IMG/VR virus record: IMGVR_UViG_3300025789_000069
Span: 1 to 43,785 of that record
DNA length: 43,785 nt
From: a virus
Direction: 5' to 3' (one strand)
Each line of letters starts with the position of its first letter. Position 1 is the first letter of the stretch. The position numbers and the translations under genes are program-made. A model generated the notes under the pieces. That model had not been told where the DNA came from, made no database searches, and saw only the letters and a list, made by a program, of their open reading frames with translations. Of the stretch, positions 1-43,785 are shown piece after piece.

Positions 1-97
1 GATGCAGCTCCAGCCGTCACCCGTGGCAGCCTTCCCCAACATCGGGGAAGACTCCTGGTGCGGCGAGTACTCGGTTAAGCTATCCCTATCATCTTGA
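1..97 (+). CDS. 3' end of small Cys-rich protein (second copy across the contig junction)
   Basis: This is the C-terminal third of the gene found whole at 43540-43746, present again because the contig ends overlap. The frame runs from position 2 (ATG is an internal codon here) to TGA at 95-97. Three bases differ from the other copy (positions 1, 7 and 10); all are third codon positions and leave the protein unchanged. It should not be counted as a separate gene once the molecule is circularised. Confidence 0.85.
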   Translation, partial: MQLQPSPVAAFPNIGEDSWCGEYSVKLSLSS

Positions 98-136
98 GCG
101 CGCGGCCCTGAACTTTTTCGGCACGGGCCAACCAGC
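1..136. repeat. Terminal redundancy, left copy
   Basis: Positions 1-136 match 43650-43785. Positions 11-136 are identical; mismatches lie only at 1, 7 and 10. This shows the assembly closes on itself. It may be an assembly overlap of a circularly permuted headful genome or a true direct terminal repeat; the sequence alone does not decide. Confidence 0.9.
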
Positions 137-593
137 CTTTGCCAAAGGTCTCAAAGGTGCTCAGGCTTTTGTAGTACTCTTCTTTGATGTCGGTGAACTT
201 GTTCACCAGATCAATTGCATCCATCGAGGCAATGGCGGCCAGAGTACCGGGTCCGATCGACCCATCAGCTTCGACGCCGGCGGCCTCCTGGATGAACTTA
301 CGAGCGCGGCCAGGGCCACCGTTCACCGCAAAGTCAAACACGACGTAGTCAACGCCTGTAGGCAAGTTGTCGCCCTTGACAGCGTCCCAGAAGTTGGTCT
401 GGTACAGCGGAGCCACGAGGTCACGGTTCAACTCGCGCATCTCTTGCTCGGTGACCGTGCGGCGTGACCAGTTTTCCCAAGTGGTCTTGGTGACGCCCAG
501 GTTGGTCATGCCACCGGGGTCATGGCTGTTGTTGACAAAACCACCCTCGTCTTCGAGAAGGGCGGTCAGGCATTCGGCAAAGTTTTTGATCAT
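75..593 (-). CDS. Endolysin, GH108-type muramidase
   Basis: A 172-residue peptidoglycan hydrolase that should cleave the glycan backbone at the end of infection. The N-terminal half has the glycosyl hydrolase 108 signature: E16-G-G with the presumed catalytic Glu16, then D-P-G-G at 25-28 before a T-N-L-G-V segment. The C-terminal half (from about residue 82, with V-N-G-G and D-G-x-I-G-P) fits the peptidoglycan-binding domain usual in this family. There is no signal peptide, so export should depend on the holin. The start overlaps the stop of the i-spanin gene as ATGA, so the two are translationally coupled. The 3' end overlaps the convergent gene ending at 97. Confidence 0.9.
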   Translation of the reverse strand: MIKNFAECLTALLEDEGGFVNNSHDPGGMTNLGVTKTTWENWSRRTVTEQEMRELNRDLVAPLYQTNFWDAVKGDNLPTGVDYVVFDFAVNGGPGRARKFIQEAAGVEADGSIGPGTLAAIASMDAIDLVNKFTDIKEEYYKSLSTFETFGKGWLARAEKVQGRALKMIGIA

Positions 594-1054
594 TTAGGGT
601 CCAGCAGTGAGTTGTAAGCAGCGATGCACGAGTTCAGTTTTTCGATGGCGGAATCGCCTCGTTCTGTAATGGCGACAAGAGCTTGAGCAGCTCCTGGGTC
701 AATGTTGCAGCTTCCGGGGTTATTGGTATTGGCAGCGGTGGGATCACCGGACACTGGGCTACCACAGGAACCGGCGATTGACAGGCGGACAGCACCAGTG
801 GAAAGATTATTCCGAAGCGCTTTAGCAGCTTGATCAGCCCTGGCTTGCGTGTCGGCCAGACGGCCAGAAATGTCGGTAATTGATTTGTTTCGTTCATTGG
901 TGATCTCCTGCGCGTGTTGGTTGGCTGCATCGAGCGCGGCCTTGGCGACCGCACGTTCCTGTTCTATACCCTTTTGAGCATACTCGTAACCGCCAAAAGC
1001 ACAGCTCAGACAGATGCTGAATGCGGCGACCCAGAAATAGGGGTTAAGTAGCAT
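590..1054 (-). CDS. i-spanin (Rz-like inner-membrane spanin subunit)
   Basis: A 154-residue protein with one N-terminal transmembrane segment (about residues 7-25) followed by a charged, Ala/Gln/Glu-rich coiled-coil region (about 28-85) and a short C-terminal domain with four cysteines. This is the layout of Rz-type inner-membrane spanins, which join an outer-membrane partner to fuse the two membranes in the last step of lysis. GGAG lies about ten bases before the ATG. The start overlaps the holin end by 11 bases and the stop overlaps the endolysin start as ATGA. A second reading frame inside this gene encodes the o-spanin. Confidence 0.85.
   Translation of the reverse strand: MLLNPYFWVAAFSICLSCAFGGYEYAQKGIEQERAVAKAALDAANQHAQEITNERNKSITDISGRLADTQARADQAAKALRNNLSTGAVRLSIAGSCGSPVSGDPTAANTNNPGSCNIDPGAAQALVAITERGDSAIEKLNSCIAAYNSLLDPK
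634..897 (-). CDS. o-spanin (Rz1-like lipoprotein) nested inside the i-spanin gene
   Basis: An 87-residue lipoprotein read in another frame, entirely inside the i-spanin gene. A hydrophobic stretch (about residues 28-36) leads to the lipobox L-S-A-C with the lipidated Cys39. The mature part is short and Pro-rich (V-P-V-V, I-P-P-L-P-I-P), as in Rz1 proteins. The frame is open from 954, but I chose ATG at 897 because AGGAG lies seven bases upstream. The protein should sit in the inner leaflet of the outer membrane and bind the i-spanin across the periplasm. The n-region before the lipobox is longer than usual, so a later start is possible. Confidence 0.82.
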   Translation of the reverse strand: MNETNQLPTFLAVWPTRKPGLIKLLKRFGIIFPLVLSACQSPVPVVAQCPVIPPLPIPITPEAATLTQELLKLLSPLQNEAIPPSKN

Positions 1055-1340
1055 TTGGTTTGCTCTCCGAGGTGCGTTCTTGAGTCTTGCCCCAGCTGCT
1101 CACACCGAGCACTGCGCCCATGGCCAAATGAAACAGACCACCGTTTTGCAACGTCATGGGCTGCCATTCACGGTAAGCATCATTCACTGCTTGTGTTTCA
1201 AATTGTTGAACGTAGAAGTACAAGCAAGGCCCGAGCACAAAATCGAACAGGCAAATGAAACAATAGGTGAAGCCCATCAAACCCCGCCAGTGGCGAGACA
1301 TGAACGATTCTGGACGTTTAGTTCTTGTGCTTGTGGCCAT
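1044..1340 (-). CDS. Holin
   Basis: A 98-residue membrane protein with a basic N-terminus, a hydrophobic segment at about residues 19-45 (F-T-Y-C-F-I-C-L-F-D-F-V-L-G-P) and a second at about 70-82 (F-H-L-A-M-G-A-V-L-G-V). The position next to spanins and endolysin, the size and the topology fit a phage holin that permeabilises the inner membrane. The frame is open upstream to 1406, but those residues overlap the preceding gene; I chose the ATG at 1340, after a purine-rich stretch (GAAAGAG). The start lies 23 bases inside the upstream gene. The family is assigned by resemblance, not by a search. Confidence 0.72.
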   Translation of the reverse strand: MATSTRTKRPESFMSRHWRGLMGFTYCFICLFDFVLGPCLYFYVQQFETQAVNDAYREWQPMTLQNGGLFHLAMGAVLGVSSWGKTQERTSESKPNAT

Positions 1341-1830
1341 GTTGCTCTTTCTTCGCTGTTTCCACAATGTCAGACACGACATAGTATCCACCGCCAAACA
1401 AAACAATCAGCAAGACAATGACAAGAGCAACAATCATGAACTCTTCTTGTTCTTCTTTTTGCTTCTTGGCTCTGTCTTCAGCGGCTTTGGCGGCGTACTT
1501 GTCGTCCTTGTTCATTGCCGCTTCACGGGATTTGATTTTTTCCCAGACGTCAGCTTTGCCAGACATAAAAAAGAGCATCTGAAGCTCTTTCTCGATTGTC
1601 GCGGACTCCATCAGGGCAACTTCGATTTTCATCGCCAAGCCAAGATTGGAGCCCCCGGCTTTCTTGCCCTCCACCATGGCCACGGTGGCCTTGTGCTTGG
1701 CGTCAAACAGATCCGCCACCATGGGCGCAAGCGAACCGACATCCTGGGCAGTCTTGGCCGCTTGCTTGACAAGCGAGACTGCTTTTTGGATTCCAGTTAG
1801 TGCAGCACCAATGGTGATTGGATCAATCAC
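1318..1830 (-). CDS. C-terminally anchored membrane protein of lysis region, unknown function
   Basis: A 170-residue protein. The first 100 residues are Ala/Lys-rich and helical, residues 105-126 are strongly charged (K-K-Q-K-E-E-Q-E-E) and a single transmembrane helix follows (about 127-150). The end is His/Lys-rich (H-G-H-K-H-K). The layout suggests a cytoplasmic helical domain anchored in the inner membrane. It sits between a small membrane protein and the holin, so a role in lysis timing is possible, but a minor virion protein cannot be excluded. I do not recognise the family. Confidence 0.7.
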   Translation of the reverse strand: MIDPITIGAALTGIQKAVSLVKQAAKTAQDVGSLAPMVADLFDAKHKATVAMVEGKKAGGSNLGLAMKIEVALMESATIEKELQMLFFMSGKADVWEKIKSREAAMNKDDKYAAKAAEDRAKKQKEEQEEFMIVALVIVLLIVLFGGGYYVVSDIVETAKKEQHGHKHKN

Positions 1831-1831
1831 T

Positions 1832-2041
1832 TCAGCCTCCGGTCAGCTTCTTCACGAGTTCTGCTGCGAAACCAGGACCAAGTAACACAACAGCGCCAAT
1901 GCAGTACAGCATATACTCGATACGTTGCATTCTTTTTGCACCTTCAGCAAAACTTGCTTGGATGCCTTCATAACGCTCTGCACAAACTGCTTCATGGGTG
2001 TTTAGTCGGGCTGCGGTTTCTGTGATTGTCACGTCGCTCAT
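1832..2041 (-). CDS. Small XhlA-like membrane protein
   Basis: A 69-residue protein with an amphipathic N-terminal helix (R-L-N-T-H-E, then E-R-Y-E-G-I and R-M-Q-R-I-E) and one C-terminal transmembrane segment (about residues 46-62). This layout resembles XhlA/haemolysin-type phage proteins that work with holins. I chose the ATG at 2041, which shares one base with the TGA of the upstream ATP-grasp gene (TGATG), over the start four codons earlier. Its place at the head of the lysis cassette supports a role there; the function is inferred from layout only. Confidence 0.65.
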   Translation of the reverse strand: MSDVTITETAARLNTHEAVCAERYEGIQASFAEGAKRMQRIEYMLYCIGAVVLLGPGFAAELVKKLTGG

Positions 2042-3345
2042 CAGTATTTCCAATCGGTCATGTATCCGTGCTTTTTCAGCTCGGGGATTTGTTTCTTACA
2101 ACGCTCCCCTACATCATCACGCACGTTGATGCTTTCAGGAATGTCGATCGTCTTGACTAAATCGTATGCTTCGGCGCAAGCCTCGCTGACCGTTTCGCCC
2201 ATGCCGCAGGCCACGGCGACATAGTCACCGGCTGTCACGAGGCATTCGATCTCTTTGACTTCACCGTCGATCATGTGGGGGGCTTTGCCGACCATCACTT
2301 CGCACAGGTGAATGTGGTCGCTGCCGTCCAAGCCGTAGATGGGATAGCCGCTGTGGTCGCGGCCAGTGGTCTTGGACTTAGGGTAATCCCCAATAGGGAT
2401 AACGATACCTGTGCAGACATCGTTTGAGACCTTCAGAGTATCTTTGCCCTCGAGAAGGTCACACATCCACTGGACCACGGAGCCTTTGTGCAGGGAGGTT
2501 TGGATGTTGAACAGTGGCCAGCCTGGTCGAGTGGTCCACTCAAGGGGCCGGGGCTCACCGTTCTCATCGATAATGAAGGCCAAGTCAACGTAGCCGCGGT
2601 GGCCCATGTAAGCTAGGTAATCCTCAAACTTTTTCAAGGTTTCGTTGAACAAGTTGGACTTTTTGACGTACTTAAGTACAGTGCCTTGCTCACCGGTGTT
2701 GCAGCCGTAGTTGCTGCTCATGAGCTTCTTGTGCTCCCAGTTCTCGCAAATGTGCTGTGTGAACCCGTTGGGTCCCATCCAGCCGCCCACGGCAACCTCG
2801 ATGCCGGGCACAAACTCTTGCAAGATAAAGTCGAGTTTGTTCTTGCCTTTGGACTTCCAACGCTCGAGCATGAAGATCATGTCGGCAGCCGACGAGCTGA
2901 CGTAAGAGAGCGCTTTGTCGGCGTCGCCGGAGGGCTTGGACACGTAGCGCTTGGGGTTAGCCTTTACAAAGTCGATGGCTTCGTTGTAGGTCTTGAACTC
3001 TTGTGATGGCATCACGTTCAGACCACCGCGCTTCATGACCTCCATGCCGTAGTCACGGTCCAACTCGAGCTTGGCTCCCAGCATGTTGGTCCCGAAGATC
3101 GGGTAACCGTCTTCGTTGAATTTCTCGAGGTCGCGCATTTCGTAGGCGTTGTCGGACAACACAATGATGTCGGCCCACTTCATGTGGGGTTGCCACTGAG
3201 AAACACGCTCGATCAGCCCACGGGCGATCTTGGAGTGGTTGCCGTTGATTGGGCGAATCCACTGCTTCACTTCATGCCCTTCCAGGATGCAGCGAAGCCC
3301 AAAGTCAACCAGTGCGCCAGCGGGGTCTAAGAGTAGGATGTTCAT
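2041..3345 (-). CDS. PurD-like ATP-grasp ligase
   Basis: A 434-residue enzyme with the architecture of phosphoribosylamine-glycine ligase (PurD). It has an N-terminal Rossmann-like segment (M-N-I-L-L-L-D-P-A-G), ATP-grasp lysine regions (R-Y-V-S-K-P-S-G-D-A-D near 133-143), the I-L-Q-E-F-V-P-G-I-E-V strand near 176-186, and a metal-binding loop L-E-W-T-T-R-P-G near 270-277. PurD usually has E-F-N-x-R there, so the Asn is replaced. ATP-grasp enzymes join a carboxylate to an amine or similar nucleophile. Purine synthesis seems unlikely in a late operon between ejection proteins and lysis genes; ligating an amino acid to a protein, DNA or cell-wall target is possible. Start overlaps the previous stop (ATGA). 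Confidence 0.75.
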   Translation of the reverse strand: MNILLLDPAGALVDFGLRCILEGHEVKQWIRPINGNHSKIARGLIERVSQWQPHMKWADIIVLSDNAYEMRDLEKFNEDGYPIFGTNMLGAKLELDRDYGMEVMKRGGLNVMPSQEFKTYNEAIDFVKANPKRYVSKPSGDADKALSYVSSSAADMIFMLERWKSKGKNKLDFILQEFVPGIEVAVGGWMGPNGFTQHICENWEHKKLMSSNYGCNTGEQGTVLKYVKKSNLFNETLKKFEDYLAYMGHRGYVDLAFIIDENGEPRPLEWTTRPGWPLFNIQTSLHKGSVVQWMCDLLEGKDTLKVSNDVCTGIVIPIGDYPKSKTTGRDHSGYPIYGLDGSDHIHLCEVMVGKAPHMIDGEVKEIECLVTAGDYVAVACGMGETVSEACAEAYDLVKTIDIPESINVRDDVGERCKKQIPELKKHGYMTDWKY

Positions 3346-5699
3346 TCTGCCACCGCCATTTCACCAACACCAGCACCAATTTGACTTGATATTCTGATGG
3401 CAAGTTGATTGATTTGTTTCTTTGTTGGATTGGGGCCCATGGCTTCAACGGCGCGCTGAACATCTTTATTCAGTCGTCCGATTTGCTCTGGGTTTAAAAG
3501 GTTACCTGATTCCAACATAGGTTTGAGTTTATTCCAGTTGTCGACCAATTTGGCAGGACTTGAACGGGACATAAACTGACGAACTGCATCAGGCATTGCC
3601 GCGCGACCCTTGTCGTCGAGGAGTTTGCCAACAGTTTTTAACGTCTTCATGTCAGCATTCTTGATGGTGTTCTCAAACAAGACTGCGTTCACGTCACCCG
3701 CATTGATGGTGCTGGAAATTTTTTGCTCGTATGCGGATGCTTGCTTGCGGACATTTTCCAAAGCGGCGGCCCGATCAGCGGCCAGTTTTTCTTCTCGTGC
3801 GCCAAGAGCCTCACGAGTGAGTTTACCCTCGCCTGTTTTGACGCCAACAGCAGCACCCCTAGCCTTCTCGGTCAGGTTTTTAATGGTGGCAGAAAACTCA
3901 CGTCCGTACCCCTCGATGCCAGCTTCTTTCATCCACTCTTGATTCTTGGGGTTGTTCAACCAGCGCTCAGTCTTGGCGGGGTCACCACCCAAGGCATACA
4001 GCTCGTTGTTGACGTGTTGCTTGGCCAAACGCTGAACCGTGGCGGTGTCGCCACCAAGAGCCTGGGTCAGGTCTTTGACGGACTGAGTTGACTTAAATAT
4101 GGTTTTGCCCACGCCCTGGGGGTCAGTGGTCAGTTTGTCGCGGATCAAATTGCTGGTCTTGGTAACACCCGATATTTGGCTATCGGTGAACTCCTCGAGC
4201 AGCTTTGAGCCTTCTTGGTATGACCTTTTGGCTTCACCATAAGTGCCAGCCCAATCTTCGACGCCTTTACGCAGAACACGGCGCATCTCAAGTGCCAGTT
4301 CTTTGTTGATTGCTTCGTAGCCTTGTGGAGGTTGCCCTTTGGCGGCTTCACCTAGCTTGCGAATGACGTTGTCAACAACCAATGCGTCGACTGGCACTTT
4401 TTCAGTTCTTGTCTCAGGATAGGGGTCCATAACCGTGACCTTGCGGGTCCCTTGGATCTCATCCAGAACATCTTGAACTGCTTTTTCTTGCTCTTTGCCC
4501 AATGCACGAACTTGACCCATTTCTTCCGTGGGTTTCATCATCGAGCGGAGCTTGTCGATTGCTGCCTTGCCAGCGTCCGACGCATCCCAGAAACGGCCTT
4601 CTCGTTGTTCACCTCGAGCAAAGTCAAGAAATTCTTTGAGCTTGGTCTGGTACTGAGCGCCAATTTGTTGCCTGAGAGTTTGCTCCCGGCCAACCAAGAG
4701 ACCTTGGGCTTCCGCGCCCAATTCGCTGGGACTCACTGGCTGCAATCCAGTCAGTTGAGCAGCAGCCTCGTTTGTGGCTTGTTGCTCGGCAGCTTTGGCC
4801 TTTGAGACCTCGCCGCGCATTGCCGCGACTCTTTCGCGCTGCTGTTGAACCGCTTGAGCGTGTTTAGCCTCGATTGCGGCCTTTTGTGCTTCAGCTTGAG
4901 CACGACTGGCTTCAACAGCGCCAGCGGCTCCTTGGCGAACCGACTGGGCCACTTGTTCTTCTGCTGCCCGACTTGGCGCAGCACCGCCTCGAAGGACATC
5001 TTGGGCCGATTGAGGTAAAGTTTCGCCCGGCTTGGACAATGCCGACAAACCGGCACGAACTTTGTAAGGAAGCTGACTGTAAAGAGCTGCGCCAACACGT
5101 TCGATTGCTGGCGTGACGCCTTTGCTGACAGTTTGAGTAAGCGTATTTGCACCAGGAATTGGCACAGCGCCGGCAAGCATTTGAGTGCCAGGACCAAACC
5201 CAAGGTCTTTAGCACCTTGACTGAGAACCCCACCAGCAAACCCCAACGGAATCGCGGTAGTGCCACCAACCACTGCACCAGGAGGGCCACCGGTCACAAG
5301 ACCAATACCTGCCCCAATGGGTGCAGCAATCGCAGCACTTTCACCACCGGCTTCCAAATAAGCAGGAATCCCGGAGAACTGAGCAGGACGATTCTTGCCA
5401 AACAATTCTTGCGTTTTTACGTCGGCTTGTTGCTGTTGCGCCATCCGTTGCCGGGCCAAATCTTTGAATCTGTCCATCAATGATGGACTAGATGGTTGAG
5501 CAGCAGGTTGAGCAACAGGTTGATCAACAGGTGCAGCAGATGTCAATCCAAAGCGTTGACGAATTGCAGCCTGGGTCTGTGGGTTAGCCGAAGTGTAGTC
5601 AGCACTCGACGCAACATGCTTGTCAAAGATAGCTTGCTTGGTCGCTTCGTTGGCCCCAATGTAATTGGGGTCGTTAAGAATTTCGGCTGGTGTTGGCAT
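3342..5699 (-). CDS. Large ejection/internal virion protein
   Basis: A 785-residue protein that is mostly helical and Ala/Gln/Lys-rich. The N-terminus carries short repeats typical of internal virion proteins (E-I-L-N-D-P-N-Y-I, then A-T-K-Q-A-I-F-D-K-H). A glycine-zipper membrane-like stretch occupies about residues 116-160. Long coiled-coil regions follow (about 240-320 and 600-660). Size, composition and position, downstream of two other ejection-type genes, fit a P22 gp16-like protein carried in the head and injected with the DNA to help cross the envelope. The assignment rests on context and composition, since such proteins diverge fast. Confidence 0.7.
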   Translation of the reverse strand: MPTPAEILNDPNYIGANEATKQAIFDKHVASSADYTSANPQTQAAIRQRFGLTSAAPVDQPVAQPAAQPSSPSLMDRFKDLARQRMAQQQQADVKTQELFGKNRPAQFSGIPAYLEAGGESAAIAAPIGAGIGLVTGGPPGAVVGGTTAIPLGFAGGVLSQGAKDLGFGPGTQMLAGAVPIPGANTLTQTVSKGVTPAIERVGAALYSQLPYKVRAGLSALSKPGETLPQSAQDVLRGGAAPSRAAEEQVAQSVRQGAAGAVEASRAQAEAQKAAIEAKHAQAVQQQRERVAAMRGEVSKAKAAEQQATNEAAAQLTGLQPVSPSELGAEAQGLLVGREQTLRQQIGAQYQTKLKEFLDFARGEQREGRFWDASDAGKAAIDKLRSMMKPTEEMGQVRALGKEQEKAVQDVLDEIQGTRKVTVMDPYPETRTEKVPVDALVVDNVIRKLGEAAKGQPPQGYEAINKELALEMRRVLRKGVEDWAGTYGEAKRSYQEGSKLLEEFTDSQISGVTKTSNLIRDKLTTDPQGVGKTIFKSTQSVKDLTQALGGDTATVQRLAKQHVNNELYALGGDPAKTERWLNNPKNQEWMKEAGIEGYGREFSATIKNLTEKARGAAVGVKTGEGKLTREALGAREEKLAADRAAALENVRKQASAYEQKISSTINAGDVNAVLFENTIKNADMKTLKTVGKLLDDKGRAAMPDAVRQFMSRSSPAKLVDNWNKLKPMLESGNLLNPEQIGRLNKDVQRAVEAMGPNPTKKQINQLAIRISSQIGAGVGEMAVAE

Positions 5700-5702
5700 G
5701 GT

Positions 5703-7298
5703 TTATTTCAGCAAAGGGTTGGACATATCAACGCCAGTGGCTGCTGCGGGTTTAGCAGCAGGTGCAGCAGTTGGTCTAGGAGCTTCAAACCCCGGCATAC
5801 CAACAGAGCCCATGATCTTCTCGTAGTTGTCGCCAAAATACTTCTTGGCATCCTTCTGACGGAACTCGGGCAACCCTGAATTAGCCTCGTCCAAACCGTT
5901 GAAAATGATGCGCCATTTTTCTTGCTTGGTTTCTTCAGTGTCACCAGCAATTGGCATTGTCTTGAGCAGCTCTTTGATCTGGACGTTGGTGGGTTTACCA
6001 CCGCCTTGACGAGCAGATGCCAAGTCAAACGCAATACCCAAAAGCAAAGCATCATTCTTTTGCAGGTTTGGTGGAGTTTCTTTGCGCTCGAGGTAAGCCG
6101 CGGAAGCATCAATGATGCCGTCAATCTTCTTCTCGTTGGTAAGAAGAATAGAGCCAGCAGGAACTTGACCGGGTTTAACTCCCTTGAACAATTCTGAAGA
6201 ACGGAACAGGCCAGTGCCGACGTCTTGCGCCAAGATTTTATTCATGCGCTCTTGCGTCGCGGTTTCGCCTTGGCGACCAGGATGCTTCAGTCCTTCAGTC
6301 CATTCAGTAAAGCCTTTAGGTGTGCCACCACTCTTCAGCGTTTGATCTTTGTAAGCGTCGTAATCTGTTTTTGCTTGTCTTTCACGATCAACTTTCAGAT
6401 TCTCAAGCACTCGGCGCGAAGAAGCTAAAGCTGCATTGCTATTTGCATTGTTGGCTTCAGCTCTATCTTTTAGATTTTTAACAGCTTCAGTCGAATTGGT
6501 GGCCAATTGATTGATGATTGGCACAAATTGACTGTCCGGCAATGCCAGAATGTCTTTAACGCGTGGGTCATCACCGGCCAAAGTGGAAATCATGGCGCGC
6601 GCATTTTGGATGCTTCGAAGATCGCCAGGTTTGGCCGTCACCGCGGCATCGGTCAAAATCTTTTGAACTTTTTGAGCAGACTCTAAGTCTTCTTTGCGTG
6701 ACTTGTGAACAGCTTCTTCTCGTTTGACAAGTTCACCATAAGTGCGGTCAGCATTTTTGTAAAGCTCACCAGCTTCAGTGACAAAACCTCCACCTTGTAA
6801 ACGATCAGCAAGTTGCACATCACGCATCATTCGAGCGCTCATTCCCTTAGAAAGAGCATCGAGTGAAACAAAAGGATCTCCGGCATTTGGATTTACCACT
6901 CCTTCTTTCGGAGGGGTTGCCATCGCATTCATTGTCTGAACAGGACCAGCAGCGCCAGGAACACCCGCTTGACCAGGTACGCCGGGAGGCATTGCACCAG
7001 CGGTTTCGGGAGCACCTGGAGGAACTGCACCGGGAGCAGCTGGTGCAGCTCCACCGCCACCCATGATTTCCATGAATTTCCGAGTGCGTGCGATGTCAAG
7101 TTGTTTAGCTTCGGTCTCGACTTGGCGATATTTGGCCAAAGCCTGGTAGTCGGCAATTTGTTGCTTTTGCAACTCGAGGGCTGTAGGCTGCGCGGCAATT
7201 TGCCCACGCAAAAGCTGTTGATTCAGAGCACCCGTTGCCAGATCCTGTTCAGCACCTGCGCCGCCGTAAAACCCGGCCAATGGTCCTTCAAATGCCAT
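5703..7298 (-). CDS. Ejection/internal virion protein with Pro-Gly-rich linker
   Basis: A 531-residue protein. The N-terminus is helical and Gln-rich, followed by a collagen-like Pro/Gly/Ala stretch at about residues 78-123. A long coiled-coil region comes next (about 170-350), and the C-terminal end is again Ala/Pro-rich. It lies between two other virion-ejection candidates and only three bases upstream of the larger one. This suggests a P22 gp20-like or gp16-like role in forming the transenvelope DNA channel. No enzymatic motif is visible. Confidence 0.65.
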   Translation of the reverse strand: MAFEGPLAGFYGGAGAEQDLATGALNQQLLRGQIAAQPTALELQKQQIADYQALAKYRQVETEAKQLDIARTRKFMEIMGGGGAAPAAPGAVPPGAPETAGAMPPGVPGQAGVPGAAGPVQTMNAMATPPKEGVVNPNAGDPFVSLDALSKGMSARMMRDVQLADRLQGGGFVTEAGELYKNADRTYGELVKREEAVHKSRKEDLESAQKVQKILTDAAVTAKPGDLRSIQNARAMISTLAGDDPRVKDILALPDSQFVPIINQLATNSTEAVKNLKDRAEANNANSNAALASSRRVLENLKVDRERQAKTDYDAYKDQTLKSGGTPKGFTEWTEGLKHPGRQGETATQERMNKILAQDVGTGLFRSSELFKGVKPGQVPAGSILLTNEKKIDGIIDASAAYLERKETPPNLQKNDALLLGIAFDLASARQGGGKPTNVQIKELLKTMPIAGDTEETKQEKWRIIFNGLDEANSGLPEFRQKDAKKYFGDNYEKIMGSVGMPGFEAPRPTAAPAAKPAAATGVDMSNPLLK

Positions 7299-7307
7299 GA
7301 TCAGTCC

Positions 7308-8249
7308 TTAAATGTAACCGAGGGCAGACAAGCCGCTACCCAGACCATAAGCGCCCAAACCTGCACCGGTCAGTGATGCCATTGGTGACGATACGGGAGC
7401 GGATTGTCCTTGGAGTGCCGACAAGTTGGCAAGCTGTTGTTGGTAAGCCTGGCCACCGTAGCCAGCAAGCGCTGCGGCCATGTTGCCCGAGCCTTGGTAG
7501 CCTTGAGCAGCTTGTGAGCGTTGAACCGCTTGCAAACCAGCCTGATAACCGGGCAAGCCCTGCACACTAGAAGGGTTGGCCATCAGAGCTTGGAGCTGCT
7601 TAGCATACTGCTGCTGTTGACCCAGTCGTTGTTGGCCAGCCTGATACGACTGAAGGCCGCCTGCGAGTTGCAGCGCGCCAAGACCGGTTTTCAGATAGTT
7701 ACCAGCAGTCGAACCGAGGAAACCGCCACCACCTGCACCAGCGCCGCCACCACCCAACAACGAGTAGTTGACCCCACCAGCACCACCACCCAAGCCGCCA
7801 AGGCTGCTCAGTTGACTTGTAAAGCTGGGAGCACCTTGGATGCCCAAGCCAGTACCAGCTTGAGGCAAGCCACCGGCCAGCGAGTAGTCTGTTGCGCCCA
7901 GTGCGCCAATGTCTGAACCGGCTCCAATTGTGCCGCCAAAACCGAGGCTACTGCCTCCAAGGTTAGCAGCCGTGATGCCTGTACCGGCAGTGCCAGCACC
8001 ACCAAGTCCAGCGAGTTGGGATAGGTAGGATACGCCAGGCAGTCCTTGAACACCTGCTAGAGCACCAGCGCCACTTTCGAGTCCACCCAGAGCGCCACCG
8101 CCCAAGTAGCCTGCACCAGCAGCCAAAACGTCTTGTTTGAGATTGCCACCGGTAGCGGCAGAACCCAGTCCTGCACCAAGAGCTGCACCAAAAGGACCGC
8201 CGACCAAGAAGCCAAGTCCACCACCTATCAAATCACCCAGAAAACTCAT
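7308..8249 (-). CDS. Gly/Ala-rich internal virion (ejection) protein
   Basis: A 313-residue protein that is very Gly/Ala-rich. It begins with a hydrophobic glycine-zipper (G-G-G-L-G-F-L-V-G-G) and continues with low-complexity G-G-A-G-A-G-G-G-G stretches. The C-terminal third is Gln-rich, with the segment L-P-G-Y-Q-A-G-L-Q-A-V-Q-R-S-Q-A-A-Q-G that I recognise from many short-tailed phage virion proteins. P22 gp7-type ejection proteins are of similar nature. The ATG has a strong AGGAG site seven bases upstream. It is first of three consecutive ejection-type genes. Confidence 0.65.
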   Translation of the reverse strand: MSFLGDLIGGGLGFLVGGPFGAALGAGLGSAATGGNLKQDVLAAGAGYLGGGALGGLESGAGALAGVQGLPGVSYLSQLAGLGGAGTAGTGITAANLGGSSLGFGGTIGAGSDIGALGATDYSLAGGLPQAGTGLGIQGAPSFTSQLSSLGGLGGGAGGVNYSLLGGGGAGAGGGGFLGSTAGNYLKTGLGALQLAGGLQSYQAGQQRLGQQQQYAKQLQALMANPSSVQGLPGYQAGLQAVQRSQAAQGYQGSGNMAAALAGYGGQAYQQQLANLSALQGQSAPVSSPMASLTGAGLGAYGLGSGLSALGYI

Positions 8250-8263
8250 ACGATTCTCCTATC

Positions 8264-8303
8264 GTCGGCACTGCCGACATTCTACCGAACCTCAAAGATT
8301 CGG
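8264..8303 (-). other. Two short inverted repeats between fibre and ejection genes
   Basis: The 61-base gap between the fibre gene and the first ejection gene holds two dyads. GTCGGCA pairs with TGCCGAC around one base (8264-8278), and CCGAA pairs with TTCGG (8285-8303). Neither is followed by a T-tract on the minus strand, so they do not look like intrinsic terminators. They could be an RNA processing or stability element. Confidence 0.4.
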
Positions 8304-8310
8304 CAACTGT

Positions 8311-10593
8311 TTATCCTAGCAACAAGATGTTGTTCGGCGTGTAATCCGTCATCACCCAGTTTGTACCGTTGGAAACCAATGTGCACCGGTCACCGGCAAT
8401 GGCATTCAAGATCGCCGTGGTTGCCGACCCACCAGCAATTTGAACCACGTTCGACGAGGCAGACACCACCGTGTAAGCCTGATAGTTTTGAATGTTTAAC
8501 TGCCTGCCCGAGTAACTCGAGGCTGTCGGCAGCGTCAAGGTCATCGTGCCAGCGTAGTTGTTGATGATCCACAAGTCCGTTGTGCCCACACTGTAGGTGC
8601 TGGCCGACACGGTCACCGGCGCAGATCCATAACCCACAGCGCCACTGGACGCCGCAGTCAAACGACCGTAAGCATCGACTGTGATGCTTGCCAAGGTATA
8701 CGACCCAGCACTTACGGCCGTGGTGGCCAGCGCCAATGTGGGAGTCGTACCGCCCGTGCTGGTAATCTGACCTGACGTTCCGCTTACAGACGTAACGTAA
8801 GTGCCAGCAGGCTGCTTGTTGTTGAACGTGTTCCAGTCAGTGCTACTCAAGTAACCGTTGGTGCTGGTTGTAGCTTGGGAGATGCTTAATGTGCCAGCTG
8901 AATAGGCTAAAGGAGCACTGACAGTAGTTGCTGCCAATGCCGTGCCGTTACCGTACAGCAAACCCGTGATCGACGTGGTCAACGTGATTGCTGGCGTGGT
9001 GGTGGCATTTGCTACAGTACCGGCAAAACCGTTGGCCGAGACAACTGACACGCTTGTAACTGTCCCTGTGTAGTCAGCACCCCAGGTTGGCACGCCACCA
9101 GTGACACGAAGGATCTGTCCTGTGCTGCCAATAGCCAGGTTTGACCAAGTGTTCGATGCAGAACCGTAGAGCAGGTCTCCTGTGGTTACCGTCGTCAGTC
9201 CAGTGCCACCATGAATTGCGGCAATGGCAGTTCCAAGCCACGAAACTGATCCTGAGATGCTGCTGGTTGCATTGAAGTTCAGGGTGGCATTGCCCCAGGA
9301 CACAGTCGATGGGATGTAAGAATGGATGTCCCAAGTACCGTTTGATGTGCTGTTTGTCAGCAAAATAACGTGTGCCGCACCACCGGCCTGCAAGGCCAAG
9401 ATCGAGGTTGTCCCGTCGTGCGCGTTGATCTGAACAGACGAATACGTGATATTGTTGTTGAAATAGTACGTAGTGCCTACTGTCAACGTAGTGGCGTCGG
9501 GCAGATTGAACTGTTGCGACTGGGTTGTCCCGTTGACAGTTTGATACTCTGCCGAAGCAACGGTCATGCTGATCGGCGTCGACGAGGATGTCGTTGTTGT
9601 GGTGTTCGGTATAAAGTTGTTGGCGTATACGTTTTGACTGCTGTCTCGCAGAACAACAGAATTAGCGCCACTTGTGCCATAACTCGTGCCCCAAGCCGAT
9701 CCAGTCGAGTTGGGAATGCCAGCACCGGGATAAACCATGGGTGCTGTGTTGGCGATAGTTACTGCGGCTGAGCCGTTGTATGAGCCACCAGAAAGTCCAG
9801 TGCCAATAGTAAGGGCGTAGGGAGCCGCGGCAGTAATTGTTCCACTGCCACCCAAAGCAACGCTAACACCATTGAACGTAACGCTAGAGTTCGTAAGCTG
9901 ACTGTTTGAGATGCCACCTAGAGTTCCTCCAAGCGTCAAACTACCCGAAGTGGTCACTGTACCGGTCAGTGTGATGCCGTTGACAGTGCCAGTACCGGAC
10001 ACCGACGTAACAGTGCCAGATCCCTTGCTGTTGAACGTAGTCCAATCGCTCGAGGTCAGATAACCATTGGTTGTTCCATTGGCCGCAGCCATGGAAATGT
10101 TGGGAGCTGTGCCGCCTGACGATACAACAGGCGCAGTGGCCGTAACCGCGGTCACCGTACCGCTGCCGCCGGTGGCGCTCAGAGTGCCACCGCTAAACGA
10201 CAGGCCTGTGCCCACGGTGACGTTGGAGAATCCGCCAGTCCCGTTGCCGTACAAGATCGACGTGCCGGTGGTCACGTTGGTGTTGGCGATCGTGACCTGG
10301 TTGGTCCCGGTGGTCACCGAGATGCCCGTGCCTGCCAGCACCCCAGTGGTCGGCAGATAGTTGGCAAACTGAGTCTGCGTCAGGTGGTAGTACTGATTCG
10401 ACTGACCACCTTGAAGCCCGGCCAAGTTATTGTGCTGGATCGTGTTGCCAGCGCCGTTCTGGTTAATATACTGCGTGAGGTCGAGGAACCACTTGAGCCA
10501 GATCGGATTGAACTGACCTTTGTTGGTTTTTTCGTCAACATTAACCGGATCGGCGTAAGTTGGTGGCGGCTGAAAGACGGTTGGGTTGCTCAT
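8311..10593 (-). CDS. Long tail fibre protein
   Basis: A 760-residue fibre. The N-terminal 60 residues (F-Q-P-P-P-T-Y to Q-Y-I-N-Q-N-G) look like an attachment domain. The rest is Thr/Ser/Gly-rich beta-structured repeats, including two copies of a module with (T/S)-x-N-G-Y-L-(T/S)-S-x-D-W-x-T-F-N, each followed by V-T-S-V-S-G. Such repeats form trimeric beta shafts. The last 100 residues (from G-S-A-P-V-T-V-S-A-S) form a distinct beta domain that may bind the receptor. The start overlaps the stop of the gp10-like gene (ATGA), linking it to the tail hub. No lyase motif is seen. Confidence 0.85.
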   Translation of the reverse strand: MSNPTVFQPPPTYADPVNVDEKTNKGQFNPIWLKWFLDLTQYINQNGAGNTIQHNNLAGLQGGQSNQYYHLTQTQFANYLPTTGVLAGTGISVTTGTNQVTIANTNVTTGTSILYGNGTGGFSNVTVGTGLSFSGGTLSATGGSGTVTAVTATAPVVSSGGTAPNISMAAANGTTNGYLTSSDWTTFNSKGSGTVTSVSGTGTVNGITLTGTVTTSGSLTLGGTLGGISNSQLTNSSVTFNGVSVALGGSGTITAAAPYALTIGTGLSGGSYNGSAAVTIANTAPMVYPGAGIPNSTGSAWGTSYGTSGANSVVLRDSSQNVYANNFIPNTTTTTSSSTPISMTVASAEYQTVNGTTQSQQFNLPDATTLTVGTTYYFNNNITYSSVQINAHDGTTSILALQAGGAAHVILLTNSTSNGTWDIHSYIPSTVSWGNATLNFNATSSISGSVSWLGTAIAAIHGGTGLTTVTTGDLLYGSASNTWSNLAIGSTGQILRVTGGVPTWGADYTGTVTSVSVVSANGFAGTVANATTTPAITLTTSITGLLYGNGTALAATTVSAPLAYSAGTLSISQATTSTNGYLSSTDWNTFNNKQPAGTYVTSVSGTSGQITSTGGTTPTLALATTAVSAGSYTLASITVDAYGRLTAASSGAVGYGSAPVTVSASTYSVGTTDLWIINNYAGTMTLTLPTASSYSGRQLNIQNYQAYTVVSASSNVVQIAGGSATTAILNAIAGDRCTLVSNGTNWVMTDYTPNNILLLG

Positions 10594-12386
10594 AGCGTCC
10601 CAAGATCGATCTGCATCTCCACAGCCTGGATGCGAAGCGGTGCGCTGGTCGCCTGCCTAAAGTGGTAGGCCCGGCGACGGAATGTGCCGCAGTCAGTCAG
10701 CATAGGACGAGTTTTGCTCATGTCCACCGTCCTGAAGTTGCTCCAGGTCTGGTAATCATCGTCCGAGTAGCGCACCTGCACCACGCTGCCGTTGGTCTGG
10801 TCGCCAATGAAGTCCATGATCTTAATGTACTTGCGCTTGCGAGTGCCGCCGTCATAGTTCGGGGTGTACACGTCAAACGTGATGGTTTTGCCATCGTCGG
10901 TCGTGTTGGTGATCTCTAGCTCGTACATTTTGCCGTTGGTGGCGTGCTGAAAGATCGCTTGGTTGTCCGACACTGTGTAGGTGGACGAGATAAAGGGTAG
11001 GTAATTGCCCTGATAGTCGGTCCACTGATACCACTGACGACTTGTCAAATCAAAAACCAAAGACAAGTTGGAGTTGACCAAGGTCACGCAGTAGAACCGG
11101 TGGCCACCGACCCGAGCGCACCACGAGTAAACGGTGGTGTAGTCAGCCTGCTGTAAGAGCCGGTCAATTGGTGGTGTCGAGATCTGGCTGGCCTTCAGGT
11201 TGTCCATCATGTAGACCGAGTTACCACCATCTTTGGCGCTCGAGATCCAAAAGAGTGACCCTTCCATCGATGCCACGCTGCCAGCGCTGCGGCAGCCGAC
11301 GCTCAGCTTACCGCCCTGCACGGGACCCAGCGGTGAGCCTGATGCGTTGCCAGCGTCGTAGAAGATCTCAATTGAGTAGCTCTTCATGGCGATGATGTAG
11401 ACCAGCTGCTTGGCCAAGAACACAGCAGGGTCAGCCTCGATCTGCGCCACAAGGTAATTGCCATCGGGCCAGACTTGCGGGTTGTTGGTGTCAGACGACC
11501 AGATGGCCGCTTTCTTGGTCATCACGTTGATGTAGCCATCAAGGTAAGTCACGCCAGGAACCTGGTTGGTCGGGAAGTTGGCGCTGACGGTGATGGGCTG
11601 CGCCGTGCCGGTGGCCGTGGCGCTGTTGTTCAACGTGACCTGTGTGCTGCTGTCGATCGAGGTGATGTAGGTCAATGCAGGCAGGTTAGCGCTGACCACC
11701 GCCATGCCCACGGTCAAACCGGTTGTGTTGGGGCTGATGGCAGTGATTTGAAGCGATCCGCTGGTCGTTGTGCCGGTGACATAGAGATCAGCAGTGAACG
11801 AGATCGCTGTGCCGGTTGCCGTGGCTGCGGCGCTCAGGGTAACTGTTCCGCTTCCCACACTCGAGATGGTCGTATTGGTCGGCACGTTTAGACCATTGAC
11901 GCCTTGACCGGCCACCAAGCCTGTGGTGCTCGAGACAGATGTGATGACGTTTGACCCGCTGGTCGTGTTGCCGGTGAACATGACCGTGGTGGTCAGCTGG
12001 ATCTGCACCAGACCGTTCAGTGGGTCGTAAGTGTAGCCGTAGGTTCCATTTTGGAGCACCAGCTTAGGCGTCGCACCCAAGCAGGACGCGAATGTGTAGA
12101 CACCGGACGTGTCGACAGTGCCGGAAATGGCCACGCCGTCCTTGTACAACTTGTTGCCAAAGATCGTGTAAAGGCTGCCGTTCCAGTTGTACGAGCCCAA
12201 GCCGGCAGCTGCTGTGGAGATGCTGCCAGCCGCGTAGTAAGAGAACCCAGGGCGCTTGTAGACCTCAATCTCGCCGTTGGACCCTTGCTCCACGTAGCCA
12301 TTGATGATTTTGGCGTCGCGGTCGGTGGTCTCGTCCCGGTTCGAGGGTTTGACGGCTAACGGCAAGCGTTGTGGTTCGCCCATCAC
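10590..12386 (-). CDS. P22 gp10-like tail hub / DNA stabilisation protein
   Basis: A 598-residue protein. The start (L-P-L-A-V-K-P-S-N-R-D, then I-I-N-G-Y-V-E-Q) and the end (V-R-Y-S-D-D-D-Y-Q-T-W, C-G-T-F-R-R-R-A-Y-H-F-R) match the pattern of P22 gp10, the tail hub that closes the head after packaging. Two tandem repeats of about 65 residues (137-198 and 203-268) interrupt the first half. Each has the form G-x-T-T-S-G-S, T-T-G-L, then A-T-A-T-G-T-A, and they look like an added beta domain. It is followed directly by a fibre gene and preceded by the gp4-like adaptor, the order expected for a P22-type tail. Confidence 0.82.
   Translation of the reverse strand: MMGEPQRLPLAVKPSNRDETTDRDAKIINGYVEQGSNGEIEVYKRPGFSYYAAGSISTAAAGLGSYNWNGSLYTIFGNKLYKDGVAISGTVDTSGVYTFASCLGATPKLVLQNGTYGYTYDPLNGLVQIQLTTTVMFTGNTTSGSNVITSVSSTTGLVAGQGVNGLNVPTNTTISSVGSGTVTLSAAATATGTAISFTADLYVTGTTTSGSLQITAISPNTTGLTVGMAVVSANLPALTYITSIDSSTQVTLNNSATATGTAQPITVSANFPTNQVPGVTYLDGYINVMTKKAAIWSSDTNNPQVWPDGNYLVAQIEADPAVFLAKQLVYIIAMKSYSIEIFYDAGNASGSPLGPVQGGKLSVGCRSAGSVASMEGSLFWISSAKDGGNSVYMMDNLKASQISTPPIDRLLQQADYTTVYSWCARVGGHRFYCVTLVNSNLSLVFDLTSRQWYQWTDYQGNYLPFISSTYTVSDNQAIFQHATNGKMYELEITNTTDDGKTITFDVYTPNYDGGTRKRKYIKIMDFIGDQTNGSVVQVRYSDDDYQTWSNFRTVDMSKTRPMLTDCGTFRRRAYHFRQATSAPLRIQAVEMQIDLGTL
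11583..11978 (-). repeat. Tandem 65-residue repeat domain inside gp10-like gene
   Basis: The two protein repeats (residues about 137-198 and 203-268 of the hub protein) share G-x-T-T-S-G-S, a T-T-G-L turn, a T-x-I-x-S-(V/I) strand and A-T-A-T-G-T-A. DNA identity is lower than protein similarity, so the duplication is not recent. Confidence 0.7.
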
Positions 12387-12392
12387 TCATCC

Positions 12393-13130
12393 TTATCTGA
12401 AGCTTGACACAGCGTAACCGGTACGCTGATCCGGTGCGAAGCTGGTCGGTGCATCTTCCACGTCCCAGTCCTCGAGCATCATGCGGAATTGATTGGCACG
12501 ACGCTCACACCGGTCCATGATAGCCTGTGGCTGACCAGTTGCCAACTCATCCGCGAGACCCCAGCGCAGACCCATAGCCCACTCAGTCGGGAAAGCCATG
12601 TCGTCAGTCAAACTGACCATGTTGGCCACTTGGGTCTGCGTGACAAGGTGAGCCTGGCCGGTGGCGGCGTTGGCGTCAGGAATCAGCCAGAACGAGACCT
12701 GCAACTGGTACTGCTGCTTGTTGACGAAGTACGAGTTAAGCTGGCCCTGCTGGTTGACCTGGGACAAGGTGACCCAGTCATGCCATGATAATGGGATCAG
12801 GGGACGGCGCACTTGGGTCTGATCAAGGTAGTAAGCCTCGATGATCCGGGTGGGCTTGGTCAAATAGCCCGTGCTGACGCTGCCGTTGGGGTAGGTCGGG
12901 GTGTAGGTGGCTTGGCCAGGGATCAATGTGATGGCGATGTCTTCAATCAACCAGAGCTTGAGCCCCTGCGTCTGCCACAAGTTGGCTACGTCATTCATGC
13001 GAGTCAGCCCATCGGCGTATTGTTCGCTCGTGGGCTGGTCGCCGTCTTGAATGAGCCCGGCGTCTTTGTACGCCATGCGGATGATCCGCTGGGCCGTGAG
13101 GTAGTTGGTTTGTGGGGTAGGGGTGCTCAT
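12393..13130 (-). CDS. P22 gp4-like head-to-tail adaptor
   Basis: A 245-residue protein. The opening Y-L-T-A-Q-R-I-I-R-M-A-Y-K-D-A-G-L, then D-G-L-T-R-M-N-D-V-A-N-L-W, and the later M-A-F-P-T-E-W-A-M-G-L-R-W match the pattern of tail accessory factors of the P22 gp4 group, which bind the portal and seal the connector. I chose the ATG at 13130 because it overlaps the previous stop as ATGA; the frame is open further upstream but there overlaps the previous gene. It is longer than P22 gp4 (166 residues). It lies directly upstream of the gp10-like gene. Confidence 0.75.
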   Translation of the reverse strand: MSTPTPQTNYLTAQRIIRMAYKDAGLIQDGDQPTSEQYADGLTRMNDVANLWQTQGLKLWLIEDIAITLIPGQATYTPTYPNGSVSTGYLTKPTRIIEAYYLDQTQVRRPLIPLSWHDWVTLSQVNQQGQLNSYFVNKQQYQLQVSFWLIPDANAATGQAHLVTQTQVANMVSLTDDMAFPTEWAMGLRWGLADELATGQPQAIMDRCERRANQFRMMLEDWDVEDAPTSFAPDQRTGYAVSSFR

Positions 13131-13408
13131 AGTACGACCACCTGTGCGTTGACGGGAACTGCTTGGCTGAACGTGATTGTAGTGTCGTTCGTTCGAGTGT
13201 AGCTTTGCCCGTAGATCTGGAAGATCCCGTTGATGAACACTTGACCCACCACAGTCGAGGGCACAGTGAATACGGTCTGTCCTGAAGTGGCCGTAAAGAC
13301 TGTAGGAGCGGTAGATCCGCTGATTGCCTGAGTCACTGCGTTTAGCCACGCAGCTGACACCGGGGGTCCTACAAGGTCAACATACGTAACGTTTAGAGGG
13401 TTGCTCAT
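13127..13408 (-). CDS. Small tail-fibre-like N-terminal domain protein
   Basis: A 93-residue protein. The segment P-V-S-A-A-W-L-N-A-V-T-Q-A-I resembles I-I-A-S-S-W-L-N-D-V-N-D-A-V at the start of the large tail spike (16565-18376), so it looks like a free-standing fibre attachment domain. The remainder (T-V-F-T-V-P, then V-F-I-N-G-I-F-Q) resembles a beta module common in phage fibres. It could be an adaptor for another spike or the remnant of a longer fibre. AAGGA precedes the ATG, and the stop overlaps the gp4-like start (ATGA). Confidence 0.65.
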   Translation of the reverse strand: MSNPLNVTYVDLVGPPVSAAWLNAVTQAISGSTAPTVFTATSGQTVFTVPSTVVGQVFINGIFQIYGQSYTRTNDTTITFSQAVPVNAQVVVL

Positions 13409-13419
13409 GGTGTTGTCCT

Positions 13420-14952
13420 TTACATTGTTTCCACGGTGAAATCATCTAAATACAAGCTGCCACTAAAAGCATACAAATTAAAAGCAATAAAGAAATAATT
13501 TGCCCATGACGGTACAACTCTATCCATTCCAGATGATAACTGCGTCCAGTCAATAGGTGAACCAGAATTTCCGATTCCAAACGTATCAAAAGTTACTGAA
13601 TTTCCAATTGACGGGATACCGCTTGACAAAGGCCCGTTAACCAAACAAGCTCCAGAGGTCACATAACATTGACCAGATGCAGCAGGAAATTTGTACCAAC
13701 CAGTAAACGCTGCCCTAGAAAAAGGATTAACTGGTACTACTAAAATAAATGAGCCATTTGATGCACCACTTGTTTTAGTGATTTTTAATGACTGCGTCCC
13801 ACCATGTGAGTATGTAGAACTTATAGCTAATGCTATGTTTGAACCAGTAAAACGATTTGTAATTGCTGCCGTATCACTATTTATTGACCACCAATCAGCA
13901 ATGGACGCAGTTTCAAACCCACTATCAGATAACTTATTGTTGGCAACAGGAGATATTTTGGATGGCAAATATGAAACGCCGTAAGAACGCACTTCAGAAA
14001 CTTGCACAGTACCATTGCCAGAATCCAAAACATTATTAGTGTTTTGAAGATTGAACATGAAAGCATCATTGATAACAACAGATGAGGAATCTGTGTTAAA
14101 AAAGCCATTTTGTGCTAATGCGCCAACACTTCCATTCTGTTGCAATCTTCCGCCAAACATCGACAATGTTGAATTGTTAGACAGACTAGCAACAACATTT
14201 CCCGAGCCAGCATCATTACATTCCCACCAAGTGCTATGCAGTTCAGTAACGCTATTGTTTGTCGCAACTAATGATTTAGTGTTGTAATCTAAAGAACAAT
14301 TTGTTAACTGAAGTGCACCTGTATTGCAATTGTTGGAAATACCAAGCACATTGTCATAGATAGCACAATTTACAAATGATATGCGTTCACCATAATTTGA
14401 GCCACCAGAAATAATGTATACACCAATTGCACATTGCCCAATGTTTACATTGATGTAAGACTGAATATATCCACCACTATAAATAGTAATTCCATAACCA
14501 AAGCCGTACACAATGCAGTTCATTACTGAAATATGTGCAGTATTTGCTTTTAAACCAACAGTTGTCGTTCCTGCCGCTGCACCACCGCCAGCTTTGCCAT
14601 TTCCTAGCAAAATAAGACCATCAATTTTTTGTGCAATTGCACTTGGTGAAGTAAGATCAGATGGTGTTAAAGTTGATGTATTGGTTAAATTTATAGCAAC
14701 TTGCGTTCCTGTGATACTACTAAAATCCAATATCGCATTGTCACCTAGCAAAGACTGATTCCCAAGATTAACAGTTATGCCAGGACTGCAAAGATATGTA
14801 CCTTGAGGAATGTAAACAGTTTGGTTGGTTGCCAAAGCCGCACTCAAAGCTGTGTAGTTAGCCGCCGCTGTTCCGCTTGTAGAAAAGCCATAATCAAGGG
14901 CATTTACATAAGCACCGTTGATCATTGAATAAGAGACTTTGGTCAAAGACAT
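13420..14952 (-). CDS. Tail spike with parallel beta-helix fold
   Basis: A 510-residue protein. The start (M-I-N-G-A-Y-V-N-A-L-D-Y-G, then V-Y-I-P-Q-G-T-Y-L) is the usual entry into a right-handed beta-helix of the pectate-lyase type. Asn/Ile/Ser-rich coils run to about residue 330. A separate C-terminal jelly-roll-like domain follows (D-S-G-F-E-T-A-S-I-A-D-W, near 344-510), resembling a carbohydrate-binding module. It probably binds or cuts a surface polysaccharide. The DNA is clearly AT-richer than the flanking hub and capsid genes, suggesting recent acquisition. Confidence 0.8.
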   Translation of the reverse strand: MSLTKVSYSMINGAYVNALDYGFSTSGTAAANYTALSAALATNQTVYIPQGTYLCSPGITVNLGNQSLLGDNAILDFSSITGTQVAINLTNTSTLTPSDLTSPSAIAQKIDGLILLGNGKAGGGAAAGTTTVGLKANTAHISVMNCIVYGFGYGITIYSGGYIQSYINVNIGQCAIGVYIISGGSNYGERISFVNCAIYDNVLGISNNCNTGALQLTNCSLDYNTKSLVATNNSVTELHSTWWECNDAGSGNVVASLSNNSTLSMFGGRLQQNGSVGALAQNGFFNTDSSSVVINDAFMFNLQNTNNVLDSGNGTVQVSEVRSYGVSYLPSKISPVANNKLSDSGFETASIADWWSINSDTAAITNRFTGSNIALAISSTYSHGGTQSLKITKTSGASNGSFILVVPVNPFSRAAFTGWYKFPAASGQCYVTSGACLVNGPLSSGIPSIGNSVTFDTFGIGNSGSPIDWTQLSSGMDRVVPSWANYFFIAFNLYAFSGSLYLDDFTVETM

Positions 14953-14966
14953 AATTGTTCCTTAAA

Positions 14967-15311
14967 TTAAGCAGTTGCCCAAGGCAAAGCAGGTTTAATT
15001 ACAGTAGGGTTAATTTGAGCAGCTAAGTCAGCATTGATAGCTGATTCAATAGCTTCTTGATTGACACCATTAGACCAGCACCAGCCAATCACTTGAGCTT
15101 TAGTAAGTTGAGCAAAAGGCGTAAAAGAACCATTAACTTCTGGTTCTGGAAATGTGCAACTACTGTAAATGCTGCTGTTAAATTCTTTATTGTTAACAAT
15201 TTCAGAACCAGTAGCACGCCATCCAGCGGTCAGAACCACTTGAGTAAAACCATTGATGGTTTGAGTTGATTGTTCAAGCCAATCAATAGTCCAGTTGATA
15301 GTAGCCGCCAC
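14967..15311 (-). CDS. Conserved small tail-region protein, unknown function
   Basis: A 114-residue protein that begins with GTG; AGGTTAATC just upstream gives a ribosome binding site. The sequence (I-N-W-T-I-D-W-L-E-Q, then V-V-L-T-A-G-W-R-A-T-G, and Q-V-I-G-W-C-W) resembles small proteins encoded beside tail fibres in several phages, function unknown. The C-terminal part looks helical (E-A-I-E-S-A-I-N-A-D-L-A-A-Q-I). It shares the AT-rich composition of the spike genes around it. Confidence 0.7.
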   Translation of the reverse strand: MAATINWTIDWLEQSTQTINGFTQVVLTAGWRATGSEIVNNKEFNSSIYSSCTFPEPEVNGSFTPFAQLTKAQVIGWCWSNGVNQEAIESAINADLAAQINPTVIKPALPWATA

Positions 15312-15329
15312 GATTAACCTTTCAATTGA

Positions 15330-16565
15330 TTAGGGGTGAGATGCTTTGTAAGCATCAAATTCTGCTTTAAGTTCTTTGATTGCAGCAACCAAAAGCGGGA
15401 TTGTGTCGGTATACGACAAACTTAAAGTACCAATTTTATCTTCGTTCACTTTAATTGCTTCTGGCAAAACTGCATTGACATCTTGTGCAATTAAAAATGG
15501 TCTGCGGACACCATCTGCATCAGTTTTGTATTTCCCTATAACAGTACGCAGCGTTGAAACTTTGTTAACAGCATTGGTAATAGGTTCAATAATGTCTTTA
15601 ATTCTTTCATCAGAAAAAGAAGACCAACTGTTGCCGTTTTGATATAAAACAACACCCGCAGTTCCACCACCAGAATAAACACTTGTATTACCGTTATTGT
15701 TTGATATAACAAACTGTTTTCCAGAATCGTTATATGAATTTATTGCTATTGCGCTTGTTTGACCGCCACCACCAAAAACGGCTGTGGCATTTGCTACGGT
15801 ATAGACTGTTGCGCTGCCATAGGTCTGTACAACACCAGAAGAGTTAATAGTAAATCTAAGCGCAGAATTTGCCCAATCATAAATTTGAAAGTTTAAACCT
15901 GTTCCTCCTGTTGTAATGTTGTTGCCAATAAGCCAACGGTTTCCAGATGAGCCTACAAGTTGAATTTGAATGTTGTCGTCAGAACTGTTTGAATTTTGTA
16001 GTCTTAATAAACTAGCAGTAGCTCCGCTAGCGTGAATAAGTGCGCTAGGGCTATTAGTACCGAGGCCTAAATAATTTGCGCTTGTAAGGCGCATACGTTC
16101 AGAAAATGATTCAGAACCTTGTGAACCTGTGTATGTATAAAAAGCAATACCAGTTCCAGATAAGCTGGTTATTGCACCACCACCGCCAGCAGCAGTACCA
16201 AATTGAAAACCACCACCAGCAGAATTTACAGCAGAAAATCCAACAGAGGTTCCGCTAGAGCCTGTTGTTGTACCAACAAGCAATTGGCTTCCCGTAAATT
16301 GTAAAACAGACCCCGTAGCAAGCGAACTTGTAGAGTTTGCATAAACTACACCACCAGAAGTAAAGCTGGTCAATCCTGTACCGCCATTAGCACCAGAAAG
16401 AGGTGTAGTTGTCAAAGACAATGACGCTGCACTTACAGCTCGACCAGCCGTTAAGTTAGCTACGCTAACGCTATCAGTTACACCAGACTGATTGATTGGC
16501 ACAATTTCACTACCCGACAATGGAGTAGTGGCTGACGATAACGCTGATATTTTGGTGTTAGCCAT
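15330..16565 (-). CDS. Tail fibre with C-terminal S74 intramolecular chaperone
   Basis: A 411-residue fibre. The N-terminus (K-I-S-A-L-S-S-A-T-T-P-L-S-G-S-E) is a common fibre start, and the middle is Gly/Ser/Thr-rich beta repeats. The last 95 residues form a Peptidase_S74 domain: S-D-E-R-I-K-D-I-I-E-P-I (S315-D316), then the long helix ending near the C-terminus. In this family the domain trimerises and folds the fibre, then cleaves itself off before the conserved Ser-Asp. The start overlaps the previous stop as TAATG, so it is coupled to the spike above. Composition is AT-rich. Confidence 0.88.
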   Translation of the reverse strand: MANTKISALSSATTPLSGSEIVPINQSGVTDSVSVANLTAGRAVSAASLSLTTTPLSGANGGTGLTSFTSGGVVYANSTSSLATGSVLQFTGSQLLVGTTTGSSGTSVGFSAVNSAGGGFQFGTAAGGGGAITSLSGTGIAFYTYTGSQGSESFSERMRLTSANYLGLGTNSPSALIHASGATASLLRLQNSNSSDDNIQIQLVGSSGNRWLIGNNITTGGTGLNFQIYDWANSALRFTINSSGVVQTYGSATVYTVANATAVFGGGGQTSAIAINSYNDSGKQFVISNNNGNTSVYSGGGTAGVVLYQNGNSWSSFSDERIKDIIEPITNAVNKVSTLRTVIGKYKTDADGVRRPFLIAQDVNAVLPEAIKVNEDKIGTLSLSYTDTIPLLVAAIKELKAEFDAYKASHP

Positions 16566-18376
16566 TATTGTGCCGCCAAGTAGCTGCCAGAAATGTAAAA
16601 CTTAGATGTTGAGCCTATGTTGCTGTTAGTGATGGACGATTGCGTTCCACCTGTATCAGTAACCAAAGCAATTGAGCTGCTATTGTCATTGATAAACCAA
16701 CCAAGCACACCCGTGTATGTGCAGTTAATAGCTTGGACAGGGCCAGTTGCTCCATACACACCAGTTGCAACAGATGCAGCATCAGGCATACTTCCTAAAT
16801 TAACTGATACCGAACCTGTACCACTAACAGAACCATTCAATTGAATTGTTATGTCAAAGAAAATTCGTTTGCCAACTCGGGTATAAAAACCTTCTTGAAT
16901 GTTATACGCTGACTGTACTGTGCTACCAACTGATATGGTTGGGGTAAACGAGCCTGTAATTCCGTAAATACTATCGACATTGCCAATTGTTTGTGCGGTT
17001 ACTGAGTTTGCATTTCCAAGAAAAATTGAACCATACACCGCTTGGTTGTTTGATACTACATTGGTGTTTGGTGCATATATAGCATAGCCATTAGTAATGC
17101 CTGAAGTTTGGTCAATGTAATTGTTTGAAATCAAATTTGAGCTGTAACTAACAAGCATTTGGTGAACACCACTTGCCGTGTTAGAAGCATTGCAACCATA
17201 TATGTAATTGTTAGAGATTACAGAGTTGTTGTAGTCCAAAGCCATGCCTGATTGCTGGCAGTTTCTAGCATTGTTTCCAACAAATTGAACAAACGAACCA
17301 TCAGCATAAAAGCCTGTACCATGATTGCCATAAGTCATGTTGCCAATGACTTGATGACGTGCATCAATAGTTCCAGTATGAGGATAGTCCGAACTTAAAT
17401 CAAACCCATCGTAATACTGAAACATAGTTGTATTGCCAATGAACTGCATGTGATAGCAACGGGCATCTACGCCAGCAGTCGTACCTTGGTAGGTTTTGAT
17501 GCCCGATTCACCGCAATAAGAAATAATGTTGCCTTGGGCTAAACCATCAAAGTTTCTGGCAAACGTGATACCTGAATAGCTTGCGTAAGTAATGTTGTTG
17601 TTGATCGCAGCGTTGCGCTCGCCTTGCTGATTGTTAATGTTCCAAAAAACAATACCACCAACATCAGCAGCACCCCCTTGGAATGTGCAATCTCGAACTG
17701 TTGAGTAAGTTGCATCATGGATGCTAATAGTTACAAACAAACCATAAATGCGACTTACATTAATGTTTGTTGCATTGCCGCCAAAATAAATTACAGGGCC
17801 GATTGACGTATAAGTAGGTGTCGGAGAAAGATCATTGTCATTTACCGTTGGTTGATACCCTGCATGACTACCAGCACTTGACGTATACGGTGTTGGATTA
17901 GATGCCCAAGTTGTTGTATTACGGCTAATGATTGAGGGCCATGTAATGCTTTGCAAATATAAGTTATCAATGCTTGAGTTATTTCCAGAAGTTACATTGA
18001 TAACAGTTGAATCATTTTTAATGATAGATTCAGCGCCAACCCCACGCCAAACCACGGTTCCTGTGTAGGTAACTGAAGAAAGCATTTTGTAAGTGCCAGC
18101 AGGGAAGAACACGGGTTTACCCGTATTGGTAGCAGCTTGAATAGCTGAAGTGCTATCGCTTAAACCTGTAGGGTCAGCGCCAAAATCCAAAACACTTACA
18201 GACTCTTGCAACTTAGCTTGAACCGTAGTGGTTACTGCGCCTGTGCCGCCTTCGTTGTACTGAATGCCTGCTGCGGCAAGCGGTGTGGGGAAGTTGCCGT
18301 TGTAAACGGCGTCGTTGACGTCGTTCAGCCAGGACGAAGCGATGATGGTTCCGCTGTTGAAAACTGTTGAGCTCAT
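16565..18376 (-). CDS. Large tail spike, pectate-lyase-like beta-helix
   Basis: A 603-residue spike. The N-terminal attachment segment contains I-I-A-S-S-W-L-N-D-V-N-D-A-V and G-G-T-G-A-V. The classic beta-helix entry S-V-L-D-F-G-A-D-P-T-G (near 81-91) and P-V-F-F-P-A-G-T-Y follow. Asn-rich right-handed beta-helix coils fill the middle and a beta-sandwich-like end starts near residue 475. It likely binds or degrades a host glycan. The start overlaps the previous stop (ATGA). The DNA is AT-rich compared with the capsid genes. Confidence 0.85.
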   Translation of the reverse strand: MSSTVFNSGTIIASSWLNDVNDAVYNGNFPTPLAAAGIQYNEGGTGAVTTTVQAKLQESVSVLDFGADPTGLSDSTSAIQAATNTGKPVFFPAGTYKMLSSVTYTGTVVWRGVGAESIIKNDSTVINVTSGNNSSIDNLYLQSITWPSIISRNTTTWASNPTPYTSSAGSHAGYQPTVNDNDLSPTPTYTSIGPVIYFGGNATNINVSRIYGLFVTISIHDATYSTVRDCTFQGGAADVGGIVFWNINNQQGERNAAINNNITYASYSGITFARNFDGLAQGNIISYCGESGIKTYQGTTAGVDARCYHMQFIGNTTMFQYYDGFDLSSDYPHTGTIDARHQVIGNMTYGNHGTGFYADGSFVQFVGNNARNCQQSGMALDYNNSVISNNYIYGCNASNTASGVHQMLVSYSSNLISNNYIDQTSGITNGYAIYAPNTNVVSNNQAVYGSIFLGNANSVTAQTIGNVDSIYGITGSFTPTISVGSTVQSAYNIQEGFYTRVGKRIFFDITIQLNGSVSGTGSVSVNLGSMPDAASVATGVYGATGPVQAINCTYTGVLGWFINDNSSSIALVTDTGGTQSSITNSNIGSTSKFYISGSYLAAQ

Positions 18377-18792
18377 GGTTGGTATCCTACTGTGGCGCAG
18401 TCAGCAGAACCGTAGTCTGCTGTACCCCAAGCGCCTTGTAAAGTGCAAAATGACGGGTATGTGCCTTGCGGCCCCGGAACGTATTGAAAATCTTTACCGG
18501 CGATCATACAGCCTGGATAGGCCAGGCCAGGCATCGCAGAGATGCCCTGCATCGTGCACACCAGCACGAATGCGTCGCTCTGAGGCTGTGCCCAAGGCAC
18601 AGTCTGATTGTCGGGCAGGCCGCGGACAAAGTCCTGTGGCTGGCGCTCTTCCCAGTGCTCTGGACAAACGTAGTACCCCTGCCAGTACTTCTTGAGCTGC
18701 GAAGCCTTCCGCTTCGCGCCACACTCGAAGCAGACGGCGTTGTAATCCCCTAGACGGAGATAATCAGCTTCACCACGGCCAGGAGCTGCCAC
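18373..18792 (-). CDS. Zinc-ribbon protein beside tail spikes
   Basis: A 139-residue protein. The N-terminal half holds C-F-E-C-G-A-K-R-K-A, then Y-V-C-P-E-H-W-E, and Q-P-Q-D-F-V-R-G-L-P-D-N. Two Cys pairs (C-x2-C and C-x2-H) could hold zinc. Proteins with this segment are common in tail-fibre neighbourhoods of podoviruses, function unknown. The second half has several more cysteines and a Gly/Ala-rich end. The stop overlaps the spike start as ATGA, so both are probably made together. Confidence 0.72.
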   Translation of the reverse strand: MAAPGRGEADYLRLGDYNAVCFECGAKRKASQLKKYWQGYYVCPEHWEERQPQDFVRGLPDNQTVPWAQPQSDAFVLVCTMQGISAMPGLAYPGCMIAGKDFQYVPGPQGTYPSFCTLQGAWGTADYGSADCATVGYQP

Positions 18793-18793
18793 A

Positions 18794-19138
18794 TTACACG
18801 CCCATTAAGCAGGTCGTAGCAGCGGTCGCAGCGGTCGTTCTGCACCGCACGTAACGCCAAGCGCTACCACCCGAGTTTTCAACAATTGCGCCACTGCCTG
18901 CGCCAGCAAGAGTGATCGTGCTCGAGGCAGTCGTGCCGGTGATAGGACACCAGTTGGTGTTGTCAAGCGAGCCTTCGATCACTGCGGTGGCCGCAGCAGC
19001 CGAAATCAGCTGGAACACGCAGATGATCGAGTCTTTGTAAATGCTGTTGCCGGTAGCAGGTGCGCTGATGCTCAGATCACCGCTGCTGTCCATGGGCATG
19101 TGTCGGGGCGATGTGCCGCCAATGAGAGTTACGTCCAT
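18794..19138 (-). CDS. Small beta-rich structural protein
   Basis: A 114-residue protein rich in Thr, Ala and Ser. The pattern A-V-I-E-G-S-L-D-N-T-N-W-C-P-I-T-G, then W-R-Y-V-R-C-R-T-T-A resembles small discoidin-like or immunoglobulin-like beta-sandwich virion proteins. It lies between capsid and spike genes, two bases before the zinc-ribbon gene, so a head decoration or tail accessory role is likely. Family not identified. Confidence 0.65.
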   Translation of the reverse strand: MDVTLIGGTSPRHMPMDSSGDLSISAPATGNSIYKDSIICVFQLISAAAATAVIEGSLDNTNWCPITGTTASSTITLAGAGSGAIVENSGGSAWRYVRCRTTAATAATTCLMGV

Positions 19139-19147
19139 GATGATTCC

Positions 19148-19489
19148 TTAAATTCCCATTTTTGTGCAATCAAGCACCAAGTGAAACGCACCTTCGCCTG
19201 ACACCTCGAGCCACAGCGATTGATTCTGTGAGCTCGGCTGCAAGCTGTCGAACTGATAATAGTTCAACAGGCCACGACCCTCGACCGGCAAGACCAGACC
19301 GTCATCAGTCCAACCAAACCGGACCTTGACGCCGCTTTCGCAAGCGTACTGGATCTGATCCAGCTTGATACCGGTTGGGTTGTCCTGGAGGTGCTCACGG
19401 CCAAGGATCACGGTTTGTTCAACCGGACCTTCGCCCCACACCATCATCACGGTGTTTTTCTTGCCGTCACGAGTGATCTTTGTTTGCAC
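19148..19489 (-). CDS. Conserved hypothetical, head/tail region
   Basis: A 113-residue protein that starts with GTG at 19489; GAGAA lies five bases upstream. Visible features are alternating beta-like strands (T-V-M-M-V-W-G, V-K-V-R-F-G-W, A-F-H-L-V-L-D) and no transmembrane segment or enzymatic motif. The position inside the late module suggests a minor virion protein. I do not recognise it. Confidence 0.6.
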   Translation of the reverse strand: MQTKITRDGKKNTVMMVWGEGPVEQTVILGREHLQDNPTGIKLDQIQYACESGVKVRFGWTDDGLVLPVEGRGLLNYYQFDSLQPSSQNQSLWLEVSGEGAFHLVLDCTKMGI

Positions 19490-19501
19490 TTGGATTCTCG
19501 A

Positions 19502-20257
19502 TTAACGTTGGATTTCCTGAGCAGCCACCACAAAGTCCAAAGACAACGTTTCGGTTGTCACAGGGGTGATCGCAAAGTAAGGAGTCATGACCGAGTTGGT
19601 CAAGGTGGTTGCCGAAGAACCGATGGTAGGCGAAGCAACACGTGCGGCCAACTGGTCAGCAATAAAGATTTCCAGGTCAGTGCCGTTGTAGACAAAGCCG
19701 ACGTCCAAAGCGGTTCCGCTGGTGATGGTGGCCAGGTTGCTCACCAAGGTGGTAGCAGTGCCGCCAACGGTCGAAACTAGGCTCAAAGAAGTCGAACCGG
19801 CAGCCTTTTTGATCAGCAAGCTGTTGTTGGTCGACACAGTGCCACCGCTCGATGCAATCAAGCCCATAGACAGGACTTGGGTTGCAGAGGCAACAGCAGA
19901 GCACTTGAAGTTGGTTTCAAACCACAGCTTTTGGCCAGCGATGAACTGGAAACCAGCGCTGGCTTGGTATGCAGCAGTTGCAGTGCCAGAACCACCGGGG
20001 GTAATGACGCCCACGCCGCCCAAAGCGTCGCTGGTGGCCAAGGTGGAGCTTGTGCCAGTCACGGTCCAGCCGTTGTCTTTCACGAAAAAATCGGTGTAGT
20101 AGGTGGCCACAGCATACCAGTTGGTCTGGTTGATGGGGTCAGTCAGGGGGTTAGAGCTCGAGCGAACGGGGCTCGGCATGGGGTAAGAAGCAAGGGTGCG
20201 ACCTTGAGGCTGAGTTGAAATGCCGTAGGTCAGTTTGGTTGCGTATCCAGAACTCAT
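19502..20257 (-). CDS. Beta-sandwich (lectin-like) capsid-associated protein
   Basis: A 251-residue protein with an N-terminal arm (G-R-T-L-A-S-Y-P-M-P-S-P-V) followed by a Thr/Ser/Ala-rich beta region. The pattern G-Q-K-L-W-F-E-T-N-F-K, then L-D-V-G-F-V-Y-N-G-T-D-L-E-I-F-I resembles concanavalin-A-like sandwiches used as virion decoration proteins. It is the first gene after the capsid terminator and has its own promoter (20307-20334) and a strong GGAG site. This suggests it begins a separate tail transcript. Confidence 0.65.
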   Translation of the reverse strand: MSSGYATKLTYGISTQPQGRTLASYPMPSPVRSSSNPLTDPINQTNWYAVATYYTDFFVKDNGWTVTGTSSTLATSDALGGVGVITPGGSGTATAAYQASAGFQFIAGQKLWFETNFKCSAVASATQVLSMGLIASSGGTVSTNNSLLIKKAAGSTSLSLVSTVGGTATTLVSNLATITSGTALDVGFVYNGTDLEIFIADQLAARVASPTIGSSATTLTNSVMTPYFAITPVTTETLSLDFVVAAQEIQR

Positions 20258-20306
20258 TTGTAATCTCCTTTACGTTTGAGTCGGTTGTGGCGATGTGCCT
20301 TGCGCG

Positions 20307-20334
20307 ATTGTAGAGAATTTCCAGCGTTATGCAA
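20307..20334 (-). promoter_or_regulatory. Sigma70-type promoter for tail genes
   Basis: On the minus strand TTGCAT (20329-20334) and TACAAT (20307-20312) are spaced by 16 bases. Transcription would begin near 20300, about 40 bases before the ATG of the lectin-like protein. It sits just past the capsid-gene terminator. Confidence 0.72.
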
Positions 20335-20341
20335 GAACAAT

Positions 20342-20367
20342 AAAAAAGCCCGGCGAACCGGGCTTTT
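20342..20367 (-). terminator. Intrinsic terminator after the major capsid gene
   Basis: On the minus strand a 10-bp stem (AAAAGCCCGG with CCGGGCTTTT) closes a TTCG tetraloop and runs into a T-tract. It starts 20 bases after the capsid stop codon. A second dyad (TAGATCA/TGATCTA, 20371-20386) lies between the stop and the stem. Confidence 0.9.
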
Positions 20368-20386
20368 CGATAGATCAGGTGATCTA

Positions 20387-21304
20387 TTAGGGTCCGTTAG
20401 AACCGAAGATACCACGGGGGTCCGAAGCACCGACGCTGAAGCGCATGTAAGTAGCGGCTTTGGCGTTTTTGGTGTCGAAATCGTTGTCTTGGTCGAACAT
20501 GGGACGATCGCGCCAGAACATTTGCATACCGTTGGGGCAGTTGGTACGAATGAACCAAGCGTGCGGGGCGGTGAAGTAATGGTTCAGCTTGATGCCTTTG
20601 GGGAAAGCGTTCACGGCCTTCAACACGTTAATGTTGTTGTTGGCAGTGTTCGATTGCAACACAGACTTCAAGATGCGGTTGGCGTTGTAGAACTCTTGGC
20701 GAGGAATGTGCAGCGACTCAGGCATGATGTTGATCAACAGACCGCGATCATTTTGAGTGCCCATGATTTGAATGGTCAAATCTTCCAGAGCGGCTTCCGA
20801 CAAGTCGGCAGCGGGGCTCAGTGCGTTCGAATACGTACCGCCAGTTGCGTTGACGTGGTTGGTCGAAACCAAAGCAGCGCCGTCGGCAGTGGTGTAGTAG
20901 GTGGTGCTGAATGCGTTGTTGTACAAGAAAGCAGCAGCGTTTTCGATCGTTTGGTTGATCGAGAAGGCGTTGGCTTTTGCACGACGCATAGAGACTTCTT
21001 CGTACAAGTTGTCGCGCAATTCTTCGTAGGTCACGATGTAGCCCAGTGCGTAAGCAACGTGGGTGTAGGTCGTAACGATACCTTGAATTTCCGAGTCGTA
21101 TTGAATCGGAGCGCCTTGGGCTTTGACGGGAGCCAATCCAAAGCCGGTAACTTCAACATCTTGCTCGTATGCCTTGTCGGAATCGAGTTCGTTGTAGAGG
21201 TCGCCGTATTCTTTGGCGTGCTCAGCGTAAATCTGACCCCAAATTGCATGAATCCCTGGCCAAAGTAGCTTCGGGTGTGTACCTGTGTTAATGACGCCTG
21301 CCAT
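20387..21304 (-). CDS. Major capsid protein (HK97-fold type)
   Basis: A 305-residue protein. It begins with a short N-arm, then H-P-K-L-L-W-P-G-I-H-A-I-W, and includes Y-I-V-T-Y-E-E-L-R-D-N-L-Y and the later S-V-G-A-S-D-P-R-G-I-F. The pattern resembles the Mu gpT/BPP-1 group of capsid proteins. Location supports this: scaffold, one hypothetical and a decoration candidate precede it, and the only clear terminator in the late module follows it. GGAGAG lies six bases before the ATG, one of the best ribosome sites of the late module, in keeping with high expression. Confidence 0.85.
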   Translation of the reverse strand: MAGVINTGTHPKLLWPGIHAIWGQIYAEHAKEYGDLYNELDSDKAYEQDVEVTGFGLAPVKAQGAPIQYDSEIQGIVTTYTHVAYALGYIVTYEELRDNLYEEVSMRRAKANAFSINQTIENAAAFLYNNAFSTTYYTTADGAALVSTNHVNATGGTYSNALSPAADLSEAALEDLTIQIMGTQNDRGLLINIMPESLHIPRQEFYNANRILKSVLQSNTANNNINVLKAVNAFPKGIKLNHYFTAPHAWFIRTNCPNGMQMFWRDRPMFDQDNDFDTKNAKAATYMRFSVGASDPRGIFGSNGP

Positions 21305-21322
21305 GGTACTCTCCTTTCTTTA

Positions 21323-21937
21323 TTAGATGCCAGCGGTACCGGTGCCGGTGCCGTAGACGTGGTTGTTGATCTTGCAAAGCACCTTGGCGTAGTTGCCAAA
21401 AGCGTTATTGGAAGTACGAGTCAGGCCCATCAGCTTCAATTGCAAGGTTGCGCCGTTACCAGCAGTGCTTGGATCAAGCTGCCAGCCAGACAAGTAACCG
21501 TTGCCAGTGCCAGACAACAAGTTGGCGTTTTGGCCAATGTTGGAAGCAGCCAAAGGAGTACCGCCGTTGCCAGAATCCTGAACTTCAAAGATGATGTTTG
21601 GATCGTCAGCAACCATGACATACCAGGGGTTGGTATTGCCATCGCCACCAGCAGGGTAGTAAATGATGTTCAGGTTGTTGGGGTTAGCGATCAGACTCTC
21701 ATAACGTCCAACGCCGACCACAGCACCAATGATTGCATTACCAGTGCCAGCAGTAGCCAAAGTAACACCAGCCACACCGTTCGTGTCGGACGTGCCAGAC
21801 AAGGTTACGGGGTCACCGATATACAAGGAAGTGCCATAGTTATAAGCGACGCTATACAAGCGCGCTTGCCCGCTCCAGGGGGAGCCGTTCAGGTACTGTA
21901 CGGGCGACAGACCAGCCGGTTTATTTACGTTTGCCAT
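21323..21937 (-). CDS. Head decoration-type structural protein
   Basis: A 204-residue protein. After N-K-P-A-G-L-S-P-V-Q-Y-L-N-G comes a beta-rich, Gly/Thr/Asn-rich body (Y-I-G-D-P-V-T-L-S-G, then A-I-I-G-A-V-V-G-V). This resembles the small structural protein often encoded just before the capsid gene in BPP-1-like and P22-like phages. I chose the second ATG (21937) because GGAG lies six bases before it; another ATG is four codons upstream. The gap to the capsid gene is 18 bases. Confidence 0.7.
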   Translation of the reverse strand: MANVNKPAGLSPVQYLNGSPWSGQARLYSVAYNYGTSLYIGDPVTLSGTSDTNGVAGVTLATAGTGNAIIGAVVGVGRYESLIANPNNLNIIYYPAGGDGNTNPWYVMVADDPNIIFEVQDSGNGGTPLAASNIGQNANLLSGTGNGYLSGWQLDPSTAGNGATLQLKLMGLTRTSNNAFGNYAKVLCKINNHVYGTGTGTAGI

Positions 21938-21970
21938 TAAATTCTCCAATACAGAAGATGGACACTCCGA

Positions 21971-22501
21971 TTATGCTTGACGCCGCTTCGGAGTAAACAT
22001 GTTTGCCACCGCTTTACGATTGGCTTCTGGAACGTAGCGGTTATCAGACCCATTCGGGTTGCCACCAACATCCCCACCACCGCGCAGCGTTGACGCGATT
22101 TGCTCATTTTTTGACTCAAGTGCTTGCTGATCTTCTTCCCAGTATTCGAGTGGGATTTTCATCAAATACAAGCGTTGTTCTTTGCCGTCTTCGCCAGTAT
22201 CGCTACCCGCAACAAGACTGACTCGACTGCCCATGTCTGTATTTCCGTTTTTGGAGGCATCATCGGCTAAGCCGGTGTTTACTACATCCACCTCATCGGA
22301 TTCGACAAAAGTGTACCCGCCTTTCATCGCTTGTGCAATACGTGATGGAGTGCCCATCATCCAGTGCAAGTGATAGCCAGGAATTTCAGGGACCGACAGC
22401 TTGAGCTGCGCGGTCGACATCGGGATACGTTTTTTGTCTACTGCGGACTTCTCAAATGAATTTGCCGGATTCTGGGCGGCTTTGTGATTGCGGACTTGCA
22501 T
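21971..22501 (-). CDS. Conserved head-region hypothetical
   Basis: A 176-residue protein with a basic N-terminus, then I-P-G-Y-H-L-H-W-M-M-G-T-P-S-R-I-A-Q-A, G-Y-T-F-V-E-S-D-E-V, and L-M-K-I-P-L-E-Y-W-E-E-D-Q. This combination recurs next to scaffold and capsid genes in other podoviruses, where it is of unknown function and probably a head protein. The C-terminus is Lys/Arg-rich. AAGGAG sits seven bases before the ATG. It follows the scaffold by two bases. Confidence 0.68.
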   Translation of the reverse strand: MQVRNHKAAQNPANSFEKSAVDKKRIPMSTAQLKLSVPEIPGYHLHWMMGTPSRIAQAMKGGYTFVESDEVDVVNTGLADDASKNGNTDMGSRVSLVAGSDTGEDGKEQRLYLMKIPLEYWEEDQQALESKNEQIASTLRGGGDVGGNPNGSDNRYVPEANRKAVANMFTPKRRQA

Positions 22502-22503
22502 GA

Positions 22504-23328
22504 TTAAGCTCCTTGGAAATACAGATTAGCGTAATAGCTGCGCCATGCAGCCATGTCTTTGAAGGCACGACCCTCGCCGACCAATTTTTTACCCTGACGA
22601 TCGCAGGTCTCTTTGGCGTCAGCAGGCAAATCGCTGAACGACTTACCACCGCCGCCGCTGGCTCCAGAAGTCTCGCTGGAACGTGCACCACCGACTTTGT
22701 CGGCGCGCGGAGCACGGCCCTCGAGCTCTTGAAGCACGCGATCAAAAAAAGCGCGACCTTGCAAGTTATCGTTTTCAGGGTCAGAACGCAAGACCTGGGC
22801 GATGCCCATGGCCTTTTGGGTTTTACGCTGATCTGTACCAAACCAGGTGTTCTCACTCATCCAAGCAGCCAAATCGGGGTGCATTTGCTCTTGCTGCGCG
22901 GGTACAGCAGCTTGAGGGGCTTGGGGCGTGGGCGCAGCTGCTTGGTTCTTCAGCTCTTGAAGTTCCTCTTGCAGCGCGATTTCACGGTCCACATCACCGT
23001 CGATTTTGGCTTGCTTCAGTTCAGCCATGACCTCGCGGCGTGCCTTTTCGACAGCTGCTTTGGTGGCATCGGCATGGACTTTTTGAAGTTCAGTTATGGA
23101 CTCCTGGGAAGCGCTAAACAGATTTTTCATCTTGTTCAACTCTTCAGCCTGCTGTTTCACGAGCGTTTCAAGGCGCTCGTTGTTCTTACGCAGGATGGGC
23201 ATCACAGTGTGACCGCGCTCCACGAAAGTATCAGCGTCAACCCAGCGATTAGGATCTCCCTTGAACTCTTCTTGCGGAACCCAGCCCAGTGTACGGGCTT
23301 CTTGCTCGACGTTCACTTCACCTTCCAT
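22504..23328 (-). CDS. Scaffolding protein
   Basis: A 274-residue acidic, helical protein. It starts E-A-R-T-L-G-W-V-P-Q-E-E-F-K-G-D-P-N-R-W, a segment typical of podovirus scaffolds, followed by a long coiled coil (about residues 45-130), an Ala/Pro/Gln linker and a C-terminal helical region. Scaffolds direct capsid assembly and leave or are degraded before packaging. Its position between portal and capsid genes is canonical. The gap from the GroES-like stop is only two bases. Confidence 0.82.
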   Translation of the reverse strand: MEGEVNVEQEARTLGWVPQEEFKGDPNRWVDADTFVERGHTVMPILRKNNERLETLVKQQAEELNKMKNLFSASQESITELQKVHADATKAAVEKARREVMAELKQAKIDGDVDREIALQEELQELKNQAAAPTPQAPQAAVPAQQEQMHPDLAAWMSENTWFGTDQRKTQKAMGIAQVLRSDPENDNLQGRAFFDRVLQELEGRAPRADKVGGARSSETSGASGGGGKSFSDLPADAKETCDRQGKKLVGEGRAFKDMAAWRSYYANLYFQGA

Positions 23329-23330
23329 GA

Positions 23331-23642
23331 TTATTTCTCCCCAGTGATCTTGCAGAAAATATCGCGGTCATTGACCAACCGATAGCGCTTGCCATCGAGT
23401 GGGCCGGTGGCCATGTAGCCTGACATTTTGGCAATCAATACCTTGTCGCCAGGGGCTGCACGTGCGGGTTCGTCAGGCCAACAGGCGGGGCCTATCTCCA
23501 CGACGATGGCGCGTTGTTCAACCATCAAAGTTCGGTCTTGAACGAAGTCAGGGATCTCGATCAACGAGTCCTTTTTCTCCGGCTCATAGTGTTTGATCAA
23601 CACTGCACGGCCCAAAGGGGCCAAACCACTTTCATTCTGCAT
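23331..23642 (-). CDS. GroES-like co-chaperonin
   Basis: A 103-residue protein with the Cpn10 layout. It opens P-L-G-R-A-V-L-I-K-H-Y-E-P-E, continues with a loop region near 18-33, then R-A-I-V-V-E-I-G, A-P-G-D-K-V-L-I-A, and Y-R-L-V-N-D-R-D-I-F at the end. Such co-chaperonins cap the host GroEL cage and help fold large capsid proteins, as T4 gp31 does. The mobile-loop hydrophobic tripeptide is not obvious, so the mode of GroEL binding is uncertain. It lies between portal and scaffold, which supports a folding role in head assembly. Confidence 0.8.
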   Translation of the reverse strand: MQNESGLAPLGRAVLIKHYEPEKKDSLIEIPDFVQDRTLMVEQRAIVVEIGPACWPDEPARAAPGDKVLIAKMSGYMATGPLDGKRYRLVNDRDIFCKITGEK

Positions 23643-23880
23643 TTTCTAACTCTCCTTCAAGTTGCTCATACTCAATACCGATCATTCGATCGATGGCTTC
23701 ACAGTTCCCGATTGCTTTCGCATTCGAGATCGCTGTTGCGAACTGGGACTGGTCCGTAAACGCACCAGACGCCCATTGATCCTTTAACTCAGACTGCCAT
23801 GCTCGCAGGATTTTGTGCAGAGCTTTGGTGCACGGGTGTTCCCTCCACTCTTTCCATTCCTGCTCGTGAGGTAGTTTCAT
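23632..23880 (-). CDS. Small conserved protein downstream of portal
   Basis: An 82-residue acidic protein starting H-E-Q-E-W-K-E-W-R-E-H-P, then L-R-A-W-Q-S-E-L-K-D-Q-W. It is helical with no membrane segment. Its start lies 92 bases inside the 3' end of the portal gene in another frame, and its end overlaps the GroES-like gene by 11 bases. Small proteins with this W/H/P opening follow the portal in related phages. Function unknown. Confidence 0.7.
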   Translation of the reverse strand: MKLPHEQEWKEWREHPCTKALHKILRAWQSELKDQWASGAFTDQSQFATAISNAKAIGNCEAIDRMIGIEYEQLEGELENAE

Positions 23881-25876
23881 TTGGCTGCTCCATTGACTTC
23901 ATCATTAACTCAGCACGCGAGCGCAAAGACTCGTCGTGCACCTTCAGAGCACCGATTGCCGCCTCGAACGCAGCAATCTGGTGACCTGTCTCCACGCCGC
24001 CTGCATCGGCGATCAGTTTGGCGGCCTGAGCCTCCAACTGAAGTATCTTTGCCGAGTTCAAACGTCGTTGTTCCATCAAATCGGCGGTGAATTTCTGCAT
24101 ATCGGCCTGTAACTTCATTTGGCTCATTTGCAGCTTCATTTCCTCGACTTGAACCTTTGGATTCTTCGGGGGCGGCATTTTTTCTGGACCAGGGTAGTAC
24201 ACCTGCCAGGCATCGATGTGCAGCGCCTTCAGATAATTTTGTTCCACTTCCACCAAGTTGTAGCCAGGCGTGCTCATGGCGGCCTGTTTCAAGGCCATGG
24301 CCTGCTGCATACGTTGACGATCGGACGTGACGTTGGGGTCGGCGACCGGAGAGATCCGGTTTGGGTCGCCTTGGTAGTCTTCGCGCAGGACTTTCATCTC
24401 GGCGTCGCCAAAAACGGTCACTGTGGGCAGGAAAATCGAGTTCAGGCGGTACAGTTTCTTGTACTCTTCCTTCATCGAACGCCACACACGCTTGTAGATG
24501 GCGTTGTAGATCCGCAAACCCTCTTCAACCATGGTCTGAGTGGTCGTAGCGGGGGTGTTTTGGCCAGGATTTTCGCCTGCCAGGGTGTCTGTTGAGCCCG
24601 AAATGCGCTGTGTGTAGTTGATGAGCAGCGACAAGAGCTGCAACAGCACGTTTGAGGGCTCTCTGACGGGCAGAGGGAAGATATTTTTCCGCAAATCGTC
24701 GCCTGTAGAGTCCACACGCTTCCATTCCAAGGGTGCAAAGGTGTATTGACCGCCTCGGATCTTGGCTCCGCGGCCCAAGAAGCCGCCGCCAGAATTGCTC
24801 ATCGTGCCAGCGTCGATCAACTGGTTCAAAATCGAGTTCACGGACTCATTCAATGGGCCCAGCAGCACGCCAAAGCCGATGTCGTAGACGCCGCCGTCCG
24901 GGCTGGGGATGAAACCGTACTTCGTGAAGTACTCTGTCGGCATGATCCGAACAATTTCACCCTTGTAGTTCTTGACAATCTGCTTCATGTCGTCCACACG
25001 AGACACGATACGCAGCACAGCGCGCGATTGGTACTCGATGGTGACGATGTAGGGCTCTTTGTAGCCGTCCTTGTCCAGGTCCATCCACATGTGCTGCTCG
25101 AGCATTGTGTAAGGAGTGCTGTCGTCGGTCATGGGAGGGTTCAGACCGTTGCGGTTGTCCTTGTAGACAGTGTCCCGATCGGTCAGGGGGACCGCAAAGC
25201 TCTTGTACCAGTTCTCTTCGCGCACGTCGCAATACACGCCGGTCATGATTTTCTCATGGATCTCGTTGCGGTACATGGGGATGATGTGGGTCTTACGGGC
25301 GCAGTCCTCCACGCTCTTGGCGTAGTAGTCCATCACCATGTCCTGGGCCATCACCAGATCGGACACGTTATGGCCTTTGAGGCCGCTGTGGTAAGTTTTC
25401 TTGAACGCGCAACCTACGATTGGGATGTTGATCAGCAGACGATCGTGCTGTTCTTCCCAAGACTGATCTTCTTCCAGCAGCTGGTAACTCATGTGCGCGC
25501 CGATACGGCGGCAACGCTGCATCTCGATGCCTTGAGGGTCGTCACCGTGGGGGCGATACTTGACAATCTCGGGGCCGTTCAGGATCGTTGGGTAGGCGCG
25601 CGAGTGGAACTGCATTGTCGCAATGGTGACAAGCGGGAACGCGACGTTGGCGCAACCGGCCCAAGGGAAGTTCTTGTCTTTCGAGATCTGCATGGCCAGG
25701 TCCATAGCGGCTTGGGTGCGCTTTTTCCACTTCATGCGGGACTCTTCGTCGCGCTGGTAGCCTTCAAAGATGTTGACGCCCAGGGCTTTGAGCTCGTCCT
25801 CGGCAAACAACTCGGCAAGGTTGGGCGACTGAATGGTCTTCTCGTCGAGCTTGATCTTGGTTTGAAATTCCATCAT
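23789..25876 (-). CDS. Portal protein
   Basis: A 695-residue protein of P22/BPP-1 size. It includes W-K-K-R-T-Q-A-A-M-D-L-A, F-P-L-V-T-I-A-T-M-Q-F-H-S-R, then D-I-G-F-G-V-L-L-G-P-L-N-E-S-V-N and the stem region I-N-Y-T-Q-R-I-S-G-S-T-D. A long coiled-coil at 565-640 fits a barrel-like C-terminus. The dodecameric portal would form the DNA entry channel and bind the terminase and the gp4-like adaptor. It follows the large terminase by 11 bases; GAAAGG precedes the first of two adjacent ATGs. Confidence 0.88.
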   Translation of the reverse strand: MMEFQTKIKLDEKTIQSPNLAELFAEDELKALGVNIFEGYQRDEESRMKWKKRTQAAMDLAMQISKDKNFPWAGCANVAFPLVTIATMQFHSRAYPTILNGPEIVKYRPHGDDPQGIEMQRCRRIGAHMSYQLLEEDQSWEEQHDRLLINIPIVGCAFKKTYHSGLKGHNVSDLVMAQDMVMDYYAKSVEDCARKTHIIPMYRNEIHEKIMTGVYCDVREENWYKSFAVPLTDRDTVYKDNRNGLNPPMTDDSTPYTMLEQHMWMDLDKDGYKEPYIVTIEYQSRAVLRIVSRVDDMKQIVKNYKGEIVRIMPTEYFTKYGFIPSPDGGVYDIGFGVLLGPLNESVNSILNQLIDAGTMSNSGGGFLGRGAKIRGGQYTFAPLEWKRVDSTGDDLRKNIFPLPVREPSNVLLQLLSLLINYTQRISGSTDTLAGENPGQNTPATTTQTMVEEGLRIYNAIYKRVWRSMKEEYKKLYRLNSIFLPTVTVFGDAEMKVLREDYQGDPNRISPVADPNVTSDRQRMQQAMALKQAAMSTPGYNLVEVEQNYLKALHIDAWQVYYPGPEKMPPPKNPKVQVEEMKLQMSQMKLQADMQKFTADLMEQRRLNSAKILQLEAQAAKLIADAGGVETGHQIAAFEAAIGALKVHDESLRSRAELMMKSMEQPNETTSRAGMERVEGTPVHQSSAQNPASMAV

Positions 25877-25887
25877 GTTGAAACCTT

Positions 25888-27357
25888 TCAGTAGCCGGTC
25901 ACTTTAGAGCGGCCCATTGTACGTTTAGGACTGTTGCTGCGCGCTTCAATCTCTTCGTCATCGTAAAAATCTTCTTCCTCGAGTTCGGACATGGTCTCGA
26001 ACCCCTTGACGAGGAGCGCGGTGGAGTCGAACTGGTCATCCTGCGCGGCGTCGCTAAAACCCGTGAAGCGCAGCAGCTCGTTCTCGTAGGTCGGATACCA
26101 GGACGCATCTTTGTCGTACTTCACGCCGCCAGCGCGCATGTGTTTCTGGAGTGGGCGGCCGCGAGTCGCTTTGTCGCGGGTGGGCAGAATCGGCTGGCAG
26201 TTGATCCAGCGGTCGCGCACCTGCATCTCTTTGTAGAGGGTCGGGGCCACGCTTTTCCAGATCACGCCGTCTTCAACAAAGAATACGGCCGGGTTCCAGC
26301 GCTTTTGGATCGAGAACATCTCGTTGATCCACTCGAGTGTGTCCCACCGGCCCAGGCGCTGGTCGACCACATGGATGAAGTTCTCCACGCACTTGCCGCC
26401 CACGGTGAACGAGGTGCGGTTGGCCTTGTCTTTCTTCGACACGGCGAAGTCACACCCGACGGCGTAAATCTTTTCGCGGTCGTGGTCGCTCTCGTCCATG
26501 GGCAAGAAGTCGTCGCTCCGCAGGTACGCCTCGGAGTTGTCCATCGGGTCGTTTAGGTACTCCTGCGAGTAGCCGCCGGCGTCGCCCTGCTCGATGTAGT
26601 CTTGCCGGATGGACTTGAGCCGCTCCTCAGAAAACTGTTCCGGCCACAGGATCTCGGTGAAGTCGTCGAACCCGTTGTGGGCCTTGTACAGCTTGGAGGT
26701 CCAGGTCTTGGCCTTCATGAGCTTGGCCAGCAACGAGTCCTCGTGCAGGATCGTGCCGTGCACACGGACGACACCACCGCGGCGACGGGTGGGGAGCACG
26801 GCGCGCAGGAACCAGCGTTGAAAGCGGTCGCGCGAATCCTTGTTCTCGATTTGGGCGTCGTCTTCCAAGTCATCGCAGACGATCAGGCCGGGCCGCTTGC
26901 CGTTCCACTTCAGACCCCGCATCTTTTGTCCCGAGCCCTTGGCGATGATCCGGCACTGGTGGCCGTCTTGGAACTCGACAACGATGTCGGTCTTCATGTC
27001 GACCGTGAACGCCTTGATCTTAAACTGAGCGATCAGGTCGTCGTTCTCCCTGAGTTCTTTGGCGATGTCAGCCAAGTGGCTCATGGCCAGGTCTTCTGTG
27101 GCCGACACGATGACGATGAAGTCCTGCTCGCGAAACAGGGTCACGGCCAGCACGTAGTCGTGGGTGAGCGCGGTGCTCTTGGCATGACTACGGGGAGCGG
27201 CCACGGCGCAGAGCTCCGAGTCACCGCAGTACATGCCCCAGCACTCCCGGTGGAACTCAGGAGTCGGCTGGGGGTTGTCGTACATGGGTGACAGGAACGT
27301 GCCAGCGAACGCCTCGATCAGTGGGGCGCTCAGCTTGACACGGTTCACTGCTGACAT
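25888..27357 (-). CDS. Terminase large subunit
   Basis: A 489-residue packaging motor. The ATPase domain has a Walker A-like A-A-P-R-S-H-A-K-S-T (K60, S61) and Walker B L-I-V-C-D-D-L-E-D (D162-E165). The nuclease domain begins with V-G-C-D-F-A-V-S (D303), the first metal-binding Asp of the RNase-H-like fold. The C-terminus is charged, with acidic runs and then a basic tail. It translocates DNA into the prohead through the portal and cuts it. The start overlaps the previous stop as TAATG. It is probably of the headful type, but the end mechanism cannot be read from sequence. Confidence 0.92.
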   Translation of the reverse strand: MSAVNRVKLSAPLIEAFAGTFLSPMYDNPQPTPEFHRECWGMYCGDSELCAVAAPRSHAKSTALTHDYVLAVTLFREQDFIVIVSATEDLAMSHLADIAKELRENDDLIAQFKIKAFTVDMKTDIVVEFQDGHQCRIIAKGSGQKMRGLKWNGKRPGLIVCDDLEDDAQIENKDSRDRFQRWFLRAVLPTRRRGGVVRVHGTILHEDSLLAKLMKAKTWTSKLYKAHNGFDDFTEILWPEQFSEERLKSIRQDYIEQGDAGGYSQEYLNDPMDNSEAYLRSDDFLPMDESDHDREKIYAVGCDFAVSKKDKANRTSFTVGGKCVENFIHVVDQRLGRWDTLEWINEMFSIQKRWNPAVFFVEDGVIWKSVAPTLYKEMQVRDRWINCQPILPTRDKATRGRPLQKHMRAGGVKYDKDASWYPTYENELLRFTGFSDAAQDDQFDSTALLVKGFETMSELEEEDFYDDEEIEARSNSPKRTMGRSKVTGY

Positions 27358-27539
27358 TAGGCTGCCTTCTTAAACACCGGAAACCCAGTGTTCTGACTGG
27401 GGGCTGCTTTGCCCTTGAGCACCCACTCGAGTGCTTCAATCGCGCCTTGGGCGTAGAGCGCTGCGGTCTCACCCTTTAGCTCGTGGAGCTTCTCGATCTC
27501 GGTGACCAAGGTCTTGATGGGCACTTCGACGCAGATCAT
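27357..27539 (-). CDS. Small hypothetical before large terminase
   Basis: A 60-residue protein ([10 protein letters not shown], then A-I-E-A-L-E-W-V-L-K-G). It is helical and of unknown function. I chose the ATG at 27539, which overlaps the previous stop as ATGA; the frame is open further upstream but there lies on top of the previous gene. Its stop overlaps the terminase start. It has no membrane segment or recognised domain. Confidence 0.65.
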   Translation of the reverse strand: MICVEVPIKTLVTEIEKLHELKGETAALYAQGAIEALEWVLKGKAAPSQNTGFPVFKKAA

Positions 27540-27844
27540 GGTGTGCTCACGATGGCGAGATATGTCTGGATGATGGGCGAGTTGCCAAGGCTTGTTTGAG
27601 CCTGGCAGGTGAGCAAATAGATCGTGCCCTCCACGCCGCCCGTCACCTTCTGGTACACCTGACTCGGGGCAGTGATACTGACCGAGCTGATCACAGCCGA
27701 AGGTGTCGAGTCGTTGCCGCTCCACACTGTGGCCGTGGTCGCAGCGCTTGAGACCGTTTCACCGGTTTGAAGCTGAGACAGAAAGTCAAACAGAATTGTC
27801 TGAGTCGCTGCCTGAGCTTTAGGTGGGATGACGATCTGGCTCAT
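27536..27844 (-). CDS. Small structural protein, fibre-tail adaptor-like
   Basis: A 102-residue Ser/Thr-rich protein. The pattern [16 protein letters not shown], then [15 protein letters not shown] fits small beta-sandwich virion proteins that recur in many phages, some of them called fibre-tail adaptors. It begins with an ATGA overlap with the previous 57-residue gene. Role uncertain; its place among terminase genes is not diagnostic. Confidence 0.6.
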
Positions 27845-28014
27845 CGGCTGCGACCTGCCGCGCGCTTCATGGGCTTAGCGGCAATCTTGGCCCCGCTCTT
27901 ACGAGCCTGGGACAGTGACGCAGCGACTGCCTGCTTCTGAGGGTAACCGTGTTTCATCATTTCATTGATGTTTTTTGACACGGTTTCTTTGGACTTACCT
28001 TTTTTCAGAGGCAT
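27841..28014 (-). CDS. Small basic protein (57 residues), conserved phage type
   Basis: A 57-residue Lys/Arg-rich protein: [16 protein letters not shown], then [18 protein letters not shown]. Small basic proteins with this exact kind of opening and the P-Q-K-Q-A-V-A core occur in many phages and some bacteria, function unknown. AAGGAG lies seven bases before the ATG. The stop overlaps the next start (ATGA). The basic charge suggests nucleic-acid binding. Confidence 0.78.
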
Positions 28015-28024
28015 GGTGTTCTCC

Positions 28025-28480
28025 TTAGAGGATCTTCTTCAGCCGGGCAAACAGGTCGTCGATGTTCTCCATCAGGTGGACGAAGAATGTCTTTTGGTGA
28101 TGGTGAGGTGCAGCCTCGTTCATGTCAGCCAGCCAGCTCTTCACTTCAGTGGCGACAGGGTGCTCGGGTTCTACAACGGGAGCAGGAGCAGGTGCTTCAA
28201 CGGGTGCAGGTGCTTCAACTGGAGCAGCCTCAACTGGAGCAGCCTCAACTGGAGCAGCAGCCACGGGCTCACTGGACGACGGTGCAGCATCAGCTACAGG
28301 TGCGGGTGCAGGAACATCCACAGGAGCAGCAGCCACGGGAGCGTCAACCACAGGAGTGGGATCAGCAGCAGGAGTAGCAGCAGGAGCTGGATCAGCAGGA
28401 GCTGCGGCTTCAACAACAGCATCCACAGGGGCCGCAGGAATAGTCTCAACGGCTTCAACGGTTTGGTCAATATCGCTCAT
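28025..28480 (-). CDS. Ala/Pro-rich low-complexity protein
   Basis: A 151-residue protein. Residues 10-105 are a low-complexity Ala/Pro/Val/Glu run (P-V-E-A-A repeats). The last 45 residues are a compact helical region with H-H-H and a final [13 protein letters not shown] 15-base unit is repeated three times at 28215-28259. I chose ATG 28480, after GGGGT, rather than the open frame up to 28522. An extended linker with a C-terminal docking helix is plausible; I cannot name a function. Confidence 0.65.
28215..28259. repeat. 15-base tandem repeat, three copies
   Basis: The unit TCAACTGGAGCAGCC occurs at 28215, 28230 and 28245 in perfect tandem. It codes for P-V-E-A-A on the minus strand. It is in frame, so slippage would change only the linker length. 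Confidence 0.9.
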
Positions 28481-28484
28481 TTGT

Positions 28485-28721
28485 TTACCCCAGTGCCATA
28501 CGGTGGTGTTGACGAACAGCATCGGCGTCGGTGGGCTCGTACTGCTGGTTCATCGGGTTGACGTTCATGATGTTCGACGACTTACCGGCCTGGTACGCCA
28601 TACCTGCCTTATCAGCGGGGTAGCGCACAGCTGGGCCCTGTGGGGGCTTGGTCGTCTTTGCCGGTTTTTGGTTGGCCATGCCCTTGACGGGTGTTGCCAT
28701 CATCTTACTTTGCTTCGACAT
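28485..28721 (-). CDS. Small hypothetical protein after small terminase
   Basis: A 78-residue basic protein rich in Lys, Pro, Met and Gln (K-P-A-K-T-T-K-P-P-Q-G-P, then M-N-V-N-P-M-N-Q-Q-Y). It looks unstructured. The start overlaps the small terminase gene by 17 bases and AGGAG lies six bases before the ATG. I do not recognise it. Confidence 0.62.
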   Translation of the reverse strand: MSKQSKMMATPVKGMANQKPAKTTKPPQGPAVRYPADKAGMAYQAGKSSNIMNVNPMNQQYEPTDADAVRQHHRMALG

Positions 28722-29283
28722 CGATAGCTCCTGAGTTATCTCGTGGACGGAGCGCCACGAGTCGCTTAGCGAGATTATCTAGGTGATTGCTCTCGATGAC
28801 AACTGCCGCCGCTTTGGCCTGGCCCATCCCCATCGCTTTAGTCGAAACCTCCAGCGCCTTAAGCACCAAATTGTCCGACACCTGATCTGCCGATTTACTG
28901 AGCTTCTCGTGGATGACGTCCAGGGAGCGGTTGACTACCGCCTGGAGTCTCTCCTCCGTGGACGCAATGATGATCGGGTTGATCACCTCGTCGCGGCGCT
29001 TCTCGAGCAGTCGCTTAAACGCAACACTGTTGATGATCAGGTTGGTCCACGAGGGGCTAAGCCCATACTGCTCACCCAGCTCCGCAGTAGTCATTTCAGG
29101 ACGAGCAAGGATCGTGTCCACCATCGCTCGGTGAACATTGTTCAAAACCTTGGGACCTTTGGGAGGGACTGGCGCAATCTGCTTCATCGGCAAATCGAGG
29201 TCCAGATCCGGCACATTGAATTGTGGCGCAGATAAAAAATCCGGCAGGTCCGTGGTCGACTGATTAACTTGGGTGTCTTCCAT
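28705..29283 (-). CDS. Terminase small subunit (DNA recognition)
   Basis: A 192-residue protein. An extended acidic N-terminus precedes a helix-turn-helix at about 65-90 (M-T-T-A-E-L-G-E-Q-Y-G-L-S-P-S-W-T-N), then coiled helices that would mediate ring assembly. Small terminases bind the packaging site and hand DNA to the large subunit. It is the first gene of the late transcript. The ATG is 7 bases past the candidate -10 box and lacks a Shine-Dalgarno, so the mRNA may be leaderless. A general Xre-like regulator is an alternative, but position favours terminase. Confidence 0.75.
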   Translation of the reverse strand: MEDTQVNQSTTDLPDFLSAPQFNVPDLDLDLPMKQIAPVPPKGPKVLNNVHRAMVDTILARPEMTTAELGEQYGLSPSWTNLIINSVAFKRLLEKRRDEVINPIIIASTEERLQAVVNRSLDVIHEKLSKSADQVSDNLVLKALEVSTKAMGMGQAKAAAVVIESNHLDNLAKRLVALRPRDNSGAIDVEAK

Positions 29284-29290
29284 GTCCGCG

Positions 29291-29318
29291 AGTTTAGTTC
29301 GAGTTTGCTGCTTGTCAA
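29291..29318 (-). promoter_or_regulatory. Late promoter for the structural module
   Basis: On the minus strand a perfect -35 TTGACA (29313-29318) and -10 TAAACT (29291-29296) are spaced 16 bases apart. Transcription would start at or next to the ATG at 29283. An operator-like repeat (29336-29350) lies 18 bases further upstream of the -35 box. Confidence 0.68.
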
Positions 29319-29335
29319 CAGGTTTTTATTTTGTC

Positions 29336-29350
29336 GTGACAAATTGACTC
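29336..29350 (+). promoter_or_regulatory. Operator-like repeat, copy 1
   Basis: Sequence GTGACAAATTGACTC, with TGAC twice at eight-base spacing. It matches copies at 29614 (one change), 29854 and 29953 (inverted). It lies upstream of the late promoter, at about -60. Confidence 0.7.
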
Positions 29351-29613
29351 ACGTTGGGGTGGTTGGCTTTGGGAATTTAGGTATCTGGTGTGTCTGGTGT
29401 GTCCCGTGGGTCTCTGTGATCAGGGTTCAAAATTTTGCAAAAAAATTCACGGGGGTCATATAGATATTTTTGGGAGCCCAGATTTTCCCCCCGCCCCCCG
29501 AGAATCCGGGCCGCCGTTATACCGGCCCCCGGGGATCGAAGCGCGCCGGGCCGCCCGGGATCATGGGGGCCGATTCGGCCGGGACCCCGTGGGGGCCGGG
29601 CTCGGTGTAGCGC

Positions 29614-29628
29614 GTGACATATTGACTC
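29614..29628 (+). promoter_or_regulatory. Operator-like repeat, copy 2
   Basis: Sequence GTGACATATTGACTC, differing from the other copies by one base in the spacer. It stands alone in the GC-rich part of the control region, and no -10 box follows at a suitable distance. Confidence 0.65.
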
Positions 29629-29850
29629 GGACCCCATGAGCCCATGAGCCCCGGCCGGGTTACCGGATACCGGCCCCACGGTTACGGGATCCCGTGGGTC
29701 CGGGGAACCCCAGCCCCCATTTCACCTTGATAGTTTTTCACTATTGATCCGAGCAAATTAATAGATCGCTTCAATGATCATAAACCCAGCGGGGCACGAT
29801 CCCCCGGCCCCATGCGATAGAATAACCCACGGGACCAAGCGCGCCCCCAG

Positions 29851-29970
29851 CATGTGACAAATTGACTCCGCGCGTGAACACTTTTATTTTCATTCGAATT
29901 AAGATCCCCCGGACACTAAATATATATAGTGAAAAAATACACCGCGCGCGCGGAGTCAATTTGTCACATG
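29851..29970. repeat. 24-bp perfect inverted repeat around an AT-rich centre
   Basis: Arms at 29851-29874 and 29947-29970 are perfect reverse complements; each contains an operator-like repeat (29854-29868 and 29953-29967) plus flanking CAT and CGCGCG. The 72-base centre is AT-rich and holds a smaller dyad, CACTA (29914-29918) with TAGTG (29927-29931), around ATATATA. Confidence 0.88.
29862..29890 (+). promoter_or_regulatory. Possible plus-strand promoter in the left arm
   Basis: TTGACT (29862-29867), inside operator copy 3, is followed 17 bases later by TATTTT (29885-29890). A repressor on the operator would cover the -35 box. It would add to the early promoter at 30009. Confidence 0.45.
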
Positions 29971-30008
29971 ATCCAATTGTAAAGAATTGTAAAGCACGCA
30001 CAAACCAA

Positions 30009-30036
30009 TGGACACATGGTCCCGGGGATGTACAAT
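30009..30036 (+). promoter_or_regulatory. Early promoter
   Basis: TGGACA (30009-30014) and TACAAT (30031-30036) are spaced by 16 bases, one base short of the optimum. Transcription would start near 30043, directly before a 9-bp hairpin. It reads into the early genes. Confidence 0.68.
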
Positions 30037-30043
30037 GCAACAC

Positions 30044-30067
30044 ATGCACCGGACAAACCCGGTGCAT
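30044..30067 (+). other. 5' leader hairpin of the early transcript
   Basis: ATGCACCGG (30044-30052) pairs perfectly with CCGGTGCAT (30059-30067) around a six-base loop. No T-tract follows, so it is not a terminator. It begins at the predicted transcript 5' end and may protect the RNA from 5'-dependent decay. Confidence 0.7.
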
Positions 30068-30072
30068 ACTTT

Positions 30073-30099
30073 GTAACCGTAACCCGTAACCGTAAGGAT
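30073..30099 (+). repeat. GTAACC-type leader repeat, copy 1
   Basis: A 27-base run built of GTAACC and CCGTAACC units that ends in the ribosome site AAGGAT, just before the ATG at 30105. It is identical to 30316-30342, and a degenerate relative lies at 31946-31973. Confidence 0.9.
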
Positions 30100-30104
30100 T
30101 GAAA

Positions 30105-30218
30105 ATGAGCTTCGATACATTTTGCAAATACACCGCTGGGGCCGCTTTGGTTTTGCTCGGCTTAACCTTGGTTTTGTCAATCGTGACATTCTCGGCCGCT
30201 TTTACTCTGGGGGCTTGA
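30105..30218 (+). CDS. Small membrane protein (37 residues)
   Basis: A tiny protein with a short polar N-terminus (M-S-F-D-T-F-C-K-Y) and one transmembrane helix (A-A-L-V-L-L-G-L-T-L-V-L-S-I-V). It is the first gene of the early transcript, with AAGGAT six bases before the ATG. Small early membrane proteins often modify the host envelope or block superinfection, but nothing in the sequence decides the role here. A start only two bases after its stop belongs to another tiny membrane protein. Confidence 0.65.
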   Translation: MSFDTFCKYTAGAALVLLGLTLVLSIVTFSAAFTLGA

Positions 30219-30220
30219 TC

Positions 30221-30319
30221 ATGTACAAAGATTTAACCCTTGATATCGCTTTAGCTTTGATCATTGCTGCAGTGCTTTGCGTGCTGGCATTGTCCTATTT
30301 TGACGTTTTGACCAAGTAA
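30221..30319 (+). CDS. Small membrane protein (32 residues)
   Basis: A tiny protein with one transmembrane helix (I-A-L-A-L-I-I-A-A-V-L-C-V-L-A-L) between charged ends (M-Y-K-D and D-V-L-T-K). The ATG comes two bases after the stop of the previous membrane gene, so the two may be translated together and could form a pair. The frame is open upstream to 30122, where it overlaps the previous gene. Its stop codon lies inside the second GTAACC leader repeat. Confidence 0.6.
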   Translation: MYKDLTLDIALALIIAAVLCVLALSYFDVLTK

Positions 30320-30342
30320 CCGTAACCCGTAACCGTAAGGAT
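30316..30342 (+). repeat. GTAACC-type leader repeat, copy 2
   Basis: Identical over 27 bases to 30073-30099. It includes the stop codon of the preceding gene and the AAGGAT ribosome site of the next one at 30348. Confidence 0.9.
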
Positions 30343-30347
30343 AAAAA

Positions 30348-30650
30348 ATGAAAAACGATACCCCAGCAATTTTGAGCGCTGCAGTCGATCGCTTAGCCGT
30401 TATCAAGGCCACGATCGCCGAATTGAAAACAGAAGAAAACAATTTAAAACAATCGTTGATCGATAGCGGGGCCGCTATCGTCGACGGGACTCTACACCGC
30501 GCCGCGGTGTCCTATTGTGACGGCCGCACGTCGATCGACTGGCAAAGTATCGCGGCTAAATTTAACCCCAGCCGTCAATTGATAACGGCCCACACGTCGA
30601 CGGGGGATCCGTTCTATTCGGTCCGCGTGTCCGCACGTAAGGGGGCTTGA
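30348..30650 (+). CDS. Early hypothetical with coiled-coil N-terminus
   Basis: A 100-residue protein. The N-terminal half is a short coiled coil (D-R-L-A-V-I-K-A-T-I-A-E-L-K-T-E-E), the second half is basic with S-Y-C-D-G-R-T-S-I-D-W and F-N-P-S-R-Q-L-I. The layout resembles small phage proteins that follow a helix with a T-S-I-D-W segment; their function is unknown. The ribosome site is AAGGAT from the leader repeat. Confidence 0.68.
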   Translation: MKNDTPAILSAAVDRLAVIKATIAELKTEENNLKQSLIDSGAAIVDGTLHRAAVSYCDGRTSIDWQSIAAKFNPSRQLITAHTSTGDPFYSVRVSARKGA

Positions 30651-30652
30651 TC

Positions 30653-30934
30653 ATGAAAAAACAATTTAACCCATTTTTTGAGGTTTCGAGCCGATACGGT
30701 GCACCAATGGGCCGGCGTGGGGATAACCCGGCGAATTTGGCCGGTGTAAAGCGTTTACATGCCCGTCACCAAGGCGGGGGCGACGGATACGATAAGGGCG
30801 GGGCTTACTGGGGCACGCCGTGTAACGTGTGGGGCGTGTGGGCTCGGATCGACGGCGAGCCGTGTGTGGTTTATGTACGGGCGAATTCTAGAACGGCCGC
30901 TATCGATATGGTCCGCGCGGGGGATGCATCATGA
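30653..30934 (+). CDS. Early hypothetical, Gly/Arg-rich
   Basis: A 93-residue protein (N-P-F-F-E-V-S-S-R-Y-G-A-P-M-G-R-R-G-D, then W-G-V-W-A-R-I-D-G-E-P). I chose ATG 30653, after AAGGGGG; a TTG two codons upstream is also open. The opening with N-P-F-F and G-A-P-M-G-R recurs in phage early genes, function unknown. The stop overlaps the next start by four bases (ATGA). Confidence 0.65.
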   Translation: MKKQFNPFFEVSSRYGAPMGRRGDNPANLAGVKRLHARHQGGGDGYDKGGAYWGTPCNVWGVWARIDGEPCVVYVRANSRTAAIDMVRAGDAS

Positions 30935-31272
30935 GAATTTTGGCCACTAAATTGAGAAACCAATTTTCGAGCGCGTACACCGTAACCTTGAAAAATGTAA
31001 TTATTAACGGCGACAAACGCGGATGCACCGGGTTTATATCGCGCGGGGATGCGATCGTGTACGTCAACACCGAGCTATTCGGACCTCAAGGGTACTTGTA
31101 CCGCACGGCCGAGCACTTGAAAGACTACACGGGCGGACAGAATCGCTGGGCCCCGGACCTTGAATCATTGGTGAAAAGAATCACGGACCTATTGACGGCC
31201 GAGTCAATACGTAAGCGCGCCGGGATCCCGGCGGACAATTTGATCGTGTACACCGTGGGGGATTCAAAATGA
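30931..31272 (+). CDS. Early hypothetical
   Basis: A 113-residue protein with mixed strands and helices (Y-T-V-T-L-K-N-V-I-I-N-G-D, D-A-I-V-Y-V-N-T-E-L-F-G). No membrane segment, cysteine cluster or catalytic motif is evident. It is coupled by ATGA overlaps to the genes on both sides, so it belongs to one translational unit with 30653-31949. I do not recognise it. Confidence 0.62.
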   Translation: MRILATKLRNQFSSAYTVTLKNVIINGDKRGCTGFISRGDAIVYVNTELFGPQGYLYRTAEHLKDYTGGQNRWAPDLESLVKRITDLLTAESIRKRAGIPADNLIVYTVGDSK

Positions 31273-31949
31273 AATATCATTTCATCCGCGAATCGGGAAA
31301 CCGAAAAACCGGCCCAATACCGGTTACTTACTCCGAGCGGGAAACGTGCCCAGAATCGTGCCCTCATTACCGCTCGGATTGTTACGCCGAAGACTATTAC
31401 ACGCGCTTATCATGGGATAAGGTCCCCCAGCGTGGGGGTGAATTGTCCGCGCTTTGTGAATCCGTGGCCCAGTTACCGGCGGGGCAATTGTGGCGCATGA
31501 ATGTGGCCGGGGACTTACCCGGCCGCGGTGAATCCGTCGATCCCGTGGCACTTGGTCAAATTGTCCGCGCGAATATCGGCCGCCGGGGGTTTACATACAC
31601 TCACAAAAAATCCGCGGATGCCATAACGTGGGCAAAGCATGCGACGGACTGGGGGTTCACCGTGAATTTAAGCGCGGATGATGCCGGCGAAGCGGATATA
31701 TTAGCGGACCTTAATTCTGGGCCCGTGGTTTGTATTGTGCCCATGGATACCCCAGAAAAGACACAAACCCCCGGGGGCCGTTCAATCGTGGTTTGTCCCG
31801 CACAAACCCGGGACCATGTGACGTGCGAATCGTGTGGGCTTTGTGCGCGTGCGAATCGGGCCGTTATTGTGGGTTTTCGTGCCCATGGATCCAAAGCGAA
31901 ACAAACCGATAGTAAAGCGCGCCGAATTATTCCAATTGCCACGGCGTAA
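31269..31949 (+). CDS. Cys-rich early protein, GP88/DUF7227-like
   Basis: A 226-residue protein. The N-terminal part has T-C-P-E-S-C-P-H-Y, then D-C-Y-A-E, and the middle G-Q-L-W-R-M-N-V-A-G-D-L-P-G and R-R-G-F-T-Y-T-H. Near the C-terminus are I-V-V-C-P-A-Q-T, V-T-C-E-S-C-G-L-C and I-V-G-F-R-A-H-G. I know this layout from mycobacteriophage-type and proteobacterial phage proteins of unknown function. At least seven conserved-looking cysteines suggest a metal site or cluster. It ends the first early transcript, followed by a terminator. Confidence 0.75.
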   Translation: MKYHFIRESGNRKTGPIPVTYSERETCPESCPHYRSDCYAEDYYTRLSWDKVPQRGGELSALCESVAQLPAGQLWRMNVAGDLPGRGESVDPVALGQIVRANIGRRGFTYTHKKSADAITWAKHATDWGFTVNLSADDAGEADILADLNSGPVVCIVPMDTPEKTQTPGGRSIVVCPAQTRDHVTCESCGLCARANRAVIVGFRAHGSKAKQTDSKARRIIPIATA

Positions 31950-31973
31950 CCCGTAACCCTTAACCGTAACCCC
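31946..31973 (+). repeat. GTAACC-type leader repeat, degenerate copy
   Basis: A run of GTAACCC/GTAACCC/TTAACC/GTAACCCC related to the repeats at 30073 and 30316 but without the AAGGAT end. It includes the stop codon of the preceding gene and leads into a terminator. Confidence 0.7.
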
Positions 31974-31997
31974 CGGCCCATGTGGCCGGGCTTTTTT
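31971..31997 (+). terminator. Intrinsic terminator of the first early block
   Basis: CCCGGCC (31972-31978) pairs with GGCCGGG (31984-31990) around CATGT, then C and six T residues. It closes the transcript that begins at 30043. Confidence 0.9.
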
Positions 31998-32015
31998 GAT
32001 CCTTGAAAGTGAAAA

Positions 32016-32213
32016 ATGAAATACACCGAAGCCGAATATATAAACGCGGGGTATCGATACGAGCGGGCCCCCAATAGGATCACGGGCCAAGCCGTGGCCG
32101 CTTTGATCCGGACCATGCTTGAATCCGAATCGATCCCGGACCGGGGCGAAGCTCGCCGATTAATTGAGCTGGGCCGGGCCGACGCGCGCCCACGCGCCCA
32201 CGCGCACGCATGA
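32016..32213 (+). CDS. Early hypothetical, 65 residues
   Basis: A helical protein (Y-I-N-A-G-Y-R-Y-E-R-A-P, Q-A-V-A-A-L-I-R-T-M-L). The end is an Ala/Arg/His run (A-D-A-R-P-R-A-H-A-H-A) encoded by the start of the ACGCGC-rich repeat zone, which probably extended it. Its ATG is 18 bases past the terminator and has a weak GAAAG site. No known domain. Confidence 0.55.
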   Translation: MKYTEAEYINAGYRYERAPNRITGQAVAALIRTMLESESIPDRGEARRLIELGRADARPRAHAHA

Positions 32214-32217
32214 GCCC

Positions 32218-32406
32218 ATGAGCACCCCCGCCCCCACGCGCCCACGCGCACCCGTGGCCATTGGGCCCCCTACGCGTGCGCCCACGCCTACGCGCACCCC
32301 CGCGCCTACGCCTGCCCAGGTCTGGCCGTTCCCACGGGCGATCCTGCCCACGCGCCCCGGCGCGCCACTGTTTAACCCTGACAACTTCGAAGAGGCCCCA
32401 CTATGA
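32218..32406 (+). CDS. Pro/Thr/Arg-rich small protein in repeat zone
   Basis: A 62-residue protein dominated by P-T-R and P-A-P units (T-R-A-P-T-P-T-R-T-P-A-P-T-P-A) that come from CCCACGCG-type DNA repeats. Only the last 25 residues (Q-V-W-P-F-P-R-A-I-L-P to N-P-D-N-F-E-E-A-P-L) look like ordinary protein. The stop overlaps the next start (ATGA). It could be a gene whose linker was lengthened by repeat expansion. Confidence 0.45.
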   Translation: MSTPAPTRPRAPVAIGPPTRAPTPTRTPAPTPAQVWPFPRAILPTRPGAPLFNPDNFEEAPL

Positions 32407-32747
32407 CCCTGCCCGATTGGATGAACCCACCCACGCCCACGCGTGCGCCTACGCGCGCCCCTGAGCCCCCACGCGCCTACGCGTCCACGCGCACCCCTGA
32501 GCGCAAGCGCATACCGCTCCACGCGGATCCAGGCACGCCCAAACGCGTGTCGGACCTACGCGCACGCATGGGCCTGTCACTCAACAAAATGTCGCGCCTG
32601 ATGGGCGTGGAGAATGCCACCTATCGCAAATGGGAAACCGGCGAACGCATCCCCACGGCCGCGGCTACGCGCCTGATCGACATCATGGAGCAGATCGAGA
32701 CCCACGCCCCCGCGCTCCACGCGCGCCTGATCGCGGAGGTGATGTGA
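32403..32747 (+). CDS. Xre-family regulator with repeat-derived N-terminus
   Basis: A 114-residue protein. The first 45 residues are Pro/Thr/Arg-rich and come from the DNA repeats; the rest is a helix-turn-helix domain (V-S-D-L-R-A-R-M-G-L-S-L-N-K-M-S-R-L-M-G, then Y-R-K-W-E-T-G-E-R-I-P). It is likely a DNA-binding regulator and the only classical one in the early block. It is a candidate reader of the operator-like repeats in the 29.3-30.0 kb region. Start and stop overlap the neighbours as ATGA and TGATG. Confidence 0.78.
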   Translation: MTLPDWMNPPTPTRAPTRAPEPPRAYASTRTPERKRIPLHADPGTPKRVSDLRARMGLSLNKMSRLMGVENATYRKWETGERIPTAAATRLIDIMEQIETHAPALHARLIAEVM

Positions 32748-32887
32748 TGATCGACGACGACTACGACTTCGACCTCGAGGAGCTGCGCCAGGAGTCGCGC
32801 GCAGCCAGGTGGCTACACCGCCGGCTGCTCGACCACCCGGACCCACAGGACCCAGACTACCCTGAGCTGGAGGATGACGAGGAATGA
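32747..32887 (+). CDS. Small acidic protein (46 residues)
   Basis: An acidic protein: D-D-D-Y-D-F-D-L-E-E-L at the start, R-A-A-R-W-L-H-R-R-L-L in the middle and D-P-D-Y-P-E-L-E-D-D-E-E at the end. The start shares a base with the regulator stop (TGATG), with GGAGG 7 bases upstream. Small acidic early proteins sometimes mimic DNA or bind host enzymes, but this is speculative here. Confidence 0.55.
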   Translation: MIDDDYDFDLEELRQESRAARWLHRRLLDHPDPQDPDYPELEDDEE

Positions 32888-33231
32888 CCCCGATCTCACT
32901 CGCCGATCGCCTACGCGCGCTCCTACGCGCGCACCCTGAAGGGCTGCGGGTCCTAGCGATCCAAGGTCATCTGGGGGGCGACTACCGAACCTCGATCGCC
33001 AACTGCTTGCGAAGGATGCCCGACGCCTACGTGAAGGACTGGGTCTGGCAAAGGACTGGCTGGGCTGCCGTGTGGGCGGTGGTCTACGACAAACCCAAGC
33101 CACAGGGCAGGCCGATCACTCGTCCTGATCCTCCAGCCCCTTCACGCGCCTACGCGCATGGGGGGCCAGCCGGTAAATCTCGTCAAGCTGGCGCTGTTTG
33201 GCCGCCAGCACTGCCGCGCGGTGGCCCTTGA
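32884..33231 (+). CDS. Early hypothetical overlapping the primase gene
   Basis: A 115-residue protein. The first 70 residues look like a winged-helix fold (L-A-D-R-L-R-A-L-L-R-A-H-P-E-G-L, then C-L-R-R-M-P-D-A-Y-V-K-D-W-V-W). The last 35 residues are Pro/Ala/Gly-rich and antisense to the 3' end of the primase-helicase gene (116-base tail-to-tail overlap). The start overlaps the previous stop (ATGA). The folded part is likely real; the tail may be a read-through extension. Confidence 0.6.
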   Translation: MTPISLADRLRALLRAHPEGLRVLAIQGHLGGDYRTSIANCLRRMPDAYVKDWVWQRTGWAAVWAVVYDKPKPQGRPITRPDPPAPSRAYAHGGPAGKSRQAGAVWPPALPRGGP

Positions 33232-35578
33232 ACATGGTCAAGAGCTTGGGGTTGATGGCCCACTGGGCGAAGTGCTGATTCTCTTTCGTGCCGTCGTCCA
33301 CGCGGATCACCCAGGTGGCCTGCTCTAGCAGCGCCATCGCGCCGATCACCATCTGGTCGGCCTGCCACTGGCTCACGCCCTCCACCTGCCTACGCGCGGA
33401 CCTCTTGATCTCGCCCAGGGTCAGGGTTGACTTGTCAGCGTGCTGGATCACATAGTCGGCCACCCACGCGTCAAACGAGTTGCCGCCCACCTCGCCCAGG
33501 GAGTAGCGCAGCGCGGGGATCACATAGTCCTTCACCACGCGGATCACGCGCTCCACGATCTCAGGCCCGACCACAATGTCGAATGGCCGCTCCATGAGGT
33601 GGAACAGGATGATCAGCCTGCCGGTCGTGCCCTCGATCTTGCCAAACGCGGTCATGAACGAGTCAGGCGACGACAGGATGCGCTCGTCCTTCTTTGCGGT
33701 CTCATACCAGCGCTGGAACTCGCGGAACACCTTGTGGGCAGCCGGAGAGAGCTTGTAGGTCTGGGCCGGTAACGCGTAAACCAGGCGCAAAGTCTGCTCC
33801 CACTGGGCCTTGTTGGTCATGAACTCGGGGATGGGCTCACCCAGTCGCGTCTTATCACCTCGCAGGATCGCAGGTATGAACCGCTGGAGCAGGCCATCAC
33901 TGGTCAGGCTGGCCAGATTGTCGCGGTACACTTTGGGCTGGATGTTGCCGTAAATCGAGACAGCCAGGTTCTCGCAGTGGATCGACCCGGACCCCACCCG
34001 GTCCATGTCGTATTTTTCTGACTCGTAGCTGACAACCCAGGCTGAGCGATCCTCGCCGCTGGTCTTGTCGGTGAGCTTCTTCACCCAGCTGTTCATTTCG
34101 TCCAGGTAGCACAGCAGGCCCCGAGGTCTCTCAGCAGCCTGGCGCACGAGCTTCTGGGATGTTACGTCATTGACAACGATACGCACCGGCGTCGGGGCTG
34201 GCGGGAGATCGTTGACGACCGGTGCAGCCGATGGGTCCAGCTGACCCTCTGGTGTCTTATGGTACTCAGTGAAAGCCTTGTGCGCGGCCTCGTGGGCTGC
34301 CTCTTTGCCTTCCCAATCGAGCATTTCCTTCTTGTATCTTGGCGCGTCTTCTGATTCAATATCACGTAGCGCCGACAGCATGGGTCTGGAGCCTGGACTC
34401 TTTTTGTCTGCTGGATCCCCAATCGTCATGAGCCAGAGCACCGGCGGGACCTGAAAGCCTGGCATCAACTCAAGTCGGATCTCAGCGTCGACAACCCCGC
34501 AGACAGCCGACAAGCCTGCGAAGAGCGGGACCAAAGGGTCACAGCCCACACTTTCCGATACCTGCTGAGCCCTGGTGGCCAGCACAGATGGCCACAGCGA
34601 CAGATCGATCTCAGGAGCCGGGGGCTTGAGCCCGGACATCACCTCGAGCGGTGCGTCTGGCGACTCGATGGACTTGAACAGTTCTGATGCGTCTGGCATG
34701 GGCCTGCTCCATCCGTGCTGCTTGGCAATGTGAAAAAGTGTCCCGAGCTTGACACTGTTGACCTTGTCGGTCTTGAAGCTGTTCCACTGTGCAATGAGGG
34801 TGCGCTCTCCAGGGTACTTGGGCGAGGGCATCGACCACTCGTTCCAAAGCGAGAGCGCCTGATCGAGTTGATTGGTCTGCGACCCGGCCCAGTTGAGCGC
34901 CATGCCGACATGCACCCACTCTTCCCTTGAACAGTCTGGATTGATGGCCTCCATGGCCTGGCGAATCTCTTCCCATGACGCATTGATGGCGTCCCCAGTG
35001 GTCAGGTTTCGCACCTTGTCCGAGTCAAGGAGCTTTTGCCACAGATCGAGCAGAAACTGAGGGATGATCGGCAGCCGGGTCCAGTGACCCCGGCCTGCCC
35101 AGCGGTACGGTTGCAGGGTCTCAGGGTGAATGGATGGGGGCAGGACATCCTGCACCGTGAGACCGTTGGCCGTGCTGGAGCGCAGCTCGTAGACCGTCTG
35201 GCCATTGACCAAGACCTTCTTTGATGGCAGCGACAGACCAAAGGGCATGGAGTAGAGCAGCTTGCCGTGGCCAGCCTTGCCCGACTCGATGATAACGGCG
35301 TCCGGTGCGTCGTAGAGGGTCTTAAGATCGATGCCCTGGGCGATTGTTGCGTCCCAGTTGTCGATGTCAAAAGCCATCGTGCCGCTGTAAGCATGGGCAA
35401 GCCCGATGCCAAAGCCCGGCGGCAGCTGGGTCTGGTCCTTAAGTGCTTGGGTCTTTTGGTTCCAGCCTGCGGTGCGGGGTCCCTTGGTCCCTTGGGGGAT
35501 CGGTACAAGTGACCAACCGTGGCGAATATAAGCATCGACTGATGCGGGGTGCTGTTGAACTGACTGTACAGGTAGCAT
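33116..35578 (-). CDS. Primase-polymerase/helicase fusion (Prim-Pol, PriCT-2, DUF3987)
   Basis: An 820-residue replication protein. The N-terminal Prim-Pol domain has M-A-F-D-I-D-N (D71, D73) and G-H-G-K-L-L-Y (H104), the expected metal and nucleotide residues, plus V-Y-E-L-R-S. A PriCT-2-like linker follows (about 203-290). The rest is DUF3987-type helicase with a degenerate P-loop near I-G-D-P-A-D-K-K-S-P-G and Walker B L-L-C-Y-L-D-E-M. It would unwind and prime the phage DNA. I chose ATG 35578; the frame is open to a TTG at 35623. It has a weak GACGAG ribosome site and a leader of about 100 bases covered by an antisense RNA. Confidence 0.82.
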   Translation of the reverse strand: MLPVQSVQQHPASVDAYIRHGWSLVPIPQGTKGPRTAGWNQKTQALKDQTQLPPGFGIGLAHAYSGTMAFDIDNWDATIAQGIDLKTLYDAPDAVIIESGKAGHGKLLYSMPFGLSLPSKKVLVNGQTVYELRSSTANGLTVQDVLPPSIHPETLQPYRWAGRGHWTRLPIIPQFLLDLWQKLLDSDKVRNLTTGDAINASWEEIRQAMEAINPDCSREEWVHVGMALNWAGSQTNQLDQALSLWNEWSMPSPKYPGERTLIAQWNSFKTDKVNSVKLGTLFHIAKQHGWSRPMPDASELFKSIESPDAPLEVMSGLKPPAPEIDLSLWPSVLATRAQQVSESVGCDPLVPLFAGLSAVCGVVDAEIRLELMPGFQVPPVLWLMTIGDPADKKSPGSRPMLSALRDIESEDAPRYKKEMLDWEGKEAAHEAAHKAFTEYHKTPEGQLDPSAAPVVNDLPPAPTPVRIVVNDVTSQKLVRQAAERPRGLLCYLDEMNSWVKKLTDKTSGEDRSAWVVSYESEKYDMDRVGSGSIHCENLAVSIYGNIQPKVYRDNLASLTSDGLLQRFIPAILRGDKTRLGEPIPEFMTNKAQWEQTLRLVYALPAQTYKLSPAAHKVFREFQRWYETAKKDERILSSPDSFMTAFGKIEGTTGRLIILFHLMERPFDIVVGPEIVERVIRVVKDYVIPALRYSLGEVGGNSFDAWVADYVIQHADKSTLTLGEIKRSARRQVEGVSQWQADQMVIGAMALLEQATWVIRVDDGTKENQHFAQWAINPKLLTMFKGHRAAVLAAKQRQLDEIYRLAPHARRRVKGLEDQDE

Positions 35579-35583
35579 ATAAT
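35555..35583 (+). promoter_or_regulatory. Plus-strand promoter for a short antisense RNA
   Basis: TTGAAC (35555-35560) and a perfect TATAAT (35578-35583) are spaced exactly 17 bases apart. The -10 box overlaps the start codon of the oppositely oriented primase-helicase gene. The predicted start is near 35590. Confidence 0.75.
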
Positions 35584-35589
35584 TGACTC
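35581..35589 (+). promoter_or_regulatory. ATTGACTC core shared with the 29-30 kb operators
   Basis: AATTGACTC lies directly after the -10 start of the antisense promoter. Its core matches the right half of the operator-like repeats at 29336, 29614 and 29854. A protein bound here would block antisense transcription. Confidence 0.4.
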
Positions 35590-35656
35590 GTCTAATGGTG
35601 ATTTCGCAGTTGCCTGACTTCAAGCCCCGGCCCTACCAGGTCGGGGTTTTCTTTTT
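35590..35656 (+). ncRNA. Candidate cis-antisense RNA to the primase-helicase leader
   Basis: A short transcript of about 65 bases should run from the promoter at 35555-35583 to the terminator at 35625-35656. It has no open frame with a ribosome site. It is fully complementary to the 5' leader of the primase-helicase mRNA, whose candidate promoter lies at 35690-35695. The layout recalls lambda OOP RNA. Both ends are predicted from consensus elements only. Confidence 0.6.
35625..35656 (+). terminator. Intrinsic terminator of the antisense RNA
   Basis: CCCCGGCC (35625-35632) pairs with GGTCGGGG (35639-35646), one G-U included, around CTACCA, followed by TTTTCTTTTT (35647-35656). There is no T-tract in the opposite direction, so it acts on plus-strand transcripts. 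Confidence 0.9.
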
Positions 35657-35683
35657 GGTCACATAAAAAATTTTAATTTGTTG

Positions 35684-35713
35684 TTGCACATTGTATCAGA
35701 AGTGTGTTACGAT
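35684..35713 (+). promoter_or_regulatory. Promoter of the replication operon
   Basis: TTGCAC (35684-35689) and TACGAT (35708-35713) are spaced 18 bases apart, with TG one base before the -10 box (extended -10). It would drive the ribbon-helix-helix gene and the replication genes. Confidence 0.68.
35690..35695 (-). promoter_or_regulatory. Minus-strand extended -10 for the primase-helicase gene
   Basis: On the minus strand TGATACAAT gives TACAAT (35690-35695) with the TGn extension; the -35 region is poor. It overlaps the spacer of the divergent plus-strand promoter, so the two should compete. Confidence 0.5.
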
Positions 35714-35736
35714 TGATTCAACAAACGGAAATTTTT

Positions 35737-35943
35737 ATGGAAACCGTCGAAACCAGATCAAAATTTTTGACCATCAGGGTAAATCCCGATGTTCATAAGT
35801 CGTTCCGACTTAAGGCAGCAGCATACGGAGGTGTGTCTGAGGTCTTGAGGGAGCTCGTAAGTGCGTTCATTGATGAGCGCGTAATTGTTAGTCCAAACCC
35901 TGAAAGAAAGAGTATTTATCATGTCACTAGAAGCCAAAATTGA
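35737..35943 (+). CDS. Ribbon-helix-helix regulator
   Basis: A 68-residue protein with the RHH pattern: strand F-L-T-I-R-V-N-P, helix D-V-H-K-S-F-R-L-K-A-A-A-Y, turn G-G, and helix V-S-E-V-L-R-E-L-V-S-A-F-I-D. RHH dimers bind DNA through the N-terminal strand. It is the first gene of the replication operon, next to two overlapping promoters and the antisense RNA, so it may autoregulate this switch. I chose the ATG at 35737, preceded by GGAA; the earlier GTG lies in the promoter. The end overlaps the next gene by 23 bases. Confidence 0.75.
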   Translation: METVETRSKFLTIRVNPDVHKSFRLKAAAYGGVSEVLRELVSAFIDERVIVSPNPERKSIYHVTRSQN

Positions 35944-36334
35944 AGCTCTGACGCAAGTCATGACCCGCATCGCCGTCGCCCTCGAGTCGGCCAATGTAGC
36001 ACCAGTCGAACAAGTTGTGCAAGCTCCACAACCCGTGGTACAAGCGCCCGTTATTGTGGCTGCACCAGCGCCAGCACCTGTTGCTGCACCTGCTCCCGTC
36101 ATGCCCGCGGCTCCCACCTTCATCGCTCCCGCACCCGTGGCAGCTCCAGTGGGTGCACCGTTTAACGATGGCAAGGGCCTGATCGAATACGTCATGACCG
36201 CCTACAAGGCCATGGGTGCTGAAAAAGGTGCTCAGATCCAAGGCGTGCTGTCCACCCTGGGCTACAGCAACATCAACGACGTGAAGCCCGAGCACTACTC
36301 GGCTCTGTACGCAGGTGTGGAAGCGCTGAAATGA
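35921..36334 (+). CDS. Ala/Pro-rich protein with helical ends
   Basis: A 137-residue protein. An N-terminal helix (L-E-A-K-I-E-A-L-T-Q-V-M-T-R-I-A-V-A-L) is joined by an Ala/Pro/Val linker (P-A-P-A-P-V-A-A-P-A-P) to a C-terminal helical domain (L-I-E-Y-V-M-T-A-Y-K-A-M-G-A, then I-N-D-V-K-P-E-H-Y). The C-terminal domain resembles small proteins found next to DUF2800/DUF2815 genes. I chose ATG 35921, after AAAGAG. It is coupled by ATGA to the nuclease gene, so a nuclease or ssDNA-protein partner is plausible. Confidence 0.65.
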   Translation: MSLEAKIEALTQVMTRIAVALESANVAPVEQVVQAPQPVVQAPVIVAAPAPAPVAAPAPVMPAAPTFIAPAPVAAPVGAPFNDGKGLIEYVMTAYKAMGAEKGAQIQGVLSTLGYSNINDVKPEHYSALYAGVEALK

Positions 36335-37641
36335 GCACTCACTCGTCACTGTCACCCTCCAAGGCGGTGCGCTGGCTTGCCTGTCCCGGCTCGATCCGGG
36401 AAGAGGCCAAGTACCCCGACGAGGAGAGCGGCGCGGCCGCTGTTGACGGTACTCACTCTCACACAGTACTTGAGAACTGCATCATCGGCGGCCTGGCTGA
36501 CCCCAGCATCGCTATTGGCAAGAAGTTCAAGGACCATGAGGGCGAGTTCGTGGTGGACGAAGCGCGCGCTGACCGTGTGCGCCTGGCCATCGACTACATC
36601 AAGGAGCGCGGCAAGGAGCTCGGCGCTGATTGTGAAGTGATCCCTGAGCAGAAGGTCGACCCGGCGCACTACCTCGGCCGCAAGGACATGTCTGGCACAG
36701 CTGACGTGCAGATCCATGCCTTCACCGCCCGGGTGCTCGAGGTGATCGACTACAAGGACGGCATGAACTACGTGCCCGTCCAAGACAACCCTCAACTCGA
36801 GCTCTACGGTCTCGGTGCACTGGCTGCGCTGAAGCTGCCGATCAATGGCGACTATCCCTTCGACAAGGTGCGTCTGACCGTGATCCAGCCCAAGCTGCTG
36901 CTCAAGGGCATGAACCCGATCAGCCACGTCGAGATGTACGTGAACCAGCTGCTCGACAAGATCGGCAAGTACGTGATCGGCGGGATGCGGGTGGACGACC
37001 CCCAAGCGCCCCTGATCCCTGGCGACGCGCAGTGCAAGTACTGCAAGGCCAAAGGGTGCTCCGCGCGTCAGGACAAGGTCATGGACGCCATGGGACTGTT
37101 CCAGCCGGTGGCCCAGCAGGCCGAGCAAGCACTCGAGATCTCGCAGCAAGCCGCTGACAAGGACCCGGCCAAGATGGACGATCAGCAGATCCGTCAGATC
37201 ATGGAAGCCGCGCCTTTGATGCGTCAACTGCTCGAGGGTGTGGAAGCCGAAGCACTGCGCCGGTTTAAGGCTGGCCAGAGCATTCCAGGTCTGAAGGCAG
37301 TCTATGGTCGCGGCAGCCGCTCGTGGTCATTTGCTGACGAGGACATGGCCGAGAAGCTCATGAAGATGGGCATCCCGAAGGCGTCGATCTACGAGGTCAA
37401 GTTGATTTCACCGGCCAAGGCCGAGAAGCTCACCTGGACCGCGAAGAAGAGTGGTGTGGAGGTCAAGAAGCAGCTCACTGAGCGTCAGATCAAGACCATG
37501 CACACTGAGTATGTAACGAAGATGGCCGGTAAGCTGACCATCGTCCCCGAGTCTGATGATCGTCCTGCGGTCGTCATGAACGCTGCACCATTATTCAGTG
37601 CAGTGGAAGAAGTACCGGCATTGCCGGATTGGTTAAAGTAA
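36331..37641 (+). CDS. DUF2800 nuclease, Cas4/RecB-like with Fe-S cysteines
   Basis: A 436-residue protein of the DUF2800 family, related to RecB/Cas4 exonucleases. The PD-(D/E)xK core is visible: H-S-H near 42-44, G-T-A-D (D125), and V-I-D-Y-K-D (D140, K142), then Q-L-E-L-Y. One Cys near the N-terminus (C18, W-L-A-C-P-G) and three near 232-240 (C-K-Y-C-K-A-K-G-C) match the four-Cys cluster that holds a 4Fe-4S centre in Cas4-like enzymes. It likely trims DNA ends for recombination or replication. The start overlaps the previous stop (ATGA). Confidence 0.85.
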   Translation: MSTHSSLSPSKAVRWLACPGSIREEAKYPDEESGAAAVDGTHSHTVLENCIIGGLADPSIAIGKKFKDHEGEFVVDEARADRVRLAIDYIKERGKELGADCEVIPEQKVDPAHYLGRKDMSGTADVQIHAFTARVLEVIDYKDGMNYVPVQDNPQLELYGLGALAALKLPINGDYPFDKVRLTVIQPKLLLKGMNPISHVEMYVNQLLDKIGKYVIGGMRVDDPQAPLIPGDAQCKYCKAKGCSARQDKVMDAMGLFQPVAQQAEQALEISQQAADKDPAKMDDQQIRQIMEAAPLMRQLLEGVEAEALRRFKAGQSIPGLKAVYGRGSRSWSFADEDMAEKLMKMGIPKASIYEVKLISPAKAEKLTWTAKKSGVEVKKQLTERQIKTMHTEYVTKMAGKLTIVPESDDRPAVVMNAAPLFSAVEEVPALPDWLK

Positions 37642-37654
37642 CTTTGGAGTAATC

Positions 37655-38302
37655 ATGTCAGATATTATTTTGTTGTCAGATGTTCGTTTGTCTTTCCCCC
37701 ACTTGGTCGAGCCCCAAAAGCAAGTCAATGAACAAACGGGTCAAACCCGTGTGTCCTACAACTGCGAGTTCATCATGCCCCAAGAGCACCCTGGTTTCCA
37801 GGCGTTCTTCAAGCGCTACGGTGAGCTGGCCTTGGACAAGTGGAAGGAGCACGCCAACACCGTGATGGGAATGATCCAGAACGATAGCAAGACCCGCTGC
37901 TTTGGTCGTGGTGAAGAGAAGGTCAACAAGAAAACTTTCCAACCCTACGACGGCTACGCTGGCAACGTGTTCATCACGGCTGGCCGGGACCAAGCTCCCC
38001 AGATCATCGAGGCCAACGGCCAACCGATCGATCCCACCAACACCATGGCTTACCAGATGCTGACTCGTAAGATGTATGGCGGCTGTCGAGTCAACGCCGC
38101 GGTCAAGCCTTGGATTCAGGACAACAAACATGGCCGCGGCATCCGTTGCGACCTGATCGCTGTCCAGTTCTTCAAGGATGACACCCCGTTCGGCGAAGGT
38201 TCTGTCGATGCGTCTAACTTGTTCGGCGCTGTTTCCAACCCTGCCCAAGCTATCCCCTCACCCGGCGGCATGGGTCTGCCACCTTTCATGACTGGAGTCT
38301 AA
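37655..38302 (+). CDS. DUF2815 ssDNA-binding protein
   Basis: A 215-residue protein of the DUF2815 family. It has L-S-D-V-R-L-S-F-P-H-L, Y-N-C-E-F-I-M-P, then G-N-V-F-I-T-A-G and C-D-L-I-A-V-Q-F-F-K-D-D. Members are phage ssDNA-binding proteins with an OB-like fold and usually sit beside DUF2800, as here. It would coat single strands during replication and recombination. The C-terminal 25 residues are flexible (P-S-P-G-G-M-G), as in other SSBs, though not clearly acidic. Confidence 0.85.
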   Translation: MSDIILLSDVRLSFPHLVEPQKQVNEQTGQTRVSYNCEFIMPQEHPGFQAFFKRYGELALDKWKEHANTVMGMIQNDSKTRCFGRGEEKVNKKTFQPYDGYAGNVFITAGRDQAPQIIEANGQPIDPTNTMAYQMLTRKMYGGCRVNAAVKPWIQDNKHGRGIRCDLIAVQFFKDDTPFGEGSVDASNLFGAVSNPAQAIPSPGGMGLPPFMTGV

Positions 38303-38303
38303 G

Positions 38304-38492
38304 ATGATTTTTAATTTCTCACACACCGACATCGAGCTGCGCGAAGTGATCCAGGCTCTCGAGCACAAAATCCAAACCTTGCAGACCCTGTTGCAAAAGA
38401 TGGTAAACGAGGCCAACGTGCAAGCAGCACCCGCGATTGCACAGCAGACCGCTGAGCCAGCTGCTGAAGAGTCGCACGGCGGCTCGATCTAA
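38304..38492 (+). CDS. Small coiled-coil protein
   Basis: A 62-residue protein. Residues 10-36 form a leucine-rich coiled coil (I-Q-A-L-E-H-K-I-Q-T-L-Q-T-L-L), the rest is an Ala/Gln/Glu-rich tail. The ATG is one base past the SSB stop, so it is co-translated. It may be an oligomerisation partner of the SSB or nuclease; I do not recognise a family. Confidence 0.6.
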   Translation: MIFNFSHTDIELREVIQALEHKIQTLQTLLQKMVNEANVQAAPAIAQQTAEPAAEESHGGSI

Positions 38493-38496
38493 GAGT

Positions 38497-38690
38497 ATGG
38501 GGGCTGTTAAGCCAGCATTCGAGGATGTCGACACAGGGAATTTTCTGGCTTTCTGCCCTGTCTAGCTGAAGACCAAATCGAGGTCCCCACCTTTAATCGG
38601 GGGAAACTGTTGATCGGATATGTGGGTGCGCCCGGTACAGCGCCGCCGATGACACGAGTACCCCACCTTTTGAGTAAAAGTAATGAGTAA
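38497..38690 (+). other. Possible frameshifted small gene or structured leader before polymerase
   Basis: Between the coiled-coil gene and the polymerase, one frame reads ATG at 38497 through G-A-V-K-P-A-F-E-D-V-D-T-G to a TAG at 38563-38565. The -1 frame then reads C-L-A-E-D-Q-I-E-V-P-T-F-N, through L-L-I-G-Y-V-G-A-P-G-T, to TAA at 38690, overlapping the polymerase start by eight bases. Together they look like one protein of about 64 residues broken by a one-base loss. The same bases also fold into several short hairpins (GGCU/AGCC, ACAGGG/CCCUGU, GACC/GGUC, GUGGG/CCCAC), so an RNA leader is the alternative. Confidence 0.4.
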
Positions 38691-40521
38691 TGATTTTGTC
38701 TATGACTGCGAAACCTATCCCAACGTGTTCACGCTGGCGGTGGAACATGCCCAAGCACCTCTCCACTGGCTGTTCGAGATCTCAGACCTACGCAATGACA
38801 GTCGTGAGATCGTTGCGTTCCTACAGTACCTCAAGCAGACCAACTCGCGCATGGTCGGCTTTAACAACCTGGGGTTCGATTATCCCATCCTACACACCCT
38901 GATCCGCATGGGTTACAGCGACGCCAAGACCCTGTACGACAAGGCCCAGGCGATCTTTGACTCTCAAGACGACGAGAACAAGTGGTCGCACCAGGTCAAG
39001 CCCACCGAGCGTTACGTCGAGCAGCTGGACTTGTACAAGATCCACCACTTCGACAACAAGGCCAGGTCCACCGGCCTGAAGGCCCTCGAGTTCAACATGC
39101 GCTCAGACAGCATCGAGGACCTGCCGTTCAAGCCCGGCACGGTGCTTACTCCCGAGCAGCTGACCGTGCTCAAGCAGTACAACCGGCACGATGTCGCGGA
39201 GACCAAGAAGTTCATGCACGTCACCTCGGACATGATCAAGTTTCGCGAGAAGCTGTGCGCGCTTTACCCAGGCCGCGACTGGATCAACTACAACGACACC
39301 AAGATCGGCAAAGAGTTTTTCACCATGAAGCTCGAGGAGGCCGGTGTGCCCTGCTTTGACTACAGTGACAAGGGCCGCACACCCCGCCAGACCAAGCGGC
39401 CGGTCATCCACCTGAAGGATGCCATCCTGCCCTGGATCACGTTTAAGAGCCCCGAGTTCACTCGGGTGCTGGAGTGGTTCAAGCAGCAGTCAATCACAGA
39501 AACGAAGGGAGTTTTCAATGACATCGTCGCACGTGTCAACGGGTTTGATTTTGTATTTGGTCTTGGTGGTATACACGGTTCAGTTGAGAGCGAGGTCATC
39601 GAGTCAGATGGAGAAAACCTTATCGTCGATTTGGACGTTTCTTCTTACTACCCTAATCTCGCTATCGCTAATGGCTTCTACCCAGCCCACCTTGGAACCA
39701 CCTTCGTCGACATCTACCGCAACCTCTACGAGCAGCGCAAGACATACCCCAAAGCCAGCGCGGAAAACGCGATGCTCAAACTCGCACTCAACGGGGTCTA
39801 CGGGGACAGCAACAACCAATTCTCGGTGTTCTACGACCCACTCTTCACGATGAGCATCACGCTCAACGGCCAGCTGCTGCTGTGCCTGTTGGCTGAGCTG
39901 ATCATGGAGTGGACCGATGCCCAGATCATCCAGGTGAACACGGACGGCATGACCGTTCGCATCCCGCGGGGCCAGCTCGAGGACCTGAGAAAGACCCGCG
40001 TTCAGTGGGAAGCCATGACCAAGCTCCAGCTCGAAGAGGCGCTTTACAAAGCCATGATGATCCGCGACGTGAACAACTACCTGGCAGTCTATGAGAGCGG
40101 CAAGGTCAAGCGCAAGGGAGCCTACGAGTACGAGATGGACTGGCATCAAAACGCCGGTGCTTTGGTGGTCCCCAAGGTGACAGAGAAGGTGCTGACCGAG
40201 GGCGCGCCGATCCGCCAGACCGTGGAGCAGTGGCCAGAGATCATGGACTTCATGCTCCGGGCCAAGGTTCCCCGCTCGAGTTATCTCCAGTGGGGTGAGC
40301 AGCAGGTGCAAAACATCAGCCGCTACTACGTGGCCAAGGGTGGCAAGACCCTGACCAAGTGGATGCCCCCGCTGGCCAAGGACCCGACCAAGTGGCGCGC
40401 AATTGGCATCGAGGCCGGGTGGACCGTGCAGGTCTGCAACGACATTCGAGATGCTGTGCTGCCAATAGATTTTGACTATTACGTAAAGGAAGTGGAGGCG
40501 TTATGTCTGGGACTCGCGTGA
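38683..40521 (+). CDS. Family B DNA polymerase with 3'-5' exonuclease
   Basis: A compact 612-residue polymerase. The exonuclease domain has D8-C-E10, N61-x3-F65-D66, and Y166-N-R-H-D170. The polymerase domain has motif A D318-V-S-S-Y-Y-P, motif B K366-L-A-L-N-G-V-Y-G374, and motif C V-N-T-D421-G in place of the usual D-T-D. The metal-binding Asp is kept and the first Asp is Asn. Both proofreading and synthesis should work. It would copy the phage genome using primers from the primase-helicase. No priming domain for terminal proteins is evident. The start has only a weak ribosome site (GAG) and overlaps the preceding reading frame. Confidence 0.9.
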   Translation: MSNDFVYDCETYPNVFTLAVEHAQAPLHWLFEISDLRNDSREIVAFLQYLKQTNSRMVGFNNLGFDYPILHTLIRMGYSDAKTLYDKAQAIFDSQDDENKWSHQVKPTERYVEQLDLYKIHHFDNKARSTGLKALEFNMRSDSIEDLPFKPGTVLTPEQLTVLKQYNRHDVAETKKFMHVTSDMIKFREKLCALYPGRDWINYNDTKIGKEFFTMKLEEAGVPCFDYSDKGRTPRQTKRPVIHLKDAILPWITFKSPEFTRVLEWFKQQSITETKGVFNDIVARVNGFDFVFGLGGIHGSVESEVIESDGENLIVDLDVSSYYPNLAIANGFYPAHLGTTFVDIYRNLYEQRKTYPKASAENAMLKLALNGVYGDSNNQFSVFYDPLFTMSITLNGQLLLCLLAELIMEWTDAQIIQVNTDGMTVRIPRGQLEDLRKTRVQWEAMTKLQLEEALYKAMMIRDVNNYLAVYESGKVKRKGAYEYEMDWHQNAGALVVPKVTEKVLTEGAPIRQTVEQWPEIMDFMLRAKVPRSSYLQWGEQQVQNISRYYVAKGGKTLTKWMPPLAKDPTKWRAIGIEAGWTVQVCNDIRDAVLPIDFDYYVKEVEALCLGLA

Positions 40522-40688
40522 AGGATGCACCGTATTTTGAAACTTGGAGCCATGAAAACCTGGCCAAGTTCGCCAAAGAACAGTACGAGCAAAACATTGC
40601 TCTGAACGAGGCGCTGGCTCAGCTGCGCCTTGACCTGAAAGACGCCATCAAATTAATGAGAGAAGCCAATGCTAGAAAAACAGATTGA
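40503..40688 (+). CDS. Small helical protein between polymerase and nuclease
   Basis: A 61-residue helical protein (F-E-T-W-S-H-E-N-L-A-K-F-A-K-E-Q, then L-A-Q-L-R-L-D-L-K-D-A-I-K). It overlaps the polymerase end by 19 bases and the nuclease start by 20. No known domain. The tight overlaps at both ends support a real gene and common translation. Confidence 0.65.
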   Translation: MSGTRVKDAPYFETWSHENLAKFAKEQYEQNIALNEALAQLRLDLKDAIKLMREANARKTD

Positions 40689-40950
40689 AGGCGCTGTCTG
40701 CGACTACGCCAAGGCCAAGGGCATCCTGGCCTACAAGTTCACCTCACCCGCTCGAGCTGCTGTGCCTGACCGCCTGTTCATCACACCTCGGGGCACGTTC
40801 TGGTTCTGCGAGTTCAAGCGCACGGGAGCCAAGGCCACCGAAGCTCAGCAGCGTGAGCACGACAAGCTGCGTATGCACAACGTCAACGTGTTCGTGATTG
40901 ACAGCGTGCAAGAAGGCAAGTACATGGTTGATTTGATGGGTGCGTCTTAA
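40669..40950 (+). CDS. VRR-NUC nuclease
   Basis: A 93-residue nuclease. The VRR-NUC signature is visible: V-P-D34-R-L-F-I, then F-C-E48-F-K50, and a Q-Q-R-E-H-D-K-L segment typical of the family. These enzymes cut branched DNA such as Holliday junctions and flaps, and phages often carry a stand-alone copy near the replication helicase, where it would resolve junctions before packaging. Its stop shares one base with the helicase start (TAATG). Confidence 0.88.
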   Translation: MLEKQIEGAVCDYAKAKGILAYKFTSPARAAVPDRLFITPRGTFWFCEFKRTGAKATEAQQREHDKLRMHNVNVFVIDSVQEGKYMVDLMGAS

Positions 40951-42356
40951 TGCTGACACCTAACTTACTCCACGACTACCAAAAGAAGGCGGTCAACTTC
41001 CAGTGCACCCACCCTAACTCGATGCTGTGGCTCGACATGGGTCTGGGCAAGACCGTGATCACCCTGACCAGCATGGCGCACCTGATCCGCACTCAGTTTC
41101 TAAAAGGCGTCCTGATCGTGGCTCCGATCCGGGTCATCCGGCTGGTCTGGCGTCAAGAGGCTGTGAAGTGGGAGCACACCAAGCACCTGCGATTCAGCAT
41201 GGTCATGGGCAACAAGGACCAGCGCACCAGGTCTTTGCTGCGCGAGGCCGACATCTACCTGATCAACTACGAGAACCTCAAGTGGCTATCGGAGACCCTG
41301 CACACCTATTTCGTCAGCAAGGGCAAAGAGATGCCCTTCACCGGCATCGTGTGGGACGAGATCAGCAAGATGAAAAACAGCGCCACAGACCGGGTCAAGG
41401 CGACCAAGAAGATCCTGGACAAGTTCGTCTGGACCACTGGGCTCACCGGCACACCGGCCAGCAACGGCTACAAGGATCTGCATGGTCAGTTCTTGGTCGT
41501 GGACCGGGGCATCCGTTTGGGCACATCGAAGACGGCTTTCCGCACCCGGTTCTACCACAAGGTCGGGCCGTTCAAGGAGGTGGCCTTTGCTGACACCGAG
41601 GAGACCATCAAGAAGTTGATCGGCGACATCACACTCGAGATGAGCGCGGAGGACTACAACCCGCTGCCCGACCTCATGGTCAACAACGTGGAGATCGAGA
41701 TGCCCGAGGCGCTGCGGTCCAAATACGACTCGATGGAGCGGGAGTTCTTCCTTCGCATGGACAGCGGCGCGGAGGTGGAGATGTTCAACCAGGCGTCTCT
41801 TACCAACAAGTGCCTCCAATTCTCCAATGGAGCCATGTACCCGGTGGCCGGGATGCCCATGTGGGAAGCGATCCATGATTTGAAGCTCGAAGCCCTTGAG
41901 GAGATTATTGACGAGGCCCAGGGCTCACCGATCCTGTGCGCCTATGCTTACCGGTCCGATGCCGAGCGCATCATGACCAAGTTCAAAAACCTGCGCCCGA
42001 TCAACCTGACCGAGTGCAAGAGCGAGAAGGATCTGAACAATGCCATGACCCGCTGGAAGGGCGGTGACTGTGCGTTGATGATCGGTCACCCGGCGTCGAT
42101 GGGTCACGGCATCGATGGGTTACAGAAAAATGGCCACATTCTCGTGTGGTTTGGGCTCAACTGGAGCTTAGACCTGTACGAGCAGTTCAACGCCCGTGTG
42201 CGGCGTCAGGGCCAAGGAGCACCTGTCATTTGCCATCGCATTCTGATGCAGAAAACCCTGGATCAGGCTCAAGCGTTGGCACTTGACGACAAGGCGCAGA
42301 CCCAAGCGGGTCTCAGAAATGCAATCAAGCAATACAGACAGTCAAAAGGAGTTTAG
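40950..42356 (+). CDS. SNF2-type DNA helicase
   Basis: A 468-residue SF2 helicase. Motif I is L-D-M-G-L-G-K34-T, motif Ia V-A-P-I-R-V-I, motif II I-V-W-D136-E137-I-S, motif III L-T-G-T-P-A (165-170), and the C-terminal domain has G-H-P-A-S-M-G-H-G and motif VI Q-F-N-A-R-V-R-R-Q-G-Q. The set is typical of phage SNF2 helicases that remodel protein-DNA complexes or drive branch migration. It follows the VRR-NUC gene directly, a pairing found in many phages. Confidence 0.9.
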   Translation: MLTPNLLHDYQKKAVNFQCTHPNSMLWLDMGLGKTVITLTSMAHLIRTQFLKGVLIVAPIRVIRLVWRQEAVKWEHTKHLRFSMVMGNKDQRTRSLLREADIYLINYENLKWLSETLHTYFVSKGKEMPFTGIVWDEISKMKNSATDRVKATKKILDKFVWTTGLTGTPASNGYKDLHGQFLVVDRGIRLGTSKTAFRTRFYHKVGPFKEVAFADTEETIKKLIGDITLEMSAEDYNPLPDLMVNNVEIEMPEALRSKYDSMEREFFLRMDSGAEVEMFNQASLTNKCLQFSNGAMYPVAGMPMWEAIHDLKLEALEEIIDEAQGSPILCAYAYRSDAERIMTKFKNLRPINLTECKSEKDLNNAMTRWKGGDCALMIGHPASMGHGIDGLQKNGHILVWFGLNWSLDLYEQFNARVRRQGQGAPVICHRILMQKTLDQAQALALDDKAQTQAGLRNAIKQYRQSKGV

Positions 42357-42358
42357 TC

Positions 42359-42544
42359 ATGGAAATTAACGACACCACCCGATGCTATCCCCGCACCCTC
42401 GAGGAAGCATTCCCCTGGGAGCCCAAGAACGCTGAATGGATCGAGAAGTTCGAGGTGCAGCCGCTCGACTACAGCGAATATGTGATCCTTGCTTGTGCGA
42501 CCATTGTGCTGTTGTGCACACTGGTTCTTGTTTGGAGGTTGTGA
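42359..42544 (+). CDS. Small tail-anchored membrane protein
   Basis: A 61-residue protein with a polar N-terminal part (Y-P-R-T-L-E-E-A-F-P-W-E-P) and one C-terminal transmembrane helix (about residues 40-59). AGGAG lies seven bases before the ATG, inside the helicase stop region. It could anchor a replication factor or alter the host membrane; neither can be decided. The stop shares one base with the next start (TGATG). Confidence 0.65.
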   Translation: MEINDTTRCYPRTLEEAFPWEPKNAEWIEKFEVQPLDYSEYVILACATIVLLCTLVLVWRL

Positions 42545-42831
42545 TGAAAACCAAAGAAGCACTGGCACAACCAGAGCCTGAGCCGGTGGCATACCGATAC
42601 CAAATGCCAGTTGGGGATGGCCATTGGGTTTGGAACTATTGCACATACCCAGACAACAAAGATGACCCATGTTGCGAACCCCTTTACACCCACCCAAAGG
42701 GATGGGTCGGGCTGACGGATGAGGAAACTATGCAAACATGGGAGGGCATCGTTAAATATACGGCGGGTGAAATGCGAGTAAAAGATTTTGCCCAAGCCAT
42801 CGAAGCCAAACTCAAGGAGAAGAACACATGA
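42544..42831 (+). CDS. Small modular protein with L-T-D-E-E domain, copy 1
   Basis: A 95-residue protein. It has E-A-L-A-Q-P-E-P-E-P-V-A-Y, then P-L-Y-T-H-P, G-W-V-G-L-T-D-E-E, and a helical end F-A-Q-A-I-E-A-K-L-K-E-K-N-T. Proteins with P-L-Y-T-H-P and L-T-D-E-E are common among small accessory genes of phages in this host range, function unknown. It is a paralogue of the next gene, sharing three DNA segments. I chose ATG 42544, overlapping the previous stop, with GGAGG just upstream. Confidence 0.72.
   Translation: MKTKEALAQPEPEPVAYRYQMPVGDGHWVWNYCTYPDNKDDPCCEPLYTHPKGWVGLTDEETMQTWEGIVKYTAGEMRVKDFAQAIEAKLKEKNT
42802..42831 (+). repeat. 30-base direct repeat with 43239-43268
   Basis: The last codons of copy 1, including the AAGGAG ribosome site and the ATGA overlap into the next gene, are identical to 43239-43268 at the end of copy 2. 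Two further segments repeat: 42702-42727 with 43154-43179 (one mismatch) and 42553-42567 with 42969-42983. Confidence 0.92.
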
Positions 42832-43268
42832 CTAAAGACGAAGCCCTACGCTTGGCGTTGGATGCGTTGGAGAACCTATTTGGCACTCCACCTACTCAAT
42901 GGGGTGGAGATGTGGCTGTATGGCGATTAGGCGGTTCATATCGGACGCAACAAGCCATCGCCGCCATTAAAGAAGCACTGGCAGCACCTGTGCAGGAGCC
43001 TGTGGGGTGGATAAGCAACAAAGACTTTGAACCCATCAGAATCAGGATTATGCAAGAGGCTTATGAACTTGCAGACAACAATGACCCTGAAGGCTACAAC
43101 GCAATCAAAGTAATGTGTGGGGATGTTCAAAAAATGTTGTCACCACAGCGCACATGGGTAGGGCTGACGGATGAGGAAATACAAGAATGCTTACAAGGTT
43201 TGCCAACACAGACCATTGATGTTTACGCAAGACGCATTGAAGCCAAACTCAAGGAGAAGAACACATGA
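42828..43268 (+). CDS. Small modular protein with L-T-D-E-E domain, copy 2
   Basis: A 146-residue protein with an added N-terminal helical part (A-L-R-L-A-L-D-A-L-E-N-L-F-G) and then the same modules as the preceding gene: K-E-A-L-A, E-P-V, W-V-G-L-T-D-E-E, and I-E-A-K-L-K-E-K-N-T. The middle differs (E-L-A-D-N-N-D-P-E-G-Y). The start overlaps the previous stop (ATGA) and AAGGAG lies ahead of it. Modular gain and loss of pieces seems ongoing here. Confidence 0.72.
   Translation: MTKDEALRLALDALENLFGTPPTQWGGDVAVWRLGGSYRTQQAIAAIKEALAAPVQEPVGWISNKDFEPIRIRIMQEAYELADNNDPEGYNAIKVMCGDVQKMLSPQRTWVGLTDEEIQECLQGLPTQTIDVYARRIEAKLKEKNT
43239..43268 (+). repeat. 30-base direct repeat, second copy
   Basis: It is identical to 42802-42831 and carries the ribosome site and start of the following gene. 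Recombination between the two copies would delete one gene cleanly and keep translation coupling. Confidence 0.92.
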
Positions 43269-43543
43269 GACCCAAAGGCCCAGATAGAACGCTGCTGCAC
43301 TTGTCGATCCCGAGTCACATCAGGCAGCGCCTAGACAATATACTGTGGGACCCCTTGGAGAACCGAGTGCCGGTGGGGGCTTACTCGAACTTCTTCATCG
43401 AGCGGATCGAGGAGTACACCAACTGGGACATGATCCCCTTGGAGCAGTTTGGCTTCGAGGAAGACGACTATGTCGCAGGCCCCAAAAACACCATTTTGAA
43501 ACTTGAAGCCATGTTTACCAAGGCATTAGAAAGAAACTCATGA
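43265..43543 (+). CDS. Small hypothetical protein
   Basis: A 92-residue protein. The opening T-L-L-H-L-S-I-P-S-H-I-R-Q-R-L-D-N-I-L resembles the strand and first helix of ribbon-helix-helix proteins, with a longer insert before F-F-I-E-R-I-E-E-Y. It may be a DNA-binding protein, though the match is weak. Both ends overlap neighbours by four bases (ATGA). Confidence 0.6.
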   Translation: MRPKGPDRTLLHLSIPSHIRQRLDNILWDPLENRVPVGAYSNFFIERIEEYTNWDMIPLEQFGFEEDDYVAGPKNTILKLEAMFTKALERNS

Positions 43544-43746
43544 ACGTCGCATCCTGCAACAGCTGCAAATTCCGTCAAGACGATGAATGCCATCGTTACC
43601 CGCCTCAGACCACTGTGGTCATGATTCCCACCAAGACCGCGCTGTCGGGTATGCAACTTCAGCCGTCACCCGTGGCAGCCTTCCCCAACATCGGGGAAGA
43701 CTCCTGGTGCGGCGAGTACTCGGTTAAGCTATCCCTATCATCTTGA
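43540..43746 (+). CDS. Small zinc-binding protein
   Basis: A 68-residue protein. C-N-S-C-K-F-R-Q, then C-H-R-Y-P-P, and W-C-G-E-Y give a four-Cys arrangement (C-x2-C, C, C) that can bind zinc. Small proteins ending in W-C-G-E and with C-x-R-x-P-P are widespread in phages and bacteria, function unknown. It is the last gene of the plus-strand operon, and its 3' part recurs at 1-97. It overlaps the convergent endolysin gene by 23 bases. Confidence 0.75.
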   Translation: MNVASCNSCKFRQDDECHRYPPQTTVVMIPTKTALSGMQLQPSPVAAFPNIGEDSWCGEYSVKLSLSS

Positions 43747-43785
43747 GCGCGCGGCCCTGAACTTTTTCGGCACGGGCCAACCAGC
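43650..43785. repeat. Terminal redundancy, right copy
   Basis: Matches 1-136 with three mismatches near the left edge (43650, 43656, 43659); the last 126 bases are exact. It marks the closing point of the genome. Confidence 0.9.

Follow-up and report, generated by a model that had tools for sequence, protein, structure and literature searches.

The window analysed here is the whole 43,785-nt stretch of the IMG/VR virus record IMGVR_UViG_3300025789_000069 (positions 1–43,785), to which all window coordinates refer. At the start of a primase-helicase gene on its minus strand, and in the intergenic region upstream, the following features were located:

33116–35578, minus strand: primase-helicase (Prim-Pol, PriCT-2, DUF3987), 820 aa, ATG at 35578–35576
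35555–35560, plus strand: predicted antisense −35 box TTGAAC, inside helicase codons 7–8 (Val-Gln)
35578–35583, plus strand: predicted antisense −10 box TATAAT, with one base in common with the helicase ATG
about 35590–35657, plus strand: predicted antisense RNA of about 66–68 nt, its start placed 7 nt after the −10 box
35590–35618, plus strand: predicted 5′ stem-loop SL1, weaker in the window than in relatives
35576–35617, minus strand: remnant of a leader ORF (GGCAACTGCGAAATCACC...ATTATATG), its start codon, Shine-Dalgarno (SD) site and ATGA overlap missing
35622–35656, plus strand: predicted intrinsic terminator, an 11-pair stem (35622–35649) with a T-rich tail
35690–35698, minus strand: likely helicase promoter, extended −10 TGATACAAT
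35684–35713, plus strand: putative divergent regulator promoter TTGCAC-18-TACGAT (−35 at 35684–35689, −10 at 35708–35713), overlapping the helicase promoter
35737–35943, plus strand: 68-aa ribbon-helix-helix (RHH)-like protein, divergent from the helicase

The initial annotation of this DNA had placed a near-consensus promoter on the helicase start codon and an intrinsic terminator 42 bases past its −10 box, and both were recovered. The two boxes, 17 bases apart, match the consensus at 10 of 12 positions, and the terminator stem is followed by TCTTTTT on the plus strand; the gap from the −10 box is 38 nt to the stem and 42 nt to the first CCCC. There is indeed no gene on the plus strand between promoter and terminator, and the product of about 65 bases that had been proposed agrees with the length predicted here, its whole length being complementary to the leader of the helicase mRNA. 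When both strands of the 43.8-kb window were searched by a custom scan for promoters matching at least 9 of 12 positions and having a strong terminator within 95 nt, this pair alone came up, where a mean of 0.05 pairs was expected by chance from 40 dinucleotide shuffles (and 0 at 10/12). An Rfam scan of the whole window found no family at gathering score. The overlapping divergent promoters claimed earlier were also located (minus strand 35698–35690, plus strand 35684–35713). From the former, the helicase transcript is predicted to start near 35683 and to carry a leader of about 105 nt containing the entire antisense target, and its TAC-AT stretch is conserved whether or not a relative has the antisense promoter-terminator block (the cassette). 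An alternative in-frame TTG start at 35623 on the minus strand would give a possible 835-aa helicase.

To compare this region among relatives, 144 distinct upstream regions were collected from scans of viral contigs and from phage DSL-LC05 (OR003940, our locus L082), which is the nearest named phage and belongs to the proposed Luchaoviridae; the words antisense, promoter and terminator are absent from its published description. In that phage the corresponding RNA is predicted at about 1962–2044 on the plus strand of OR003940.1. A comparison with cellular genomes for host assignment gave no firm host. Separately, a 56%-identical helicase (L083) was seen on the Patescibacteria MAG contig JAGWWT010000012.1, either a prophage or a misbinned phage contig. 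The terminator is present in 119 of the 144 regions, a raw count that, like those below, is not made up of independent observations because the sequences are related. Every one of the 119 has a −10 box fitting TA[TGAC]A[AC]T at precisely the same position over the helicase start; in 118 of them, a −35 box whose first half is TTG lies 17 bp from it. Past the TTG, these −35 boxes match the consensus poorly (TTGCAC, TTGTAC). Terminator stems are built from 39 distinct arms in 54 representatives, all able to pair, with compensatory changes. Conservation of boxes and stem had been named as a check on the RNA, and what the relatives show is not due to chance.

Most relatives also contain a short leader ORF that the initial annotation had overlooked, because the window copy has lost it. 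It was found in 112 of 115 ATGA-type relatives, usually with 10–15 codons and often encoding LATAIT or a variant, and its stop codon overlaps the helicase start (ATGA). An SD site (AAGGAG or similar) usually lies upstream of the leader ORF, while the helicase is without its own SD in 83 of 119 regions. Of the first start codons that follow the SD, 94 are in the ATGA frame and 5 in one of the other frames. The linker of the predicted antisense RNA reads CUCC in most relatives, the complement of the leader ORF SD. The leader ORF is the likely target of the antisense RNA in most relatives. The window has kept the promoter and terminator but has no CUCC linker and a weaker SL1; like the window, six other tree representatives keep the terminator with no SD-preceded leader ORF detected.

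Codon usage on both sides of the helicase start is unusual. The codon for Gln8, whose complement supplies the −35 TTG, is CAA in 118 of 119 regions, compared with 29% CAA elsewhere in these genes. The penultimate codon of the leader ORF, ahead of an NTA, is always ATT or AGT and never ATC or AGC, even though these genes mostly use ATC for Ile. Codon choice is bent toward keeping both promoter boxes, with the reservation that the constraints on leader ORF and −10 box are not fully separable where the two overlap.

No terminator was called in the remaining 25 of the 144 regions, and most of these also lack both promoter boxes. Re-examination of three of them changed the count: the cassette of L182 is described below, L090 has a terminator with a longer loop, and L301 contains a degraded copy of the cassette, so that clean absences number about 22 of 25. 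With about 22 of 144 relatives lacking it, the block is not essential. Genomes without the cassette retain the region of the sense promoter, and the stretch from there to the helicase start is cleanly missing. A more distant locus, L089 (about 50% identity), has the terminator and a TATACT in register, with no clear −35 box. On the helicase tree the presence of the terminator switches several times, and the promoter follows it in 7/7 independent contrasts; after removal of L182 and L090, joint loss of terminator and promoter is seen in 6/6 contrasts (p ~0.03). Relatives that lose the −10 box or stem while retaining the genes had been named at the outset as grounds for rejecting the RNA. Such relatives exist, but in them promoter and terminator vanish jointly, usually together with the leader ORF, and this joint loss supports the view that they form one unit. 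In L006, L008, L012, L013, L049 and L073, a co-directional small gene apparently replaces the divergent promoter directly upstream of the cassette. These loci still have the antisense promoter and terminator, which argues that the terminator is not a neighbour's.

Folding of 54 representatives predicted a common layout for the antisense RNA, with a 5′ hairpin, a single-stranded linker and a terminator hairpin, and a length across relatives of 57–90 nt. The 5′ hairpin begins at or beside the predicted +1 in most of the 54, and the RNA has a conserved loop, U[UC]GCAG; no YUNR U-turn motif was seen by eye in the SL1 loop. The 5′ arm exceeds shuffled sequences in stability when folded as the antisense strand (mean z −1.13) but not when folded as the sense strand (+0.38). 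Applied to the full alignment, RNAalifold recovered the terminator alone, missing SL1 because indels blur its register, and a gap-free subset (n = 17) was used instead. In this subset 98% of cells pair in SL1 on the antisense strand vs. 59.5% on the sense strand; G-U pairs are conserved there, and compensatory changes occur. A covariance model built from the relatives matches the window at E 1.4e-7, the window being part of the training alignment, and also recovers the cassette in L182, L301 and L089, none of which was used in building it. Given the conservation, the codon bias, the joint loss and the strand-specific folding, the sequences strongly support a predicted cis-encoded antisense RNA that faces the replicase start and has a promoter and a terminator to itself.

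In L182, an HNH/AP2-type homing-endonuclease-like gene (positions 1071–1546; family assigned by eye) sits precisely at the junction of leader ORF and helicase start, and the antisense cassette is intact upstream of it. The insertion displaced the helicase codons that had supplied the −35 box, and the new sequence supplies a TTGACA in their stead, giving a near-perfect promoter (TTGACA-16-TAGAAT) over the start of the inserted gene. This replacement promoter fits selection for the promoter, and it could also be due to chance.

The neighbouring gene described initially as RHH is present, but its family makes only weak matches (HicB, NikA, RelB, RHH_10), and RHH-like is a fair name for the protein. 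Its structure model has two helices at high confidence, and a fold search against the PDB returned no usable match. A homologue of 60–70 aa was found upstream in 124 of the 144 loci, cassette-negative ones included, and in all 124 it is divergent, on the strand opposite the helicase. Other observations concern genes and composition elsewhere in the window. Between the regulator gene and a DUF2800 gene, 35921–36334 encodes a small protein with a long Pro/Ala/Val-rich low-complexity stretch and a weak phrog_18562 match. The small protein at 32403–32747 has weak matches to CII-like and repressor regulators, a possible sign of a temperate or regulated life style. The GC content of positions 13000–18000 is 38–42%, vs. 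about 52–58% around it, which suggests a recently acquired segment.

Other explanations of the conserved block were weighed against a cis-acting antisense RNA. The RNA is structured and terminated, has a conserved loop and persists in the window although the leader ORF was lost, all of which would suit a small RNA that acts in trans on other phage or host targets and lies opposite the helicase start by happenstance. We consider this unlikely, since the position of the RNA relative to the helicase start is fixed in 119/119 regions, its conserved linker is complementary to the SD of the leader ORF, and exact repeats of it elsewhere in the window reach 11 nt at most. Alternatively, the sense strand alone might matter, as a leader ORF with a protective 5′ hairpin that serves coupled translation, the antisense promoter being a by-product. 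This would account for the conserved, in-frame leader ORF and SD, and the terminator hairpin can form on the sense strand too, but the T-rich run is confined to the antisense side, SL1 pairs poorly on the sense strand, the codon bias at the −35 box falls inside the helicase gene and outside the leader, and the window and the six tree representatives keep the terminator with no SD-preceded leader ORF detected. It appears the least probable of the alternatives.

The remaining two explanations assign a role to transcription at the site. If the antisense promoter acted by colliding with helicase transcription, the RNA could be inert and the terminator would shield the upstream promoters; the promoters do stand face to face, and the terminator precedes those of helicase and regulator. 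Such interference would have no need of a strand-specific stem-loop in which G-U pairs are conserved and changes compensated, and it is quite improbable as the whole explanation. Equally doubtful is a transcript that primes or activates DNA replication at an origin beside the replicase gene. The site adjoins replication genes, OOP RNA of phage lambda was once proposed as a primer (PMC12197685), and a primer transcript next to the antisense RNA has been suggested for plasmid pSYSA (PMC9978351), but GC skew in the window shows no clear change at the site, the unit is missing from several relatives, and the helicase already contains a Prim-Pol primase domain of its own. An origin of replication at this position, considered as a candidate in itself, was rejected on the same lack of a clear skew signal.

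Lambda OOP had been offered as a parallel, and it holds loosely, insofar as OOP is a short phage-encoded antisense RNA. OOP targets cII, and P22 sar, another such RNA, regulates antirepressor synthesis (PMC12197685); neither covers a coupled replicase leader, whereas the phage RNA predicted here lies opposite a primase-helicase leader and not a cII-type regulator. By analogy, the plasmid control RNAs (R1 CopA, pMV158 RNAII and pSYSA asRNA1) are closer parallels. In R1 (IncFII), the antisense RNA CopA lies over the leader frame tap, to which repA is translationally coupled, and a separate transcriptional repressor, CopB, is present (PMC5717011). The phage unit resembles this in having a predicted antisense RNA over a leader frame with putative coupling to the helicase (stop-start overlap and SD in most relatives, the window having no leader ORF), together with a separate putative regulator. 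It differs in that CopA overlaps a copB-tap-repA operon with copB co-directional, whereas the phage regulator is divergent, in the position of its RNA promoter on the replicase start codon, and in its target, a primase-helicase rather than a plasmid initiator; there is also no sequence match, the Rfam scan of the window being empty. CopG of pMV158 is an RHH protein. It acts with RNAII, a 48-nt antisense RNA whose intrinsic terminator directly precedes the start of rep (PMC4485353). The phage unit likewise has a very short predicted antisense RNA with a terminator, and its small neighbour matches RHH families weakly, but RNAII is a single hairpin with a 5′ tail and lacks the extra 5′ hairpin of the phage RNA, copG is co-transcribed with repB while the phage gene is divergent in all 124 loci found, and no leader ORF is described for pMV158. 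In Synechocystis pSYSA, asRNA1 is directed against the small ORF ssr7036 just upstream of the primase-helicase CyRepA1 (PMC9978351), again an antisense RNA opposite a small ORF ahead of a primase-helicase. Unlike the phage RNA, asRNA1 is about 150 nt and is modelled like ColE1 RNAI with RNase E control, and ssr7036 encodes 64 aa and is followed by an intergenic spacer where priming is thought to occur. By homology and layout, as far as sequence comparison goes, the phage unit belongs to none of these three systems.

The locus probably carries an antisense RNA gene, encoded in cis, which keeps production of the phage primase-helicase in check. Starting from the promoter, the terminator, their joint conservation, the antisense-strand fold, the leader ORF frame and the coupling geometry, we infer the following for transcription, pairing, translation block, dosage sensing and action of the RHH-like protein. 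A sigma70-type promoter on helicase codons 7–8 and the start codon would make the RNA of 57–90 nt, which would end at the intrinsic terminator, short of the helicase and regulator promoters. Pairing with the helicase leader would hide the leader ORF from ribosomes, coupled translation of the helicase would stop, and the RNA-leader duplex would be exposed to RNase III. Since the RNA would be made from every genome copy, repression should grow with copy number and may thus exert dosage feedback on replication. The divergent RHH-like protein probably adds transcriptional repression, and the region as a whole may act as a switch, as had been suggested initially. In the window, which has no leader ORF left, the helicase leader itself would be the direct target of the RNA.

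Copy-number feedback through antisense RNA is a plasmid hallmark, and the same architecture is found here on the replicase of more than 100 environmental phage sequences (uncultured freshwater phages). It is conceivable, and we put it forward tentatively, that a family of tailed phages evolved or captured a plasmid-style copy-number governor, in which antisense silencing of a coupled leader ORF would lower replicase output with rising genome copies, a block gained and lost whole and kept even where a homing-type endonuclease gene parts it from the replicase. The architecture suggests that some phages limit their own replication by gene dosage, a restraint that would bear on burst timing, pseudolysogeny and superinfection incompatibility. 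It also suggests that short regulatory RNAs of uncultured phages may be found from promoter, codon and joint-loss signatures alone.
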